From NCBI RefSeq assembly GCF_000306785.1, contig NC_017955.1, positions 992,001 to 1,056,000 of the forward strand: a DNA stretch of 64,000 bases. The letters run 5' to 3'. The position numbers were made by a program, and so were the translations under genes. Positions 1 through 64,000 of this stretch are shown here, piece by piece. Numbering within the stretch: the stretch's first letter is position 1; every line of letters starts with the position of its first letter. The notes beneath the pieces were generated by a model. The model had not been told where the DNA came from, searched no databases, and saw only the letters and a program-made list of their open reading frames with translations. This DNA is from Modestobacter italicus (GTDB lineage: Bacteria; Actinomycetota; Actinomycetes; Mycobacteriales; Geodermatophilaceae).

Positions 1-1609
1 CCGACAGCTCGGCCAGCGTCTCCGGGCGGAGCACCTGCGCGGTCGAGGAGAAGCCGATGATCTCGATCGCGTCCTGCGGGAAACGGGTGGTCACCAGCGA
101 GTGCAGCGCCATCGCCGTCGACTTCGCCGCCCCCCAGGTCCCGCGCAGCGCCATCGAGTAGGAGAGGTCGACCAGCAGCGCCACGGCCGCGCCGGTGCGC
201 CGCTCGGTCTCCACCACCTCGAAGTCGTCGACGGCGATCCGGACCCGGCGGCGACCCTCCTCATGGGGCTCACCGGCGGTGCGCAGCACCGCGTTGCGCA
301 CGGTGCGGACGACGTCCAGCGGCTGCTCGTCACCGAACCGCCACTCCCGCGAGGCACCGGTGAGCTCGCCCGCCGCACCGGCGTCGGCCACGTCGTGCTC
401 GCCGCGACCGGTGGCGTCCAGCTTGGCGAACACCCGGCGCAGCGCGGTCGCGCCCAGCCGGCGCACCGCCTTGGGCGAGAGCTCCAGCTTGCCGTCGGTG
501 CGGTTGAGGTAGCCCTGCCGTTCGAGCTCCCGCTCCAGCCGGCGCAGCGCCTCGAGGTCGTCGACGGCGGAGCGGCCCAGGGCCTGCTCGAGCAGCTCCT
601 CGTCGATGTCGGCCAGCGAGGCCCCGGCGTAGCCCTGGGACAGCTGCTGGGACAGCGACTCCAGGTCGGCGAGCTCGGCGACCGCGGTGGTCGCGTCGCC
701 CATGCCCAGACCCTGCTCGCCGTCGGGCACCGGGCCGCGCTGCCCCCACGGCAGGTCGGGCCGGGCCTGGCGCAGCGCGTCGGACAGGTGCGCCATCTCG
801 CTCTGCAGGCCCAGGTCGCCCATCGCCTGCTCCATCAGGCCCTGCAGCTCGGCCCGCTGGTCGGGGGAGAGGCCGGCCAGCATCCGCTCCTGGGCCGCGG
901 CCCGCCGGGCCAGGGAGTCGATGAGCTCCTCCACCGACTGCGGGTCGTCGGGGAAGAACTGCCCGTGCTTGTCCATGAAGTCGGCGAACTGCTGGTCGGT
1001 GTCCTCGCCGCGGTTGTGCGCGTCGACCAGCGCGGACAGGTCGGCGACCATGTCCTTGACCGCCTGCATCGCGGCGCCGTCGCCGTCCTGCATCTGCTGC
1101 AGCGCCTGCTTCATGCCCTGGAAGCTGCTGTCCAGCACCTCCTGGCGGAGGAGGTCCTGGATCTGCTGGTAGGCCTGCGCCGCCTCGGGGGAGCGCCAGG
1201 AGTGGTCCTTGAGCGCGCGGACAGCGCCGGCGGTGTCCTCCGGCAGCTGGTCCAGCTCGGCCTCGGCGAGCCGCGCGGCGTCGTCGGGGTCGGGGAACAG
1301 CGCGGCGCGCTCGGCTTCCAGTGCCTGGTCCAGCAGCTCGCGGACCTGCTCCAGCGTGCCGTCCATCCGGCCGGCCTGCCGCGCCTGCCGGAGCCGGTCG
1401 CGCACCGAGCGGCGGAGCTGGTCCAGCCCGCGCCGGCCGTCGGTGCCGCGGCGCAGCAGGTCGCGCATCGCCTCGCGCACCCCGCTGCCGCCGAGCACCT
1501 GGTCGCCGATCTCGTCGACCGCGGCGGCGACGTCGTAAGGCGGTGCCAGCGGGTCGGGCCCGCCGCGCCACCTGCCGTACCGGTAGCCCCGGGGGCGTCG
1601 GTCGGCCAT
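1..1609 (-). CDS. VWA-domain protein, partner of the adjacent MoxR-like ATPase (3' end outside window)
   Basis: The gene reads from an ATG at 1609 and runs off the left edge; 536 codons are present. The C-terminal part contains a von Willebrand A domain with the metal-site motif DLSYS inside VALLVDLSYSMALRG, followed by AAKSTAMALHSL and IEIIGFSS. The preceding ~400 residues are helical, rich in Gln, Glu and Arg, and not recognised. It starts 2 bases after the stop of the ATPase gene, so the two are one operon. MoxR/magnesium-chelatase-like ATPases paired with VWA proteins usually act in metal insertion or protein maturation; the substrate here cannot be told. The true C-terminus is not in the window. 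Confidence 0.85.
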   Translation of the reverse strand, partial: MADRRPRGYRYGRWRGGPDPLAPPYDVAAAVDEIGDQVLGGSGVREAMRDLLRRGTDGRRGLDQLRRSVRDRLRQARQAGRMDGTLEQVRELLDQALEAERAALFPDPDDAARLAEAELDQLPEDTAGAVRALKDHSWRSPEAAQAYQQIQDLLRQEVLDSSFQGMKQALQQMQDGDGAAMQAVKDMVADLSALVDAHNRGEDTDQQFADFMDKHGQFFPDDPQSVEELIDSLARRAAAQERMLAGLSPDQRAELQGLMEQAMGDLGLQSEMAHLSDALRQARPDLPWGQRGPVPDGEQGLGMGDATTAVAELADLESLSQQLSQGYAGASLADIDEELLEQALGRSAVDDLEALRRLERELERQGYLNRTDGKLELSPKAVRRLGATALRRVFAKLDATGRGEHDVADAGAAGELTGASREWRFGDEQPLDVVRTVRNAVLRTAGEPHEEGRRRVRIAVDDFEVVETERRTGAAVALLVDLSYSMALRGTWGAAKSTAMALHSLVTTRFPQDAIEIIGFSSTAQVLRPETLAELS

Positions 1610-1611
1610 CG

Positions 1612-3078
1612 TCAGGCCCCGTACACGGTGCGGGAGCCGTCCGTGTCCTTGGCCAGCCGGCGGGTGAGGTACAGCCCCTCGAGGGCGAACTCCACGGCCG
1701 CGGCGGCCTGCTCGGCCGACTGCTCGCCCTCGGGCACCCCCAGCCGGCCCAGCAGCTGGGCCAGGTGCGGGATGGTGCCCAGCTGGCCGAGCAGCGCCGC
1801 CGCCGGCACCAGGTCACCGGACTCGACCGTCTCGCCGCTGCTGAAGTGCTCCTGCAGGCCGGTCAGGTCCAGCCCGCCGCAGCGGGCCCGGAAGGTCTGC
1901 GCCGTGGCCTGCCGCAGCAGGTGCTCCAGCACCTCGAGGTCGCGGTCGTCGTCGTTGTCGGTGCCGGCGTCGGCGAACTCGACCTTGCCCCGGCTGGCCG
2001 GGACGATGCTGGGCAGGTCGACCACCCGGGCCACCGGCCGGGGCTCCCCGGCCACCGCCGCCCGCCGGACGGCCGAGGCGGCGACCGTCTCCAGCCCGGC
2101 GATGGCGAACCGGGCGCTGACCCCGGAGCGCTGGTCGACGTGGCTGGACTCGCGGACCAGCCGGGTGAACCGGGCGACGATCTCGACCAGGTGCTCGGGG
2201 ACGATCGGGGCGTCGAACCCGGTACCGCCGAGCCAGGTGGTCTGCGCCTCCTGGCGCAGCAGCCGGAGCTCGTCGGCCAGCTCGATCGGGTAGTGGGTGC
2301 GGACCTCGGCGCCGAACCGGTCCTTGAGCGGGGTGATGATCCGCCCGCGGTTGGTGTAGTCCTCGGGGTTGGCGCTGGCGACCAGCAGCAGGTCCAGCGG
2401 GAGCCGGACCCGGTAGCCGCGGATCTGGATGTCGCGCTCCTCGAGCACGTTGAGCAGCGCGACCTGGATCCGCTCGGCGAGGTCGGGCAGCTCGTTGACG
2501 CTGAAGATGCCGCGGTTGGTGCGCGGCACGAGGCCGTAGTGCACGGTCTCCGGGTCGCCCAGGGTGCGGCCCTCGGCCACCTTGATCGGGTCGACGTCGC
2601 CGATCAGGTCACCGACGCTGGTGTCGGGGGTGGCCAGCTTCTCGCCGAACCGCTCGCTGCGGTGCAGCCAGCCGACCGGGGTCGCGTCGCCGTGCTCGGC
2701 GACCTGCCGCCGGCCCCAGACGCTGATCGGCTGCAGCGGGTGCTCGTTGAGCTCGCTGCCGACCAGCACCGGCGTCCACTCGTCGAGCAGGCCGACCAGG
2801 GTGCGGATGAGCCGGGTCTTGCCCTGGCCGCGCTCACCGAGCAGGACCAGGTCGTGCCCGGCGATCAGGGCGCGCTCGACCTCGGGGACGACGGTGTCCT
2901 CGAAACCGACGATTCCGGGGAGGGAGGGCTCGCCGGCGGCCAGCCGGGCGAGCAGGTTGTCGCGGATCTCGGCCTTGACCGGCCGGGGGGCGGCCCCGCT
3001 GTCGCGGAGCTCGCCCAGGGTGGTGGGAGGAGGAGGGGTGGGGGACTGCGAGGTCCCCAGCGGTGCGGCGTCCGTCAC
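1612..3078 (-). CDS. MoxR/magnesium-chelatase-like AAA+ ATPase
   Basis: A 488-residue ATPase. The P-loop is GERGQGKT in LVLLGERGQGKTRLIR, and the Walker B region is in FSVNELPDLAERIQVALLNV, typical of magnesium-chelatase subunit I-like proteins. LVASANPEDYTNRGRIITPL is the sensor region and carries the NPEDYTNRGRII pattern of this family. I chose the GTG at 3078 because a -10-like TACCGT (3086-3091 on the minus strand) lies 7 bases upstream, which would give a leaderless mRNA; an in-frame extension to 3330 is open but would overlap ilvA. It is the first gene of a two-gene operon with the VWA protein. The client is unknown. Confidence 0.88.
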   Translation of the reverse strand: MTDAAPLGTSQSPTPPPPTTLGELRDSGAAPRPVKAEIRDNLLARLAAGEPSLPGIVGFEDTVVPEVERALIAGHDLVLLGERGQGKTRLIRTLVGLLDEWTPVLVGSELNEHPLQPISVWGRRQVAEHGDATPVGWLHRSERFGEKLATPDTSVGDLIGDVDPIKVAEGRTLGDPETVHYGLVPRTNRGIFSVNELPDLAERIQVALLNVLEERDIQIRGYRVRLPLDLLLVASANPEDYTNRGRIITPLKDRFGAEVRTHYPIELADELRLLRQEAQTTWLGGTGFDAPIVPEHLVEIVARFTRLVRESSHVDQRSGVSARFAIAGLETVAASAVRRAAVAGEPRPVARVVDLPSIVPASRGKVEFADAGTDNDDDRDLEVLEHLLRQATAQTFRARCGGLDLTGLQEHFSSGETVESGDLVPAAALLGQLGTIPHLAQLLGRLGVPEGEQSAEQAAAAVEFALEGLYLTRRLAKDTDGSRTVYGA

Positions 3079-3085
3079 CTCGACC

Positions 3086-3091
3086 ACGGTA
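3086..3091 (-). promoter_or_regulatory. -10-like element of the ATPase-VWA operon (leaderless)
   Basis: TACCGT on the minus strand lies 7 bases before the GTG at 3078. No convincing -35 box was seen. This matches the spacing pattern of several other genes in the window. Confidence 0.4.
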
Positions 3092-3142
3092 CGACGGGGG
3101 AGTGACAGTCGGGTGCTCCGTCGTCCTGCGCACCGGGACTGC

Positions 3143-3148
3143 GAGGAT
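3143..3148 (+). promoter_or_regulatory. -10-like element of ilvA (leaderless)
   Basis: GAGGAT lies 6 bases before the GTG at 3155, placing the expected transcription start at or next to the start codon. Confidence 0.35.
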
Positions 3149-3154
3149 CGGCCC

Positions 3155-4381
3155 GTGTCCGTCACCGGTGCAGTGCCCCTGGTCAGCGGAGCCGACGTCG
3201 AGGAGGCCGCCCGCCTGCTGGACGGCGTGGTCCGGCGCACGCCGCTGGAGCACTCCCGCGCCCTCGCCGAGCGGGTCGGCGGCCCGGTCTGGCTCAAGTG
3301 CGAGAACCTCCAGCGCACCGGCTCGTTCAAGATCCGCGGTGCCTACACCCGGATCGCCCGGCTGACCCCCGAGGAGCGGGCCCGCGGCGTGGTCGCGGCC
3401 AGCGCCGGCAACCACGCGCAGGGCGTCGCGCTGGCCGCCCGGGAGCTCGGCGCCGCGGCCACCGTCTTCATGCCGGAGACCGCGCCGCTGCCCAAGGTCG
3501 CCGCCACCCGCGGCTACGGCGCCGACGCCCGGCTGGGCGGGGACACGCTCACCGACGCCATCGTCGACGCAGTCCGGTTCGCCGCCGAGACCGGGTCGGT
3601 GTTCATCCACCCGTTCGACCACCCCGACGTCATCGCCGGGCAGGGGACCGTCGGTCTCGAGGTGCTCGAGCAGTGCCCGGACGTGGCCACGGTCGTGGTC
3701 TGCACCGGCGGCGGGGGGCTGGTGTCCGGGATCGCCGCCGCGGTCAAGGCCCGCCGCCCCGACGTCCGGGTCGTCGCCGTCCAGGCCGCCACCGCCGCGG
3801 CGTTCCCCGCGTCGCTGGCCGCCGGCCACCCGGTGCCGCTGACCGCGATGGCCACGATGGCCGACGGCATCGCCGTCGCCGCTCCCGGCGACCTCACCCT
3901 GGCCCACGTGGCGGGCCTGGTCGACGAGGTGCGGACCGTCACCGAGGGCGACCTGAGCCGGGCCCTGCTGTTCTGCCTGGAGCGGGCCAAGCTGGTCGTC
4001 GAACCGGCCGGGGTCGCCGGCGTCGCCGCTGTGCTGGCCGACCCCACCGCCTTCGCCCCGCCGGTGGTCGCGGTCGTCTCCGGCGGCAACATCGACCCGG
4101 TGCTGATGATGAAGGTCGTCCAGCACGGCATGGCCGCGGCCGGGCGCTACCTGACGCTGCGGGTCCAGGTGCCCGACCGGCCGGGTTCGCTCGCCGCGCT
4201 GCTGCGCGAGCTGGCCGGGCTGTCGGCCAACGTGCTGTCGGTCGAGCACGAGCGGACGACGGCGCGGCTGGACCTCGGCGAGGTCGAGGTCGGCGTGCAC
4301 CTGGAGACCCGCGGGCCCGACCACGAGCAGCACGTGCTGGCCGCCCTGGCCGCCGCCGGGTACGCACCCCGCGTCGACTGA
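3155..4381 (+). CDS. ilvA: Threonine ammonia-lyase (threonine deaminase)
   Basis: This PLP enzyme converts L-threonine to 2-oxobutanoate and ammonia, the first committed step toward isoleucine. It has 408 residues. The PLP lysine is in TGSFKIRGAY (about residue 59), followed by SAGNHAQGVAL and the glycine-rich TGGGGLVSG loop. A C-terminal ACT-like domain starts near RYLTLRVQVPDRPGSLAALL. One ACT domain and ~400 residues fit the short IlvA/TdcB-type actinobacterial enzyme rather than the long two-ACT form. The GTG at 3155 is chosen for length and because GAGGAT lies 6 bases upstream. It is divergent from the MoxR operon, with 76 bases between starts. A hairpin follows the stop. Confidence 0.93.
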   Translation: MSVTGAVPLVSGADVEEAARLLDGVVRRTPLEHSRALAERVGGPVWLKCENLQRTGSFKIRGAYTRIARLTPEERARGVVAASAGNHAQGVALAARELGAAATVFMPETAPLPKVAATRGYGADARLGGDTLTDAIVDAVRFAAETGSVFIHPFDHPDVIAGQGTVGLEVLEQCPDVATVVVCTGGGGLVSGIAAAVKARRPDVRVVAVQAATAAAFPASLAAGHPVPLTAMATMADGIAVAAPGDLTLAHVAGLVDEVRTVTEGDLSRALLFCLERAKLVVEPAGVAGVAAVLADPTAFAPPVVAVVSGGNIDPVLMMKVVQHGMAAAGRYLTLRVQVPDRPGSLAALLRELAGLSANVLSVEHERTTARLDLGEVEVGVHLETRGPDHEQHVLAALAAAGYAPRVD

Positions 4382-4422
4382 CCGGCGCCGATGACTTCTC
4401 CGCACGGCCCCGGTCTCCACCG

Positions 4423-4449
4423 CTGAGCCCCCGCACCGCGGCGGCTCAG
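4423..4449 (+). terminator. Hairpin after ilvA
   Basis: CTGAGCC (4423-4429) pairs with GGCTCAG (4443-4449) around a GC-rich loop, 42 bases after the ilvA stop. It has no T-tract, as is common for actinobacterial terminators. Confidence 0.5.
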
Positions 4450-4534
4450 GACGGACCAGTCGTCGGAGGAGCGCTCATGCACCACACCCGCCGGGTGCGC
4501 GGAAGAGCAGACGAGAAGTGTCGGACGGCGGGCC

Positions 4535-4540
4535 TAGCGT
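4535..4540 (+). promoter_or_regulatory. -10-like element of the first ABC operon (leaderless)
   Basis: TAGCGT fits TAnnnT and lies 7 bases before the ATG at 4548. No -35 box was recognised. Confidence 0.45.
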
Positions 4541-4547
4541 GCCCGGC

Positions 4548-5549
4548 ATGACCAACGCCGTCGTCGTCGAGGGGCTCGTGAAGCGCTTCGGGGAGAACAC
4601 CGCGCTCGGTGGGGTGGACCTCACCGTGTCCGAGGGCACCGTCCTCGGGCTGCTGGGGCCCAACGGGGCGGGCAAGACCACCGTCGTCCGGATCCTCAGC
4701 ACCCTGCTGCGGCCCGACGCCGGGCGGGCCGAGGTGAACGGGCTCGACGTGGTCACCCAGGGCGACCAGGTCCGGGCCACCATCGGGCTCACCGGCCAGT
4801 ACGCCGCGGTCGACGAGTACCTGACCGGGCAGGAGAACCTGGAGATGGTGGGGCGGCTGTACCGCCTGGGCAAGCGGGAGGCCCGCTCCCGCGCCGGTCA
4901 GCTGCTCGAACGGTTCGAGCTGACCGACGCGGCGAACCGGCCGGCGAAGACCTACTCCGGGGGCATGCGCCGTCGGCTGGACATCGCCGCCTCGCTGATC
5001 GCCCGGCCCCGGGTGCTGTTCCTCGACGAGCCGACGACCGGCCTCGACCCGCGCAGCCGGCTGGGCATGTGGGAGTTCATCGGCGACCTGGTCAGCGACG
5101 GGACGACGATCCTGCTCACCACCCAGTACCTGGAGGAGGCCGACCGGCTCGCCGACCGCATGGTCGTCATCGACAAGGGCGAGGTGATCGCCCGCGGCAC
5201 CGCCGACGAGCTGAAGGCCCAGGTCGGCGGCGAGCGGTTGGAGCTCACCGTCGCCTCGGCGGAGCAGCTCGACGACGTCGCCGAGGCGCTCGGCCCGTTG
5301 GCCCAGGGGGAGCTGCAGCGGGACCAGCAGTCCCGGCGGCTGTCGCTGCCGGTCACCGGCGGCACCGACACCCTCGCCGAGGCCCTGCGCCGGCTCGCCG
5401 GCGTCCGCGCGGACGTGCTGGACATCGGGTTGCGCCGGCCCGACCTCGACGACGTGTTCCTCACCCTGACCGGGCACGCCACCGAGGAGAAGGCGACGGA
5501 CGACGACAGCCGGCCCACGGCCGCAGCGACCGCAGGAGCGCAGTCATGA
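4548..5549 (+). CDS. ABC transporter ATP-binding protein, DrrA type
   Basis: A 333-residue ATPase subunit of a daunorubicin-resistance (DrrA)-like exporter. It carries Walker A GPNGAGKTT, signature YSGGMRRRLD, Walker B VLFLDEPTTGLD and the H-loop region as LLTTQYLEEAD, where the usual switch histidine is Gln (TTQY instead of TTHY), a variant typical of the DrrA subfamily. The last ~100 residues form the DrrA C-terminal domain (DIGLRRPDLDDVFLTLTGH). The ATG at 4548 follows the TAGCGT -10-like box by 7 bases. The stop overlaps the permease start as ATGA. Substrates are probably amphipathic drugs or lipids (inference). Confidence 0.9.
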   Translation: MTNAVVVEGLVKRFGENTALGGVDLTVSEGTVLGLLGPNGAGKTTVVRILSTLLRPDAGRAEVNGLDVVTQGDQVRATIGLTGQYAAVDEYLTGQENLEMVGRLYRLGKREARSRAGQLLERFELTDAANRPAKTYSGGMRRRLDIAASLIARPRVLFLDEPTTGLDPRSRLGMWEFIGDLVSDGTTILLTTQYLEEADRLADRMVVIDKGEVIARGTADELKAQVGGERLELTVASAEQLDDVAEALGPLAQGELQRDQQSRRLSLPVTGGTDTLAEALRRLAGVRADVLDIGLRRPDLDDVFLTLTGHATEEKATDDDSRPTAAATAGAQS

Positions 5550-6352
5550 CCACCCTGGCCGAGACCCTCTCCGACAGTGCCGTCATCACCCGGCGCAACC
5601 TGATCAAGGTCAAGCGGGTGCCCGACCTGATCGTCTTCGCGACCCTGTCGCCGATCATGTTCGTCCTGCTGTTCCGGTTCGTGTTCGGCGGCGCCATCAA
5701 CGTGCCGGGGGGAGTGAGCTACGCCGAGTTCCTGCTGCCGGGCATCTTCACGCAGACGGTGATCTTCGGGTCGACCATCACCGGCGCGAGCATCGCCGAA
5801 GACCTGCAGAAGGGCCTGATCGACCGGTTCCGCTCGCTGCCGATGTCCCGGTCCGCCGTCCTGATCGGCCGGACGGTTGCGGACCTGGGGCTCAACGCCC
5901 TCTCCATCGCGGTGATGGCGCTGACCGGGCTGGTGGTCGGCTGGCGGATCCACAGCTCGGTCGGCGAGGCGATCGCCGGCTTCCTCCTGCTGCTGGTGTT
6001 CTCCTACGCGATCTCCTGGCTGATGGCGCTGGTCGGCCTGACGGTCCGCACGCCGGAGGTGGTCAACAACGCCAGCTTCATCGTGATCTTCCCGATCACC
6101 TTCGTGGCCAGCACGTTCGTGCCGCTGGAGACCTTCCCGACGGTGCTGCGCCGCTTCGCCGAGTGGAACCCGGTCTCCACGGTCGCGCAAGGGGCACGGG
6201 AACTGTTCGGCAACATCCCGGCCGGGGTGCCCGAGCCCGGCGTCTGGTCGTTGCAGCACCCGCTGGCGTACTCGCTTCTCTGGGCTGCGCTGATCCTGGC
6301 GGTCTTCGTGCCGCTGTCGGTGCGGAAGTACCTGCGTACCGCGAGCCGCTGA
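5546..6352 (+). CDS. ABC-2 type permease, DrrB type
   Basis: A 268-residue membrane subunit with about six transmembrane segments, beginning with LIVFATLSPIMFVLLFRFVF and ending with LLWAALILAVFVPLSVRKYL. The central block EDLQKGLIDRFRSLPMSRSA is the conserved cytoplasmic region of DrrB-like permeases. The ATG at 5546 overlaps the ATPase stop (ATGA), so the pair is translationally coupled and should form a homodimeric exporter. No regulator gene is adjacent, unlike the second DrrAB pair at 19609. Confidence 0.9.
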   Translation: MTTLAETLSDSAVITRRNLIKVKRVPDLIVFATLSPIMFVLLFRFVFGGAINVPGGVSYAEFLLPGIFTQTVIFGSTITGASIAEDLQKGLIDRFRSLPMSRSAVLIGRTVADLGLNALSIAVMALTGLVVGWRIHSSVGEAIAGFLLLLVFSYAISWLMALVGLTVRTPEVVNNASFIVIFPITFVASTFVPLETFPTVLRRFAEWNPVSTVAQGARELFGNIPAGVPEPGVWSLQHPLAYSLLWAALILAVFVPLSVRKYLRTASR

Positions 6353-6433
6353 ACGACCTCGGCCTACGCCACCGCTCGCGGACTCGCGTCGGGCCACCGG
6401 GAGGCCAGGTCGGTGGGGTCGGCGGCCGGGGAC

Positions 6434-6439
6434 GAGGAT
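6434..6439 (+). promoter_or_regulatory. -10-like element of the M3 peptidase gene (leaderless)
   Basis: GAGGAT lies 7 bases before the ATG at 6447. The same bases could serve as a ribosome binding site if transcription starts further upstream. Confidence 0.35.
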
Positions 6440-6446
6440 GGTGCCG

Positions 6447-8528
6447 ATGAGCACCGAAGCCCCGGCCGGATCGCCGACCCTCGCCCCCCTGTCCTCGTCC
6501 CACCCGCTGGCGGCGCCCTCCGAGCTGCCCTACCAGCTGCCGCCCTTCGCCGAGATCACCCCGGAGCTCGTCCGGGAGGCGCTGCTGGCGGGCATGGCCG
6601 AGCAGCGGGCCGAGGTCGCCGCCCTGGTGGCGGACCCGGCCGAGCCCACGTTCGAGAACACGATCGTCGCGCTGGAGCGGTCCGGGCAGCTGCTGGCCCG
6701 TGCGGAGCGGGTGTTCTACACCATGACCTCGGCCGTCTCCTCCGACCGGATCCGGGAGATCGAGCGGGAGATCTCCCCGCTCGCCGCCGCCCACGACGAC
6801 GCCCTGCGGCTCGACCCGGCGCTCTTCACCCGGGTCGACGCGGTGCACGCCGGGCGCGCCGAGGCCGGCCTGGACGAGGAGTCGGTCCGGCTGGTCGAGC
6901 GCTACCACCTGGACTTCGTGCTCGCCGGCGCCGGCCTCGACGAGGCCGGTCGGGCCCGGCTCAGCGAGCTGAACCAGCGGCTGGCGGAGCTGAGCACCAC
7001 CTTCGACCAGAACCTGCAGGCGGCGACCGAGGCCGCCGCGGTGGTGGTCGAGGACGTGGCCGAGCTCGACGGACTCTCCGAGGGGGAGGTCGCCGCGGCA
7101 GCCGGGGCGGCTGCCGAGCGCGGCCGGGCGGGCGCCCACCTGCTCACCCTGGTGCTGCCCAGCGGGCAGCCCGCGCTGGCCAAGCTGCGCGACCGGGAGG
7201 TGCGCCGCCGGCTGTACGAGGCGTCGGTGACCCGTGCCTCGAGCGGTGAGCACGACAACGGGCCGATCGCCGCGGAGATGGCCCACCTGCGCGCGGTCCG
7301 GGCCCGGCTGCTCGGCTTCGACACCCACGCCGACCTCATCGCCGCCGACCAGACCGCCAAGACCTCGGCTGCGGTCGACGCCCTGCTCGCTGAGCTGGTC
7401 GGTCCGGCGCGGGCCAACGCCGAGGCCGAGGCCGAGGTGCTGCGCGAGCTGGCCGCTGCCGACGGCGTCGAGCTGGCCCCCTGGGACTGGGCCTTCTACT
7501 CCGAGCGGGTCCGGGCGGAGCGCTACGCCGTCGACAGCGCCGCGCTGCGCCCCTGGTTCGAGTTGGACCGGGTGCTCGTCGACGGCGTCTTCCGGGCGGC
7601 CGAGCTGCTCTACGGCTACACGTTCCGCCCGCGCCCCGACCTCGTCGGCTACCACCCCGACACCCGGGTCTGGGAGGTGTCGGGTGCCGACGGCGAGTCC
7701 GTCGGGCTGTACCTCGGTGACTTCTACGCCCGGGAGGGCAAGCGCGGCGGCGCCTGGATGAGCTCCTTCGTCACCCAGTCGACGCTGCTCGGCACCCGGC
7801 CGGTCGTGTTCACCAACCTCAACGTCAACCGTCCGGCGGCCGGTCAGCCGACGCTGCTGACGCTGTCGGAGGTCACCACGCTGTTCCACGAGTTCGGCCA
7901 CGCGCTGCACGGGCTCTTCTCCGCGGTCACCTACCCGCGGTTCTCCGGCACCAGCGTCTCCCGCGACTTCGTCGAGTACCCGAGCCAGGTCAACGAGATG
8001 TGGGCGCTGTGGCCGGAGGTCCTCACCTCCTACGCGCGGCACGTCGAGACCGGCGAGCCGCTCCCGCTGGCGACGGTGCAGGCCATCGAGGCCGCCGCGC
8101 TGTGGGGCGAGGGCTTCGCGACGCTGGAGTACCTGGCCGCGACCCTGCTGGACCAGGCCTGGCACCGACTCGACGCCGACACGCTGGTCGAGGACCCGCA
8201 GGCGTTCGAGGCGGCGGCGCTGGCCGCAGCGGGGGTGGCGTTCGACCTGGTCCCGCCCCGGTACCGGACGACGTACTTCCAGCACGTCTTCGCCGGCGGG
8301 TACTCGGCCGGCTACTACTCCTACATCTGGTCCGAGGTGCTCGACGCCGACACCGTGGAGTGGTTCAAGGAGAACGGCGGGCTGCGCCGCGCCAACGGCG
8401 ACGTCTTCCGCGACCGGCTGCTCGCCCGGGGCGGGTCCGTCGACTCACTCGCCGCGTTCCGCGCCGTCCGCGGCCGCGACGCCGACACCGCCCCCCTGCT
8501 GCGGAGGCGCGGCCTCGTGAAGGCGTGA
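6447..8528 (+). CDS. M3-family zinc metallopeptidase (dipeptidyl carboxypeptidase / oligopeptidase A type)
   Basis: A cytoplasmic oligopeptide-degrading zinc peptidase of 693 residues, the usual length for Dcp/PrlC. The zinc site is FHEFGHALHG near residue 480, with the third ligand Glu expected in the downstream SRDFVEYPSQVNEMW segment, a signature of M3 peptidases. The C-terminal HVFAGGYSAGYYSYIWSEV block is also typical. The ATG at 6447 is preferred over the one at 6438, because GAGGAT sits 7 bases upstream of 6447 as either ribosome site or -10 box. It is monocistronic and ends in a strong inverted repeat shared with the convergent zinc-protein gene. Confidence 0.92.
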   Translation: MSTEAPAGSPTLAPLSSSHPLAAPSELPYQLPPFAEITPELVREALLAGMAEQRAEVAALVADPAEPTFENTIVALERSGQLLARAERVFYTMTSAVSSDRIREIEREISPLAAAHDDALRLDPALFTRVDAVHAGRAEAGLDEESVRLVERYHLDFVLAGAGLDEAGRARLSELNQRLAELSTTFDQNLQAATEAAAVVVEDVAELDGLSEGEVAAAAGAAAERGRAGAHLLTLVLPSGQPALAKLRDREVRRRLYEASVTRASSGEHDNGPIAAEMAHLRAVRARLLGFDTHADLIAADQTAKTSAAVDALLAELVGPARANAEAEAEVLRELAAADGVELAPWDWAFYSERVRAERYAVDSAALRPWFELDRVLVDGVFRAAELLYGYTFRPRPDLVGYHPDTRVWEVSGADGESVGLYLGDFYAREGKRGGAWMSSFVTQSTLLGTRPVVFTNLNVNRPAAGQPTLLTLSEVTTLFHEFGHALHGLFSAVTYPRFSGTSVSRDFVEYPSQVNEMWALWPEVLTSYARHVETGEPLPLATVQAIEAAALWGEGFATLEYLAATLLDQAWHRLDADTLVEDPQAFEAAALAAAGVAFDLVPPRYRTTYFQHVFAGGYSAGYYSYIWSEVLDADTVEWFKENGGLRRANGDVFRDRLLARGGSVDSLAAFRAVRGRDADTAPLLRRRGLVKA

Positions 8529-8540
8529 GCCCGATCTGCA

Positions 8541-8603
8541 GTTGATCATCGGCGGGTGGTCGCGACCGACGGCGTGTCGGCCAGCCACCTGCCGATGATC
8601 AAC
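8541..8603. terminator. Bidirectional terminator between convergent genes
   Basis: Arms 8541-8559 and 8585-8603 (GTTGATCATCGGCgGGTGG against its complement) pair over 19 bases with one G-T wobble. The loop is 25 bases. It lies between the ends of the M3 peptidase (+) and RNHCP (-) genes. Confidence 0.7.
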
Positions 8604-8617
8604 AGCGGACGGCGGGT

Positions 8618-8962
8618 TCAGAGCCAGGGGAGGGCGAGGACCAGGTCCAGGTCGTCGGGCGCCGCGCCGTCGCGGACCAGCCGGTTGGGCTGGCGGTGGC
8701 CGCACCGCGTGCAGCGGTGCACCACCTGCCAGCCCTTCCCGGACTTCTCCACCAGGCCGACCGGCTCCATCAGGGCCCGGCAGTCGCTGGCCCGGTCACC
8801 CGGCAGCTCGTCGACGTGCAGCGACCACAGGCACCACGGGCAGTGGTTGCGGTAGTGCCCGTCGGTGTTGGCCGGCACCAGCGTCGAGCAGTGCCCGCAG
8901 ACGAAGTCGGTGTTCTCCGCCCGCCGCGAGCGCGCGCGGCCGCCGTCCACGGTGCTGGTCAT
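8618..8962 (-). CDS. RNHCP-domain zinc-binding protein
   Basis: A 114-residue protein with two CxxC pairs: [10 protein letters not shown] near the N-terminus and [10 protein letters not shown] near the C-terminus. The central [15 protein letters not shown] carries the RNHCP motif that names the family. The function of RNHCP proteins is unknown; the cysteine pattern suggests a structural zinc ribbon. It lies 8 bases downstream of the greA stop on the same strand and is probably co-transcribed with it. It ends at the shared terminator hairpin. Confidence 0.85.
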
Positions 8963-8970
8963 GCGGTCGG

Positions 8971-9477
8971 TCAGGGCACGAACGGCTCGACGGCCAGGAC
9001 CTTCACGGAGATGTCCTTGCCGTTGGGAGCCGTGTAGGTGATCGTGGCGCCCGGTGCCGCACCGACGATCGCCGCGCCCAGCGCCGACTCGGGGGAGTAG
9101 ACGGTGAGGTCGGTGGTGCCGGCGATCTCGCGGGAGCCGAGGAGGAACTTCTCGGTGTCGTCCTCGTCGCCGTCGAAGGCGATGGTGATGACGGTGCCCA
9201 GCGCGGCGTTGGTGGCCGTCGTCGGCGCCGCGCCGACCCGCGCCTTGCGCAGCAGGTCGGTGAGCTGGCGGATCCGGCCCTCCTGCTTGCCCTGCTCCTC
9301 GCGGGCCGCGTGGTAGCCGCCGTTCTCCTTGAGGTCACCCTCCTCGCGACGGTCGTTGATCTCCTTGGCCATCGCCGGACGGTTCGCGATCAGCTGGTCG
9401 AGCTCGGCGCGCAGCCGGTCGTGGGCCTCCTGCGTCAGCCAGACGCCCTGGTCCTGCTGGTCAGTCGGGGTGGACAC
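8971..9477 (-). CDS. greA: Transcription elongation factor GreA
   Basis: GreA rescues backtracked RNA polymerase by stimulating transcript cleavage. The 168-residue protein has the N-terminal coiled coil with the acidic tip region [20 protein letters not shown], which contains the GDLxENxxYxxA signature and the catalytic Asp/Glu. The C-terminal FKBP-like domain ends in [20 protein letters not shown]. The GTG start at 9477 is preceded by AGGAG about 8 bases upstream. It is divergent from mca, as in the mycobacterial greA-mca neighbourhood. Confidence 0.94.
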
Positions 9478-9675
9478 GGGATCACTCCTGGTGCTCGAGA
9501 GCGCGACCCTCCGTCAGGAGGGCCACCGGTGGTCAATCCGGGCAACCTAACACCGCACGGCCCCGCTGTGCAGACACCCGCGGAACGGAACCGGCCGGGA
9601 CCGGGTCGTCCGGGGAGTGGTGACCGGCACACCCGCGACGCTCCGGGCCCTTCGCCGCGCCGGCCCGCCGAGGGG

Positions 9676-9681
9676 GACAAT
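9676..9681 (+). promoter_or_regulatory. -10-like element of mca (leaderless)
   Basis: GACAAT lies 6 bases before the GTG at 9688. No ribosome binding site is visible before this start, which supports leaderless transcription. Confidence 0.45.
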
Positions 9682-9687
9682 GGCGCG

Positions 9688-10575
9688 GTGACCGATGCTG
9701 ATCAGCTGCGCCTGCTCGCGGTGCACGCCCACCCCGACGACGAGTCGAGCAAGGGCGCGGCGACCATGGCCAAGTACGTCGCCGAGGGCGTCCGCGTGAT
9801 GGTGGCCACCTGCACCGGCGGCGAGCGCGGCTCGGTGCTGAACCCCGCCATGGACCGCCCCGAGGTCTGGGAGCGGATGGCGGAGATCCGCCAGGCCGAG
9901 ATGGCCAGGGCGCGCGAGATCCTCGGGGTCGAGCAGGCCTTCCTCGGCTTCGTCGACTCCGGGCTGCCCGAGGGCGACCCGCTGCCGCCGCTGCCCGAGG
10001 GCTGCTTCGCCCTGGTGCCGATCGAGGAGGCCGCGGCGCCGCTGGTCGCCCTGATCCGCCGGTTCCGGCCCCAGGTGATGACCACCTACGACGAGCGGGG
10101 CGGCTACCCGCACCCCGACCACATCCGCACCCACGAGATCTCGGTGCACGCCTTCGAGGCGGCCGGCGACCCGGAGCGCTACCCCGAGCTCGGCGAGCCC
10201 TGGCAGGTCAGCAAGCTCTACTACCACATGAGCTTCACCCTGCCGCGTACGAAGGCGCTGCACGAGGCGGTGCTGGCGACCGGCGGCGAGTCCCCGTACA
10301 CGGAGTGGCTGGCCAACTGGGACCCGGAGAAGGACATCTCCCACCGGGTGACCACCCAGGTGCCCTGCGCGGAGTACTTCCCGGTGCGCGACGCCGCGCT
10401 GATCGCGCACGCCACCCAGATCGACCCGACCGGCCGCTGGTTCTCCGTGCCGCTGGACGTGCAGAGCGAGGCCTGGCCCACCGAGGACTACGAGCTCGCC
10501 CGCTCGCTGGTCGACTCGCCCGTCCCCGAGGACGACCTGTTCGCCGGCGTCCGCAGCTCGGCGGAGGTGTCGTGA
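9688..10575 (+). CDS. mca: Mycothiol S-conjugate amidase
   Basis: Mca cleaves mycothiol S-conjugates to release mercapturic acids for export, detoxifying electrophiles. The 295-residue PIG-L fold protein has the zinc motif HAHPDDE near the N-terminus and the second ligand region [13 protein letters not shown]. The long C-terminal part (SKLYYHMSF and [20 protein letters not shown]) matches Mca rather than the shorter MshB deacetylase. The stop overlaps the next start as GTGA. Presence of mca implies the cell makes mycothiol, a marker of actinobacteria. Confidence 0.92.
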
Positions 10576-10892
10576 CCACCGCGTTGACCCTGTTCGCGGC
10601 CAACCAGCCGCAGCTGCCCGAGGACGTCGGCAAGGCCGGCCCGCTCGGCCTGCTGCTGATCGTCGTCCTGCTCGTCGCGGTGGTCTTCCTCGGCCGGTCG
10701 ATGGGGCGCCACCTCAAGCGCGTCCCGCGCAGCTTCGACCCTGCCGACCAGGTGCCGGACACCCCGGCCGAGCTCATCGACGTCCCCGCCCGCGATCCGG
10801 GCGAGGATCTGCTCGACACCCTGCGGCGTGCGCCGTTGGCCATCGAGCCGCCCCGCCGCCCGGACGACGGCGGGACCCCACCCCGGGCATGA
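10572..10892 (+). CDS. Small single-pass membrane protein coupled to mca
   Basis: A 106-residue protein with one hydrophobic segment ([19 protein letters not shown]) and a long basic then acidic C-terminal tail rich in Pro and Asp, expected in the cytoplasm. The GTG start overlaps the mca stop (GTGA). Small membrane proteins occupy the same place after mca in mycobacteria, but their role is not known. A perfect 11-bp hairpin starts 3 bases after the stop. Confidence 0.75.
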
Positions 10893-10895
10893 GGA

Positions 10896-10919
10896 CGACC
10901 CGGGCCGCGGCCCGGGTCG
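10896..10919. terminator. Perfect palindromic terminator between convergent genes
   Basis: CGACCCGGGCC (10896-10906) and GGCCCGGGTCG (10909-10919) pair perfectly around GC. It separates the mca operon (+) from the secreted-protein gene (-). Confidence 0.75.
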
Positions 10920-10931
10920 CCTGCTGCCGCG

Positions 10932-11507
10932 CTACCAGCGGTGTGCGACGTCGATCACCAGACGGGGCGTGTGATCGGTGTTCGGCGTGCCGTCCAGGGT
11001 GAAGACCCGGAACGGCAGCCGGGCACGCACGCCGAGCGCGAGCGTGGTCTGACCCTCGAACGACCCGGCCCAGGCGACCTGCCGGAAGGTGCTGTACCCG
11101 CCGACGGCCACCACCTCGCGCCGGTTGCGCGGCTCGAACGTCGCGCCGTGCTCGCCGTACGCCGGTGCCTTGACGATGACCTGCAGGACCGCGCCACCGC
11201 GGACCGGGACGACGGCGCCCGAGCCGTCGGCGACGACGGTGCGCACGTAGCGCACGTCGTAGGAGCCGAAGGTGGCGTCCTGACCGCCGACGTCGAACAC
11301 CAGGCGGTCGAAGCAGGCGTGCCGGCCGGCGCGGACGCCGTTGAGCGATTCGGTGTCGGCACGGGTGTCGTGTGCCTTCGGCAGCGAGCCCCACGACACG
11401 CTGCAACGGTCGGCGGCACTGGCCGGGGTCGCGCCGACCAGCACCGCGGCGACCGCGGTCAGGACGGCCAGGACGAGGGCGACGGAGCGGGATCGGGCGG
11501 TGGTCAC
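10932..11507 (-). CDS. Secreted AMIN-like domain protein
   Basis: A 191-residue protein. A signal peptide is clear: basic start, hydrophobic [18 protein letters not shown], and cleavage site ASAAD. The mature part ([40 protein letters not shown]) fits the AMIN-like beta domain found in actinobacterial secreted proteins and lipoproteins; no lipobox cysteine follows the signal. The GTG at 11507 has GGAGG 5-9 bases upstream, and a good promoter lies at 11560-11588. The function is unknown; AMIN domains often bind the cell wall. Confidence 0.8.
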
Positions 11508-11559
11508 GGCTTCCTCCAGGGGGTGGTGTGGACCCCTGCAGAGTCGCGCGACACGCCGA

Positions 11560-11588
11560 CCCTTACCAGATGCACAGCGACTGCACAA
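11560..11588 (-). promoter_or_regulatory. Sigma-70-type promoter of the secreted AMIN-like gene
   Basis: On the minus strand TTGTGC (11583-11588) and TAAGGG (11560-11565) are separated by 17 bases, about 55 bases before the GTG start. Confidence 0.5.
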
Positions 11589-11722
11589 CAGACGAGCCTC
11601 GGCGAGTCGACTGGCAGATCTCGTGGGACGTGCGGTGCGCCGGACCTCGCCATGATCGAGAGGTCGCCCTGCGTAGTCGCCGCGGACCGGTAGCCCGGTC
11701 GCCGGCGGGGTACCCCGGGGAC

Positions 11723-13727
<2,005 letters not shown>

Positions 13728-13729
<2 letters not shown>

Positions 13730-13742
13730 TTACACGATTACA
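13728..13742 (+). promoter_or_regulatory. Tandem GATTACA direct repeat upstream of the ribbon-helix-helix-like gene
   Basis: GATTACA occurs at 13728-13734 and 13736-13742, an 8-base period that starts on the DUF255 stop codon. Such AT-rich repeats are rare in this window and could be a promoter or an operator for the next gene's own product. Confidence 0.4.
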
Positions 13743-13779
13743 GTGCTGCACGTACCACCGTCGTCCCGAGGAGGACACC

Positions 13780-14364
13780 GTGCACGCACACCACCGCTTC
13801 CCCCCTGAGGGCTTCCCCGGCCGGGGCCGCGCCCGCGGCCGGGCCGCCGACGCCCCGCCGCCGATCGAGCGCGCCGAGGTCGCCGGCTGGTTCGCCGGCC
13901 GGTTGCCCGACGAGTGGTTCACCGGCCCGGTCGAGCTGGTCATCGACCGCGACGAGATCACCGTCATCGGTGCCGTGGCCGAGCCGGACGCCGGCGACGG
14001 CGACCCGGCGGCCGCCCGCGCCGGCCGGATCGCCCGGTTCCGCGAGCAGACCCGCTCCGCCCGGATGGCGATCGCCGACGCGGCGCAGGAGCGGTACGGC
14101 CGCTCGGTCGCCTGGGGCGCCTCCTGTGGCGACGTCCGCGAGCTGTTCACCACGCTGTCGGTGCCGGTGATGACCCGGCTGCGCCAGCCCGAGCGGCTCG
14201 TCCTGGACACCCTCGTCGACGCCGGGGTCGCCCGCTCCCGGTCCGAGGCGCTCGCCTGGGCGGTGCGGCTCGTCGGGCAGCACACCGACGACTGGCTGTC
14301 CCAGCTCCGCGAGGCGATGGCCGCCGTGGAGCAGGTCCGCGCGCAGGGTCCCGAGGTGAGCTGA
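13780..14364 (+). CDS. Hypothetical protein with ribbon-helix-helix-like C-terminus
   Basis: 194 residues from a GTG with GAGGAGG 5-11 bases upstream. The N-terminal ~25 residues are Pro/Arg/Gly-rich. The middle (WFAGRLPDEWFTGPVELVID) is a conserved-looking domain I cannot name. The C-terminal segment RLRQPERLVLDTLVDAGVAR plus SRSEALAWAVRLV looks like a ribbon-helix-helix DNA-binding unit. This makes an autoregulator acting on the GATTACA repeat plausible, but that is inference. The stop codon is the first base triplet of a dispersed repeat that acts as its terminator. Confidence 0.7.
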   Translation: MHAHHRFPPEGFPGRGRARGRAADAPPPIERAEVAGWFAGRLPDEWFTGPVELVIDRDEITVIGAVAEPDAGDGDPAAARAGRIARFREQTRSARMAIADAAQERYGRSVAWGASCGDVRELFTTLSVPVMTRLRQPERLVLDTLVDAGVARSRSEALAWAVRLVGQHTDDWLSQLREAMAAVEQVRAQGPEVS

Positions 14365-14429
14365 GGAAGGACCCCGCTGCCCCCCACGCCTCGCAGGCTC
14401 GGCGCGGGCCCCTGCAGCGGGGCCGGTCC
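14362..14429 (+). repeat. Stop-anchored dispersed repeat, copy 1 (terminator-like)
   Basis: The element begins with TGAGGAAGGACCCCG, whose first three bases are the stop of the preceding gene. CCCCGCTGC (14372-14380) pairs with GCAGCGGGG (14414-14422). Related copies follow the genes ending at 48426 and 63295. Confidence 0.75.
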
Positions 14430-14444
14430 CAGCGGCGCACCTGG

Positions 14445-14450
14445 GACACT
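14445..14450 (+). promoter_or_regulatory. -10-like element of the reductase gene (leaderless)
   Basis: GACACT lies 7 bases before the GTG at 14458. Confidence 0.35.
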
Positions 14451-14457
14451 GGGCGGT

Positions 14458-15703
14458 GTGACCACTGACGTCGAGCCCACCCGCACCGACGTCCTGGTCG
14501 TCGGGGCCGGACCGGCCGGGTCCGCGGCCGCAGCCTGGGCGGCGCGGGCCGGCACCGACGTCGTCCTCGCCGACGCCGCGGTCTTCCCCCGGGACAAGAC
14601 CTGCGGCGACGGGCTGACCCCGCGCGCGATGGGCGAGCTGGACCAGCTCGGCCTCGGCGACTGGGTGCGGTCCAAGGGGCGCAACCGCGGCCTGCGGGCG
14701 GCCGGCTTCGGCCAGGAGCTGCTGCTGCCGTGGCCGGGGGGGCTCGCTGCCCGACCACGGCGGTGCCGTCCCACGCACCGAGCTCGACGCCCGGATCCGC
14801 GACGTGGCCCTGGGCGCCGGCGCGCAGCCGCTCGAGGGCGCCCGCGCGGTGGACGTGGAACGGGACGGCGACCGGGTGACCGGGGTGGTGTTCCGCCGTC
14901 CCGACGAGTCGACGGCGACGGTCCGCTGCGACCGGCTGGTCGTGGCCGACGGCGCCCGCTCCCCGCTGGGCCGGGTGCTCGGCCGGGAGTGGCACCGGGA
15001 CACCGCCTACGGCGTCGCCGCCCGCGGCTACATCGCCTCCGGCCGCAGCGACGACGAGTGGATCTCCTCGCACCTGGAGCTGCGCGGGGAGGACGGCGAG
15101 CTGCTGTCCGGCTACGGCTGGGTCTTCCCGCTGGGTGACGGCGAGGTGAACGTCGGCGTGGGCACCCTGGCCACCGAGCGCCGCCCGGCCGACGTCCGGC
15201 TGCGCAGCCTGCTGGACCTGTACGCCGACCTGCGGCGCGACGAGTGGCAGTTCGACGGCGCCGTCCGCGCGCCGGCCAGCGCCCTGCTGCCGATGGGCGG
15301 CGCGGTCTCCGGGGTCGCCGGGCGCAACTGGGCGCTGATCGGTGACGCGGCCGGCTGCGTCAACCCGCTCAACGGGGAGGGCATCGACTACGGCCTGGAG
15401 ACCGGGCGCAGCGTCGTCGAGCTCCTCGGCACCGACGACTGGACCGGTGCCTGGCCGGCGGTGCTGCGCCGGCACTACGGCGAGGCGTTCTCCATCGCGC
15501 GGCGGCTGGCCGGCCTGCTGACCGTGCCGCGGCTGCTGCCGGCGGCCGGGCCGGTCGGCATGCGGTCCCGGGCGCTGATGACGGTGGCCCTGCGGGTGAT
15601 GGGCAACCTGGTCACCGAGGCCGACCGGGACGTGGTGGCCCGCGCCTGGCGGCTGGCCGGCCGGCTGTCGGTGCGGCTGGACCACCGCGCGCCCTTCTCC
15701 TGA
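14458..15703 (+). pseudogene. Geranylgeranyl reductase family oxidoreductase with one-base frameshift
   Basis: An FAD-dependent reductase of the geranylgeranyl/menaquinone reductase family. The N-terminal half shows the dinucleotide fold VLVVGAGPAGSAAA and DKTCGDGLTPRAM. The C-terminal half, in another frame, shows LIGDAAGCVNPLNGEGI. The frames join at a run of seven G at 14736-14742; removing one G gives PWPGGSLPDHGGAVPRTELD and a continuous protein of 414 residues, the family's usual length. As given, translation ends early at 15138. Either the sequence has a homopolymer error or the gene is disrupted or slippery. Its substrate is probably the isoprenoid chain of menaquinone or a lipid. Confidence 0.85.
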
Positions 15704-15715
15704 GCGGCGCGCGGC

Positions 15716-16543
15716 CTACACGAAGGGACTGTTGAAGACCGCGAAGTACACGGCGACGTAGTGGCAGGCGGCGGCCACGATCGTCATCGCGTGGAAGACC
15801 TCGTGGTAGCCGAAGGTCCCCGGCCAGGGGTTGGGGCGCTTGGACGCGTAGGCGATCGCCCCGACGCTGTAGAGCAGCCCGCCGACGGCCATCAGCACCA
15901 GGACGGTGACCCCGACCAGCTGCAGGATGTCGACGAGCACGAAGACGGCGGCCCAGCCCAGCGCCAGGTAGATCGGCACCCCGAGCCAGCGGGGGGCGTG
16001 CGGCCACACCATCTTCAGCGCCACACCGAGCAGCGCCCCGGTCCAGACCGTGCCCAGCAGCCACCAGCCGGTGGGCTCCGGGACGGCCAGGAAGGAGAAC
16101 GGCGTGTACGTGCCGGCGATGAACAGGAAGATCATCGAGTGGTCGGCGCGCTTCATCAGCTTCCAGCCGCGCGGTGACCAGCGGCGGCGGTGGTACAGCG
16201 CGCTGACCCCGAACAGGCCGAGGATGGTCAGGCAGTAGACGGTCACCGGCCAGCCCGCGCGGGGGCCCTGCACGAAGGCCAGCGGGATGAGCACCGCGGC
16301 CGCCGCGATCGCGCCGAAGAAGGCGAACAGGTGCAGCCAGCCGCGCATCCGGGGGCGGGTGTCGGGGTGGTCGTAGTCCCGGTCGCCGTACTCGGTGAGC
16401 GCCCACTCGCCCTGGTGGGTGATCGCCTCGAGCGGCACGCCCTCCTCGCGGACGACCCCGAGCGCCTCGCGGAGCGGGGCCTCGAGCTCCGCGCCGTCGG
16501 CGGTGACCCGGACGGAGTCGTCGCGGTCGGAGGAGACGGTCAT
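15716..16543 (-). CDS. Haemolysin III family membrane protein
   Basis: A 275-residue protein of the Hly-III/YqfA/PAQR family. It has seven predicted membrane segments, starting with MRGWLHLFAFFGAIAAAAVL, and the family's metal-binding residues in SALYHRRRW, MKRADHSMIFLFIAGTYTPF and the C-terminal GYHEVFHAMTIVAAACHY. An extra hydrophilic N-terminus of ~75 residues precedes the first helix. The actual role of bacterial members is uncertain despite the name. Start ATG at 16543; TAACCT lies 6 bases upstream with ATGACG 17 bases before that. It is convergent with the reductase gene, with 12 bases between stops. Confidence 0.9.
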   Translation of the reverse strand: MTVSSDRDDSVRVTADGAELEAPLREALGVVREEGVPLEAITHQGEWALTEYGDRDYDHPDTRPRMRGWLHLFAFFGAIAAAAVLIPLAFVQGPRAGWPVTVYCLTILGLFGVSALYHRRRWSPRGWKLMKRADHSMIFLFIAGTYTPFSFLAVPEPTGWWLLGTVWTGALLGVALKMVWPHAPRWLGVPIYLALGWAAVFVLVDILQLVGVTVLVLMAVGGLLYSVGAIAYASKRPNPWPGTFGYHEVFHAMTIVAAACHYVAVYFAVFNSPFV

Positions 16544-16549
16544 GACCCG

Positions 16550-16578
16550 AGGTTACGGAGACCGGGAGGGGCCGTCAT
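16550..16578 (-). promoter_or_regulatory. Promoter of haemolysin III gene (leaderless)
   Basis: On the minus strand ATGACG, 17 bases, then TAACCT (16550-16555), which ends 6 bases before the ATG at 16543. Confidence 0.5.
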
Positions 16579-16657
16579 CCCAGGACGGCTGTGAGCTTCC
16601 CGGCCCCCCGCCCGGCCCCGATCCGCCCTGCGGTCAGCCGGTCGGGCACCCGGGTCC

Positions 16658-16663
16658 TACTGT
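16658..16663 (+). promoter_or_regulatory. -10-like element of isoprenyl transferase gene (leaderless)
   Basis: TACTGT fits TAnnnT and lies 6 bases before the GTG at 16670; no ribosome site is visible. Confidence 0.45.
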
Positions 16664-16669
16664 GGCGGC

Positions 16670-17449
16670 GTGGGGGTTCGCGCATGGGTCCGCGAGCAGC
16701 TCACCGTGCTCTACGAGCACCGGATCGCCCGCTCGCTGACCGGCGCCGACCTGCCCCGGCACGTCGGCGTGATCATGGACGGCAACCGCCGCTGGGCGCG
16801 GGCGATCGGGCTCGAGGACGTCGCCCACGGGCACCGCCGCGGCGCGGAGAAGATCGTCGACCTGCTGGGCTGGTGCGATGACGCCGGCGTGCAGGTGGTG
16901 ACGCTCTTCCTGCTCTCCACCGACAACCTCGGCCGGCCCGAGCCGGAGCTCAGCGCGCTGCTGTCGATCATCGAGGACGTCGCCACCGACCTCTCCCGGC
17001 CGGGCCGCCGGTGGCAGCTGCGCGCGATGGGCGCGCTGGAGCTGCTGCCGGCCGAGACGGCGGCGGTGCTGAAGAAGGCCGAGGAGGACACCCAGGGCCG
17101 GCCGGGTGCGCACGTCAACCTCGCGGTCGGCTACGGCGGCCGGCAGGAGATCGCCGACGCCGTCCGGTCGCTGCTGGCCGAGCACGCCGAGCGGGGGACG
17201 ACGCTGCCGGAGCTGGTCGAGGCGCTGGAGGTCGACCACATCGCCGAGCACCTCTACACCCGCGGCCAGCCCGACCCGGACCTGGTGATCCGCACCAGCG
17301 GGGAGCAGCGGCTCTCGGGCTTCCTGCTCTGGCAGACGGCGAACGCCGAGTTCCACTTCACCGACGTCTACTGGCCCGACTTCCGGCGGGTCGACTTCCT
17401 CCGGGCGCTGCGGGACTACGCCGCCCGGCACCGCCGCTTCGGCGCCTGA
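16670..17449 (+). CDS. (Z)-isoprenyl diphosphate synthase (UppS family)
   Basis: A cis-prenyltransferase of 259 residues that condenses isopentenyl diphosphate with an allylic diphosphate. HVGVIMDGNRRWAR holds the catalytic Asp; RTSGEQRLSGFLLWQTA and FTDVYWPDF are the other conserved regions. Its position next to haemolysin III matches the mycobacterial short-chain Z-farnesyl diphosphate synthase (Rv1086) rather than the decaprenyl enzyme, so it may make the C15 primer for polyprenyl phosphate. Chain length cannot be told from sequence alone. Confidence 0.9.
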   Translation: MGVRAWVREQLTVLYEHRIARSLTGADLPRHVGVIMDGNRRWARAIGLEDVAHGHRRGAEKIVDLLGWCDDAGVQVVTLFLLSTDNLGRPEPELSALLSIIEDVATDLSRPGRRWQLRAMGALELLPAETAAVLKKAEEDTQGRPGAHVNLAVGYGGRQEIADAVRSLLAEHAERGTTLPELVEALEVDHIAEHLYTRGQPDPDLVIRTSGEQRLSGFLLWQTANAEFHFTDVYWPDFRRVDFLRALRDYAARHRRFGA

Positions 17450-17485
17450 CCTGCCCCGGCGGCAGGGGCCCGGGGCGGGCGCTGA

Positions 17486-17491
17486 GAGGAT
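17486..17491 (+). promoter_or_regulatory. -10-like element of the DUF885-like gene (leaderless)
   Basis: GAGGAT lies 7 bases before the ATG at 17499; it could instead act as a ribosome site. Confidence 0.3.
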
Positions 17492-17498
17492 CGGCGGC

Positions 17499-18716
17499 AT
17501 GGCAGCCGGCGCGGTCGACGTCCCCCTCGAGTACGTGCGGCTGGGGCTGCGCTTCGACCGGCTCGAGCCCGGCTTCGTCGACGCGTACACCGGCGACCCG
17601 CGGCTGCGCGCCGCGGTCGCCGACGAGCCGGCGCCGACCCCGCACCGGCTCCGGGACCAGGCCCGGGCGCTGCTGGGCGAGCTGGACTCCGCGCAGCTGC
17701 CGGCCGACCGGGCGGCGTACCTGCGCGGTCAGCTGACCGGGCTGGAGTGCAGCGCCCGCAAGCTGGGCGGGGAGCCGGTCGGCTTCATCGACGAGGTGCA
17801 GGCCTACTTCCAGGTGCAGGTCACCCTCGGTGACCCGGCCGACTACGCCGCCGCGCACGCCGCGCTGGAGCAGCTGCTGCCCGGCGGCGGCTCCCTGGCC
17901 GAGCGCTACGCGCTGCACCGGCGCCGGGAGGAGTGCCCGCCGCAGCGGCTGGAGGCCGCCGTGCACGCGCTCTCCTCCGCCCTGCGCGACCGGGTCCGCG
18001 GCCGGTACGGCCTGCCGGAGGTCGAGACGGTCCGCTACGAGGTGGTCACCGACAAGCCGTGGTCGGGCTTCAACTACTACGAGGGCGACTACCGCTCCCG
18101 GGTCGCGATCAACGCCGACCTGCCGCACCGGCTCAGCCAGCTGCCGCACCTGGTGGCGCACGAGGCCTACCCCGGCCACCACACCGAGCACTGCCGCAAG
18201 GAGCGTGGGCTCGTCGAGCGCGACGAGCACCTGGAGCACACCGTCTTCCTGGTCAACACCCCCGAGTGCCTGATGGCCGAGGGGCTGGCCGACCTGGGGA
18301 TCGAGGCGTCGGTCGGGGCGGGCTGGGGACCGTGGGCGGCCGAGGTGCTGGGCGACCTCGGGCTGCGCTTCGACGGGCACCTCGCCGAGCAGGTGGCCGC
18401 GGCGGCGGCGCCGCTGAACCGGGTCCGCCAGGACGCGGCGATCATGCTGCACGACCGCGGCGCCGACCCCGACGCGGTCATCGCCCACCTGCAGCGCTGG
18501 GCGCTGGTCAGCCCCGACCGGGCCGCCCAGCAGCTCCGTTTCCTCACCGACCCGCTGTGGCGCGCCTACATCTCCACCTACGTCGAGGGCTTCGACCTGC
18601 TGTCGACCTGGCTGGCCGCCCGCCCGGCGGAGCAGCCGGTGGCCGACCGCTTCGTCCGCCTGCTCGACGAGCCGCTGACGCCCGCCGGGATCACCGCCGA
18701 GCTCGCGGGCGTCTGA
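17499..18716 (+). CDS. DUF885-like putative metallopeptidase
   Basis: 405 residues with the zinc-peptidase motif VAHEAYPGHHTEH near residue 225 and a downstream AEGLADLGIEA glutamate region, the arrangement of the DUF885 family. The N-terminal 150 residues are helical and less conserved. No signal peptide is seen, so it is cytoplasmic. The substrate is unknown. It is followed after 4 bases by a small membrane protein gene, probably in the same transcript. Confidence 0.75.
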   Translation: MAAGAVDVPLEYVRLGLRFDRLEPGFVDAYTGDPRLRAAVADEPAPTPHRLRDQARALLGELDSAQLPADRAAYLRGQLTGLECSARKLGGEPVGFIDEVQAYFQVQVTLGDPADYAAAHAALEQLLPGGGSLAERYALHRRREECPPQRLEAAVHALSSALRDRVRGRYGLPEVETVRYEVVTDKPWSGFNYYEGDYRSRVAINADLPHRLSQLPHLVAHEAYPGHHTEHCRKERGLVERDEHLEHTVFLVNTPECLMAEGLADLGIEASVGAGWGPWAAEVLGDLGLRFDGHLAEQVAAAAAPLNRVRQDAAIMLHDRGADPDAVIAHLQRWALVSPDRAAQQLRFLTDPLWRAYISTYVEGFDLLSTWLAARPAEQPVADRFVRLLDEPLTPAGITAELAGV

Positions 18717-18720
18717 CGCC

Positions 18721-18897
18721 GTGGCACGGGGGACGCCGCAGGAGCGGCGGCTGCTCGGCCTGTGGACGGCGGGCTGGCTGGCCCTGCTGCTGCTCATCGG
18801 GCTGTTCTGGGTGGGGAACGTCGCGGTGGAGTGGCCGGTGCTGCTGGTGCCGGTGGTCTGGGCGCTGCTGGCGCTGCGACCCCGCCGGGAGGAGTGA
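18721..18897 (+). CDS. Small two-helix membrane protein
   Basis: A 58-residue protein from a GTG at 18721. Two hydrophobic stretches (WLALLLLIGLFWVG and WPVLLVPVVWALLAL) are joined by a short NVAVEW turn, with basic ends. Both lie in the range of transmembrane helices, giving a hairpin with both termini in the cytoplasm. It follows the DUF885-like gene by 4 bases. No family is recognised. Confidence 0.6.
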   Translation: MARGTPQERRLLGLWTAGWLALLLLIGLFWVGNVAVEWPVLLVPVVWALLALRPRREE

Positions 18898-18936
18898 GCC
18901 GCGGCACCGGTGCCGCCGGGAGCGCGGTGCGGCGGG

Positions 18937-18942
18937 CAGAGT
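18937..18942 (+). promoter_or_regulatory. -10-like element of padR-like gene (leaderless)
   Basis: CAGAGT lies 6 bases before the ATG at 18949; weak match. Confidence 0.25.
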
Positions 18943-18948
18943 TGGGCC

Positions 18949-19560
18949 ATGTCGACCACGCGGTTGCTGCTGCTCGGGGCGGTGCGGATCTTCCAGCCGG
19001 TGCACGGCTACCTGCTCCGCCGCGAGCTGCTGACCTGGCAGGTCCAGGACTGGGCGCACCTCAACCCGGGGTCCATCTACTCCGGCCTGCGCACGCTGGC
19101 CAAGCGGGGGCTGCTGGAGGAGACCGAGGGCGAGCCGGTGTCCTACCGGCTCACCGCCGACGGCGAGGTCGAGTACCAGCGGCTGCTCGGCAGCGCGCTG
19201 CGCCGGCCCGAGCCCGGCGACCCCAGCCGACTGCTCGGCGGCCTGTGCTTCTTCACCACGCTGCCGCGCGACGAGGTCCGGGAGGCGCTGCGCGCCCGCG
19301 ACCTCGTGCTGGAGGCCATGGTGTCCGGGATGGACTCGGCGGTGCGCGGGGTCGAGTCCTCCCGGATGGCGCCGGCCAGCACGGTCGAGCTGTTCCACGC
19401 GACCCGCGCCTGGGTCGACGGCGAACGGGGCTGGGTGCGGGAGGTCTGCGCCCGCATCGACGCCGGGCACTACCGCTTCGCCGACGACCCGCAGGGCCCC
19501 GACCGGCCGGTCGGCGGGCTCTGGCCGGCCGCCGTCCTCGACCCGCCGGGCGGTGCTTGA
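18949..19560 (+). CDS. PadR-family transcriptional regulator
   Basis: 203 residues. The N-terminal winged helix reads RIFQPVHGYLLRRELLTWQV then NPGSIYSGLRTLAKRGLLEE, the PadR signature, followed by the wing GEPVSYRLTADGE. The C-terminal half is the usual helical dimerisation region. It lies 48 bases upstream of a DrrAB exporter pair, and the gap contains nested inverted repeats overlapping a promoter. It is most likely the ligand-responsive repressor of that exporter and perhaps of itself. Confidence 0.88.
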   Translation: MSTTRLLLLGAVRIFQPVHGYLLRRELLTWQVQDWAHLNPGSIYSGLRTLAKRGLLEETEGEPVSYRLTADGEVEYQRLLGSALRRPEPGDPSRLLGGLCFFTTLPRDEVREALRARDLVLEAMVSGMDSAVRGVESSRMAPASTVELFHATRAWVDGERGWVREVCARIDAGHYRFADDPQGPDRPVGGLWPAAVLDPPGGA

Positions 19561-19598
19561 TTCAAGAACGAGCTTGACCCCATTTAGTCAAACTTGAA
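19561..19598 (+). promoter_or_regulatory. Nested palindromic operator of the exporter operon
   Basis: TTCAAG (19561-19566) mirrors CTTGAA (19593-19598), and TTGAC (19574-19578) mirrors GTCAA (19587-19591). The inner half-site is also the -35 box of the exporter promoter. PadR proteins bind such AT-rich palindromes. Confidence 0.6.
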
Positions 19599-19602
19599 CA
19601 CT
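19574..19602 (+). promoter_or_regulatory. Promoter of second DrrAB operon (leaderless)
   Basis: TTGACC (19574-19579), 17 bases, AACACT (19597-19602), then 6 bases to the GTG at 19609. Confidence 0.55.
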
Positions 19603-19608
19603 GGCCGG

Positions 19609-20619
19609 GTGATCCACGCCCGCGGGCTCGCCCGCACGTTCCGGAAGAAGAAGCAGGAGGTGCACGCCGTCGCCGGTGTGGACCTCGACGTCGAGGCCGG
19701 GGAGATCGTCGGCTTCCTGGGCCCGAACGGGGCCGGCAAGACCACCACGCTGCGGATGCTCACCACGCTGCTCGCGCCGACCGCCGGCACCGCCACCGTC
19801 GCCGGCTGCGACCTGGTCACCGACCCGGTGGGCGTGCGGCGGCGGATCGGCTACGTGTCGCAGAGCGGCGCCACCTACCCCGACGCCCGCGCGGGGGAGG
19901 AGGTCGTCGACCACGCCCGGCTGTACGGGATCAGCACCGCCGAGGCGACCGCCCGCGGCAAGCAGCTGTTCCGCGAGCTCGACCTCGACGGGCTGTGGGA
20001 GCGGCAGCCGAAGTCGATGTCCGGCGGCCAGCGGCGCCGGCTCGACATCGCCGTCGGCCTGGTGCACGTGCCCGGGCTGGTCTTCCTCGACGAGCCGACC
20101 ACCGGGCTGGACCCGCAGGCGCGGGCCAACCTGTGGCAGCACATCCGGGGCCTGCGCGAGGAGCGGGGGACGACGGTCTTCCTCACCACGCACTACCTGG
20201 ACGAGGCCGACGCCCTCTGCGACCGCATCCTGGTCATCGACGCCGGCCGGATCGTCGCCGAGGGCACCCCCGACGCGCTGAAGTCGCAGGTCGGCGGGGA
20301 CGTCCTGACCGTCACCGTGGAGCACGCGGAGACCGCCGGCCGGGTCGCCGCGCTGATGGCCGCGCTGCCCGGCGCCGAGGCCCCGCAGGTGCTCGACACC
20401 CGCGTCGTCGGCCGCGCGCCGCACGGCGGTGCCGCGCTGATGAGCCTGGTCCGCGAGCTGGACGCCGCCGGGATCCCCGTCGCCGGGATCGAGAGCCGCC
20501 GGCCCAGCCTGGACGACGTCTTCCTCGACCTCACCGGCCGGTCGCTGCGGGAGAGCGGCGGCCCACCCGTCCCCGCCGACCGCACCCCCGCCGAGCAGCC
20601 GCAGGAGATGGCCCGATGA
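19609..20619 (+). CDS. ABC transporter ATP-binding protein, DrrA type
   Basis: 336 residues from the GTG at 19609. Walker A is GPNGAGKTT, the signature is MSGGQRRRLD, Walker B is VFLDEPTTGLD, and the H-loop is FLTTHYLDEAD with the canonical His (the 4548 homologue has Gln). The C-terminal ~100 residues are the DrrA extension ending in RPSLDDVFLDLTGRSL. I prefer the GTG over a TTG at 19594, because the -10 box overlaps the TTG and places the transcription start on the GTG. The stop overlaps the permease start (ATGA). It is likely a drug exporter under PadR control. Confidence 0.9.
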   Translation: MIHARGLARTFRKKKQEVHAVAGVDLDVEAGEIVGFLGPNGAGKTTTLRMLTTLLAPTAGTATVAGCDLVTDPVGVRRRIGYVSQSGATYPDARAGEEVVDHARLYGISTAEATARGKQLFRELDLDGLWERQPKSMSGGQRRRLDIAVGLVHVPGLVFLDEPTTGLDPQARANLWQHIRGLREERGTTVFLTTHYLDEADALCDRILVIDAGRIVAEGTPDALKSQVGGDVLTVTVEHAETAGRVAALMAALPGAEAPQVLDTRVVGRAPHGGAALMSLVRELDAAGIPVAGIESRRPSLDDVFLDLTGRSLRESGGPPVPADRTPAEQPQEMAR

Positions 20620-21422
20620 GCACCGCGACCACCGCCCCGCCGACCCCGACGACGACCGAGCCGAGGAGCAGCGTCGCCCGGGACACCTACACGGTGTTCG
20701 CCCGGGCGATGCGGATGTCGCTGCGCAACCCGGCCTGGCTGGTGATCAGCCTGATGCAGCCGGTGCTGTACATCGTGCTGTTCGGCCCGCTGCTCGAGCC
20801 GCTGAGCAGCCAGCTCGGGTCGGGCAACGCCTACCAGCTGTTCGTGCCGGGCATCCTCGTGCAGCTGGGCATCTTCGGCGCGCTGTTCGTCGGCTTCGGC
20901 CTGATCGCCGAGTACCGGGCCGGGGTCATCGAGAGCCAGCGGGTCACCCCGGCCAGCCGGACCGCGCTGCTGCTGGGCCGGGTGATGCGCGACGTCGTCG
21001 TCCTGCTGGTGCAGGGCACGCTGCTGGTCCTGGTGTCGATCCCGCTGGGGCTGCGCGCGCCGGTGCTCGGGGTGGTGCTGACCCTGGTCGTCATCGCGCT
21101 GCTCGGGGCGGCGTTCGCCTCGGTCTCCTACGCGCTGGCGCTCACGCTCAAGAGCGAGGACGCCTTCGCGCCGCTGCTCAACGCCGTCGTCCTGCCGGTC
21201 CTGCTGCTGTCGGGGATCCTGCTGCCGATGACGCTGGCCCCGGGCTGGCTGCAGGCGGTCAGCGACGTCAACCCGCTCAAGCACGTCGTCGAGGGCGCCC
21301 GGTCGTTCTTCGACGGCGACTACGGCAGCAGCACCGCCTGGTGGGGTGCCGGGCTGACGGTGGCCATGGGGTTGCTCGGCTGGTGGTTCGGCGTCCGACG
21401 TTTCCGGCAGGAGTCGAGCTGA
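20616..21422 (+). CDS. ABC-2 type permease, DrrB type
   Basis: 268 residues with six membrane segments (for example WLVISLMQPVLYIVLFGPLL and VLGVVLTLVVIALLGAAFA) and the conserved AEYRAGVIESQRVTPASRTA cytoplasmic block. A Thr/Pro-rich tail of ~20 residues precedes the first helix. It is coupled to the ATPase by an ATGA overlap. It should form the channel of the PadR-controlled exporter. Confidence 0.9.
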   Translation: MSTATTAPPTPTTTEPRSSVARDTYTVFARAMRMSLRNPAWLVISLMQPVLYIVLFGPLLEPLSSQLGSGNAYQLFVPGILVQLGIFGALFVGFGLIAEYRAGVIESQRVTPASRTALLLGRVMRDVVVLLVQGTLLVLVSIPLGLRAPVLGVVLTLVVIALLGAAFASVSYALALTLKSEDAFAPLLNAVVLPVLLLSGILLPMTLAPGWLQAVSDVNPLKHVVEGARSFFDGDYGSSTAWWGAGLTVAMGLLGWWFGVRRFRQESS

Positions 21423-21476
21423 ACGGGAGGTTTCCGCCAGATCACCAATGACCTCCATGTCACCCGTTGGCGTGTC

Positions 21477-21668
21477 TTGCCAGTGTTTTTGTCAGCCCCG
21501 GGGCCTAGCGTCCGCAGTGGAGGACGGGTTCCACCCCGTCGTCCACGGGAGGCCCGGTTGGTGCGACTTCGTACGTCGACCAGAGGGGCCGCGTCCCGGC
21601 CCCTGCGCCGGGACCCGGCCACCCTCGAGCCGGGGCGCGCTGTGCGCCCCACGGGAGTCGACTCGTGA
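21477..21668 (+). CDS. Possible small upstream gene coupled to phoH2 (PhoAT-like position)
   Basis: A 63-codon frame from a TTG at 21477 ends in TGA at 21666-21668, overlapping the phoH2 GTG by four bases (GTGA). The product would be basic and Pro/Arg-rich. In mycobacteria a small antitoxin gene (phoAT) lies directly before phoH2. I see no sequence signature to confirm that here, and the region also contains a strong RNA hairpin, so this may be untranslated leader. Confidence 0.3.
21517..21546 (+). promoter_or_regulatory. Strong RNA hairpin in the phoH2 leader
   Basis: GTGGAGGACGGG (21517-21528) pairs with CCCGTCGTCCAC (21535-21546), 11 pairs with one G-G mismatch and a 6-base loop. It lies 120 bases before the phoH2 start, in an otherwise unexplained 242-base leader. 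Confidence 0.5.
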
Positions 21669-22960
21669 CCACTCGCCGCACGTTCGTCCTCGACACCTCC
21701 GTCCTGCTCTCCGACCCGGGCGCGCTGCTGCGCTTCGACGGGCACGACGTGGTGCTGCCCCTCGTGGTCATCAGCGAGCTGGAGGCCAAGCGCGACCACC
21801 CGGAACTCGGCTGGTTCGCCCGGCAGACCCTGCGCGCGCTCGACGACCTGCGGCTCCAGCACGGCCGGCTCGACGCCCCCGTCCCGGTCGGCGACCAGGG
21901 CAGCACGGTGCACGTGGAGCTGAACCACAGCGATCCCTCGGTGCTGCCGGCCGGCTTCCGCAACGACAGCAACGACAGCCGGATCATGGTGGTCGCGCTC
22001 AACCTCCGCGGTGAGGGCCGCGACGTCTGCCTCATCACCAAGGACGTCCCGCTCCGGGTCAAGGCCGCGGCGCTGGGCCTGGAGACCGACGAGTACCGGG
22101 CGCTGGGCGCCGTCGACGCCGGCTGGACCGGGATGGCCGAGCTCTCCGTCGACGAGTCGGAGATCCAGTCGCTCTACGAGCGCGGGTCGGTGCACCTGCC
22201 GGCTGCCGCGGAGCTGCCCACCCACACCGGGCTGGTGCTGCTGTCCGCCCGCGGCTCGGCGCTGGGCCGGGTGCTGCCGGACAAGCAGGTGCGGCTGGTC
22301 CGCGGCGACCGGGACGCCTTCGGCCTGCACGGCCGGTCCGCCGAGCAGCGGATCGCGCTGGACCTGCTGCTGGACCCGGAGATCGGGATCGTGTCGATGG
22401 GCGGCCGCGCGGGCACCGGCAAGTCGGCGCTGGCGCTGTGCGCGGGCCTGGAGTCGGTGATGGAGCGGCGGGCGCACAAGAAGGTCGTGATCTTCCGGCC
22501 GCTGTACGCCGTCGGCGGCCAGGAGCTCGGCTACCTGCCCGGCAGCGAGGGCGAGAAGATGGCGCCCTGGGCGCAGGCGGTCTTCGACACCCTCGGCGCG
22601 CTGGTCTCCTCCGAGGTGGTCACCGAGATCCTGGCCCGCGGGCTGATCGAGGTGCTGCCGCTGACCCACATCCGCGGGCGGTCGCTGCACGACTCGTTCG
22701 TGATCGTCGACGAGGCGCAGTCCCTGGAGCGCGGGGTGCTGCTCACCGTGCTGTCCCGGCTGGGCACCAACAGCCGGGTGGTGCTGACCCACGACGTCGC
22801 GCAGCGGGACAACCTGCGGGTCGGCCGGCACGACGGCGTCACGGCGGTGATCGAGGCGCTGAAGGGCCACCCGCTGTTCGCCCACGTGACCCTGACCCGC
22901 TCCGAGCGCTCGCCGATCGCCGCCCTGGTCACCGAGATGCTCGAGGACCTGCCGCTCTGA
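21665..22960 (+). CDS. phoH2: PIN-PhoH fusion protein (PhoH2-like)
   Basis: 431 residues in two domains. The N-terminal PIN ribonuclease domain begins [14 protein letters not shown], holding acidic active-site residues, with later acidic residues near RIMVVALNL and [11 protein letters not shown]. The C-terminal PhoH ATPase has Walker [14 protein letters not shown] and Walker [13 protein letters not shown], then [16 protein letters not shown]-PhoH proteins are described in mycobacteria as RNA helicase/RNases acting in a toxin-antitoxin pair. The GTG at 21665 overlaps the small upstream frame. The gene ends at a long perfect hairpin. Confidence 0.9.
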
Positions 22961-23015
22961 CGGTGTGCGCTGAGGCCGGGTCCCCCGGGTCGGAACCCGG
23001 CCTCAGCGCACACCG
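22961..23015. repeat. Long inverted repeat, copy 1; bidirectional terminator
   Basis: A perfect 21-bp stem (arms 22961-22981 and 22995-23015, core GTGCGCTGAGGCCGGG) with a 13-base loop sits just after the phoH2 stop and overlaps the last codons of the convergent DUF559 gene. A same-length degenerate copy lies at 23982-24033. Confidence 0.8.
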
Positions 23016-23935
23016 AACAGCCGCCGGCGCGCGGCATGGGTCGACCGGACGTCCTGCTGGCACCCCGCGGCATCGCCGGTCATCCGGGCGTAGCCGAACC
23101 GGAGGGTCTGCCAGCCGACCGTGGCGAGCACCGCGTCCCGCCGGATGTCGTCCTCGCGTTGCCGACGGGAGCCGTGCCAGGCCGCGCCGTCCATCTCCAC
23201 GGCCAGCAGGACGTCGTCGTAGGCGGCGTCCAGCGCGAAGCGCTCACCGGCCACGGTGATCCTCCGCTGCTGCACGAAGGGCGGCATGCCGGGTGCGCGC
23301 AGGACGTGCAGGCACCCCCAGATCTCCAGCTCGGACTGGCACCCGTCGGCCAGCAGCTGGACCAGCTCGGCGAGCTCCGTGCGGCCCGGCAGCCGCGGCC
23401 GACGGGCGAGCTCCGCCGCGATGTCCCCCGCCGAGCAGAGGCGTCGACGCACCGCCGAGATCGCCGCCGCCCGCAGCGAGGGGCGGGCCTGACCTCGCGA
23501 CCAGCCCCAGGCATCGACCACGGCGCGCGCGACGCAGGTGACGGGGATGCCGGACACCCGGCGGGTGAGCTCGCCGATGTCGGGAGAACGGTGCAGCAGC
23601 ACGCCGGCCGACCCTCGGGCGCTGCGCGAGGCCCCGACGGTGAGGTGCACCGGCCCGCCTGCCGGTGGCAGCAGGTCCCACAATGCCAGGGCCGTGCCGT
23701 GGCTGACCACGGCGCCACGGACGTGCGCCAGTGCGGCCACCCGCGTCCGCCAGTCCCGGGCGGCCACCGGTGTGGCGTACACGCCGGGCTGCAACCGGAC
23801 CAGCCGACCGGTGGCCACCCACGCGTCCACCGTGCCCCGGTCCACCCGGTGGACGAGCCGCTGCCGGGTGATCCAGCCGGTCGGGCCCACCAGTGCGTCG
23901 ACGTCCCAGGTCACTCGAGGAGCGTGTGCGGCCAC
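23003..23935 (-). CDS. AbiEi-like N-terminal domain / DUF559 C-terminal protein
   Basis: 310 residues. The N-terminus (ITRQRLVHRVDRGTVDAWV, LVRLQPGVYATP) resembles the winged-helix AbiEi antitoxin domain. The C-terminus (FALDAAYDDVLLAVEMDGAAWH, RDAVLATVGWQTLRFGY) is the DUF559 restriction-endonuclease-like fold with the acidic residues and Glu of that family. Such proteins are common multi-copy accessory genes in actinobacteria; no toxin partner (AbiEii) is adjacent. The gene is bounded by two related inverted repeats, which suggests it was inserted here. The GTG at 23935 is uncertain; another GTG at 23913 is possible. Confidence 0.7.
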   Translation of the reverse strand: MAAHAPRVTWDVDALVGPTGWITRQRLVHRVDRGTVDAWVATGRLVRLQPGVYATPVAARDWRTRVAALAHVRGAVVSHGTALALWDLLPPAGGPVHLTVGASRSARGSAGVLLHRSPDIGELTRRVSGIPVTCVARAVVDAWGWSRGQARPSLRAAAISAVRRRLCSAGDIAAELARRPRLPGRTELAELVQLLADGCQSELEIWGCLHVLRAPGMPPFVQQRRITVAGERFALDAAYDDVLLAVEMDGAAWHGSRRQREDDIRRDAVLATVGWQTLRFGYARMTGDAAGCQQDVRSTHAARRRLFGVR

Positions 23936-23981
23936 GGGGTCGCGCGGCCCGTGGTCCGCGGATCTGTGGACGACGGAGCAC

Positions 23982-24033
23982 GGTGTGCGCTCGAGCGGGG
24001 TCCGAGCGTTCGGAAGCCCGCCTCAGCGCACGG
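23982..24033. repeat. Long inverted repeat, copy 2; terminator of the flhA operon
   Basis: GTGTGCGCT at the left and CTCAGCGCAC at the right form a stem of 12 out of 15 pairs. The 52 bases align without gaps to copy 1 at roughly three quarters identity. It lies just past the stop of the small membrane gene ending the flagellar cluster. Confidence 0.65.
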
Positions 24034-24035
24034 CG

Positions 24036-24278
24036 TCAGGCGGCGGGGGTGGTCTCCGGCTGGGGGTCGGCCACGGTCTTCGGTGTGGCCTTCGGCGGCG
24101 GCGGCGGGGCGCTGGCGAACCGCACCACGGCGACCACGACCCAGCCGGCAGCCAGGCACCACAGCAGCCGGTGGACCACCTCCTGCGCGGTGAACTCCCC
24201 GCGCAGCCCCAGCAGGAACACCGGGACGGCCAGCACGAAGCCGGTCAGCAGGACGTCGCCGCGGAGCGGGCCGGTCAC
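24036..24278 (-). CDS. Small membrane protein at the end of the flhA-flhF operon
   Basis: 80 residues from a GTG that overlaps the flhF stop by four bases (GTGA). Two hydrophobic segments ([17 protein letters not shown] and [17 protein letters not shown]) flank a short loop, and the last 25 residues are Pro/Lys/Thr-rich ([12 protein letters not shown]). This gives a hairpin membrane protein with a cytoplasmic tail. The coupling to flhF suggests a role with it at the membrane, but no family is recognised. Confidence 0.65.
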
Positions 24279-27200
24279 CCCTCCAACTCCTCCAGCCGCT
24301 CACAGAGCAGCGACGCCCAGCGGTGCGCGGTGGCCCGCGCGCCGTCCACCAGCGCCACCGGCACCGACACGTGGTCGAGCACGGCGGCCGGGTCGGCGGT
24401 CGAGTCGGTGTCCTGGACGACGACGGCGTCCAGCCGGGGCAGGCCGTCCAGCCACGGCACCAGGTCCTCGGGCTTGCGGGTCGAGTCGAGCACGCCCCAC
24501 ACCGCGGTCGGCGACCAGATGGTGAGCATGTGCTCCAGCCACGGCCCGCCCGACGTCCGCAGCGGGGCGTCCACGGCGATGATCGTGACCGTGCCGCGCG
24601 CGGCGCTGGCCTGCTGCCGCTCGGCGGCGGTCTCCAGCGAGGTGATCCGGCTGCCCTCGGGGGCCAGGCCGGCGAGCGCGCCGGAGGCGGCCCACTGCAC
24701 GTCCTCGGGCTCGAGCCGCAGGGAGAGGGCCAGCGACCGGGCTGCGGCGAAGGTCTCCGCGCCCGGGCCGACGACCATCAGCACGTCGCCCGGCTGGGTG
24801 GGCAGGTGCGGGGCGGCCGGCAGCCGCTCGGCGAGCGTCCGGGTCAGCGCCGCGTAGACCCCGCGGAGCGCGGCGTCGTCGGTGAAGTCCGGGCCGAGCA
24901 GGGAGGCCGGCAGACCCAGCGTCAGCAGCCGGACGACGAGCTCCTCGGCGACGTCCATGCCGTACGGGGCCAGCGCCGTCGACGCCGACACCGCCGGCAC
25001 CAGCCGGGTCACGGTGGCGAGCCGGGTGCTGGTCTCCGGGCCGGCCGGCAGCTCGGCGGCAGGCCGGCGCGAGCCGATCGGCACCGGGACCGGGACCGGC
25101 CGGGTGGCGATCGGCGTGCGGCCGGTGCCGGCCGGACGGCTGGCCGGCACCGGCGGTCGCCCGCGGCGAGCCGGGGGGACGGCGGGTCGCTGGGACTGCG
25201 GCGGCTGACCACCGGTGATGCTCAGCCGCGGCAGGACGAGGGTGGCGTCCATCGGCAGCGGGGCCGGGTCGCTGGCGGTGCGCGCCAGGGGCGCGCTCAG
25301 CGAGACCGGGACGGCGAAGCGCTGCTCCTCGACGGGCACCGCGACCGGGACCTCGATCGGGCGCGGCTCGGTGACCCGGACCTCCTCGGCGGCGGTCTCG
25401 GCGACGACGACGGCGTCGACGACGAGCGCCTGCGCGGCCGCGACCTGCGCCGCGCGCTGCGCGACCCGGGCATCGCTGGCCCAGCCGGGGCCGGACCAGG
25501 CGTCGGGCCGGTGGGCACCGGTGTCGTAGGCGCTCGACTCGGCGCCGCGGGTGTCGTAGGCAGAGGGCTGGGGGAGCTCCTGCTCGGCGGTGACCGGCGC
25601 GGCGGTGACGGCCAGCGGGGCACCGGCCTCGGGCAGGCGGTGCCGGCCGCGGCCGGAGCCGTTCGCCGCCAGGACCTCCTCCAGCAGGGCCGCCAGCGCC
25701 TCGTCGGCGCTGCGGACGGACTCCACCATGGACAGCGGCGAGCCGGCCAGCGCGACGGCCTCCCGCTCGCGGCGCTCGGTCCCCAGACGCTCGGCGACGA
25801 TGCGGGCCGCCTCCTGGCGCACCGCCTCGACCCGCGCGGCCTCGGCGTCGGCCGCTGCCTGGCGGCGCGCGGCCTCGACGCGAGCGGCTTCGATGCGAGC
25901 AGCTTCGATCCGGGCAGCCTCGACCCGGGCAGCCTCGACCCGGGCGGCCTCCTGACGGGCGACCTCGATGCGGACCGCCTCGAGACGCTCGGCCTCCAAG
26001 CGCTCGGCCTCCAAGCGCTCGGCTTCGACGCGAGCGGCTTCGATACGAGCAGCCTCCAGGCGCTCGGCTTCCAGACGCTCGGCCTCGAGCCGCTCGGCCT
26101 CGAGCCGCTCGGCCTCGAGCCGCTCGGCCTCCAGGCGCTGAGCCTCGAGCCGCTGAGCTTCGAGCCGCTGAGCTTCGAGCCGCTGAGCTTCGAGTCGCTG
26201 GGCTTCGATCCGGGCGGCTTCGATCCGGGCGGCTTCCAGTCGCTCGGCCTCGAGCCGCTGCGCCTCGAGACGCTGCGCCTCCAGGCGCTCGGCTTCGAGC
26301 CGCTCGGCTTCGAGCCGGGCGGCCTCGGCGGCAGCTGCCTCGGCCTCGAGCCGCGCGGCCTCGGCGGCAGCGGCCTCGGCGTCACGGCGGGCGGCCTCCG
26401 CAGCCGCGGCGACCGCCTGCAGCCGGGCGGCCTCGGCGGCGGCAGCCTCGGCCCGCAACCGGGCGGCCTCGGCAGCAGCGGCGTCGACCCGGGCAGCAGC
26501 GGCACGCGCCGCCTCCGCGGCGGCGCTCTCGACCGCGGCGACCCGGGCGGCGGCCGCGTCGGCGGCGGCGACCTCACGGGCCTCCGCCTCGGCGGCAGCG
26601 GCCTCGGCGGCCGCCTCGGCGGCGACCTGCACCGGGTTCGAGGCAACCATCCGGGTGAGGGCGGCGGCGAACGGCGACGGCCCGGCCGGCTCGGCCGCCC
26701 GCTGGGCCGGCTCGACCGGCTCGGGAGCGAGGTCCTCGGGGGACAGCATCAGCGTGTGCTTGGTCGGGGTGAACGGCTTGGCGTCCGCCCGGCGCGGGGC
26801 GGCGGCGGGCTCCCGGGTCGTCGGCACCGGCGAGGCGGCGCGGGCGGGGGTGGCGGCGCGAGCCGGGGAGGCGGTGCGGACGGACGACGGCGCGGTCGCG
26901 CCGGTCGACGCCGGTGCCGCGGCACGCCGCACCGGCCGCGCGGCGGCGGACGGCGCAGCGGCGGACGGCGCAGCGGCCGGCTGGGCCCCGGCGCGGCCGT
27001 AGAGGCCGACGGGCTGCGGCTCCGGCGAGGCGGACCCGAGCAGCTCGGCGAGTTCCTGCATGCGGTCGTCCATCGACGCGGCCGGCCGCGGCTCGCGGGC
27101 GCCGGTCTTGAGCAGCGAACCGGTGTCGGGGCCCTTGACCGGGTCGGCCTTGGGCACCTCCACCTCGGCGATGAACCGCTCGTTGGTGAAGAAGCCGAAC

Positions 27201-27316
27201 ATGCCGCCGGAACGGATGCGGCGCACCCCGACGACCCGTGCGGTGGGGCCGAACTGCTCACGCGCGGCGGCGATCGCCTCGTCACGCGTGGCGGCCTCAA
27301 CGGACTGCGAAGGCAC
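24275..27316 (-). CDS. flhF: Giant FlhF-like protein with degenerate P-loop and pentapeptide-repeat helix
   Basis: 1013 residues, over twice the usual FlhF length. Residues 1-55 match the FlhF N-domain ([36 protein letters not shown]). Residues ~60-240 are Ala/Pro-rich linker. Residues ~240-330 are Ala/Glu-rich, and ~330-483 are near-perfect pentads of the form xR[LIV]EA ([15 protein letters not shown]). The C-terminal ~220 residues align with the FlhF GTPase domain, but the P-loop reads [12 protein letters not shown] and lacks the Walker A lysine. It directly follows flhA, as flhF does elsewhere, and overlaps it by 20 bases from a GTG. FlhF sets flagellar number and position; here it is more likely a scaffold than a GTPase. 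Confidence 0.7.
25855..26330. repeat. 15-base tandem coding repeat (pentapeptide xR[LIV]EA)
   Basis: About 31 degenerate copies of a 15-base unit encode Arg-(Leu/Ile/Val)-Glu-Ala plus one variable residue. On the plus strand the unit appears as variants of GCCTCGAGCCGCTCG. Near-identical adjacent units suggest recent slippage expansion. Confidence 0.85.
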
Positions 27317-29339
27317 CGTTCACCACTCCCAGGGACTCGATCTGGGCCGTGCGGGAGACCTCGTTGTACGAGATCACCGACAGCCGGGGCAGGACCTGGC
27401 GGACCAGGCGGGACAGGGCGGCGCGCACCTGCGGGGAGCAGACGAGCACGGGGGAGAGGTTGAGCCGGTCGGCCTGGTCGAGCAGCTCGGTGCAGCCCCG
27501 GACGAGGGAGTCGACGGTGTGGCCGTCCAGGGCCAGCACCTGACCGTTCTCGGTGGGGCGGACGGCCTCGAGCAGGCGCTGCTCGAACGCCGGGTCGAGG
27601 GTGATCACGTGCAGCCGCTCGTCCGGCGTCACGTACGGCTGGCTGATCGCGCCGCCGAGGGCGGCGCGGACCGCCTCGACCAGACCGTCGAGGTCCGTGG
27701 ACTTCTTCGCCCGCAGCGACAGCGCCTCGAAGATGCGGACCAGGTCGCGGATGGAGACGCCCTCGTCCAGCAGCGCGTGCAGCACCCGCTGCACCTCGCC
27801 CAGGCTGAGCAGCGCGGGGGTGAGCTCCTCGACGACGGCCGGGTGCGAGCGGCGGACCATCTCCACCAGCACCTTCACGTCCTCCCGGCCCAGCAGCGCC
27901 GACGCGTTCTGCCGGACCACCTCGGCCAGGTGGGTGGTGATGACCGACGAGCGGTCGACGACGGTCGCGCCGGCCATCTCGGCCTGCCGCTGCAGCTCCG
28001 CGGGGACCCACTTGGCGGCCAGCCCGAACACCGGCTCGGTGGTGGGCTTGCCCGGCAGGCCCTCCAGGTGGTCGCCGATGGCGAGCACGGTGCCGGCGGG
28101 GGAGTTGCCCCGCGCCGCCGGGACGCCGTTGAGCCAGATGACGTACTGCGAGCCGGGCAGGTCCAGGTTGTCCCGGGTGCGCACCAGCGGGATCACCAGG
28201 CCGGTCTCCATGGCGACCTTGCGGCGCAGCGCCTTGACCCGGTCCAGCAGGTCGCCGCCGCGGGCGGTGTCGACCAGCTCGACGAGGTCGAACGCGACCT
28301 CGAGCTCCAGCGGGTCCACGCGCATCCGCTCGACGATCGCCTCGGGGGAGTCCGGCTGCGGCTCGTCGGGTGCCTGCGCGGCGGCCAGGGCCTCCTCGTC
28401 GACGTCCGGCTTCTCGGTCAGCCGGGTGGAGAGGAACAGGAAGAGCCCGCCGATCACCAGGAACGGCAGCTTGGGCAGGCCGGGGATCAGGCACAGCGCC
28501 AGGGCGGCGCCGCCGGCGATCCGCACCGGCTGCTTGTTGCGGCCGAGCTGGTCGAGGAGGTCGGTGCCCATGTCGCTCGAGGAGGCCGAGCGGGTGACGA
28601 TGAGGCCGGTCGCGGTGGAGATCAGCAGGGCGGGGATCTGGGAGACCAGGCCGTCGCCGACGGTCAGCAGCGAGTAGGTGGAGACGGCGTCGGCCGGCGC
28701 CATGCCCTTCTGCATGATCCCGATCGCGAAGCCGCCGATCAGGTTGATCATCGTGATGATGATCGCGGCGATGGCGTCGCCCTTGACGAACTTGCTGGCG
28801 CCGTCCATCGAGCCGTAGAAGTCGGCCTCGGAGGTGACCTCCTGGCGGCGCTTGCGTGCCTGCGTCTCGTTGATCAGGCCGGCGTTGAGGTCGGCGTCGA
28901 TCGCCATCTGCTTGCCGGGCATCGCGTCGAGGGTGAAGCGGGCGCCGACCTCGGCGACGCGGCCGGCACCGTTGGTGATGACGACGAACTGGATGATCGT
29001 GAGGATCACGAAGATCACCAGGCCGACGATCAGCGAGCCGCCGATGACGAAGTGCCCGAAGGCCTCGATGACCTTGCCGGCGTAGCCGTCGCTGAGCACC
29101 AGGCGGGTCGAGGAGACGTTCAGCGCCAGCCGCATCAGCGTCGCGATGAGCACCAGCGACGGGAAGACGGCGAAGTCCAGCGGCCGCTTGATCTGCATGG
29201 AGACCAGCAGGATCAGCAGCGACGCGACGATGTTGAAGCCGAGCAGCAGGTCCAGCACGGCGGCCGGCAGCGGGACGACGAGCATCAGGACGATGGAGAC
29301 GACCCCGATGGGGACGGCGACCTTCGTCAGCTTTCCCAC
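27297..29339 (-). CDS. flhA: Flagellar type III export gate protein FlhA
   Basis: 680 residues, the normal length. Eight membrane segments occupy the first ~330 residues ([20 protein letters not shown] and others). The FHIPEP family signature is [18 protein letters not shown]. The cytoplasmic C-terminal half builds the export ring that docks substrate-chaperone complexes such as FliS-FliC. The GTG at 29339 has GAGG upstream. It is separated from flhB by a hairpin and a sigma-28-type promoter, so it opens a new unit with flhF and the small membrane gene. Confidence 0.96.
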
Positions 29340-29401
29340 GGGACCTCGTTCCTGAGCAGCGGCGCCGGACGGCGGGAGGGCGCAGCACGCCCTCGACGCC
29401 G

Positions 29402-29429
29402 TTCTCGGCAGTCCCCGGAACGGTCCGTA
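29402..29429 (-). promoter_or_regulatory. Sigma-28-type promoter of flhA-flhF unit
   Basis: TACG (29426-29429), 16 bases, GCCGAGAA (29402-29409) on the minus strand. The -10 is identical to those of fliA and csrA; the -35 is a weak match. Confidence 0.45.
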
Positions 29430-29487
29430 CCGCGGCGGGCGCGCGGCGGCCCCGCCCGACGCCCCACGGGCACCACCAGCGCCGGGC

Positions 29488-29514
29488 GTCCCACCCCGGT
29501 CTGCCGGGCGGGAC
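29488..29514 (-). terminator. Hairpin between flhB and flhA
   Basis: GTCCC..CCCGG pairs with CCGGG..GGGAC in 29488-29514, 35 bases after the flhB stop and upstream of the flhA promoter. It is imperfect in the middle. Confidence 0.45.
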
Positions 29515-29547
29515 GTCCGGTGCGGACGGTGCAGGCGGGGCCGGCCG

Positions 29548-30678
29548 TCAGCGGCGCCTGGCCCGGGGCAGCCCGGCGACGTCGGGGGCCTCGAAGCCGG
29601 GCCGGTGGACGCCGCCGCGGACCCCGCGGTTGGACAGGTGCATCACGAAGGCCAGCACCCGGGCGACCGCGGTGAACAGCTGCGCGGGCACCTCCTGGCC
29701 GATGTCGCAGGAGCCGTGCAGCGCCCGGGCCAGCGGGATGTCCTGGACCATCGGCACCCGGCACTCCTCGGCCCGCGCCCGCAGCCGGGTGGCGACCTCC
29801 CCGGCGCCCTTGGCGACGACCCGGGGCGCCCCGCGCAGCGGCTCGTACTTCAGCGCGACCGCGACGTGGGTGGGGTTGATCAGCAGCACGTCGGCGTCGG
29901 CGACCTCGGCCATCATCCGGTTCCGGGACATCGCCATCTGGGTGGCCCGGCGCTGGGCCTTCATGTGCGGGTCGCCCTCGGAGTTCTTGTGCTCCTGCTT
30001 GATCTCGTACTGGCTCATCTTGAGCTTGGTCATCGTCTGGTGGCGGACCACCAGGTAGTCGGCGAGCGCGATCGCCAGCCCGGTGATGCCGACGACCCGG
30101 AACATCAGCACGGCGGACTCGGTGAAGACCCGGGTGACCTCCGACAGCGGCAGCGCCCCGGAGGCCGAGACCAGGTGCTGGGCCTTGTCCGACGTCGCCC
30201 AGATGACCACGGCGAGCGCGATCGTCTTGATCAGCGCCTTGATCGACTCCCAGAGCCCGTGGGTGCCGAACATCCGCTTGAGCCCGGGCAGCGGGTTGAG
30301 CTTGCCCAGCGTCGGCTTGATCCCCTTGCCGCTGAGCACCACCCCGCCCTGGGCGGCCGAGGCCAGCGTGCCGACCAGCATCATGCCCAGCGCGATCGGG
30401 AGGACCGCGCCGAGGAAGGCGAACAGCGCCTGGCCCATCAGCGCGGAGAGCGCGGCCGGCTGCGGGTCGGCGGCCACCGTGCCGATCTGCACGAACAGCT
30501 GGCGGACCGAACCGAACGCGCGGCCGACGAGCATCGGCAGCAGCACGCTGGCGGCGGCCGCGCCGAGCCAGGTGCCCAGCTCCTGCGTCCGCGGGATCTG
30601 CCCGTCCTTGCGGGCCTGCTTCAGCTTCTGCGCTGTCGGCTTCTCTGTCTTCTCACCACCCGGTCCGTCCTTGGCCAT
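29548..30678 (-). CDS. flhB: Flagellar export apparatus substrate-specificity switch FlhB
   Basis: 376 residues. The N-terminus EKTEKPTAQKLKQARKDGQI is typical, four membrane segments follow, and the autocleavage site NPTHVAVALKY is intact. Self-cleavage between Asn and Pro in this motif switches export from rod/hook to filament proteins together with FliK. The C-terminus is extended by an Arg-rich tail (APDVAGLPRARRR). The ATG at 30678 overlaps the fliR stop region by none and follows it directly (1-base spacing). Confidence 0.96.
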   Translation of the reverse strand: MAKDGPGGEKTEKPTAQKLKQARKDGQIPRTQELGTWLGAAAASVLLPMLVGRAFGSVRQLFVQIGTVAADPQPAALSALMGQALFAFLGAVLPIALGMMLVGTLASAAQGGVVLSGKGIKPTLGKLNPLPGLKRMFGTHGLWESIKALIKTIALAVVIWATSDKAQHLVSASGALPLSEVTRVFTESAVLMFRVVGITGLAIALADYLVVRHQTMTKLKMSQYEIKQEHKNSEGDPHMKAQRRATQMAMSRNRMMAEVADADVLLINPTHVAVALKYEPLRGAPRVVAKGAGEVATRLRARAEECRVPMVQDIPLARALHGSCDIGQEVPAQLFTAVARVLAFVMHLSNRGVRGGVHRPGFEAPDVAGLPRARRR

Positions 30679-31443
30679 CTACCCGCTCCGGAAGGAGGTG
30701 ATCGCCTCGAGGCCGGTGTTCATCAGCGCGTCGAGGGCGGGCGGCAGGAGCGGGAAGGTGAGCCCGAGCAGGGTCAGGGTGAGCAGGATCTTCACCGGGA
30801 ACCCGAACGCGAAGATGTTCAGCGACGGGGCGGCCTTGGACAGCAGGGCCAGGGCGACGTCGGCGAGCAGCAGCACCGCGACCATCGGGCCGGCGATCTG
30901 CAGGGCGGCCAGGAACATCATGGAGAAGACCGTGACGAGGGTGGAGCCCAGCTGGTCGGTGGGCATCGAGCCGCCCACCGGCAGCCCCTCGTAGGAGGTG
31001 ACGAAGCCGCGGACCAGCAGCAGGTGCCCGCCGCTGGTGAACAGCAGCGTGGTCGCCAGCATGTAGTGGAGCTTGCCGATCGAGGAGTGCGTGGTCAGCG
31101 ACAGCGGGTCGTAGGCCGGCTGCAGGGAGAACCCGCCGGAGAGGTCGATCAGGTCGCCGGCCAGCTGGACGGCGGTGAACAGCACCTGGATGACGAAGCC
31201 CAGCGCGGCGCCGATGAGGGCCTCGGTGACCGCGCTGACGATGAGGAAGCCCGCGGTGATCGTCGGCAGGTCGCCGCTGATGTGCGGGAACACCACGACC
31301 GCCAGCGCCATGGCCAGCGCGCCCTTCACCGCGACCGGGATGGCCGCCGAGTTGAACGGCGGCGCCATGATCACGAACCCGCTGGCACGCACCGTGGCCA
31401 GCAGCAGCGCGGCCAGGGTCGCCGAGGGGACCTGGAGGTCCAC
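30679..31443 (-). CDS. fliR: Flagellar export gate protein FliR
   Basis: 254 residues with six membrane segments (LAALLLATVRASGFVIMAPP at the start, ILLTLTLLGLTFPLLPPAL near the end). The SGGFSLQPAYDP region is a conserved FliR motif. FliR joins FliP and FliQ in the helical export gate. The GTG at 31443 is chosen over a longer frame because it lies just past the fliQ stop with GAGG about 8 bases upstream. Confidence 0.94.
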   Translation of the reverse strand: MDLQVPSATLAALLLATVRASGFVIMAPPFNSAAIPVAVKGALAMALAVVVFPHISGDLPTITAGFLIVSAVTEALIGAALGFVIQVLFTAVQLAGDLIDLSGGFSLQPAYDPLSLTTHSSIGKLHYMLATTLLFTSGGHLLLVRGFVTSYEGLPVGGSMPTDQLGSTLVTVFSMMFLAALQIAGPMVAVLLLADVALALLSKAAPSLNIFAFGFPVKILLTLTLLGLTFPLLPPALDALMNTGLEAITSFRSG

Positions 31444-31450
31444 CGCGGCC

Positions 31451-31726
31451 TCAGCTCTGGCCGAGCAGCCGCGGCAGCTCACCGAACAGCTGCTGGGTGA
31501 ACGAGATGAGCTCCGAGAGCACCCAGTTGCCGGTCACCAGCAGCGCGATCGCGACCGCGATCATCTTGGGCACGAAGGACAGCGTCTGTTCCTGGATCTG
31601 GGTCGCCGCCTGGAACAGCGAGATCATGAAACCGACCAGCAGGGCGGTGAGCAGGATCGGGGCGGCGACCTTGGCCGCCACGAGCATCGTCTGGGTGGCG
31701 ATCTCGGTGACGTCGGTGTCGGTCAC
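31451..31726 (-). CDS. fliQ: Flagellar export gate protein FliQ
   Basis: 91 residues, the normal FliQ size, with two membrane segments. VAAPILLTALLVGFMISLFQ and QEQTLSFVPKMIAVA are the conserved FliQ blocks. The GTG at 31726 overlaps the fliP stop (GTGA), so the two are translationally coupled. Confidence 0.95.
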   Translation of the reverse strand: MTDTDVTEIATQTMLVAAKVAAPILLTALLVGFMISLFQAATQIQEQTLSFVPKMIAVAIALLVTGNWVLSELISFTQQLFGELPRLLGQS

Positions 31727-32586
31727 GAGTAGGACCCCACCAACGCCGTGGTGATCAGCGCCCAGCCGTCGACCATCACGAACAGCAGCAGCTTGAACGG
31801 CAGCGCCACGACCGACGGCGGCACCATCATCATGCCCATCGACATCAGCGCGGCGCTGACCAGCATGTCCAGCACCAGGAACGGGATGAAGATGACCAGT
31901 CCGATGATGAAGGCGCTCTTGAGCTCGGAGAGCACGAACGCCGGGATCAGGGTCAGCATGCTCACCGACGCCTCGTCGGCCGGCTTCTCCTCGCCGGACA
32001 GGCCGATCATGAGCTTCAGCTCGTCGTCCCGGGTGTTGTCCAGCAGGAAGCTCTTCAGCGGCGCCTCGCCGACGTCGTAGGCCTGCGAGGCGCTGATCGT
32101 GCCGTCGAGGTAGGGCTGGACGGCGACCTCGTTGATGTCGGAGAACACCGGGCCCATCACGAAGATGGTGAGGAACAGCGCGATCCCGGTGAGCACCTGG
32201 TTGGGCGGCGACGAGGCCAGGCCCAGGGCGTTGCGGGTCAGCGACAGCACCACGAGCATCTTGGTGAACGAGGTGACCAGCAGCAGGGCCGACGGCGCGA
32301 TGGACAGCACCGTGATCGCCAGGATCAGGGTGACGGCCTGGCTGGGGCTGTTGCCGCCGACGGAGATGTCGACCCCGCCGTCGTCGACCACCGGGGCGAC
32401 CGGGGCCGTGGGTGCGGTGGGCGCGGTCGGCGCCGCGGAGGCGGGGTCGGCCAGCACGAACCACAGCGCGACGACGGTCAGCACCAGCAGCGGCAGCAGC
32501 CAGGCGATGCGGCGGCGGCGGGCCGCGGCACCGTCCGCGGGGCTCAGGGCCGGGGCCGGCAGCAGGACCGGGAGCGCGGCGGTCAC
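31723..32586 (-). CDS. fliP: Flagellar export gate protein FliP
   Basis: 287 residues. A cleavable-looking signal (LLPLLVLTVVALWFVLADP then ASAAP) is followed by an Ala/Pro/Thr linker and four membrane segments. FliP signatures are visible in LVVLSLTRNALGLASSPPNQ and IPAFVLSELKSAFIIGL. The GTG at 32586 overlaps the fliO stop (GTGA). FliP forms the pentameric core of the gate with FliQ and FliR. Confidence 0.96.
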   Translation of the reverse strand: MTAALPVLLPAPALSPADGAAARRRRIAWLLPLLVLTVVALWFVLADPASAAPTAPTAPTAPVAPVVDDGGVDISVGGNSPSQAVTLILAITVLSIAPSALLLVTSFTKMLVVLSLTRNALGLASSPPNQVLTGIALFLTIFVMGPVFSDINEVAVQPYLDGTISASQAYDVGEAPLKSFLLDNTRDDELKLMIGLSGEEKPADEASVSMLTLIPAFVLSELKSAFIIGLVIFIPFLVLDMLVSAALMSMGMMMVPPSVVALPFKLLLFVMVDGWALITTALVGSYS

Positions 32587-33035
32587 CGGCGCACCGTCCG
32601 CTCGCGCAGCTCCTGCACCACCGACGTCCAGGTGCCGCGGTCGAGCACCGAGCCGGCCAGGGCACCGCCGCCACCGGACCGGGCGGGCAGCGCCGGACGG
32701 CGGGTGAGCACCCCGGTGGCCGGGTCGTCGTCGACGCCGGCCGGGCCGGTGGTGGTCGACCGGGCGAGCTGGGCGTCCAGCGCGGCCGACAGTTCGTCGT
32801 CCTCGACCTCGGCCAGCAGGGTGACCTGCTCCTCGGTGGCGCCGACGACCAGTACCCGGCCGGCGACCCGGAGGACCGACACGCTGCTGGCCCGGCCCAT
32901 CCGCTGCCGGGCGACGACCTCGATGACGCCGGTCGCCCCGCCGAGCCCGCGCTTCTTGGCGACCCGGCTGGCGAACAGCAGCACCGCGGCGATGAACGCC
33001 AGGCACAGCACCAGGCGCAGGACCATCCAGGTCAT
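32583..33035 (-). CDS. fliO: Flagellar biosynthesis protein FliO
   Basis: 150 residues with one N-terminal membrane helix (MVLRLVLCLAFIAAVLLFAS) and the FliO domain VIEVVARQRMGRASSVSVLR, VLVVGATEEQVTLLAEV. FliO is an assembly factor for FliP. It sits between fliN and fliP with ATGA/GTGA overlaps on both sides. The C-terminal 60 residues are low-complexity. Confidence 0.9.
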   Translation of the reverse strand: MTWMVLRLVLCLAFIAAVLLFASRVAKKRGLGGATGVIEVVARQRMGRASSVSVLRVAGRVLVVGATEEQVTLLAEVEDDELSAALDAQLARSTTTGPAGVDDDPATGVLTRRPALPARSGGGGALAGSVLDRGTWTSVVQELRERTVRR

Positions 33036-33778
33036 GCGGACGGCGTCCCGTACTCGGTGGCCTCGGTGACGATCTCGCTGATCCGCAGCCCGAAGTCCTC
33101 GTCCACGACGACGATCTCGCCGCGGGCGATCAGGGTGCCGTTCACCAGCAGGTCGGCCGGCGCCCCGGCGGCCCGGTCGAGCTCGATGACCTCGCCGGGG
33201 TGGAGCGAGAGCAGTTCGGAGACCGTCATCCGGGTGCGGCCGATCTCGACGGTGACCTCCATGGCCACGTTGCGCAGCAGGTCCAGGCTGCCGCGCCGCT
33301 CGCGCGGCCGCGGCAGGGTGACCTGCAGCGCCAGGGTCGCCGAGATCTCGCCGTTGGCGATCAGCGGCACGGCGAGGAAGACGCCCTTGTCGCGCAGCCC
33401 GTCCAGCGCGGCGACGACGTCCTCGACGCGCTCGGCGGCGACCCGCACCCGGCCCAGCGCCGCGGCCGCGGCCTCGAGCGCGGGGCGCAGCGCGGTGGCG
33501 ACGTCCATGGCGCCGACGGGGGAGTTGGTCAGCGCGCCGACGATCTCCTCCGACAGCACCAGCACGATGTCACCGCTGACCTCGCCGCCGAGCGCCGCGG
33601 TCACCGCGGCGCCGGGCGCCGGCGGGAGCGGCACCGACTCGGGGTCGGCCACCGTGTCCCCGGGGCGCAGGTCCAGCTCGGCGGGCATCGCGGCGGCAGC
33701 GGCCCGCGCCGCGGCCGCGACGGCCGTGGCGATGGTCTCGGAGTCCGACGAACGGTCAGTGCCGAAGGCGGTGGTCAT
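33032..33778 (-). CDS. fliN: Flagellar motor switch protein FliN with CheC/FliY-like N-terminal domain
   Basis: 248 residues. The C-terminal ~80 residues are the FliN SpoA domain (LRNVAMEVTVEIGRTRMTVS, LHPGEVIELDRAAGAPADLL). The N-terminal part (GGEVSGDIVLVLSEEIVGAL) resembles the CheC-type region of FliY, but the CheC phosphatase motif is not obvious. FliN forms the lower C-ring and helps recruit export cargo. The start overlaps the fliM stop (ATGA). Confidence 0.93.
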   Translation of the reverse strand: MTTAFGTDRSSDSETIATAVAAAARAAAAAMPAELDLRPGDTVADPESVPLPPAPGAAVTAALGGEVSGDIVLVLSEEIVGALTNSPVGAMDVATALRPALEAAAAALGRVRVAAERVEDVVAALDGLRDKGVFLAVPLIANGEISATLALQVTLPRPRERRGSLDLLRNVAMEVTVEIGRTRMTVSELLSLHPGEVIELDRAAGAPADLLVNGTLIARGEIVVVDEDFGLRISEIVTEATEYGTPSA

Positions 33779-34749
33779 GCGTGTTCCTTCCCGCTGGTCG
33801 CGGTGTCGGGGACGATCTCGGCCGCCAGGCGGCGCCGGTGGTTGCTCGGGAGCGCGTGCGCGAAGATGACGTCGTTGGTCGTGACCTCCAGCGGGCTGTC
33901 CTGCGCGTGGCGCAGCAGCAGCACGTCACCGACCGCCAGGGACAGCAGGTCGCCGGAGGGGACCTCGAGCGGGTTGAACCGGACGCTGACGTCGACCGGG
34001 ACCTCGGCCAGCCGCTCCTTCAGCGCCTCGGCGGCGCGCTTCCGCTTGTGCTTCGCGGAGTCCGACAGCTGCGGGGAGGCGGCGTTGTTCAGCGAGGCGG
34101 CGAAGGCGGAGAACGGCAGCACCAGCGTCGCGTCGGGCTCGCGGGAGCCGATGCGCATCGAGTAGGTCGCGACCATGACCGTCTCCGAGCCCGCGGCGGC
34201 CTGGGCCAGCTGCGGGTTGTACTCGACGCCGTCGAGCACCGGGGTCAGCGGCGTGATGTGCGCGAAGGCGTCGGCCAGCTCGCCGAGCAGCCGCTCCAGC
34301 AGGTGGCTGGTGATGGCGCTCTCCATCGCGGTCATCGGCCGCACCGGCTGGTCGCCGGCGCCGGCCCCGCCGAGCATGTGGTCGACGATGGCCATCGCGG
34401 TGTCCAGCGGGTAGGCCAGCACGCCCTTGCCCGGGAGGGGCTCGAGGGTGAAGGTCGCCACGAAGTACGACAGCGGCAACGTGGCGATGTAGTCGTCGTA
34501 GGAGTACTGCTCGATCCCGACGAGCTCCAGCCGGGCGCCGGTGCGCAGCATCGACGTCAGGGTCGTCGTCGCCTGGCGGGCGAAGTTCTCCTGCGCGATC
34601 TGCAGGATCCGGACGTGCTCGCGGGAGAGCTTCGTGGGGCGGCGGAAGTCGTAGGTGCGCGGCTGGCGCCGCCGCGAGCGGCCCTGTCCCTCGGGGGAAC
34701 GGGGGGCAGGCACGCTGGGCGCGTCGGCCACGATGTCGGACAAGCTCAC
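33775..34749 (-). CDS. fliM: Flagellar motor switch protein FliM
   Basis: 324 residues. Core FliM blocks are visible: TYDFRRPTKLSREHVRILQ, LSYFVATFTLEPL, AYPLDTAMAIVDHMLGGAG and a C-terminal SpoA domain. The usual N-terminal CheY-binding peptide (LSQxEIDALL) is not present; the start reads VSLSDIVADAPSVP. I prefer the GTG at 34749, 8 bases after a sigma-28-type -10 (GCCGATGA) and with GAGGA upstream, over the ATG at 34761, which lies inside that promoter. FliM is the middle of the C-ring and the rotor switch. Confidence 0.94.
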   Translation of the reverse strand: MSLSDIVADAPSVPAPRSPEGQGRSRRRQPRTYDFRRPTKLSREHVRILQIAQENFARQATTTLTSMLRTGARLELVGIEQYSYDDYIATLPLSYFVATFTLEPLPGKGVLAYPLDTAMAIVDHMLGGAGAGDQPVRPMTAMESAITSHLLERLLGELADAFAHITPLTPVLDGVEYNPQLAQAAAGSETVMVATYSMRIGSREPDATLVLPFSAFAASLNNAASPQLSDSAKHKRKRAAEALKERLAEVPVDVSVRFNPLEVPSGDLLSLAVGDVLLLRHAQDSPLEVTTNDVIFAHALPSNHRRRLAAEIVPDTATSGKEHA

Positions 34750-34757
34750 GCATGTCC

Positions 34758-34785
34758 TCATCGGCGGGGGTCCGGTCGACCCTGA
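34758..34785 (-). promoter_or_regulatory. Sigma-28-type promoter of fliM unit
   Basis: TCAG (34782-34785), 16 bases, GCCGATGA (34758-34765) on the minus strand. The expected start point falls next to the fliM GTG, so the transcript may be leaderless. Confidence 0.6.
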
Positions 34786-34794
34786 CCGCCGGAG

Positions 34795-34828
34795 ACCAGC
34801 CGGTGCCGGGGGACCGGCACCGGCTGGT
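34795..34828 (-). terminator. Perfect hairpin between fliL and fliM
   Basis: CCAGCCGGTGCCGG (34796-34809) pairs with CCGGCACCGGCTGG (34814-34827) around GGGA, plus one A-T pair outside. It lies between the fliL stop and the fliM promoter. Confidence 0.75.
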
Positions 34829-34830
34829 AC

Positions 34831-34871
34831 GGGAGCGCCTGGTGAGGCGCTGGAACGGGGTCCTTCTGCTA
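34831..34871 (-). repeat. Partial copy of the stop-anchored repeat after fliL
   Basis: After the fliL TAG stop the minus strand reads AAGGACCCCGTTCC, as in the full copies, then a small hairpin AGCGCCT/AGGCGCT. The right half of the repeat is missing or diverged. Confidence 0.5.
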
Positions 34872-35342
34872 CTGGGTGACGTACTCCGTGTACCAGAGCT
34901 CGTAGACCTCGCCGTGGTACGCCTCGATGACGGCCTGCTCGAAGGCGGCCTTCATCGCCTCGCGGTTGGTCTGCACGTCGGCCAGGGCCGCGCCGGAGAA
35001 CTGCGAGATGGCGATGTCCATGGCCTTGGACCCGTCGGGGGCCGCGCTGCCGTGCCCGCCACTGGCGTTCTCGTCCCAGACGGTGGAGAACTGCAGGGTG
35101 AAGCCCAGCTTCAGGTAGCTGCCGCCGGCCAGGTTGATGGCCACCGGGTCGACCGGGAGGACGACCGCGCCGGCCTCCGCTGCGGGCTCGGCCTCGGCCG
35201 CACCGCTCCCGCTGAACAGGAAGAACCAGGCCGCCGCCCCGAGGGCCAGCACGGCCACCAGCCCGATCACGAGCAGCTTCTTCTTCCCGCCCTTCGGAGC
35301 GTCCTCGTCCGCGGGCGTCTCGTCCTTCTTGCTCTTGCTCAT
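34869..35342 (-). CDS. fliL: Flagellar basal body-associated protein FliL
   Basis: 157 residues: a Lys/Asp-rich cytoplasmic start, one membrane helix (KLLVIGLVAVLALGAAAWFF) and an outer domain (LPVDPVAINLAGGSYLKLGF). FliL rings surround the stator and modulate its activity. The ATG overlaps the motB stop (ATGA). It ends the flbD-motA-motB-fliL unit, followed by hairpins. Confidence 0.93.
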   Translation of the reverse strand: MSKSKKDETPADEDAPKGGKKKLLVIGLVAVLALGAAAWFFLFSGSGAAEAEPAAEAGAVVLPVDPVAINLAGGSYLKLGFTLQFSTVWDENASGGHGSAAPDGSKAMDIAISQFSGAALADVQTNREAMKAAFEQAVIEAYHGEVYELWYTEYVTQ

Positions 35343-36355
35343 CCGTGGCCTCCCTCGGAGTCGGTGGTGCTCTGACCTGCGTCGTCGGTGGTGCTGGCTG
35401 GGGCGCTCGCCTCCGCGGCGGGGGCGGCGGCGTCCTTCTCGGCGGCCGCCTCCAGCCCGGGGAGCAGGGCGTTGGCGTCGGCCGAGGCGATGGACGCCAC
35501 GACGATGTCCACGCGCCGGTTGGCGGTGACGTAGTTGGGGTCGCTGTCGGGCACGAGCGGGCGGGTGCTGCCGTAGCCGGCGGCGGACATCCGGTCCTCG
35601 GCCAGCCCGTCGGCCTCGGAGAGGTGCCGCAGCACCGTCGTCGCGCGGATCGCCGACAGCTCCCAGTTCGAGGGCCACGGCCCGCCGCGGGTGACCGGGA
35701 GCGAGTTGGCGTGCCCCTCGATCCGCAGCGGGTTGGGCAGCGCGCCCAGCCCCGGCGCCAGCGCGTCCAGCGTGGTGATCCCGGCGGGCAGCAGCACGGC
35801 GGACTCCGGGGCGAAGAGCACGGGGTCGGAGACCACCCGCACGACCAGGCCGCGCTCGTCGATGACGAACTGCGCCGAGCCGGCCTGGCCGGCCGCGGCA
35901 ACCGCGGCCGCCAGGGCGTCGCGGGCCGCGGCCAGCTGGTCGTAGGCCGCCTTGGCCTCCGCGGCGGTCTGCTGCGCCTGCTGGGCGGCCACCGCCTCGG
36001 CGGCCGCCGCCTCCGCCTCGGTCTGCGCGGTGCCGTCGATCGCGGCCTCCTGGGCGACCTGGACGGGCTTGAGCGGGCTGTCGTTCTCCGTCGGCGCGTC
36101 GATGGCCGCGCCGTCGTTGAGGATGGTGACCGGGGCGCCGCCGCCCTCGCGTGCGCCCTCGGCGAACGCGGTGAACTTGGCCGCGTCGATCGAGCTCATG
36201 GCGTACAGGACGACGAACAGCACGAACAGCAGCGTCATCATGTCGAAGCCGGAGACGAGCCACCGTTCGTGGTTCTCGTGCTCCTCGTGCTCCTCGTGCT
36301 TCTTGGCCCGGCCGCCGTGCCCGCCGTGGCCGCTGCTCTTGCTGGTCTTGCTCAT
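35339..36355 (-). CDS. motB: Flagellar stator protein MotB
   Basis: 338 residues. A His/Glu/Lys-rich N-terminal tail (HGGHGGRAKKHEEHEEHENH) precedes the single membrane helix, where the ion-binding Asp is in SGFDMMTLLFVLFVVLYA. The C-terminal OmpA-like peptidoglycan-binding domain shows LRIEGHANSLPV and NRRVDIVVASI, and a 50-residue low-complexity tail follows. The Gln/Ala-rich helical linker is longer than usual. The ATG overlaps the motA stop. It anchors the stator to the wall. Confidence 0.95.
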   Translation of the reverse strand: MSKTSKSSGHGGHGGRAKKHEEHEEHENHERWLVSGFDMMTLLFVLFVVLYAMSSIDAAKFTAFAEGAREGGGAPVTILNDGAAIDAPTENDSPLKPVQVAQEAAIDGTAQTEAEAAAAEAVAAQQAQQTAAEAKAAYDQLAAARDALAAAVAAAGQAGSAQFVIDERGLVVRVVSDPVLFAPESAVLLPAGITTLDALAPGLGALPNPLRIEGHANSLPVTRGGPWPSNWELSAIRATTVLRHLSEADGLAEDRMSAAGYGSTRPLVPDSDPNYVTANRRVDIVVASIASADANALLPGLEAAAEKDAAAPAAEASAPASTTDDAGQSTTDSEGGHG

Positions 36356-37122
36356 GCCGCCTCGCGCCCCTGCTCACCAGGCGGTACGAGGGAGGTGAGC
36401 TTGGCCCGGACGGTGCGCGGGCTGGTGCCGGCCTGGATCTCGGCGATCCCCTCGACGAGCAGCTCCATCTGGGCGGCCTCGAGGGCGCTGACCCGCAGGA
36501 TCTTGGCGCCCATCGGCAGGAACCAGAAGTTGGCCGCCATGACGCCCCACAGGGTGGCGATGAACGCCGCGGAGACCATCGGGCCCAGCGCCTCGGGGTT
36601 GCTGAGGTTGCCCATGACGTTCATCAGGCCGACGATGCAGCCCAGGATGCCGATGGTCGGCGCGTAGCCGCCCATGTTGTTCATGAACTTGGCGGCGACC
36701 TTGTCCTCGGTCTTCTTCGCCATGATCTCGCCCTCGAGGATGCTGCGCAGGTCCTCGGGGTCGGTGCCGTCGATGCTCATCTGCAGCCCGCGCTTGAGGA
36801 AGGGGGACTCGATCTTCTTGACCTCGGCCTCGAGGGCGAGCAGGCCCTCCTTGCGGGCCTTCTCGGCCAGGGTGACCAGGATCTGGATCTGCTCGGTGGC
36901 CGGCGGCACCTTGCCCGGCACCAGCGCCATCTTGAACCAGGTGGGGATCTTCTTGATGTCGGCCATCGTCTGGCTGGCCAGCGCGGCGCCGAAGGTCGCG
37001 ATGATGACCAGGATGATCGCCGGGAGGAAGATCAGCGACGTCGGGTCGGCGCCCTCCAGGACCATGAAGACGAAGAAGGCGACCAGGGAGATGACGAACC
37101 CGATCAGGGTGGCGGGGTCCAT
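36352..37122 (-). CDS. motA: Flagellar stator protein MotA
   Basis: 256 residues with four membrane helices. Conserved blocks include the cytoplasmic AEKARKEGLLALEAEVKKIE loop, where charged residues contact FliG, and APTIGILGCIVGLMNVMGNL. MotA forms the ring around MotB and conducts ions. It starts 3 bases after the flbD stop and overlaps motB by four bases. Confidence 0.96.
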   Translation of the reverse strand: MDPATLIGFVISLVAFFVFMVLEGADPTSLIFLPAIILVIIATFGAALASQTMADIKKIPTWFKMALVPGKVPPATEQIQILVTLAEKARKEGLLALEAEVKKIESPFLKRGLQMSIDGTDPEDLRSILEGEIMAKKTEDKVAAKFMNNMGGYAPTIGILGCIVGLMNVMGNLSNPEALGPMVSAAFIATLWGVMAANFWFLPMGAKILRVSALEAAQMELLVEGIAEIQAGTSPRTVRAKLTSLVPPGEQGREAA

Positions 37123-37125
37123 GGG

Positions 37126-37413
37126 TCAGCGCTCGTCTCGGGTCGGGAAGGGCACGACCGAGGCGTTCTCGGTGCCCTTCAGGTCGGTGGTCGTGGGCGG
37201 GCGGTAGTCGCCGCGGTCCATCTGGAAGGCGACCGCCTGGATGCCCGCCCGGTAGTCGCGGACCTCGCGGACGACCTGGTCGACGGTCTCCGTGACGACG
37301 TACTTGGTGTCGTCCCGCAGGGTGACCACGGTGTCGGGGTGGCCCTCCACGCGCTGGATCAGCTCGGCGTTGAGCACGAAGTGCTCGCCGTTGAGGCGCG
37401 TCAGACGGATCAC
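37126..37413 (-). CDS. flbD: FlbD-family flagellar protein
   Basis: 95 residues from a GTG with GAGGA 8-12 bases upstream; the start VIRLTRLNGEHFVLNAELIQ is the conserved beginning of the FlbD/SwrD family, so the in-frame GTG at 37428 is rejected. The short Gram-positive FlbD (SwrD) raises motor power by acting on the stator and is encoded just before motA here, in keeping with that role. It opens the stator unit behind a sigma-28-type promoter. Confidence 0.92.
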   Translation of the reverse strand: MIRLTRLNGEHFVLNAELIQRVEGHPDTVVTLRDDTKYVVTETVDQVVREVRDYRAGIQAVAFQMDRGDYRPPTTTDLKGTENASVVPFPTRDER

Positions 37414-37479
37414 GGGAGGGGTCCTCACAGGTTCGGGGTGGCGGGAGCCGTGCGGGGCGTCGTCGCCGCCGCAGTGGTG

Positions 37480-37507
37480 TCATCGGCGTCGGGGCGCCGG
37501 TGCTTGA
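37480..37507 (-). promoter_or_regulatory. Sigma-28-type promoter of flbD-motA-motB-fliL
   Basis: TCAA (37504-37507), 16 bases, GCCGATGA (37480-37487) on the minus strand, the best match in the window to the known TAAA-N15-GCCGATAA. Confidence 0.7.
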
Positions 37508-37512
37508 GCCGG

Positions 37513-37547
37513 CCGGCCCGGTCACCCCGCGGGGGCGACCGGGCCGG
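37513..37547 (-). terminator. Terminator after flgE
   Basis: CCGGCCCGGTC (37513-37523) and GACCGGGCCGG (37537-37547) pair perfectly; the loop itself can form CCCCGCGGGG. Confidence 0.75.
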
Positions 37548-37555
37548 GGCCTGGA

Positions 37556-38812
37556 TCAGCGGCCGAGCTGGACCAGGCTCTGCAGGACCTCGTCGGAGGT
37601 GGTGATCACGCGGCTGTTCGCCTGGAAGCCGCGCTGGGCGATGATCAGGTCGGTGAACTCCGACGCGAGGTCGACGTTGGACATCTCCAGCGCGCCCGCG
37701 GTGAGGGTGCCCGCGCCGCCGGTCCCGGCGGCGCCGATGACGGCGACCCCGGAGTTGTTGCCCACCCGGTAGGAGGAGTTCCCCGACTTCTCCAGCCCGC
37801 CGGGGTTGGAGAAGGTGGCCAGCGCGAGCTTGCCGATGTCCTGGCGCAGGCTGTTGGAGTAGACGCCGACGATCGTGCCGTCGGAGCTGAGCGAGAACGA
37901 CTGCAGCGTGCCCATCGCGAAGCCGTCGGTGGTGGTGGGCTTGAGCGAGCTCTTCGCGCCGAACTGGCTGATCGTGCTCAGGTCCAGGCTGAGCGTCCCC
38001 GGCCAGCTGCCGGCCATCGCCGCGGAAGGCGCGAAGGTCAGCGTCCGGTCGGCCGCGGCGAGCTGGCCGGTCGCGGCGTCGAAGTCCAGCACCGGGCCCT
38101 GGACGCCGGCGGTGGCGGTGTCGGTGTCCGGGGTGAGGTCAGCGCCGTTCTCGTCCTTGAGGGTCAGCGACCACGCGTTGGCGGCCGCCGTCTTGGTGAA
38201 CGTGGCGGTGATCTGGTGGGCGTTGCCCAGCGCGTCGTACATGGTGATCTGGCTCTCCACCGCGTCGCCGGTGGCCGCGCCGCTGGTGAGGTTGCCGGTG
38301 AACCCACCGGTCTTCGAGGCCTGCGGCGGCATGACCTGGCCGTAGGGCACCGACAGGTCGCCGATGGCGCCGTTGGTGTCCACGACGCCGTCGGTGGCCG
38401 TCCAGCCCTGCAGGATCGACCCGTCGGAGGTGACCAGCCGGCCCTGGCCGTCGAAGTCGAACGAGCCGGCCCGGGTGAACAGCTGCTCGTTGCCCGCCTG
38501 GGTGACGAAGAAGCCGTCGCCGCTGATCATGAAGTCGGTCGACCGGCTGGTGCTCTGCGTGGAGCCCTGGCTGAAGTTCGTGGTGATGCCGGCGACCTTC
38601 ACGCCCAGGCCGACCTGGGCCGGGTTGGTGCCACCGGTCGTCTCGGTGGGTGCCGAGCCGTTGCTCAGCACCTGGGACAGGGTGTCCTGGAAGACGGTCT
38701 GGCTGGACTTGTAGCCGACGGTGTTGACGTTGGCGATGTTGTTGCCGACGGTGTCGAGCTTGGTCTGGTGCGCCTTGAGGCCGGAGATGGCCGAGAACAT
38801 GGAACGCAGCAC
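37556..38812 (-). CDS. flgE: Flagellar hook protein FlgE
   Basis: 418 residues. The N-terminus MFSAISGLKAHQTKLDTVGN and NIANVNTVGYKSSQTVF is the rod/hook signature. The C-terminus VDLASEFTDLIIAQRGFQ and ANSRVITTSDEVLQSLV is the matching helix. The central domain is short, as in Gram-positive hooks. The GTG at 38812 has GAGGAG 7-12 bases upstream. Its hook-cap gene flgD lies just upstream. Confidence 0.95.
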   Translation of the reverse strand: MLRSMFSAISGLKAHQTKLDTVGNNIANVNTVGYKSSQTVFQDTLSQVLSNGSAPTETTGGTNPAQVGLGVKVAGITTNFSQGSTQSTSRSTDFMISGDGFFVTQAGNEQLFTRAGSFDFDGQGRLVTSDGSILQGWTATDGVVDTNGAIGDLSVPYGQVMPPQASKTGGFTGNLTSGAATGDAVESQITMYDALGNAHQITATFTKTAAANAWSLTLKDENGADLTPDTDTATAGVQGPVLDFDAATGQLAAADRTLTFAPSAAMAGSWPGTLSLDLSTISQFGAKSSLKPTTTDGFAMGTLQSFSLSSDGTIVGVYSNSLRQDIGKLALATFSNPGGLEKSGNSSYRVGNNSGVAVIGAAGTGGAGTLTAGALEMSNVDLASEFTDLIIAQRGFQANSRVITTSDEVLQSLVQLGR

Positions 38813-38862
38813 GGGGAGCTCCTCGGGTCAGGTCGGGGGGTGCGGGGGCGGGGACGCCGTCG

Positions 38863-39303
38863 TCAGCCGGCGGCGGTGGCGGTCGGGAGCGCCACCTGCG
38901 AGAGGCGGGCGAGGTCGACGTCGACCCCGCCGATGACGGCCTGGGACTGCGCCGTGGGGTCGCTGCTGATCTTGACCGCGGTGACCACCCCGGTCTTCGT
39001 GGCGCCGTCGGAGTCGGTGTAGGAGACGGTCTGGCCGACCAGCGCTCCCGCGCTCAGCGACTTCTGCAGGGTGAGCGACTCGCTGTTCTGCTTGGCGATG
39101 GCGTCCAGGCTCTGCACCTGGGCGAGGGTGGCGGTCTGCGCCATCAGCTCGCTGCTGCTGGCCGGGTCGCTGGGGTCCTGGTACTTCAGCTGGGCGACGA
39201 GCAGCTTGAGGAACGTCTCGGAGTCGAACCCGTTGGCGTTGCTCACCTGGGTGGTGGCCGTGTTCGTCGCCACCGGGCCGGCGCCGCTGACTGGGGCGGT
39301 CAT
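38863..39303 (-). CDS. flgD: Flagellar hook cap protein FlgD
   Basis: 146 residues, the short form without a long Ig-like tail. The N-terminal scaffold NGFDSETFLKLLVAQLKYQD and SSELMAQTATLAQVQSLDAI is strongly conserved. FlgD caps the growing hook during FlgE assembly. It lies between fliK and flgE. Confidence 0.94.
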   Translation of the reverse strand: MTAPVSGAGPVATNTATTQVSNANGFDSETFLKLLVAQLKYQDPSDPASSSELMAQTATLAQVQSLDAIAKQNSESLTLQKSLSAGALVGQTVSYTDSDGATKTGVVTAVKISSDPTAQSQAVIGGVDVDLARLSQVALPTATAAG

Positions 39304-39316
39304 CTGGGGGTCTCCC

Positions 39317-40678
39317 TCACGCGAGGACGTCCACGCCGGACGACGTGGACAGGTCGGAGGCGCGGGCGGTGCTGCCCCCACCGGGGTGGTCGCCGGTCAG
39401 CGCCCAGCTGCGGGGCGCGGCGGCGGGCTGGCCGGGTCGGCCCTGCCCCTGCTGGGAGTCGGCCAGCTGCTGCTGCGCCGCCCGGGCCCACGGGCTCCCG
39501 CCCCCGTCGGCGTCGGCGCCGACCTCGAGCCGGCCGAGCGAGAAGCCCGCGCCCTCGAGGTCGCGGCGCAGGTCGGGCAGCGCCTCGGCCAGGGCGTGCC
39601 GGCCCGTCTCGCGCGCGCCGGTCAGGGTCAGGTCGAGCGTCCCGTTCGTCACGGTGGCCTGGATGGTGACCGGGCCGAGGTCGTCGGGGGTGATCACCAG
39701 CGTCATCGTCTGGCTGCCGTCCGGGGCGGAGGTCAGCACAGCGAGCTGGCGGCCCAGCTGGGCCGCGACCGAGGGCTCGTCGCCCGGCACGGCGGCCGCC
39801 GGGACGGTGGTCACCGGTGCGGCCGGTGCGGCCGGTGCGGCCGGCGCGGCAGCGGCCGGGGCGAACACCGGGTCGACGTCGGGCGCCGGTGCGGCAGCGG
39901 CCGGTGCGGACCCGGCCCCCTGCCCGCCGGCGCCCCCGTCGGAGGTCTGCGCGCCGCCGTCGGAGGCGGTGCCGGCGGCAGCGGTGAGCAGCACACCCGG
40001 GGTCGGGGCCGGCGCGTCGGCCACGGCGGTCGGGCCGGGTGCGGCACCGGTGCCGGTCGCCGGACCGGCCGGCGCAGCGGCGAGCACCACGGAGAACGGG
40101 ATGGCGGCGGGCTCTTCCGAGGGTGCCGCGGCGGTGGTCGCCGGGGCGGTCGTCGCCGGGAGGAGCGGAGCCGCGACCGGAGGAGCCGGGGGAGCGGACG
40201 CCGGAGCGGCAGTCCCGGCCGGCCCGGCCAGGACGTCCGCGCCGGGGGCCGGAGCCGGTGTGCCGGCGGCCGGGACGGCGTCGGCGACGGGTGCGGTCGC
40301 CGGACCCACCGGGACCTGCGGGACCGCCACCGCAGCGCCGACCGGGGCCGTGGTCGGCTCCGCAGCGGGGGCGGCGGACGGACCGCCGGCCGGGGGGACG
40401 GTGACCGGCTGCGCGACGCTGAGCAGCGCCCACAGGCCCGGCTCCACCGGCACGACCGGGGTGGGGGCGGCGGCGTCCGTGGCGGGGGCGTCGGTGGCCG
40501 GCTCGTCGTCGGCAGTGGCGCGCGGGGCGTCCCGGTCGGGGGTGCCGCTGCCGGTGAGGGCGTCGTCCAGGGCGGTGGCGAAGGCCGGTGCGGACTCGGC
40601 CGTGCCTGCGGACGCCGGGCCGGTGGACCCGGGAGCCGGGGCGGCCGGTGCCGCGGTCAGGAGGCTGGGAGCTGTCAT
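39317..40678 (-). CDS. fliK: Flagellar hook-length control protein FliK
   Basis: 453 residues. The first ~330 are Ala/Pro/Thr/Val-rich and low-complexity, as expected for the ruler part. The C-terminal domain (MTLVITPDDLGPVTIQATV, LRRDLEGAGFSLGRLEV) is the FliK switch domain that acts on FlhB. The ATG overlaps the upstream stop (ATGA). The Ala/Pro repeats make length variation between strains likely. Confidence 0.9.
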   Translation of the reverse strand: MTAPSLLTAAPAAPAPGSTGPASAGTAESAPAFATALDDALTGSGTPDRDAPRATADDEPATDAPATDAAAPTPVVPVEPGLWALLSVAQPVTVPPAGGPSAAPAAEPTTAPVGAAVAVPQVPVGPATAPVADAVPAAGTPAPAPGADVLAGPAGTAAPASAPPAPPVAAPLLPATTAPATTAAAPSEEPAAIPFSVVLAAAPAGPATGTGAAPGPTAVADAPAPTPGVLLTAAAGTASDGGAQTSDGGAGGQGAGSAPAAAAPAPDVDPVFAPAAAAPAAPAAPAAPVTTVPAAAVPGDEPSVAAQLGRQLAVLTSAPDGSQTMTLVITPDDLGPVTIQATVTNGTLDLTLTGARETGRHALAEALPDLRRDLEGAGFSLGRLEVGADADGGGSPWARAAQQQLADSQQGQGRPGQPAAAPRSWALTGDHPGGGSTARASDLSTSSGVDVLA

Positions 40679-41637
40679 CGGTAGGCCTCCGCGGCGCTGG
40701 TCACCTTCTGGACGTAGGACTGGGTCTCGCCGTAGGGCGGGATGCCGCCGTAGCGCGCCACCGTGCCGGGGCCGGCGTTGTAGGCGGCCAGCGCGAGCTC
40801 GGTGGAGCCGAACTGCTCGGTCAGCTGGCTCAGGTAGCGGGCCGCGCCGTCGATCGAGGACGCGGGGTCGCTCGTGTCGACGCCGAGGCCGGCGGCCGTG
40901 GCCGGCATGAACTGCATGAGCCCCCGCGCGCCGGCGGGTGAGACGGCGGCGCCGTTGAAGTTCGACTCCGTCTTCGCCATGCCCGCGAGCACGGCCGGGT
41001 CGACGCCGTACCGGCGGCCGGCCTGGGTGAAGAGGTCGGCGTACGGGACGCCGCCGAGGCTGCCGCTGCTGCCGGTCGTCGCGCTGGTCGCGGCGGTCGC
41101 GTCCGGGAGCACCCGGCGGATGACGGTGGGGCTGCCCACGTCCTGGACCTTGACCACCTCGCCCTCCTGCGGTGCGGAGATCATCTGCCCGTTGCCGATG
41201 TAGATGCCGACGTGGTCGATGCCGGGGCGGGACGACGTGTAGTCGTAGAACACCAGGTCGCCGGGCTGGGCCTCGGCCACCGAGGCGACCGGGCGACCGG
41301 AGGTGGCCTGCTGCGAGGAGGTGCGGGGGAGGTCGATGCCGAGGTCGGCGTAGACCTGCTGCACCAGCCCGGAGCAGTCGAAGCCGGTGCTCGCGTCGGT
41401 GCCGCCCCAGGTGTAGGGGACGCCGAGGTACCGCTGCGCCGCCTGGACCACGGCCGAGGTGCCGGCACCGGTACCGGTGGTGCTGCCCGTCGCCGAGGCC
41501 ACCGCCGCGGCGGTGCCGGTGAGCCCGGCGGTGGTGGCGGCGGCCGACCAGGCCGAGCGCGCCGTCGTCGTCGGGGTGGTGAGGAACCGGGTCTGGATCT
41601 CGCTGATCCGGCTCTGCACCGCGCTCAGTCCGTCCAC
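40675..41637 (-). CDS. Flagellar peptidoglycan hydrolase: NlpC/P60 endopeptidase fused to SLT transglycosylase
   Basis: 320 residues in two wall-cutting domains. Residues ~70-180 are NlpC/P60 with catalytic Cys in STGFDCSGLVQQV and His in IDHVGIYIGNG. Residues ~205-320 are a soluble lytic transglycosylase with Glu in AKTESNFNGAAVSPAGARGL and LAAYNAGPGTVARYGGIP. No signal peptide is seen; the N-terminus VDGLSAVQSRISEIQTRFL looks like a flagellar export signal. The GTG at 41637 has GAGGAG 8-13 bases upstream. Placed between fliJ and fliK, it probably opens the wall for the rod, the job of FlgJ in other bacteria. Confidence 0.88.
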   Translation of the reverse strand: MDGLSAVQSRISEIQTRFLTTPTTTARSAWSAAATTAGLTGTAAAVASATGSTTGTGAGTSAVVQAAQRYLGVPYTWGGTDASTGFDCSGLVQQVYADLGIDLPRTSSQQATSGRPVASVAEAQPGDLVFYDYTSSRPGIDHVGIYIGNGQMISAPQEGEVVKVQDVGSPTVIRRVLPDATAATSATTGSSGSLGGVPYADLFTQAGRRYGVDPAVLAGMAKTESNFNGAAVSPAGARGLMQFMPATAAGLGVDTSDPASSIDGAARYLSQLTEQFGSTELALAAYNAGPGTVARYGGIPPYGETQSYVQKVTSAAEAYR

Positions 41638-42080
41638 GTCTGCTCCTCCTCTCGCCGTCGGTCGGTGCTGTGCCGTCGGGTGACCAGGTCGTCGACCACC
41701 CGGGCCTCGGCCACGTCGGCCGCTGCCTGCAGTGCGGCCACGTGCCGCTCGCGCAGCCGCTCGAGCCCCTTGGTGCGCTGAGCGGCCTCGGTCCACCGCT
41801 CGCGGACCAGCTCGGCCTGCTCGGCCTGGGCCACGGCGAGTGCCCGTGCAGCTGAGACATCGGCAGCCGCGGTGGTCGATGCGACCATCGCCGCGATGAA
41901 CGCCCGGCCGTCGAGCCCGCCGGGCAGGGAGCGGGTGGACAGCGCCTGCGCCTGCTGCTCGGCCCGCTCGGCGGCGGCGGCGGCCTCGCGGGCGGCCGCG
42001 GCGGCGGCCAGCCCGGCGGCGCGCTCCTCGGTGCGGCGCAGCCGGAGGACCGGCTCGAGGCGGAAGGGGGCCTGCTTCAC
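41625..42080 (-). CDS. fliJ: Flagellar export chaperone/ATPase stalk protein FliJ
   Basis: 151 residues, almost wholly coiled coil. The start KQAPFRLEPVLRLRRTEERA is the FliJ signature. FliJ sits as a stalk in the FliI hexamer and touches FlhA. The GTG overlaps the fliI stop (GTGA), and the end overlaps the hydrolase start by 13 bases. Confidence 0.88.
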   Translation of the reverse strand: MKQAPFRLEPVLRLRRTEERAAGLAAAAAAREAAAAAERAEQQAQALSTRSLPGGLDGRAFIAAMVASTTAAADVSAARALAVAQAEQAELVRERWTEAAQRTKGLERLRERHVAALQAAADVAEARVVDDLVTRRHSTDRRREEEQTWTD

Positions 42081-43393
42081 GCGGCCGTGATGATCGCGTG
42101 CAGCCGGGCCCAGGCCTCGGGCAGCGGCGTCGAGTCGGCGGTGGACTGCCGCAGGAAGGCGTCGATGTCGGGCACCAGCCGGCGGGCGCGGTCGACGAGG
42201 GGGTCGGTGCCGGTCTGGTAGGCGCCGATCTCGATCAGCTCCCGGACGTCGCGCAGCGCGCCGAGCATCCGGCGGAGCTCCCGGGCGTCGGTCATCTGCG
42301 CGCCGGGGACGACCGCCGTGGCCACCCGGGAGATCGACTCCAGCACGTCGATGGCCGGGAAGTGGCCGGCGGTGGCCAGCTTGCGGGTCAGCACCACGTG
42401 CCCGTCCAGGATGGAGCGGGCGGTGTCGGCGATCGGCTCGTTGTGGTCGTCGCCGTCGACCAGCACGGTGTACAGCCCGGTGATCGACCCGGCGGTGCTC
42501 GTGCCGGCCTTCTCCAGCAGCTTGGGCAGCATCGCGAACACGCTCGGCGGGTAGCCCCGGGTGGCCGGCGGCTCCCCGGCGGAGAGCCCGACCTCGCGCT
42601 GGGCCATCGCCGTGCGGGTGATCGAGTCCATCATCAGCAGGACGTCGCGGCCCTGGTCGCGGAAGGCCTCGGCGATCCGGGTGGCGACGAACGCGGCCTT
42701 GAGCCGGACCAGCGGCGGCTCGTCGGAGGTGGCGACGACGACGACGGACTGCGCGAGCCCCTCCGGGCCGAGGTCCTCCTCGATGAACTCGCGGACCTCG
42801 CGGCCACGTTCGCCGATCAGCCCGATGACCCGGATGTCGGCGTCGGTGCCGCGGGTGATCTGGGAGAGCAGGGTGGACTTGCCGACGCCGGAGCCGGCGA
42901 AGATGCCCAGCCGCTGACCGCGGCCGACCGGCACCAGGGTGTCCAGCGCGCGCACCCCGGTGGCCAGCGGGCGGCTGACCCGCGCCCGGGTGAGCGCGTT
43001 GGGCGTCTCGCTGGTCAGGTCGACGTAGGAGACCAGGCTGCCCAGCGGCGGCCCGCCGTCCAGCGGCCGGCCGAGCCCGTCGAGCACCCGGCCGAGCAGC
43101 GCCTCGCCGACGGGCACCTGCAGCGGGCGGCCGGTGGGCCGGACCGGGGTGCCCGATCGGATGCCGGACAGGTCGCCCAGCGGCATGCAGGTGAGCCGGT
43201 CCCGGTGCACGGCGACCACCTCGGCGAGCAGCGGCCGCTGCCCGGGGGAGACCTCGACGAGGTCGCCGACGGCGGCGGTGATGCCCTCCACGCTCAGGGT
43301 CAGGCCCATCGCGCCGGTGACGATGCCGGTCAGCTGCGGCCGGGCCGCGATCCGGGCCCTGTCCAGGACGGCGGGGGAGAGCACGCGGGTCAC
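42077..43393 (-). CDS. fliI: Flagellar export ATPase FliI
   Basis: 438 residues. Walker A is GIFAGSGVGKSTLL, Walker B is VLLMMDSITRTAMAQREV, and the GEPPATRGYPPSVFAMLPK signature marks it as FliI rather than an F1 subunit. It unfolds and feeds substrates to the gate with FliH and FliJ. The GTG at 43393 overlaps the fliH stop (GTGA). Confidence 0.96.
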   Translation of the reverse strand: MTRVLSPAVLDRARIAARPQLTGIVTGAMGLTLSVEGITAAVGDLVEVSPGQRPLLAEVVAVHRDRLTCMPLGDLSGIRSGTPVRPTGRPLQVPVGEALLGRVLDGLGRPLDGGPPLGSLVSYVDLTSETPNALTRARVSRPLATGVRALDTLVPVGRGQRLGIFAGSGVGKSTLLSQITRGTDADIRVIGLIGERGREVREFIEEDLGPEGLAQSVVVVATSDEPPLVRLKAAFVATRIAEAFRDQGRDVLLMMDSITRTAMAQREVGLSAGEPPATRGYPPSVFAMLPKLLEKAGTSTAGSITGLYTVLVDGDDHNEPIADTARSILDGHVVLTRKLATAGHFPAIDVLESISRVATAVVPGAQMTDARELRRMLGALRDVRELIEIGAYQTGTDPLVDRARRLVPDIDAFLRQSTADSTPLPEAWARLHAIITAA

Positions 43394-44268
43394 GAGTGCA
43401 GCACCTCCAGCACGCGCTGCAGGGCGCTGGTCAGCTGGGCGTCCACCCGGACGCTGCCGGCCTCGGCCAGCGCGCCGGCGCGCTCCACGGCCTCGTCGGC
43501 CACCACGGTGACGGAGGCCGGTAGCTGGGCCAGCGCCGCCGCGGGCACCTCGGCGAGGTCGTCGGGGTGCAGCCGGACGACGACCGGCACATCGGTCGGG
43601 CACAGGGTCAGCGCCCGGCGGAGGGCGTCGAGCCCGTTGGCGTCGGCGGTGGCCACCTCGCGGCCGAGCAGGTCGCCCACCAGCAGCACGACCGCGTCCA
43701 GGACGCTGTCCCGCAGGTCGTCGACGACCGGCGCCGCGGTGGCGTCCAGGCGCTCGACCGCCGCGCCCATCGCCGCCGTCGCGGAGGCCAGCCGGCGCTC
43801 CCAGCGGGCCTGCACGTCGGCGAGACGCTGCTCGGCGGCGCGCTCGGCGGCGGCGACGACCTGACCGGCGGCCACCAGGCCCTCGGCGTGGCCGGCGGCC
43901 CAGCCCTCCCGGCGGGCCTCCTCGCGGAGCCGCTCCAGCTGCTCGGCGTAGACGTCGCCCAGCCGCCGGCCGGTCGGGCCGGCGGCGCCGGCCTCCCCCC
44001 GGGCGGTGCCCACGTCGAGCACGACGCCGGCGTCGGTGGCGCGCCGCGCGGGCGGCACCGGAGCGGCCACCGGGGCGCGGGGTGCGGGAGCGGGCGGCGG
44101 GACCGGGGCAGCAGCGTCCACGGGCTGCTCGCTGCGCCGTCCGGAGCGACGGCCCCAGGTCGGGGCGGCGCCGGCCCGCTGGTACGGGACCGCCTCGGCG
44201 GCGGAGGAGCCGCGCAGCAGCAGCGTCTCCCGCGGCTCGCGCCGCTCAGGCGACGAAATCGTCCTCAC
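43390..44268 (-). CDS. fliH: Flagellar assembly protein FliH
   Basis: 292 residues. The Pro/Ala-rich first third is variable. The middle is a coiled coil (YAEQLERLREEARREGWAAG), and the C-terminal domain (VRLHPDDLAEVPAAALAQLP, GSVRVDAQLTSALQRVLEVL) is FliH-like. It binds and inhibits FliI and links it to the C-ring. The GTG start overlaps fliG by 23 bases; no better start is present. Confidence 0.9.
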   Translation of the reverse strand: MRTISSPERREPRETLLLRGSSAAEAVPYQRAGAAPTWGRRSGRRSEQPVDAAAPVPPPAPAPRAPVAAPVPPARRATDAGVVLDVGTARGEAGAAGPTGRRLGDVYAEQLERLREEARREGWAAGHAEGLVAAGQVVAAAERAAEQRLADVQARWERRLASATAAMGAAVERLDATAAPVVDDLRDSVLDAVVLLVGDLLGREVATADANGLDALRRALTLCPTDVPVVVRLHPDDLAEVPAAALAQLPASVTVVADEAVERAGALAEAGSVRVDAQLTSALQRVLEVLHS

Positions 44269-45319
44269 CGCCCCGCGAGATGGTCAGCGCACCCTGCTCC
44301 TCGAGCGTGCGGATGACGGCGACGATCTTGGCCTGGGACTCCTCGACGGTCCGGGTGCGGACCGGGCCGAGCAGCTCCATCTCCTCCAGCAGGTTCTCCC
44401 CGGCGCGCTCGGAGAGGTTGCGGACCACCTTGTCCCGGACGTCCGTGCGGACGCCCTTGAGCGCGGTGGCCAGGTCGTTGGCCTCGACGTCGCGCAGCAC
44501 CAGCTGCAGCGACCGGTCGTCGATGGTGACGATGTCCTCGAAGACGAACATCTGCGAGCGGATCCGCTCGGCCAGCTCCGGGTCGCTGCCCTCCAGCCAC
44601 TCCAGGATGGAGCGCTCGGTGGGCCGGGAGGAGCGGTTGATGATCTCCACCAGCGTCTCGACGCCGCCGACGGTGGCCATGTCCTGGTAGGCGAGCAGCG
44701 AGCCCATCCGGCGGCCCAGCTCCTCCTCGACCATCCGGACCATCTCCGGCGAGGTGCGGTCCATGACGGCGATCCGGTAGGCGACGTCGGCCTGCTGGTC
44801 CGGCGGGAAGCCCGACAGCACCTCGGCCGACTGCGGCGCCGGGAGGTGCGCCAGCACCAGGGCGATGACCTGCGGGTGCTCGTCCTTGAGGAAGGTGACC
44901 AGCTGGCGGACGTCGCTGTTGCGCAGCGAGGCGAACGGCAGCTCGGTGTAGACGACGTTGAGCCGGGAGAGGATGCCGTCGGCCTTCTCCTCGCCCAGGC
45001 CGGCGGCGAGCACCTCGCGGGCGAACTCGACGCCCCCGGTGCCGACGAAGCGGCGGGCCTGCATCAGGGAGTGGAACTCGCTGAGCACGTCGTCGACGTC
45101 GGCGCCGTCCACCCCCTGCAGGCGCATCAGCTCGCTGGTGAGCTTCTCGACCTCGGAGGGGCGCAGCTGCGCGAGCACGGCGCCGGCCTCCTCCTTGGAG
45201 AGCTGGGCCAGGAACACCGCCGCCTTGCGCAGGCCGGGCAGCTCCTTGCGGGCCACCACGACGGGCATGACCGAGGTCGGTGCCACCCCGACGAGCTGTT
45301 CGACGCTGGCGATGCTCAC
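44246..45319 (-). CDS. fliG: Flagellar motor switch protein FliG
   Basis: 357 residues. The N-domain RKAAVFLAQLSKEEAGAVLA and the C-terminal torque helix region QMFVFEDIVTIDDRSLQLVL with DVRDKVVRNLSERAGENLLE hold the charged residues that meet MotA. The GTG at 45319 has GAGGAG about 8 bases upstream. A hairpin and a sigma-28-type promoter lie between fliF and fliG, so fliG opens a new unit. Confidence 0.96.
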   Translation of the reverse strand: MSIASVEQLVGVAPTSVMPVVVARKELPGLRKAAVFLAQLSKEEAGAVLAQLRPSEVEKLTSELMRLQGVDGADVDDVLSEFHSLMQARRFVGTGGVEFAREVLAAGLGEEKADGILSRLNVVYTELPFASLRNSDVRQLVTFLKDEHPQVIALVLAHLPAPQSAEVLSGFPPDQQADVAYRIAVMDRTSPEMVRMVEEELGRRMGSLLAYQDMATVGGVETLVEIINRSSRPTERSILEWLEGSDPELAERIRSQMFVFEDIVTIDDRSLQLVLRDVEANDLATALKGVRTDVRDKVVRNLSERAGENLLEEMELLGPVRTRTVEESQAKIVAVIRTLEEQGALTISRGGEDDFVA

Positions 45320-45364
45320 TGCTCACTCCTCGTGCCTGGGAGGCGCGGTCGGCGCCCTCCTCCT

Positions 45365-45392
45365 CCATCGGCAGTCCCGGGCCGGTCGGGCA
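45365..45392 (-). promoter_or_regulatory. Sigma-28-type promoter of fliG unit
   Basis: TGCC (45389-45392), 16 bases, GCCGATGG (45365-45372) on the minus strand, about 45 bases before the fliG GTG. Confidence 0.45.
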
Positions 45393-45408
45393 CCGGGACC
45401 AGAAGACG

Positions 45409-45456
45409 CCGGTGGCGGGCCAGGTCCCCGATACCGGGGACCCGACCCGCCACCGG
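45409..45456 (-). terminator. Two-part perfect hairpin between fliF and fliG
   Basis: Outer stem CCGGTGGCGGG (45409-45419) with CCCGCCACCGG (45446-45456); inner stem GGTCCCCG (45423-45430) with CGGGGACC (45435-45442). It begins 8 bases after the fliF stop. Confidence 0.75.
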
Positions 45457-45464
45457 GCGGTCGG

Positions 45465-47021
45465 TCACTTCGCGTCGGCGAACCAGCCGCGCAGCATGGT
45501 GGCGACCTCGTCGGGCCGGTCGCTGACCATCTCGGAGATCTCGCCGCGGACCTTCTCCCGCTGGGCCACGGCCAGCTGGTGGGCCCGGTCGTCGAGCGCC
45601 GGGTCGCGGACGCTCTCGACCTGGATCGGCTCGAAGTCCGTCTCCTCGTCCTCGAACTCCTCGTACTCCTCGCGGTTGCGCCGGGAGCGCAGCCAGACGA
45701 CGAGCACCAGCAGCGCGATGCCGAGCGCGATGCCGCCGGTCTTGATGAGCGACCACATCTGCGCGCTCTTCTCGGCGGCCTGGGCGGCCTTGAGGTCGGC
45801 CGCGGCCTGCTCGGCCGCCGTCTGGTCGAACGCCATGGAGGCGACCGTGATGGCGTCCCCGCGGGCGGTGTCCAGCCCGACGGCGTTGCTGACCAGGTTC
45901 TGCAGCTGCACCTGGTCGACCCCGCCGGCGGTCGCGCTGTCCATGGCCACCGAGACGGTGAGCCGGTCGACGGTCCCGACCGCGCCCTCCGTGGTGGTCA
46001 CCGTCTTGCCGACGGCGTTGTTGGAGGTGGTCGAGGACTTGTCGTACGTCGAGTCCCCGGTCCCGCCGGTGGTCGGGGTCTCCGCGCCCAGCACGCCACC
46101 GGTGGCGCCGTTGCTGCCGGTGTAGCCCTCCGTGGTGGTGCTCTCGGACAGCGCCGGAGTGCCGGCGGTGTAGTCGTAGGACTCGGCGGTGGTGTCGACC
46201 TTGTCGAAGTTGAGGTCGGCCCGCACGGTCACCACCGCGTTGTTCGGCCCGGCGATCCGGTCGAGGATCTGCTGGGCGTTGGCGGCCAGCCGGGCCTCGT
46301 ACTCCTGCTCGGCCTGGGCCTGCGCGTCCCCGGTGCCCGCGGTCGCGCCCTCCCCGGCCGCGGACAGCACCGCGCCGGTCTGGTCGGCCACGGTGACGTC
46401 GGCCGGGTCCATCTTCTCGATGCTGGAGGAGACCAGGTGGGTGACCGCCTGGATCTGCTCACCGGACAGCGTCGTGCCCGGCGCCAGGTCCAGCAGCACC
46501 GAGGCGGTCGGCTTGCCCTCGTCGGTGGCGAACACCTCGTCCTTGGGCAGCGCGATGTGCACGACCGCCGCGGTGACGCCGTCCAGCGACGTGAGGGTGT
46601 TGGCCAGCTCGCCCTCGAGCGCGCGCTGGTAGGAGACCTGCTGCTGGAACTCGCTGGTGGTGATGCCCTGCTCGTCGAGCAGCGCGTACCCGGACTCGTT
46701 GTCCGCCGGCAGGCCCAGGCCGCTCATGGTCAGCCGCAGGCTGGAGACCTTGTCCTGGGCCACCATGATCGTCTGGCCGCCGTCGGCCAGGGTGTACGCC
46801 ACCCCTTCGGTGTTGAGCTCCTCGACGATCGCCGAGGCGTCGGCCGAGGCGAGGTTGGAGAACAGCGGCGACAGCGTCGGCGCGGTGATCCAGCGGTAGA
46901 AGACGAAGCCGCCCAGCACCAGGCCGGCGACCAGCAGGCCGATGACGATCTTCTGGCCGATGCTGATCGTCTGCAGCAGCGAGCGGGCCTTGGCCAGCGG
47001 GCCGGCGAGGGCGGCAGGCAT
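45465..47021 (-). CDS. fliF: Flagellar MS-ring protein FliF
   Basis: 518 residues. Membrane helices lie near residues 25-48 (IVIGLLVAGLVLGGFVFYRW) and ~425-445 (GGIALGIALLVLVVWL). Between them are the ring-building motifs (VAYTLADGGQTIMVAQDKVS, RQ-type secretin-like folds). The acidic C-terminus (EEYEEFEDEETDFEPI and a terminal MLRGWFADAK) is the FliG-binding tail. The ATG shares one base with the fliE stop. Confidence 0.96.
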   Translation of the reverse strand: MPAALAGPLAKARSLLQTISIGQKIVIGLLVAGLVLGGFVFYRWITAPTLSPLFSNLASADASAIVEELNTEGVAYTLADGGQTIMVAQDKVSSLRLTMSGLGLPADNESGYALLDEQGITTSEFQQQVSYQRALEGELANTLTSLDGVTAAVVHIALPKDEVFATDEGKPTASVLLDLAPGTTLSGEQIQAVTHLVSSSIEKMDPADVTVADQTGAVLSAAGEGATAGTGDAQAQAEQEYEARLAANAQQILDRIAGPNNAVVTVRADLNFDKVDTTAESYDYTAGTPALSESTTTEGYTGSNGATGGVLGAETPTTGGTGDSTYDKSSTTSNNAVGKTVTTTEGAVGTVDRLTVSVAMDSATAGGVDQVQLQNLVSNAVGLDTARGDAITVASMAFDQTAAEQAAADLKAAQAAEKSAQMWSLIKTGGIALGIALLVLVVWLRSRRNREEYEEFEDEETDFEPIQVESVRDPALDDRAHQLAVAQREKVRGEISEMVSDRPDEVATMLRGWFADAK

Positions 47022-47362
47022 CAGACGTTCATCCTCATGATCTCAGTGAAGGCGGACACCGCCTGGTTCTTCAGCGTCACCACGGTGTCGGTCGCCAACT
47101 TTGCCTCGTTGCTGGCGATCATGTAGTCGGTGACGTCGTTGAGGTCGCCGGTGGCGGCCTGGGTGGCCAGCGCGTCGGTGGTCGAGTGCATCCCCTGCAG
47201 CTGGTCGACCGAGCTCGCGAGGATCGAGGCGAAGTCCGCGCCCGACGTCGACGGCGTGCCGGTGGTCGCCGCGGTGCCGGCGACGTCGCCCACCCCGGGC
47301 AGCGCGCCGAGGCCGGGGATGCCGGACATCGCGGAGGTGATGCCGCTGATCGGCGAGGTCAT
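47021..47362 (-). CDS. fliE: Flagellar hook-basal body protein FliE
   Basis: 113 residues. The C-terminus GDLNDVTDYMIASNEAKLAT and AVSAFTEIMRMNV is the FliE signature. The N-terminal ~45 residues are Gly/Ala/Pro-rich. FliE joins the MS ring to the rod. It follows flgC by 2 bases and runs into fliF. Confidence 0.94.
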   Translation of the reverse strand: MTSPISGITSAMSGIPGLGALPGVGDVAGTAATTGTPSTSGADFASILASSVDQLQGMHSTTDALATQAATGDLNDVTDYMIASNEAKLATDTVVTLKNQAVSAFTEIMRMNV

Positions 47363-47364
47363 GG

Positions 47365-47769
47365 TCAGCCCTTCCCGAGCTGGAGCGCCGCGCGGTAGGC
47401 GGTGGTGGCGCGGTCGATGGAGGACAGGTTCGCCTGGTAGCTGCGCTGGGCCTGGATCAGCTGGGTCATCTGGTCGCCCATGTCGATGTCGGGGTAGCGG
47501 ACGTAGCCGTCGGCGTCGGCGAGGGCGTTCTCCGGCTCGTAGACCAGCCGGCCCTCGGCGCTGCCGAACTGCGCGCCGGCCACCTGGACGCCGCCCTGGC
47601 CGGAGCCGTAGTCGGCGGCCTGGACGACGATCATCCGTTCCTGGAAGGCGGCCTGGTCGGTGGAGGTGGCGGTGTTGATGTTCGCCAGGTTGTCCGAGAC
47701 GGCGTCCATCCACTTCCGGTTGGCGTAGAGGCCGGACCCGGAGATCCGCAGCACGTCGAAGGTCGACAC
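47365..47769 (-). CDS. flgC: Flagellar rod protein FlgC
   Basis: 134 residues from a GTG. The N-terminus FDVLRISGSGLYANRKWMDA then NLANINTATS and the C-terminus GDQMTQLIQAQRSYQANLSS are the proximal-rod signature. It follows flgB by 1 base. Confidence 0.95.
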   Translation of the reverse strand: MSTFDVLRISGSGLYANRKWMDAVSDNLANINTATSTDQAAFQERMIVVQAADYGSGQGGVQVAGAQFGSAEGRLVYEPENALADADGYVRYPDIDMGDQMTQLIQAQRSYQANLSSIDRATTAYRAALQLGKG

Positions 47770-47770
47770 G

Positions 47771-48118
47771 TCAGGACGTCCTCAGCGCCGAGCGCAGCAG
47801 GCTGTACTTGCCGTCCAGCGCGTTGAGGGCCAGCTGGTAGCGCAGGCCGGTCTCGGTGGCGATCGTCGTCTCGGTGTCGAGGTTGACGTTGTTGCCGTTG
47901 GTGTTGGTCGGGTCCATGGACTGGTTCACCGCGCTCTGCTGGACGCGCGGCGTCTCCCCGTTGGCCAGCTCGTCGCGCAGCGTCGACTCGAAGCTGACGC
48001 GGGAGGCGAGGAAGCCGGGGGTGTCGACGTTGGCGATGTTGTCGGCGGTCACGTCGGCCCGCTGCTGCAGCCCGGTGAGGGCGGCGTGCAGCGCGGTCAT
48101 GGTCGTGTCGGTGATCAC
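47771..48118 (-). CDS. flgB: Flagellar rod protein FlgB
   Basis: 115 residues. NIANVDTPGFLASRVSFEST and the C-terminal ATETGLRYQLALNALDGKYS identify FlgB. The GTG at 48118 has no ribosome site of its own; instead it overlaps the stop of a 10-codon leader frame that does have one (48115-48147). An ATG at 48100 is an alternative start. It opens the first rod/MS-ring unit behind a long leader and a sigma-28-type promoter. Confidence 0.93.
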   Translation of the reverse strand: MITDTTMTALHAALTGLQQRADVTADNIANVDTPGFLASRVSFESTLRDELANGETPRVQQSAVNQSMDPTNTNGNNVNLDTETTIATETGLRYQLALNALDGKYSLLRSALRTS

Positions 48119-48147
48119 CGGGCGCTCGTGGGGGAGCGACGCAGCAC
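48115..48147 (-). CDS. Ten-residue leader peptide coupled to flgB
   Basis: GGAGG (48154-48158) lies 6 bases before a GTG at 48147; the frame encodes VLRRSPTSAR and stops in TGA that overlaps the flgB GTG (GTGA). This is the only good ribosome site before flgB, so flgB translation may depend on this leader. It is a short frame and could be chance. Confidence 0.45.
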   Translation of the reverse strand: MLRRSPTSAR

Positions 48148-48173
48148 GGATTACCTCCGGGTACGGCGGGACG

Positions 48174-48198
48174 CACCCGCAGGAGGTGCCTGCGGGTG
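48174..48198 (-). promoter_or_regulatory. Hairpin in the flgB leader
   Basis: CACCCGCAGG pairs perfectly with CCTGCGGGTG around a 5-base loop (48174-48183 with 48189-48198), 16 bases upstream of the leader-peptide ribosome site. Confidence 0.55.
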
Positions 48199-48244
48199 GG
48201 GGTCCGCCGATCCGTGGCGGGATGGTGCACTCCGTGCCCTCAGG

Positions 48245-48272
48245 TCATCGGCAGTCGGGGAGGGGATCGTGA
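48245..48272 (-). promoter_or_regulatory. Sigma-28-type promoter of flgB-flgC-fliE-fliF
   Basis: TCAC (48269-48272), 16 bases, GCCGATGA (48245-48252) on the minus strand, giving a leader of about 120 bases. Confidence 0.6.
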
Positions 48273-48314
48273 CGGGCGGGGAGCCGGATCGGGTCGTCGA
48301 GTGACGAAACGCAA

Positions 48315-48354
48315 CCGTCCCCGGGTCGAAGCGACGGCTTCGGCCCGGGGACGG
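48315..48354 (-). terminator. Terminator of the fliD-fliS-fliT-like unit
   Basis: CCGTCCCCGGG with CCCGGGGACGG outside and CGAAGC with GCTTCG inside, around GACG: 17 pairs in all. Confidence 0.8.
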
Positions 48355-48366
48355 GAAGAGTGGTTC

Positions 48367-48428
48367 GGCCCCCGTTCAGGGGCCCGCGCTGAGCGTGCAG
48401 AGCGTGGGGGGAACGGGGGTCCTCCTCA
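48367..48428 (-). repeat. Stop-anchored dispersed repeat, copy 2
   Basis: On the minus strand the element begins TGAGGAGGACCCCCG at the stop of the fliT-like gene. CCCCCGTTC (48411-48419 complement) and GAACGGGGG close the stem. The middle (CCCCCCACGCTCTGCACGC) matches copy 1 closely. Confidence 0.75.
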
Positions 48429-48812
48429 CATCGCCCGGTCGACGTAGGAGGCGACCGGGCGGGTGGGGGCGTAGGACATCCGGGCGGCGACGTTGCGCTG
48501 CTTCTGGGACTGGGTGATCCGCTCGACGAGCTGCTCGGCCACCGCGAGCTGGTGCTGCAGCAGCCGCGCGGCGCGCTCTCGGAGGTCGTCGGGCAGCGGG
48601 CCGAGGTTGCTCGGCGGGATCCAGTCGGTGCTCCGCCGGCCCCAGGCCGCGATCTCGTCGGCCCGGTTGCGGGCGAGGGTCTCCTCCGCCTCGTACACGT
48701 CGCCCTCGAGGGCGTCGAGCACGGCGGGCCAGGCCCGGGCCTCCGCCACCAGGGCGGGGAAGTCGCCGGCCCGGCTGCGGCCGCCCCGGGGACGAGGCGG
48801 CTCCCCGGTCAC
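48426..48812 (-). CDS. Small helical protein, probable FliT-like chaperone
   Basis: 128 residues, mostly helical (EARAWPAVLDALEGDVYEAE, LRERAARLLQHQLAVAEQLV). The GTG overlaps the fliS stop (GTGA). Its place directly after fliD and fliS is that of fliT, the FliD chaperone, and the size fits. No FliT motif is strong enough to name it with certainty. The Arg/Gly-rich first 20 residues are probably disordered. Confidence 0.65.
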   Translation of the reverse strand: MTGEPPRPRGGRSRAGDFPALVAEARAWPAVLDALEGDVYEAEETLARNRADEIAAWGRRSTDWIPPSNLGPLPDDLRERAARLLQHQLAVAEQLVERITQSQKQRNVAARMSYAPTRPVASYVDRAM

Positions 48813-49195
48813 ACCGGGCTCCCCGCGCACTCCACGGCGGCCTGCGCCCACGCGTCGCGCAGCGGCTCGACGATCCGGCGGCAGTCGACGACCCGGCGCA
48901 CGTCACCGCGGATGTTGGCCTGGATGAGCTCGTCGAGCAGCCAGGTGTACAGCGCGGCCAGCCGCGGGCCGCCGTCCCAGATCTCCACCCGCAGGCTGGC
49001 CCGCAGCTCCAGGACGATCTCCTGCGCGTGCATGAGCTGGCCGTGCGCCCCCTCCCGGTCGCCCGCGGTGAGGGCGGCCTCGCCGCGCTGGAGGTCGAGG
49101 GCCAGCCGGTCGTAGAGCATCACCAGGAGCTGCTGCGGTGAGGCGGTGGCGACCGAGTCGCCGAGGTAGCGGGCGCGGAGCGAGGCAGTGCTCAT
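48809..49195 (-). CDS. fliS: Flagellin chaperone FliS
   Basis: 128 residues with the FliS start RARYLGDSVATASPQQLLVM then LYDRLALDLQRGE, and the C-terminal helix LYTWLLDELIQANIRGD. FliS binds the flagellin C-terminus and keeps it unfolded until export. The ATG at 49195 has AGGAGA upstream. It is coupled to the fliT-like gene. Confidence 0.95.
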   Translation of the reverse strand: MSTASLRARYLGDSVATASPQQLLVMLYDRLALDLQRGEAALTAGDREGAHGQLMHAQEIVLELRASLRVEIWDGGPRLAALYTWLLDELIQANIRGDVRRVVDCRRIVEPLRDAWAQAAVECAGSPV

Positions 49196-49236
49196 CGGTG
49201 GTTCTCCTGGGGAGGGGAGTCGGAGGGGAGCGGGAC

Positions 49237-50652
49237 TCAGGAGTCGGACGAGGACCAGCTGGGCAGCTGCTTGATCTGCGAGGTCAGCCAGGTGGACTGG
49301 TTCTGCAGCTTGCCGAGCGCGGTCTCCAGCGCGGTGTACTGCGCGGTGAGCGTCGCCTTGCGCGAGGCCAGCCGCAGGTCCCAGGAGTCGATCTGGTCCT
49401 GGAGGTCCTTCGCCCGGGTGTCCTGGCCCTTGGCGAGGCTCGTGATGCTGCCGCTCACCGAGTCGCTCGCCTGGGTGGCCAGCCGCTGCAGCCGCGCCGC
49501 AACGCCGTCGGTGACCAGGTCGTCGTCCATGGTGCCGGCGATGAGGTCGGTGCCGGCGCCGACGGCGCCGCCGAACACGCCCTGCAGCAGCGCCGGGTTC
49601 TCGGCCAGCTTGGCCTGGAACACCGTCGCGTCGAACTTCAGCGTGCCGTTGTTGGTCAGCTGCAGGCCCAGGGAACCGGCCGAGGCCGTGCTGGTGCCCA
49701 CCCCGACCGCGCTGGAGACGGCGTTGAGGATGTTGCCGGCCATGCTGCCCAGCGACCAGTTCCCCTTGAGCGGGGCGGTCGAGCCGGACGAGGTGTCGGT
49801 GAGCGAGTCGATGGTGCCGAGCACGTTGTTGGCCGCGGTGACCAGCGCCTGGACGGCGGCGACCGCGGCGCTCGGGTCGCTGGCGACCGTGAGGGTGGCC
49901 GACGGGGTGGTCGCGCCGACGGTGAAGGAGGTGCCGTCGAGCACGCCGGTGAAGGTGTTGGTCGACGAGGTCACCTTGTAGGCGTTCGCGCTGGTCCCGC
50001 CGATCGTGACCTGCGCGTCCTGCGCCTGGGCCAGCACCGAGAAGGCCGGCAGGGTGGCCGAGCTCAGCGAGAAGTCGCTGGCCTTGCCCGTGCCGGTGGA
50101 GGTCACCTGCAGCCGGTAACCCGACCCGGTGTTGACCGCGCTGGCGGTGATGCCGGCGCCGGCCTTGTTGATCGAGGCCACCGCCTCGGCGAGGCTCACC
50201 GTGCCGTCGGCATCGGAGTCGGTGAGCGTGATGTCCGTGGTGGTGCCGGCGGCGGTGTTCTTCACCGTGAGCGGCGAGCCGAGCCCGGAGGCGTCGGTGG
50301 TCTTCGTCCAGTTCTGCCCGCTGACCAGCGTGTGCGGGGTGGCCAGCTGGTCGACGGAGAAGGTGAGGGAGCCGGCCGCGGCGCCGGTGGTGGCGGTGGC
50401 GGTCACGGCGGAGGAGGAGCTGGTGGCCTTGGCGGCGGTCCACGCGGTCGCGACGGTGAGCGCCTTCGCGGCGCCGGCCAGGGCGGCGAAGCCGGTGTTG
50501 ATCTGGCGCAGCCCGTTGGCCTGGCTCTGGGTGGCCGAGAGCTGGTTCTTCAGGAGCGTCTGCGGCTGGGCCTCGATGGCCATCAGCTGGGTGATCAGGG
50601 TGGTGTAGTCCGTCCCCGAGGCCAGGCCGGTGCCGACGCTCACGCCGCTCAT
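49237..50652 (-). CDS. fliD: Flagellar filament cap protein FliD
   Basis: 471 residues. The N-terminus GVSVGTGLASGTDYTTLITQ then LMAIEAQPQTLLKNQL and the C-terminal coiled coil (LQDQIDSWDLRLASRKATLT, LTSQIKQLPSW) are typical. The middle is Thr/Ser/Ala-rich beta structure with a YKVTSS/IN-like insert region. FliD caps the filament and folds incoming flagellin. It follows fliC after a terminator-like hairpin. Confidence 0.95.
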   Translation of the reverse strand: MSGVSVGTGLASGTDYTTLITQLMAIEAQPQTLLKNQLSATQSQANGLRQINTGFAALAGAAKALTVATAWTAAKATSSSSAVTATATTGAAAGSLTFSVDQLATPHTLVSGQNWTKTTDASGLGSPLTVKNTAAGTTTDITLTDSDADGTVSLAEAVASINKAGAGITASAVNTGSGYRLQVTSTGTGKASDFSLSSATLPAFSVLAQAQDAQVTIGGTSANAYKVTSSTNTFTGVLDGTSFTVGATTPSATLTVASDPSAAVAAVQALVTAANNVLGTIDSLTDTSSGSTAPLKGNWSLGSMAGNILNAVSSAVGVGTSTASAGSLGLQLTNNGTLKFDATVFQAKLAENPALLQGVFGGAVGAGTDLIAGTMDDDLVTDGVAARLQRLATQASDSVSGSITSLAKGQDTRAKDLQDQIDSWDLRLASRKATLTAQYTALETALGKLQNQSTWLTSQIKQLPSWSSSDS

Positions 50653-50686
50653 GAGTTCTCGCTCTCTCTGTCAGGTGGTGCACGAA

Positions 50687-50718
50687 CTGAGGGGGGAGGC
50701 CGGGGCCTCCCCCCTCAG
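50687..50718 (-). terminator. Hairpin between fliC and fliD
   Basis: CTGAGGGGGGAGGC (50687-50700) pairs perfectly with GCCTCCCCCCTCAG (50705-50718) around CGGG. It probably limits read-through from fliC into fliD. Confidence 0.8.
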
Positions 50719-50746
50719 CGGGTGGTGCGGGGTGGTGCGGTCAGGC

Positions 50747-51895
50747 TCAGCCCAGGAGCTTGAGGATGCTCTGGGTGGACTGGTTCGCCTGGGCCAGCAT
50801 CGACGTACCGGCCTGGGTGAGGACCTGGCTCCGGGTGAAGTTGGTCATCTCCTGGGCCATGTCCGTGTCGCGGATCCGGGACTCCGACGCCGTCAGGTTC
50901 TCGTTCGTCGTCTTCAGGTTGTTGATGGTGTGCTCGAACCGGTTCTGCAGCGCACCGAGGTTGGCGCGGGCGCTGGAGACCTGGGTGATGGCCCTGTCGA
51001 TGACCGTGATGGCGCTGTTCGCCCCGGCCTTGTCCGCCAGGGTGATGCCGTTGACGCCCAGGTCGGTGGCCGAGAAGCCACCGGTGGCCGTGCCGGCCGC
51101 GACTGCGGTCGGAGCGGTGGCGCCGGTGGTGGTGCCCAGGCCGGTGCCGCCGATGGTGATGGCGCCGGTCAGGGTGGCGTCCTTCGCGGTGATGGTCAGA
51201 CCACCGGTGTTCGGGTCCACGGCCGCCGTGAAGGAGGCCGCGAAGTTGGCCTGGCCGTTCAGCTGCGTCGCGATGTTGTTCGCGTCGCTGCTGGCGGTCA
51301 GGGCCGTGGTGGTGACGGTGACCGCACCCACCGTGAAGCTGGCGGTGGCGGCGGTCGTGGTGGCGGCACCGTTGGCGTAGGAGGTCTTGGCCGGGGTGAC
51401 GCCGGTGGAGTTGATGTTGACGTTGATGACGTCGTTGGCCGCGTAGCCGACCTGGAACTGCTTGCCGGTGAAGGACCCGTTGAGCAGGTTCACGTTGTTG
51501 AAGGTGGTCTTGTCGGCGATGCGGGTGAGCTCCGACTTCAGCGCCGTGGTCTCGGCGTTGATGGCGGCGCGGGAGTTGACGTCGTTGCTGTCGTTGGCGG
51601 ACTGCACGGCCAGGTCACGCATGCGCTGGAGGATCGAGGTGGTCTCGGAGAGGCCACCTTCCGCCGTCTGCACGACGCTGACGCCGTCCTGGGTGTTGCG
51701 GACGGCCTGGGTGATGCCGCCGATCTGCGAACGCAGACCCTCGGAGATGGCGAGCCCGGCCGCGTCGTCGGCCGCACGGTTGATGCGGAAGCCGGAGGAG
51801 AGGCGCTCCAGCGACTTGCTCATCGAGTCGTTGGTGGCCGACAGGTTGCGGTAGGCGTTCATCGCCGAGATGTTGGTGTTGACGCTCATGCCCAT
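50747..51895 (-). CDS. fliC: Flagellin
   Basis: 382 residues. The conserved ends are clear: SVNTNISAMNAYRNLSATND, SLERLSSGFRINRAADDAAG at the N-terminus, and ENLTASESRIRDTDMAQEMT with LAQANQSTQSILKLLG at the C-terminus. The central Ala/Thr/Gly-rich region (~residues 180-280) is variable and surface exposed. The ATG at 51895 has GGAGG 6 bases upstream; the second ATG at 51889 is too far from it. The leader carries a sigma-28-type promoter and two CsrA-type sites. Confidence 0.97.
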   Translation of the reverse strand: MGMSVNTNISAMNAYRNLSATNDSMSKSLERLSSGFRINRAADDAAGLAISEGLRSQIGGITQAVRNTQDGVSVVQTAEGGLSETTSILQRMRDLAVQSANDSNDVNSRAAINAETTALKSELTRIADKTTFNNVNLLNGSFTGKQFQVGYAANDVINVNINSTGVTPAKTSYANGAATTTAATASFTVGAVTVTTTALTASSDANNIATQLNGQANFAASFTAAVDPNTGGLTITAKDATLTGAITIGGTGLGTTTGATAPTAVAAGTATGGFSATDLGVNGITLADKAGANSAITVIDRAITQVSSARANLGALQNRFEHTINNLKTTNENLTASESRIRDTDMAQEMTNFTRSQVLTQAGTSMLAQANQSTQSILKLLG

Positions 51896-51901
51896 GGTGT
51901 T

Positions 51902-51909
51902 CCTCCGTG
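51902..51909 (-). promoter_or_regulatory. CsrA-type site overlapping the fliC ribosome site
   Basis: CACGGAGG on the minus strand fits CAnGGAnG and contains the GGAGG ribosome site of fliC. Confidence 0.5.
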
Positions 51910-51938
51910 GAATCGGGGCTTCCTGGTGACTCCCGCTG

Positions 51939-51946
51939 CATCCGTG
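51939..51946 (-). promoter_or_regulatory. Upstream CsrA-type site in the fliC leader
   Basis: CACGGATG on the minus strand fits CAnGGAnG, 37 bases upstream of the ribosome-site copy. The same 8 bases occur in the csrA leader. Confidence 0.5.
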
Positions 51947-51967
51947 CTGCGGGGCGTTGCCTCACTG

Positions 51968-51995
51968 GTAACGGCTGGGTCGGGTGGGACCTTGA
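51968..51995 (-). promoter_or_regulatory. Sigma-28-type promoter of fliC
   Basis: TCAA (51992-51995), 16 bases, GCCGTTAC (51968-51975) on the minus strand, giving a leader of about 65 bases. Confidence 0.65.
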
Positions 51996-52028
51996 CCCGA
52001 ACCGGAGAACTTTCTCGGCCGGTCTCCC

Positions 52029-52961
52029 TCAGGCGGGTCGGGTCGCGCCCGGGGCGCCCGCGGGCTCGGGCAGCTGCCAGGCCGGCCGGCGCCGGGGACG
52101 CGGGGCCGGTGCGGGCAGCGACGGGGGGAGCGCGGCCGTGCGGGCGGCGGTCTGCTGGGCGACCACCCGGTCCACGTAGGCCCGCTGCTGGTTGCGGGCC
52201 CTCACGCCGCCGTCGGCGGTCACCGGCTGCCCCTCCCAGATCTCGCTCATCGCCGCGTGCAGCAGGGTCAGCGCCCGGGCGCGCATCTGGGAGACCCGGG
52301 AGAGGGTGACGCCGAAGCTGTCGGCGATGTCGGTGAGCGACTCGTCGCCGAAGAAGTTGCGCTCGACCACCTCGTCGAGCCGGTCGGGCAGCGCCCGGAT
52401 CGCCTCCTGCAGGTGCCGGGCCCGCTCGCCGCGCAGCAGCGCGCGCTCGGGGGAGTCGCCGGTGGCCGGCAGGTCCAGCGAGCCGCCCTCGGTGCCGCTC
52501 TCGGCGTCGATGCTGACCATCACGGCCCGGTGGACGTCGACCTGCAGCGTGTCCAGCTCGCTGCGCGGCACCCCGAGGCTCTCGGCCAGCTCCTCCCGGG
52601 TCGGCGGCCGGCCCAGCCGGATGGTGAGGGCGTCCGCGGCGGCGTCCGTGCGCCGGGCCGCGGCCCGCACCGAGCGGCTGGCCCAGTCACCGGAGCGGAG
52701 CTCGTCGAGGACGGCGCCCTGCAGCCGGGGGAGGGCGTAGGTGGAGAAGGTCGCGCCGGCGCTGGGGTCGAAGCGCCGGGCCACCTCCACCAGCGCGACG
52801 TGCGCGCAGGAGAGCAGGTCGTCCCTGCTGACGTGACTGGGCAGCGAGATGCGCGCGGCGACCGCGTTCACCGCGAACTGGGCCAACGGCAGGTGCGTCG
52901 TCACCAGCGCGTCCACGTCGGAGGGCGGGCGCTCGTCAACCGGGGTGCGGACTGGGCTCAC
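52029..52961 (-). CDS. fliA: Flagellar RNA polymerase sigma factor FliA (sigma-28)
   Basis: 310 residues. Region 2 is VSRDDLLSCAHVALVEVARR, FDPSAGATFSTYALPRLQGA and VLDELRSGDW; region 3 is GRPPTREELAESLGVP; region 4 is LPDRLDEVVERNFFGDESLT and DIADSFGVTLSRVSQMRARA. A Pro/Arg-rich C-terminal extension of ~65 residues is unusual. The GTG at 52961 lies 7 bases after GCCGAGAA of a sigma-28-type promoter. It directly precedes fliC and is divergent from flgN. No FlgM anti-sigma factor gene is visible in the window. Confidence 0.94.
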   Translation of the reverse strand: MSPVRTPVDERPPSDVDALVTTHLPLAQFAVNAVAARISLPSHVSRDDLLSCAHVALVEVARRFDPSAGATFSTYALPRLQGAVLDELRSGDWASRSVRAAARRTDAAADALTIRLGRPPTREELAESLGVPRSELDTLQVDVHRAVMVSIDAESGTEGGSLDLPATGDSPERALLRGERARHLQEAIRALPDRLDEVVERNFFGDESLTDIADSFGVTLSRVSQMRARALTLLHAAMSEIWEGQPVTADGGVRARNQQRAYVDRVVAQQTAARTAALPPSLPAPAPRPRRRPAWQLPEPAGAPGATRPA

Positions 52962-52968
52962 GACGTCC

Positions 52969-52996
52969 TTCTCGGCAGGATCCGCCCGCTTCGGGA
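52969..52996 (-). promoter_or_regulatory. Sigma-28-type promoter of fliA (autoregulatory, leaderless)
   Basis: TCCC (52993-52996), 16 bases, GCCGAGAA (52969-52976) on the minus strand, then 7 bases to the GTG. It is identical in both boxes to the csrA promoter. Confidence 0.5.
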
Positions 52997-53058
52997 CCAT
53001 TCCTGGGCGAATCGTGTGCGCCGCCTGGTCCGCCCGTCGGTGCTCGGCCGATCTCGGC

Positions 53059-53086
53059 TTGACCGACCGGGGATCGGTGCCGATGG
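53059..53086 (+). promoter_or_regulatory. Candidate sigma-28-type promoter of flgN-flgK-flgL
   Basis: TTGA (53059-53062), 16 bases, GCCGATGG (53079-53086). The -10 and spacing fit; the -35 does not match the other copies well, and a sigma-70 reading (TTGACC-N17-GATGGG) is also possible. Confidence 0.35.
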
Positions 53087-53153
53087 GTCCCTCGACGAGC
53101 ACCCACCGACCGGTGGGGAGCTGCGAGTGCAGACGACGAGGGAGGGGCCGGGT

Positions 53154-53639
53154 ATGGACCACCAGCACCTGTCGACCCTGCTGTGGCGGGAGCAGGAACT
53201 GCTCGACCTGCTGCTGTTCAAGGCCGAGGAGAAGCAGTACCTGATCCTGTCGGGCAAGACCCGCTGGCTGGCGCGCATCGCCCACGAGATCGAGGTGGTG
53301 CTCGAGCAGCTGCGTACGCTGGAGGTCGAGCGGGCCGCGGCGACCGAGCAGATCGCCGGCCGGCTCGGGATGGACGCCAACCCCTCGCTGCGCCAGCTCG
53401 CCGACTCGGCGCCGGCCCCGTGGTCGGACCTCTACGCCAAGCACCACGAGAGCCTGCTGGTCCTGGTGACCGAGCTGCGCGGGCTCTCCGACGCCAACCG
53501 GGAGATGCTCGAGGGCGGCCTCGCGGCCATCAGCGACGCGCTGACCAGCGCCCGGACGCCGTCGGCCGGCACCTACACCAACAGCGGCCGCGCGGCCGGC
53601 AACGCCTACCGCTCGGTGACCCTGGACGGCGCGCTGTGA
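53154..53639 (+). CDS. flgN: Flagellar export chaperone FlgN
   Basis: 161 residues, helical, with LSTLLWREQELLDLLLFKAE at the start and a middle LRTLEVERAAATEQIAGRLG that fits FlgN. FlgN keeps FlgK and FlgL unfolded for export, and the gene directly precedes flgK as in other clusters. The ATG at 53154 has GGGAGGGG about 8 bases upstream. Confidence 0.88.
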   Translation: MDHQHLSTLLWREQELLDLLLFKAEEKQYLILSGKTRWLARIAHEIEVVLEQLRTLEVERAAATEQIAGRLGMDANPSLRQLADSAPAPWSDLYAKHHESLLVLVTELRGLSDANREMLEGGLAAISDALTSARTPSAGTYTNSGRAAGNAYRSVTLDGAL

Positions 53640-53688
53640 GCCGCCGCCGGACCCGCAGCACCTCCGAATACACGACAGGGGCAGGGCA

Positions 53689-55131
53689 GTGAGCACCTTC
53701 TCAGGGCTGACCGCGGCGTCCTCGGCGCTGTTCGCCTCGCAGCGCGCGATGGACGTGACCGGTCAGAACATCGCGAACGTCAACACCGACGGCTACTCGC
53801 GGCAGCGCGTCGACCTGAAGTCCATCTCCGCCTCCACCGTGCCGGCGGTCTTCTCGACCAGCTCCGGCATCGGCCAGGGCGTCGACGGGGACACGGTCAT
53901 CCGGATCCGGGACGCCTTCATGGAGAGCCGTGCCCAGACCGAGCACGCCACCACCGCGTCGCTGACGGTCCGGCAGTCCACCCTCCGCCAGATCGAAGAC
54001 GCCTTCCACGAGCCCGGCGACGACGGCCTGCAGGCCCAGCTGTCGAAGATGTGGTCCGCCTGGGGCGACGTCACCAACAACACCACCGTGGCCAACGGCG
54101 GCGGCGCGCGGACGGCCGTGCTGCAGACCACCCAGACGGTCGTGGCGAACCTGCACACCATCAGCTCGACGCTGGACGCCCAGTGGTCGCAGAACCTGGA
54201 CGACCTGGGCGTGCTCGTCGACGACGTGAACGCCTCGGCGGCCTCGATCGCCACCCTCAACCAGTCGATCAAGCAGGCCGGCCAGGCCGGGCTGCCCACC
54301 AACGAGCTCTCCGACAAGCGCGACGCGCTGGTGCTGAAGATCGCGGAGCAGACCGGCGCGACCTCCACCAGCGAGGCCGACGGGACCGTGACGGTCAACC
54401 TCGGTGGGGTCACCCTGGTGTCGGGCAGCACGACGATCTCCCTGGCCCTGGCCGGCGGCACCGACCCGGCCGCCGGCGCGACCGACCCGCCCCGGCTGGT
54501 GACCGCGCCGGGCGGGACGACGGTCAAGCCCGGCGGCACCGCCGAGGGCGAGCTGACCGCGATGACCACGACCATCCCGCAGTACCGGGCGATGATCGAC
54601 GGCGTCGCCCAGCAGCTGGTCACCCAGCTCAACACCGCGCACCAGGCCGGCTTCGACCTCACCGGCACCGCCGGGGGCCCGGTGCTGGACGACGGCACCG
54701 GCACCGGCACCGACGCGGTGCTCCCGAGCACGGTCACCGCGGCGAACATCCGGCTGCGGATCAGCGACCCGGACAAGCTGGCCGCCGCCTCGCTGTCCAA
54801 GGCCGCCGCGGGGGGCATCGCCTCCGGCGACAGCCTCAACGCCGACCGGATCGCCCAGCTGGGCTCGGCCGCGGGCAGCGCGGACGGCGTCTACCGCAAG
54901 ATGATCGTCGGGCTGGGGGTCCAGGCGTCGGTCGCGACGGGCAACCTCACCGCGCAGACCGTCATCAGCACCCAGGTCGACTCGGCCCGGATGTCGGTCT
55001 CCGGGGTGAGCATCGACGAGGAGATGACCAACATGCTGCAGTTCCAGCACGCCTACTCGGCGGCCGCGCGCATGATCACCGCGCTCGACGAGACGCTCGA
55101 CGTCCTGATCAACCGGATGGGCGTCTCCTGA
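53689..55131 (+). CDS. flgK: Flagellar hook-associated protein 1 FlgK
   Basis: 480 residues. FSGLTAASSALFASQRAMDV, TGQNIANVNTDGYSRQRVDL and the C-terminal VSIDEEMTNMLQFQHAYSAA, ARMITALDETLDVLINRMG are diagnostic. FlgK is the first hook-filament junction ring. The GTG at 53689 follows an AGGGGCAGGG ribosome-site-like stretch. The stop TGA shares its last base with the flgL ATG. Confidence 0.96.
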   Translation: MSTFSGLTAASSALFASQRAMDVTGQNIANVNTDGYSRQRVDLKSISASTVPAVFSTSSGIGQGVDGDTVIRIRDAFMESRAQTEHATTASLTVRQSTLRQIEDAFHEPGDDGLQAQLSKMWSAWGDVTNNTTVANGGGARTAVLQTTQTVVANLHTISSTLDAQWSQNLDDLGVLVDDVNASAASIATLNQSIKQAGQAGLPTNELSDKRDALVLKIAEQTGATSTSEADGTVTVNLGGVTLVSGSTTISLALAGGTDPAAGATDPPRLVTAPGGTTVKPGGTAEGELTAMTTTIPQYRAMIDGVAQQLVTQLNTAHQAGFDLTGTAGGPVLDDGTGTGTDAVLPSTVTAANIRLRISDPDKLAAASLSKAAAGGIASGDSLNADRIAQLGSAAGSADGVYRKMIVGLGVQASVATGNLTAQTVISTQVDSARMSVSGVSIDEEMTNMLQFQHAYSAAARMITALDETLDVLINRMGVS

Positions 55132-56039
55132 TGAGGATCACCCAGCGCGCCATCACCCAGAACAGCCTGCTCGGGCTGAACAGCAACCTCGCCGCCCTGG
55201 ACAAGCTGCAGCAGCAGCTGACCTCGGGGACGACGATCAGCCGGCCCTCGGACTCCCCGACGGGCACCAACACCTCGATGCTCACCCGGCGCAGCATCGC
55301 CGACAACGAGCAGCAGGCCCGCAACATCACCGACGGCACGGGGTTGCTCGACGCCACCGACACCGCGCTGCAGGACATGCTCGCCCAGACCCGCAAGGTC
55401 CGGGACCTCACCGTCCAGGCGCTCAACGGCGGGGTGGCCTCGCCGGAGTCCGCGCAGGCCGTCTCCGCCCAGGTGACCGGGCTGCGGGAGAGCATGCTCG
55501 GGCAGGCCAACCAGGTCATCGCGGGCCGGCCGCTGTTCGGCGGTGCGACGTCGGGGACCACGGCCTACGACGGCACCGGCGCCTACGTCGGCGTCGGCGG
55601 CACCGGGGGGATCCCGATCGTCCCGGTGAACCGGCGCGTGTCGGACACCGAGACGATCCGGGCCGACATCACCGGCGCCGAGGCCTTCGGTGACCCGGCC
55701 GCCGGCCGCGACCTGTTCGCCGTCGTGCAGGACATCGCCACCCACGCCGCCGGCCGGGACCAGGCCGGGCTGACCAGCGACCTCGCGGCCCTCGACGACG
55801 CGATCAGCCGGATGACCAAGGCGACGGCCGACGTCGGCACCCGGGCGCAGCGGATGGAGAAGGCCGCGTCGACGAACCAGTCCCGCGCGCTGACGCTGAG
55901 CGCGCAGCTGGGCGCCACCGAGGACGTCGACCTGCCGAAGACCATCATGAACATGCAGGCGCAGCAGGTCAGCTACCAGGCGGCGCTCCAGGTCACCGCG
56001 CAGGTGCTGCAGCCCACCCTGCTGGACTTCCTGCGCTGA
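55131..56039 (+). CDS. flgL: Flagellar hook-associated protein 3 FlgL
   Basis: 302 residues. The N-terminus MRITQRAITQNSLLGLNSNL, AALDKLQQQLTSGTTISRPS and the C-terminus TIMNMQAQQVSYQAALQVTA are the FlgL signature. FlgL is the second junction ring between hook and filament. It is coupled to flgK by a one-base overlap. Confidence 0.95.
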   Translation: MRITQRAITQNSLLGLNSNLAALDKLQQQLTSGTTISRPSDSPTGTNTSMLTRRSIADNEQQARNITDGTGLLDATDTALQDMLAQTRKVRDLTVQALNGGVASPESAQAVSAQVTGLRESMLGQANQVIAGRPLFGGATSGTTAYDGTGAYVGVGGTGGIPIVPVNRRVSDTETIRADITGAEAFGDPAAGRDLFAVVQDIATHAAGRDQAGLTSDLAALDDAISRMTKATADVGTRAQRMEKAASTNQSRALTLSAQLGATEDVDLPKTIMNMQAQQVSYQAALQVTAQVLQPTLLDFLR

Positions 56040-56056
56040 TCAGGGGTCGCCGGACC

Positions 56057-56084
56057 TCCCGGTGGGCATGACACCTGCCGAGAA
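56057..56084 (+). promoter_or_regulatory. Sigma-28-type promoter of csrA
   Basis: TCCC (56057-56060), 16 bases, GCCGAGAA (56077-56084), identical in both boxes to the fliA promoter. The leader is about 100 bases. Confidence 0.55.
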
Positions 56085-56087
56085 CGA

Positions 56088-56129
56088 CAGGGGGCAGCTG
56101 CTCCGTCCCGCGACGGAGCGCTCCCCCTG
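56088..56129 (+). terminator. Hairpin after flgL, at the start of the csrA leader
   Basis: CAGGGGG (56088-56094) with CCCCCTG (56123-56129) and CTCCGTC (56101-56107) with GACGGAG (56112-56118). It may end the flgL transcript or fold at the 5' end of the csrA mRNA. Confidence 0.6.
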
Positions 56130-56150
56130 ACCCCGCCGGCCGGCGGGTGC

Positions 56151-56180
56151 CACGGATGGCGACACACAGACCCATGGAGG
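56151..56180 (+). promoter_or_regulatory. Pair of CsrA-type sites in the csrA leader
   Basis: CACGGATG (56151-56158) and CATGGAGG (56173-56180) both fit CAnGGAnG. The second contains the ribosome site for the ATG at 56188, as expected for autorepression. Confidence 0.5.
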
Positions 56181-56187
56181 GGTTCCC

Positions 56188-56451
56188 ATGCTCACACTCA
56201 CCCGCAGCGTCGGCGAGAGCATCCGGATCGGCGAGGACATCGAGGTCTACGTCGTCGAGGTGCGCGGCGGGACGGTGCGGCTCGGCTTCAAGGCCCCCCG
56301 CGAGGTGACCATCCACCGCGAGGAGGTCTACCGGCAGATCACCGAGGCCAACAGCCTCGCGGCCGAGGTCGCGGCCGATGCGGTGGCCGCCTTGGCAGCA
56401 TTTGCACCAGGGTCGGCCCGGGTCCCCCAGCAAGATGTGACAACACCGTGA
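56188..56451 (+). CDS. csrA: Carbon storage regulator CsrA
   Basis: 87 residues. LTLTRSVGESIRIGEDIEVY and VRLGFKAPREVTIHREEVYR are the CsrA core, with the RNA-binding Arg in the last strand. The C-terminal 30 residues (NSLAAEVAADAVAALAAFAP) extend beyond the usual helix. In Gram-positive flagellar systems CsrA blocks flagellin translation and is held by FliW. The fliC leader here has matching sites, but no fliW gene is seen. GGAGGGG lies 5 bases before the ATG. Confidence 0.95.
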   Translation: MLTLTRSVGESIRIGEDIEVYVVEVRGGTVRLGFKAPREVTIHREEVYRQITEANSLAAEVAADAVAALAAFAPGSARVPQQDVTTP

Positions 56452-56499
56452 CTAATACGGCTCAATAACCGCTCGACTCGTTTGTCTCACTAGTAACAG
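56440..56499 (+). promoter_or_regulatory. AT-rich putative promoter region of the 56580 gene
   Basis: This short stretch is unusually AT-rich for the window and contains TAATAC and TAGTAAC, both possible -10 boxes. No sigma-28-type element is seen, so this unit is likely controlled differently from csrA. Confidence 0.35.
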
Positions 56500-56518
56500 G
56501 ACGGCGAGTCTCGCCGTC
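56500..56518 (+). promoter_or_regulatory. 19-base palindrome upstream of the 56580 gene
   Basis: GACGGCGAG T CTCGCCGTC is perfectly symmetrical around one base. It sits about where transcription from TAGTAAC would start, so it may be an operator. Confidence 0.4.
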
Positions 56519-56579
56519 GGCCGGATCGATCCTGCGCAAGTCTCTCCCCACAGCGCCACCGTTACAGGGGGAGACCACG

Positions 56580-57143
56580 ATGGAACTCAGCGCACTCGCA
56601 ACCGGTCCGGCCGACGGTGTGGACCTCCGGGTCGACACGACCGCCGACGGGTTCCTCGACGCCGTCGGCACCGACGCGCTCGAGCCGGTGTGCCCCGCGT
56701 CGGTCTTCCCGGAGACGGTGGTGGTGCACGTCCAGCTGCGCCCCCGCCGGTCGTCCACCCGCCGCTGCCTCGCCGCGCTGTCCGCGCTGGCGCTGCGGCA
56801 CGACACCGTCCCCTTCGCCCTCACCGGGCTGAGCGGCGACGACCGCGTCGTCCGGGTCACCGTCGGGGTCGAGCTCGGCCCCCGCGAGCTGATCGCGAAG
56901 TTCTCCGACCAGGCGCAGGCCGCCTACGCGTTCGTCGACGGTCTGTTCACCGACCTCTACGACTACATGCCGGTCTACGTGGGCGAGCCCAGCGAGACCG
57001 AGCGCGCCGCCGCCGCCGGTGTCCTCGAGGCCGCCGACACCGCGCGCCCCCGCGCCGCCGCGCCGCGGATCCCGTCGCCGCGCACGCCCGTCGACCTGGC
57101 CGGCGCCACCGCCGCCCGGCGCGGCGCCCCCGTCCTCGTCTGA
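56580..57143 (+). CDS. Hypothetical protein following csrA
   Basis: 187 residues from an ATG with GGGGGAGA about 7 bases upstream. The first ~130 residues look folded (LDAVGTDALEPVCPASVFPE, VVVHVQLRPRR, VVRVTVGVELGPRELIAKFS, AYAFVDGLFTDLYDYMPVYV); the last 50 are Pro/Ala/Arg-rich. No membrane segment or signal peptide is seen. I recognise no family. It is not FliW, whose motifs are absent. It opens a plus-strand block ending at 59743 and is followed after 112 bases by the sigma-like gene. Confidence 0.7.
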   Translation: MELSALATGPADGVDLRVDTTADGFLDAVGTDALEPVCPASVFPETVVVHVQLRPRRSSTRRCLAALSALALRHDTVPFALTGLSGDDRVVRVTVGVELGPRELIAKFSDQAQAAYAFVDGLFTDLYDYMPVYVGEPSETERAAAAGVLEAADTARPRAAAPRIPSPRTPVDLAGATAARRGAPVLV

Positions 57144-57255
57144 CGCTCCGCCGGCCCGTCGCCGGCGCGCTCCACCCGGCCGCCCCGGGGGCACTGCCCC
57201 GCGGCGTCCGTGCCCGTACCCACCATGCCCGCCTGCACTTCCCCCAGGAGGACCG

Positions 57256-58365
57256 GTGTCCGAGAACATCGCCGTCGCACTGCCCGCCGACACCACCGCC
57301 ACCGAGGAGCGCCGTCACCGCGAGCCGCTGGTGTTCGGGGGCCTCCCCGAGGCCGAGGGCTGGGCGCTCGCGCCCATCACCCCCCGCGACCGGGTGCACT
57401 TCCGCACCGACCGCGAGCTGCCGCTGGCCGAGTTCCGCGCGGCGCTGCCGGCCGGCGTCACGGTCACCTACGACGAGGGCGACGGGCTGTACCGCGTCGA
57501 CGGCGAGCCCGGGTCCGCCGAGCCGCTGGCCGCGCTGGTCCGCAGCTGGTGCGCCGCCGGGGGCTACGGCACGGTCGGGCTCCGGCCGGAGACCGGCGTC
57601 CGCCGCCGGGCGCCGCGCGACCTGCCCGCCGCGTTCCTGTCCGACCTGTGCCGGCACTACTGCCGGGTCAGCCTCAAGCGCCTGCAGCGCAACATGTCGA
57701 CGATCCGGCTGCACCTGCCGGACAACGACGACATCGACCAGCAGGTGGCCGAGTGGGTGCTCAAGGCCGTGTCGACCTACGACGAGACCAAGTCGGTCCC
57801 CTTCGGGGCCTACCTGGCCACCCAGCTGTCCAAGTGGGTGCACGACCTGGGCCGCAACGCCTACGGCCGGACCGCGGCCGACACCGAGAACAAGCAGCAG
57901 AAGGCGATCGCGTCCTTCACCGCCGAGCACCAGCGCCGGCCCAGCGAGAAGGAGCTCGCCGCCTACATGGGGCAGAGCGTCGCCACGCTGCGCCGCAACT
58001 CCCAGACCGTCGCCACGCTCAACGGGCTGCGCAACCTGCAGTCCCTGGACGGCGGGGCGGACGCGGTCGAGTTCGTCGTCCCGGACAGCGCCGAGGTGCC
58101 CGACGAGATCATGGGGGAGGCGGAGCAGACCCTGCTCTCGCACGCCCTGACCGCCGCCTGCGCCCCCGACCCGACCGCGCGCCGGGACCAGCGCGCCGCC
58201 CAGCCGAACGTGCTGGGCTGGGCCACGTGGTACCTGACCACCTGGGGCGGGCAGACCAAGACCCAGCTGTCGGCGGACCTGAACACCTCGGTGCGGAACA
58301 TGAACGTGCACGCCGACCGCGCCGAGCGCGCCCTCAAGGAGCGGCTCGCCGAGCTGGCCGGATGA
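57256..58365 (+). CDS. Divergent sigma-70-like protein with N-terminal extension
   Basis: 369 residues from a GTG with AGGAGG 5 bases upstream. Residues ~1-130 are an unknown domain. Residues ~130-200 resemble sigma region 2: LPDNDDIDQQVAEWVLKAVS, TYDETKSVPFGAYLATQLSK. Then comes a region 3-like HQRRPSEKELAAYMGQSVAT. The C-terminus (TKTQLSADLNTSVRNMNVHA, DRAERALKERLAEL) resembles a region 4 helix-turn-helix. It is clearly different from FliA. It may be an alternative sigma factor or a sigma-derived regulator of motility; its N-terminal domain could be the sensor. A strong terminator follows. Confidence 0.7.
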   Translation: MSENIAVALPADTTATEERRHREPLVFGGLPEAEGWALAPITPRDRVHFRTDRELPLAEFRAALPAGVTVTYDEGDGLYRVDGEPGSAEPLAALVRSWCAAGGYGTVGLRPETGVRRRAPRDLPAAFLSDLCRHYCRVSLKRLQRNMSTIRLHLPDNDDIDQQVAEWVLKAVSTYDETKSVPFGAYLATQLSKWVHDLGRNAYGRTAADTENKQQKAIASFTAEHQRRPSEKELAAYMGQSVATLRRNSQTVATLNGLRNLQSLDGGADAVEFVVPDSAEVPDEIMGEAEQTLLSHALTAACAPDPTARRDQRAAQPNVLGWATWYLTTWGGQTKTQLSADLNTSVRNMNVHADRAERALKERLAELAG

Positions 58366-58403
58366 TCCGGCGGCCCCTGGAAGGGGCCGCGAGCACCTCA
58401 TGA

Positions 58404-58447
58404 CGGCCCGTCGTCGTCCCCGCTCCGGTGGGGACGACGGCGGGCCG
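58404..58447 (+). terminator. Terminator after the sigma-like gene
   Basis: CGGCCCGTCGTCGTCCCC (58404-58421) pairs with GGGGACGACGGCGGGCCG (58430-58447): 18 pairs with one wobble, 8-base loop. Confidence 0.85.
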
Positions 58448-58495
58448 TCGTGCTGCCCGGGGACCGGCGCGGCGGGGAAAAGCTGCTGCACAGGG

Positions 58496-58523
58496 GTCCA
58501 CCGGGTCGTCCACCTGCCGATGT
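58496..58523 (+). promoter_or_regulatory. Candidate sigma-28-type promoter of the 58531-59743 unit
   Basis: GTCC (58496-58499), 16 bases, GCCGATGT (58516-58523), then 7 bases to a GTG at 58531. The -35 is weak. Confidence 0.35.
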
Positions 58524-58530
58524 ACAGCTC

Positions 58531-58647
58531 GTGACCGCACCGGAGAGCCCGCGCCGCCCCGCGGGGAGCCGCCCGGTGGCTGCGCCCCCCGCTCCGCCGC
58601 GCCGCCCCGCCGTGCCGGCCACCCTCCGCCGGGCGGGACGGGCATGA
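58531..58647 (+). CDS. Small Pro/Arg-rich protein coupled to the next gene
   Basis: A 38-residue frame from a GTG that lies 7 bases after a sigma-28-type -10. It stops in TGA overlapping the next ATG (ATGA). The product is basic and Pro-rich (RRPAGSRPVAAPPAPPRRPA). The coupling and promoter spacing favour translation, but low-complexity frames are easily open in GC-rich DNA. Confidence 0.4.
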   Translation: MTAPESPRRPAGSRPVAAPPAPPRRPAVPATLRRAGRA

Positions 58648-58991
58648 GCCTCCCGCCCCTGCAGGACCCGGCCCAGGCCGTCCTGGTGCCGCACTGGCTC
58701 AGCGCCGTCGACCGCCGTGAGGTGGAGCGGGTCGTCACCGACGCGCTGGCCGGCGGCCCGGTGCACCCGGTCGCCGCCGTCCACCTCGCCGAGGTGCTCA
58801 CCGAGCTGCACGTCGCCGCGGCCCGCGAGGTCGTCTGGCCGGCGCCGACCGCCCGGGTCCGCCGGGCCACCGGCTGGGGCGAGGACGTCGTCCCGGTCCG
58901 GCTGTCGGCCGTCGAGCTGGCGAGCGTGCTGTCGCTCCCGGACCTGGCGGACGTCGCCCGGGAGGCTCTGACCGGCGGACGCAGCGCGTGA
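58644..58991 (+). CDS. Hypothetical 115-residue protein
   Basis: From an ATG at 58644. The product is soluble and mostly helical (SAVDRREVERVVTDALAGGP, VAAVHLAEVLTELHVAAARE), with a Trp/Pro segment in the middle and LSAVELASVLSLPDLADVAR near the end. No family is recognised. It is coupled to the small upstream frame by ATGA and to the downstream gene by GTGA, so the three genes form one translational unit after csrA and the sigma-like gene. Confidence 0.65.
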   Translation: MSLPPLQDPAQAVLVPHWLSAVDRREVERVVTDALAGGPVHPVAAVHLAEVLTELHVAAAREVVWPAPTARVRRATGWGEDVVPVRLSAVELASVLSLPDLADVAREALTGGRSA

Positions 58992-59743
58992 CCGGAGCGC
59001 TGTTCGGTGCACCGGCCGGGCTGTTCCGCCGGCTGGACCGCTCGGAGGTGCGGGTCCCCGACGTCCGGGCCGCCGTCTCCCGGCTCACCGCCGCGGGGCT
59101 CGACCCGCTGCTGGAGCTGCAGGTGCTCGACGGCGTCCGCGGGCCGATGCTGGTGCTCGACGAGGCCGGCCGGACCACCCGGGTGCTGCTCGGCGAGCTC
59201 GCGGCCGAGATGACCCGCGCCCGGGTGGCCGCCACTCCCGAGGGCGTGACCGCCGCGCTCGCGGCCTGGCTCGCCCGACGGCCGGTGCCCGACCGCCTCG
59301 CCGCCGCCGGAGGGATCGCCGTGCTCGACTGGACCGACGCCCGGCAGACGACGCTGGGCTGGCGGGTGGTCCTGGTCCGCGACGGGGTCCTGGTGCCCTG
59401 GCGCCCCTCCCGCACCGCGACCCTGCCGGCCGTGCACCAGACCCGGTCCTCGGCCCTGGGCCGCGCGGCCGGGGTCGCGGGGGAGCTGCGGATGGCCGGC
59501 CCGGTCGGGTTGTGGACCTCCGCGCAGCCCGGCGTCGACACCGCGGTGCTCGTCCGCCCGGAGGTGGTGCTCGCCGGGATGGCCGGCCGCGGTCTGCGGC
59601 TGCACGACCCGCACGTGGTCGTCACCCCGCGCCGGCCGGTCGCCTGCGCGGACGCCCCGGTCGCCCGCCGGCTGGTGGCCGAGGCCGCCGACGCCAGCGT
59701 GACGATCCCGTGGCGGGAGCTCGCCGACCTCGGCTGGGCGTGA
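58988..59743 (+). CDS. Hypothetical 251-residue protein
   Basis: From a GTG that overlaps the previous stop. Predicted alternating strands and helices (LDPLLELQVLDGVRGPMLVL, IAVLDWTDARQTTLGWRVVL, LVRPEVVLAGMAGRGLRLHD) suggest a globular cytoplasmic protein. No signal peptide, membrane helix or known motif is seen. It is the last gene of the block and ends 3 bases before the convergent VanY gene, so no terminator separates them. Confidence 0.65.
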   Translation: MTGALFGAPAGLFRRLDRSEVRVPDVRAAVSRLTAAGLDPLLELQVLDGVRGPMLVLDEAGRTTRVLLGELAAEMTRARVAATPEGVTAALAAWLARRPVPDRLAAAGGIAVLDWTDARQTTLGWRVVLVRDGVLVPWRPSRTATLPAVHQTRSSALGRAAGVAGELRMAGPVGLWTSAQPGVDTAVLVRPEVVLAGMAGRGLRLHDPHVVVTPRRPVACADAPVARRLVAEAADASVTIPWRELADLGWA

Positions 59744-59746
59744 CGC

Positions 59747-61642
59747 TCAGCTGATCAGGTGGCCGTACTCCCAGTGCCACGGTTCCGGGTTGCGCCCGTC
59801 GGCCTGTGCCCAGTCCGGGTGCACCCAGCCGTAGTGCGCGGCGTTGGCCTGCATCCACGCCGTCTGGGTCGTGCCGAACACGTTGACCCCGCCGCACAGG
59901 TCGACCGCCAGCCCCCAGCCGTGGTTCGAGGTGCCGGGCACCGCGGTGATCGCCGGCTTGCGGTGGTGGGCGTCGACCTGGGCGTCCAGCGAGCGGTAGG
60001 AGTCGGTGATGCACAGCGGGCTGCCGAACGTCGCCGCGTAGGCGGCGGACATCGCGGTGTAGGCGGCGGCCGCGTCGCAGCGCAGCCGCTGCCCCTTGCC
60101 GACCGGGCACAGCTGGTCGCGGGGGATCTGCCCGTTGGCGAGGCCGCCCCACGCCGGGGGCACCGGCTGGGCCGCCGTGCCGGGCGCCGAGGTCGCTCCG
60201 CAGGTCGCGGCACCCGTGCCGGTGACCGGCGGATCGGTCGGGGTCGCCACCGGGACGGTGACCCGGACGGCGGTGCTCAGGTCGGTCACGTCGCGGACGG
60301 CCACCTGCCAGCGGTCGGCCGAGGCGGACAGCACGCTGGTGCCGCCGAGGTAGAGGCCGACGTCGTCCAGGCCGTCGCGGGCGTCGGTGCTGAAGACCAG
60401 GTCACCGACCTGCAGCTGGCCGACCGGCACCGGGGTGCCCGCCGCCCACTGCTCGGCCAGGCCGCTCCCCAGGCCGACGCCGGCCGCCGTCCATGCGGTG
60501 GAGGTCAGCCCGCCGCAGCCGTACCCGTCGGGGCCGCTCTGGTCGGCCAGGTACGGCTTTCCCAGCTGGGAGAACGCGGCGCTGACCGCGGCGACGGTCT
60601 CGGCGGGCAGCACGGTCAGCGTGCGGCCGGCGACGAAGGTGGAGGCGACCCCGGCGACCGGCGCGCCGGAGGCGTCCCGCAGCGGGGCGAGCCCGCTGGG
60701 CAGGTCGGTGGGGTCGGTCAGGTCGGCGGCCGGCGGCGGGGTGATCCCGCCGGTGGCGAGCTGGCCCAGGTAGCCCTGCCAGTCGGCCAGCGCTGCGGCG
60801 TTGCGCCCCTGCTGCGCGGTGGCCGCGGGGCTGGTGCCCAGTCCGGCCCACCGGGCGCTGACGGCGGGGTCGAGGGCGGCCACCAGCTCGCGCACCTCGA
60901 GCAGGACGCCCGCGGCCGTGCGCCGGGCATCGGCGGCCGCGGTCTCGGCGGCCCGGGCCGTGTCGGTGTAGGTGGCGGCGTGCACCGCGGCGGTCCCGGC
61001 GCGGGCCACCTGCGCGGCCTGCTCGTCGGACAGCCGCTCGGCCAGGCCCGTGGCGTGCAGCACGTCGGTGGTCGTGCCCGGGGTGGTCAGCGACAGCTGG
61101 GCCAGCGGCCAGCGCTCCTGGGCGCTGCGCCGGTAGGCGGCCGCGGCGTAGGCACCGACGGCGGCCCGGTCGGTGGCGACCGCGGCCCGTGCGGCGGCAC
61201 CGGCGTCGCGGGCCTGCTGCGCCTGGGTGTCGAAGGCGGTGGCCGCGGCCAGCGCCGACCGGTAGCGGGAGGTCGCGTCGGCGAGGGTCGCCGCCGTCGC
61301 CTGCGCCTGCCCGAGGGCGTCGGAGCTGCCGGGGACCTGCCCGGCCTCGGTCGGCGGCTGGGCGAGCGCGGCGAGGACGGTGGTGAGCGCGAGCGTCGTC
61401 CCGGCGAGGACGGCCAGCCGGCGTCCCCAGGCCCGGACGGCGCCCGGGGTGCGGGTCCGCGGGGCGGAGGTCGTGCGGGGGGCGGGACGGCGACCGGTGG
61501 TGCCCGGGCGGGCGGCCGTGCCGGTGCGGGGCGCGCCGGCCCGCGGCACGGTCGCCGTCCGTCGGGCGGGTGCCCGGCCGGCCGGGGGACGGGCCGGGAC
61601 GCGGGTCCGGGGCGCAGCTGCCTGCGCGCGTGGTGCGGCCAC
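59747..61642 (-). CDS. Membrane-anchored VanY-type carboxypeptidase with degenerate NlpC/P60 domain
   Basis: 631 residues. An Arg/Pro/Ala-rich ~70-residue cytoplasmic start precedes a membrane helix (LAVLAGTTLALTTVLAALA). A coiled-coil region (~95-260) follows, as in NlpC/P60 wall hydrolases. The NlpC/P60-like domain keeps the Cys (YGCGGLTSTAW, ~residue 376), but the usual His position reads GLDDVGLYLG, so it is probably inactive. The C-terminal D-Ala-D-Ala carboxypeptidase domain has SNHGWGLAVDLCGG and EPWHWEYG, with its zinc ligands intact. It should trim peptidoglycan outside the cell. The GTG at 61642 is the only long-frame start. Confidence 0.82.
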   Translation of the reverse strand: MAAPRAQAAAPRTRVPARPPAGRAPARRTATVPRAGAPRTGTAARPGTTGRRPAPRTTSAPRTRTPGAVRAWGRRLAVLAGTTLALTTVLAALAQPPTEAGQVPGSSDALGQAQATAATLADATSRYRSALAAATAFDTQAQQARDAGAAARAAVATDRAAVGAYAAAAYRRSAQERWPLAQLSLTTPGTTTDVLHATGLAERLSDEQAAQVARAGTAAVHAATYTDTARAAETAAADARRTAAGVLLEVRELVAALDPAVSARWAGLGTSPAATAQQGRNAAALADWQGYLGQLATGGITPPPAADLTDPTDLPSGLAPLRDASGAPVAGVASTFVAGRTLTVLPAETVAAVSAAFSQLGKPYLADQSGPDGYGCGGLTSTAWTAAGVGLGSGLAEQWAAGTPVPVGQLQVGDLVFSTDARDGLDDVGLYLGGTSVLSASADRWQVAVRDVTDLSTAVRVTVPVATPTDPPVTGTGAATCGATSAPGTAAQPVPPAWGGLANGQIPRDQLCPVGKGQRLRCDAAAAYTAMSAAYAATFGSPLCITDSYRSLDAQVDAHHRKPAITAVPGTSNHGWGLAVDLCGGVNVFGTTQTAWMQANAAHYGWVHPDWAQADGRNPEPWHWEYGHLIS

Positions 61643-61795
61643 CGCGTCCCTCCCTGCCCCGTGCGACGGATCGGCCCGGACGCCTGGTGGCGTCCGGTGT
61701 CCTGATCACATCGACGGGCCCGGGGGGTGGGCACAGCTCCGTCACCGGTTCGGGGGGTGCCGCTCACCCCATCGGGGTGCCGGCCGGGGACACGA

Positions 61796-61832
61796 CGAGG
61801 CCCCGCCGTCCGGTGCGGACGACGGGGCCTCG
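61796..61832 (-). terminator. Terminator of gltA
   Basis: CGAGGCCCCG (61796-61805) with CGGGGCCTCG (61823-61832), plus an inner GTCC/GGAC pair, 19 bases after the gltA stop. Confidence 0.8.
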
Positions 61833-61850
61833 TGCGGGGTGCTGCTGGGG

Positions 61851-63152
<1,302 letters not shown>

Positions 63153-63190
63153 CAGCTCAGGACGCTACTCAGTTCTCCGCCGGTCGCGAC

Positions 63191-63226
63191 ACGGCCCCCG
63201 CCGTTCAGTGGCAGGGCAGGGGCCGT
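63191..63226 (-). terminator. Second hairpin between fumC and gltA
   Basis: ACGGCCCC (63191-63198) pairs with GGGGCCGT (63219-63226). It follows the stop-anchored repeat in tandem, as also seen after the fliT-like gene. Confidence 0.6.
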
Positions 63227-63236
63227 GCAGCCCTTT

Positions 63237-63297
63237 GGCCCCGTCCAGGGCCCCGCCCTGAGCTCGCGAAGGGTGGGGAGGACGGGGTCCTTCCTCA
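63237..63297 (-). repeat. Stop-anchored dispersed repeat, copy 3
   Basis: On the minus strand the element begins TGAGGAAGGACCCCG, identical over 15 bases to copy 1, on the fumC stop codon. CCCCGTCC and GGACGGGG close the stem. Confidence 0.75.
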
Positions 63298-64000
63298 GGG
63301 GTGGGTCATGGACAGCACGTCGAGGGCGGCGTCCAGCTGCTCCTCGGTGAGCTTGCCTTGCTCCACGTACCCGCGCTCCACGACGACCTGGCGGATCGTC
63401 TTCTGCTCGGCCAGCGACTGCTTGGCGACCTTGGCCGCCTCCTCGTAGCCGATGTACTTGTTCAGCGGGGTGACGATCGAGGGGGAGGACTCGGCGTAGG
63501 TCCGGCACTGCTCGACGTTCGCCACGATGCCGTCGACGCAGCGGTCGGCCAGCAGCCGGCTGACGTTGGCCAGCAGCCGGATCGACTCGAGCACGTTGCG
63601 GGCCATCAGCGGCAGGGTCACGTTCAGCTCGAAGACGCCGGTGGTGCCGGCGTAGGTGACCGCGGCGTCGTTGCCGATCACCTGGGCGCCGACCTGGATG
63701 ACGGCCTCGGGGATGACCGGGTTCACCTTGCCCGGCATGATCGAGCTGCCCGGCTGCAGGTCGGGCAGGGCGATCTCGCCGAGGCCGGTGCGCGGGCCCG
63801 AGCCCATCCAGCGCAGGTCGTTGGCGATCTTCACCAGCCCGACGGCGATGGTCTTGAGCTGGCCGGAGCCCTCGACCAGCGCGTCGCGCGAGCTCTGCGC
63901 CTCGAAGTGGTTGCGGGCCTCGGACAGCGGCAGGTCGAGCTCGGCGACGAGCCGCTCGATGATCGCGGCGGCGAAGCCGGGCGGGGTGTTGATGCCGGTG
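63295..64000 (-). CDS. fumC: Fumarate hydratase class II (C-terminal part)
   Basis: The last 235 codons of a class II fumarase, which interconverts fumarate and malate; the 5' end is beyond the window. The superfamily signature [12 protein letters not shown] is present, and upstream of it the frame reads [17 protein letters not shown], then [19 protein letters not shown], which favours fumarase over aspartase. The C-terminus ([18 protein letters not shown]) is complete. The neighbourhood with gltA groups two TCA-cycle genes. Confidence 0.93.

Follow-up and report, generated by a model that had tools for sequence, protein, structure and literature searches.

An FlhF-derived gene beside flhA in Modestobacter italicus with degenerate GTPase motifs and a predicted helical rod

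In other bacteria FlhF contributes to positioning the flagellum. It is described as a GTPase stimulated by FlhG, and DQAxxL is given as part of the FlhF-stimulating motif of FlhG (excerpts of PMC11236974). For Shewanella, the same excerpts report that FlhF binds FliG through its FliG interaction domain (FID) and, regardless of nucleotide, HubP through its NG domain. In Pseudomonas aeruginosa, GTP binding regulates the interaction between FlhF and FliG, according to the available portion of PMC12713375. The retrieved part of a survey by Zhu et al. (2023) states that the classes lacking FlgFG also lack FlhF, and counts Actinomycetia among them (PMC10746217). By the same part, the survey began with BLASTP and PSI-BLAST queries, which could have missed a gene as divergent as the one described here. 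The portion of a 2025 review of FlhF and FlhG that was available contains no word starting with 'actino' (PMC12826062), and 'FlhF' is absent from the retrieved text of a Geodermatophilaceae genome survey that deals with flagellar genes (PMC9686282). Our literature search, which covered open-licence papers, found no published description of this gene family.

We analysed a stretch of 64,000 nucleotides (the window) from Modestobacter italicus, whose genome is a single contig of 5,575,517 bases (99.97% complete). It holds a gene whose product has, by sequence comparison and structure prediction, an FID-like N-domain, a linker, and an NG-fold C-domain that has neither the lysine of the P-loop nor a TKxD motif. 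This is probably a strongly altered FlhF, which has kept the FliG-side end, lost the GTP signatures and carries a long, probably stiff, rod in its middle. In the genome searches, 'same family' stands for Geodermatophilaceae and 'same class' for Actinomycetes; L-numbers (e.g. L099) designate fetched loci and G-numbers (e.g. G091) genomes.

The gene and its surroundings

The open reading frame had been given without its strand in the original prediction. It is present on the minus strand and, as had been stated, it is placed after flhA, with which it overlaps by 20 nt. The main features of the locus are:

24275..27316, minus strand: FlhF-derived gene that has lost its GTPase motifs; 1013 aa, GTG start
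27297..29339, minus strand: flhA; TIGR01398 match of 806.5 bits, above the cut-off
44246..45319, minus strand: fliG, the expected partner of the N-domain; Pfam FliG_N, FliG_M and FliG_C
24036..24278, minus strand: 80-aa ORF, by eye a possible small membrane protein, overlapping the stop codon of the FlhF-derived gene

Both fliF and fliG lie within the window, in the same cluster as the FlhF-derived gene. A long plus-strand frame across 24275-27316 seems to result from the high G+C content, and Rfam gave no match anywhere in the window. The 80-aa ORF has no Pfam match; its N-terminal half is hydrophobic by eye, and co-translation with the FlhF-derived gene is possible. Just past the flagellar cluster lies a gene for a MTES_1575/DUF559 endonuclease-like domain protein (23003-23935, minus strand), and a PhoH-like ATPase, named by eye, is encoded at 21665-22960 on the plus strand.

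The AF2 model of the full-length protein has a pLDDT of 53.8 and a pTM of 0.26. With this model, Foldseek gave no match at or below E 1e-3, the best one being FtsY at E 1.2e-3. Two long linkers are mostly disordered in the prediction:

26642..27145, minus strand: Pro/Ala-rich linker 1 (residues 58-225), most of which has a pLDDT near 30; a single helix at 82-94
24962..25660, minus strand: linker 2 (residues 553-785), likewise with a pLDDT mostly near 30; a single helix at 614-635

Linker 2 contains short conserved patches, seen as invariant columns of alignment A3.

The two ends of the protein and the GTPase motifs

We compared both ends of the protein with FlhF and with the SRP GTPases. The features concerned are:

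27146..27316, minus strand: N-terminal domain, residues 1-57, the putative equivalent of the FlhF FID; predicted beta-alpha-beta-beta
24278..24979, minus strand: degenerate SRP-GTPase NG domain, residues 780-1013, predicted from hhalign, AF2 and Foldseek
24740..24775, minus strand: degenerate P-loop, residues 848-859 (12 residues), lysine absent

The claim that the first 55 residues match the FlhF N-domain was borne out, for residues 1-57, by three comparisons. The N-profile aligned with FlhF N-domains in hhalign at 97.8% (E 3.9e-12). NF009366 matched the N-terminus at E 1.4e-4, far under its curated whole-protein cut-off, and TIGR03499 matched the 80-aa N-terminal piece at E 0.003 with 17.6 bits, far short of its curated cut-off of 174.15 bits. 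NF009366 also matched all 15 rows of the mixed N-profile A4, which is made of 11 same-class sequences and four true or intermediate FlhF. In a PDB search, the best match of A4 was 9en1, an FlhF N-terminal structure (E 4.4e-6); with the 11 same-class rows alone, this FID crystal came only second, at E 0.052. Pfam Jag_N gave a sub-threshold match to the N-terminal piece (E 0.17). The secondary structure predicted by AF2 (strands 4-8, 27-37 and 44-53, helix 11-22) has the make-up of one helix and three strands that the excerpts of PMC11236974 give for the FID of Shewanella FlhF. By these comparisons the N-domain is homologous to the FlhF FID, and its binding to FliG is putative.

The C-domain is far more divergent. 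Searched as a single sequence, its 234 residues gave no match in Pfam, in NCBIfam or among PDB sequences, and the C-profile A1 matched no PDB sequence up to E 10. Profile-profile comparison was more sensitive: in hhalign, a C-profile of 39 sequences aligned with the FlhF NG domain (12 FlhF and two intermediates) over 236 columns at 97.0% (E 2e-10), and with the 12 FlhF NG domains alone at 88.5% (E 3.1e-7). The score is 56.1; 50 column shuffles reached no more than 9.1, and the other controls gave 2.3 for the reversed profile, 5.7 for a flhA profile and 5.2 for a flhB profile. Single FlhF-type sequences matched the C-profile mostly weakly (1/14 above 50%), so that the homology rests on the profile-profile comparison and on the HMM ranking. 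In this ranking by the C-HMM, the genome's own Ffh scored lower than 13 of the 14 FlhF-type sequences (L100 barely ahead of it) and its FtsY lower than all 14; the matches to FtsY and Ffh themselves have E 0.85 and 0.0059. This disfavours an origin of the C-domain from FtsY or Ffh. The reverse search, of an FlhF HMM on these C-domains, gave weak matches (best E 0.0014).

The AF2 model of the C-domain, built on 13 rows, has a pLDDT of 75.6 and a pTM of 0.65. Foldseek found 95 PDB matches to it at E ≤ 0.001, and all 50 listed are SRP-GTPase structures; the FlhF structure 8r9r ranks 11th (E 1.5e-6, TM 0.51, rmsd 13.5). Among the matches listed, TM-scores of 0.43-0.55 and rmsd of 12-16 indicate a likeness of fold, not of detail. 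The C-terminal domain is thus of FlhF type, as first predicted: we considered whether it might lack homology to FlhF and the SRP GTPases, and these comparisons indicate that it is homologous to FlhF, with a predicted SRP-GTPase NG fold. It is 96% identical to its counterpart in Modestobacter excelsi.

The absence of the Walker A lysine was confirmed at residues 848-859. It had been presented as peculiar to this gene, and this did not hold. For the same family, we read the P-loop at 99 C-domain loci. They come from 97 genomes, all those that match (98) except G081, whose match is partial. The loop has the form GPGx[ED][TA], without lysine, at every one of these loci, and a relative with an intact GKT, which we looked for specifically, occurred in 0/99. 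The TKxD motif (G4) is likewise absent from all 99 loci, with QDTD and similar sequences at its place, and the DTAGR-type G3 motif is replaced by VDAPLR and similar sequences in the FlhF-derived gene. Reading 25 further same-class C-domains (19 + 6) by eye, we found no GK[ST]. Since the lysine is missing in the whole family sample and in all these other same-class domains, the loss of the GTPase motifs is, as far as motifs tell, the rule in the FlhF-derived family after flhA and not a quirk of the one gene.

The degenerate loop might be re-purposed rather than dead, giving the C-domain a novel mode of binding a nucleotide or another ligand. The retention of GPG and an acidic residue in 99/99 same-family loci despite the loss of the lysine speaks for such a site. 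However, the loop differs outside the family (VGEG, VGET, VGSG and others), and the G4 base-recognition motif is gone too. We consider a re-purposed site quite unlikely.

The pentad array and the helical rod

The features in the middle of the protein are:

25748..26635, minus strand: Ala/Glu/Arg helical rod, residues 228-523, predicted from AF2 helices and composition
25871..26320, minus strand: 30 contiguous pentads xR[LIVQ]E[AV], residues 333-482; a period-15 tandem repeat in the DNA

The repeat had been described as about 31 units at residues ~330-483, which agrees with our count. Comparing residues 226-520 with themselves at a lag of 5 gives an identity of 0.65, whereas the lags from 1 to 22 that are not multiples of 5 give 0.15-0.27. 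The 30 units are written in 24 different DNA 15-mers. Comparing every unit with every other at its positions 2-5, we counted 858 synonymous and 387 non-synonymous differences; a synonymous share of 69%, against the 29% expected for random single changes, argues that the array is kept at the protein level. A fresh origin by DNA slippage was rejected on this synonymous excess and the diversity of DNA forms.

AF2 predicts two helices, 228-403 (176 residues) and 411-523 (113 residues). The pLDDT of the block is mostly 71-86, falling to 45-62 at residues 391-420, and the helix is interrupted at 402-411, where confidence is low. Taking 0.15 nm for each residue, the rod would measure about 44 nm if all helical. 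We found no hydrophobic stripe in it, the power near 100 degrees being about 0. A classical coiled coil is rejected on this ground, and the remark that a five-residue period does not suit a heptad proved right. Single alpha-helix (SAH) domains and TolA-like helical spacers are similarly rich in Glu, Arg and Ala, without heptads and with a long helix; in known single helices, Glu to Arg at i+4 is the commoner stabilising spacing. In the rod, Glu to Arg pairs are enriched at i+3 (39 observed, 10.2 in 500 shuffles) and depleted at i+4 (4, against 10.6 shuffled). Arg to Glu pairs at i+4 number 17 against 11.1, and like-charge pairs at i+4 are rare (acidic 1 against 15.1, basic 0 against 7.9).

We surveyed the rod, with a looser pentad motif, in the window's protein and in 13 full-length relatives from the same genus. 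The Ala/Glu/Arg region ranges from 198 to 438 aa and the pentad run from 3 to 33 units. Two further loci of the genus, L121 and L122, have no pentad helix. In other genera, an uninterrupted stretch of more than 50 residues occurs in only 2 of 19 loci, L061 (101 residues) and L063 (64). The pentad helix is thus confined to part of the window's genus, and the idea of a protein built around this repeat is not supported. We take the rod for a lineage-specific spacer, which may have arisen more than once.

A true ruler, in which a stable single alpha-helix of fixed length sets the distance between FliG and a landmark, would account for the favourable charge pairs at i+3 and i+4, the few like-charge pairs, the missing stripe and the two long predicted helices. 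Such a ruler is nevertheless very improbable: variation in region length and run length argues against a precise ruler, L121 and L122 do without the repeat, and Glu to Arg pairs at i+4 fall below the shuffles. For the proposal of a stable single-helix spacer or ruler, the prediction shows long helices, and a tolerant spacer is the likelier of the two roles.

Two loci show other arrangements. In L119 (G091), the N- and C-parts lie in different overlapping frames, a frameshift or an assembly error, and the rod was not judged. In L058 (G066), the frame has 1660 aa and Tyr/Ala/Pro/Gln repeats follow one another along its linker in a long row, a different linker expansion within the family.

Distribution, proposed role and comparison with known systems

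Among 112 same-family genomes, 98 encode the C-domain and 100 encode FlhA: both occur in 96, FlhA only in 4, the C-domain only in 2 and neither in 10. Among 394 same-class genomes, the C-profile matched 21, of which 19 are outside the family, and FlhA occurs in 51, including all 21 carriers. The region after flhA was read in 20 of the 30 same-class genomes with FlhA and no profile match. It encodes N- and C-domains in six, the N-domain only in two, a weak N-domain in one, and none in 11. In the two N-domain cases (L175, L177), the N-domain and a tail adjoin flhA, with no C-domain in any frame; in the weak case (L176), the contig ends inside the frame, which prevents a judgement on its C-part. 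With no such gene after flhA in 11/20 and the N-domain alone in two, the FlhF-derived gene is dispensable in places. In 12 same-class loci taken together, the gene was flagged beside flhA by the motif filter in 11, and in the twelfth (L107) by profile coordinates. Two of the same-class loci, L073 and L084, have a PilZ-like ORF, named by eye, after the FlhF-derived gene.

True FlhF above the family cut-off was found in 15 of 396 genomes across the phylum, all of the same phylum and none of the same class. L099 and L100 are FlhF intermediates, which fall below the cut-off, keep GKT and already have the GG..GFF signature in the N-domain. A second FlhF elsewhere in the window's genome was not found: TIGR03499 matched three places, none above the cut-off. 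Two are FtsY (L013) and Ffh (L014), both named by eye; the third is a weak match at 605797-605928 (L015).

In other classes, 5/5 loci have flhA, a flhF that keeps GKT and a flhG of MinD type side by side. In L111, flhF escaped the motif filter and was located from its coordinates, which fall between the two other genes. DQAxxL is present in each of the five flhG products. No KGGVGK[ST] ORF was found in the 12 same-class loci or in the fetched stretch around the GKT-bearing L099 and L100, and no KGGVGK-type frame in the window. Elsewhere in the window's genome there are five MinD/ParA-like matches; none of the four ORFs recovered by the motif filter has DQAxxL. Because L099 and L100 keep GKT without an adjacent flhG, the loss of flhG does not track the loss of the GTPase exactly.

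These distributions could reflect a decaying relic, in which the GTPase domain is vanishing, only the N-domain (or nothing) matters, and the pentads are neutral drift of a low-complexity linker. The phylum does offer a series from GKT-bearing FlhF in other classes to GTPase-dead proteins in the window's class, to the N-domain only (L175, L177), to none in 11/20; linkers vary freely in length and sequence; and the two parts are out of frame in L119. Yet the C-domain persists in most same-family genomes (98/112), has 51 invariant columns in 20 members picked for diversity, and shows a dN/dS of 0.15-0.30 in 7/7 comparisons with same-genus relatives, and the pentads are held by amino acid, not by codon. 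We thus regard a relic as unlikely. In the N-domain, dN is lower than dS in the same 7/7 comparisons; three of these are close (dS 0.05), which makes its ratios (up to 0.5) rough.

The non-GTPase scaffold that had been suggested from the sequence emerges as the likeliest role, given the homology to FlhF at both ends and the lost lysine. We find it fairly probable that the protein is an FlhF descendant working without a GTPase cycle, as a tether or scaffold for FliG. Its N-domain would still bind FliG, and its NG-like domain would dock through protein-protein contact on a landmark, either polar or positional. The protein could then serve as a constitutive scaffold that holds the nascent C-ring/MS-ring at its site, there being no neighbouring FlhG that would reset it, and the long Ala/Glu/Arg helix of the window's lineage would be a tolerant spacer rather than a measured ruler. 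The nucleotide-independent binding of HubP by the Shewanella NG domain makes a nucleotide-free tether plausible (excerpts of PMC11236974). The effect of GTP in P. aeruginosa implies that a GTP-free FlhF may not simply keep its FliG function (available portion of PMC12713375). A more specific version, in which a nucleotide-free FlhF places the flagella, the GTPase cycle and FlhG are lost, and a permanent tether links FliG to a landmark through a rod of up to ~45 nm, is possible but doubtful; it is weakened by the GKT-bearing intermediates that also lack an adjacent flhG. If the scaffold role is true, this lineage would separate, testably, the scaffold role of FlhF from its switch role. The family also bears on the scoring of the later actinobacterial classes as FlhF-less in the retrieved part of PMC10746217.

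The closest known system is FlhF itself, from Shewanella, Vibrio, Pseudomonas, Bacillus and other actinobacterial classes, with which the FlhF-derived gene shares the position after flhA, an FID-like N-domain, a linker and a predicted NG fold, the profiles aligning collinearly over 236 columns. Unlike FlhF, it has lost GKT, the DTAGR-type G3 and TKxD, and has no adjacent FlhG-type ORF. At 12 loci from other classes an entire FlhF frame measures 386-457 aa, less than the linker of this gene's product, which has about 720 aa. FtsY and Ffh have the same NG fold as its C-domain in Foldseek, but they have intact P-loops and lie elsewhere in the genome. Finally, the rod resembles SAH domains (see PMC5347031, PMC5378345 and PMC12204202) and TolA-like helical spacers in being rich in Glu, Arg and Ala, in lacking heptads and in its predicted long helix; it differs from them in its strict five-residue period, in the i+3 spacing of Glu to Arg, and in that its helix is a prediction.
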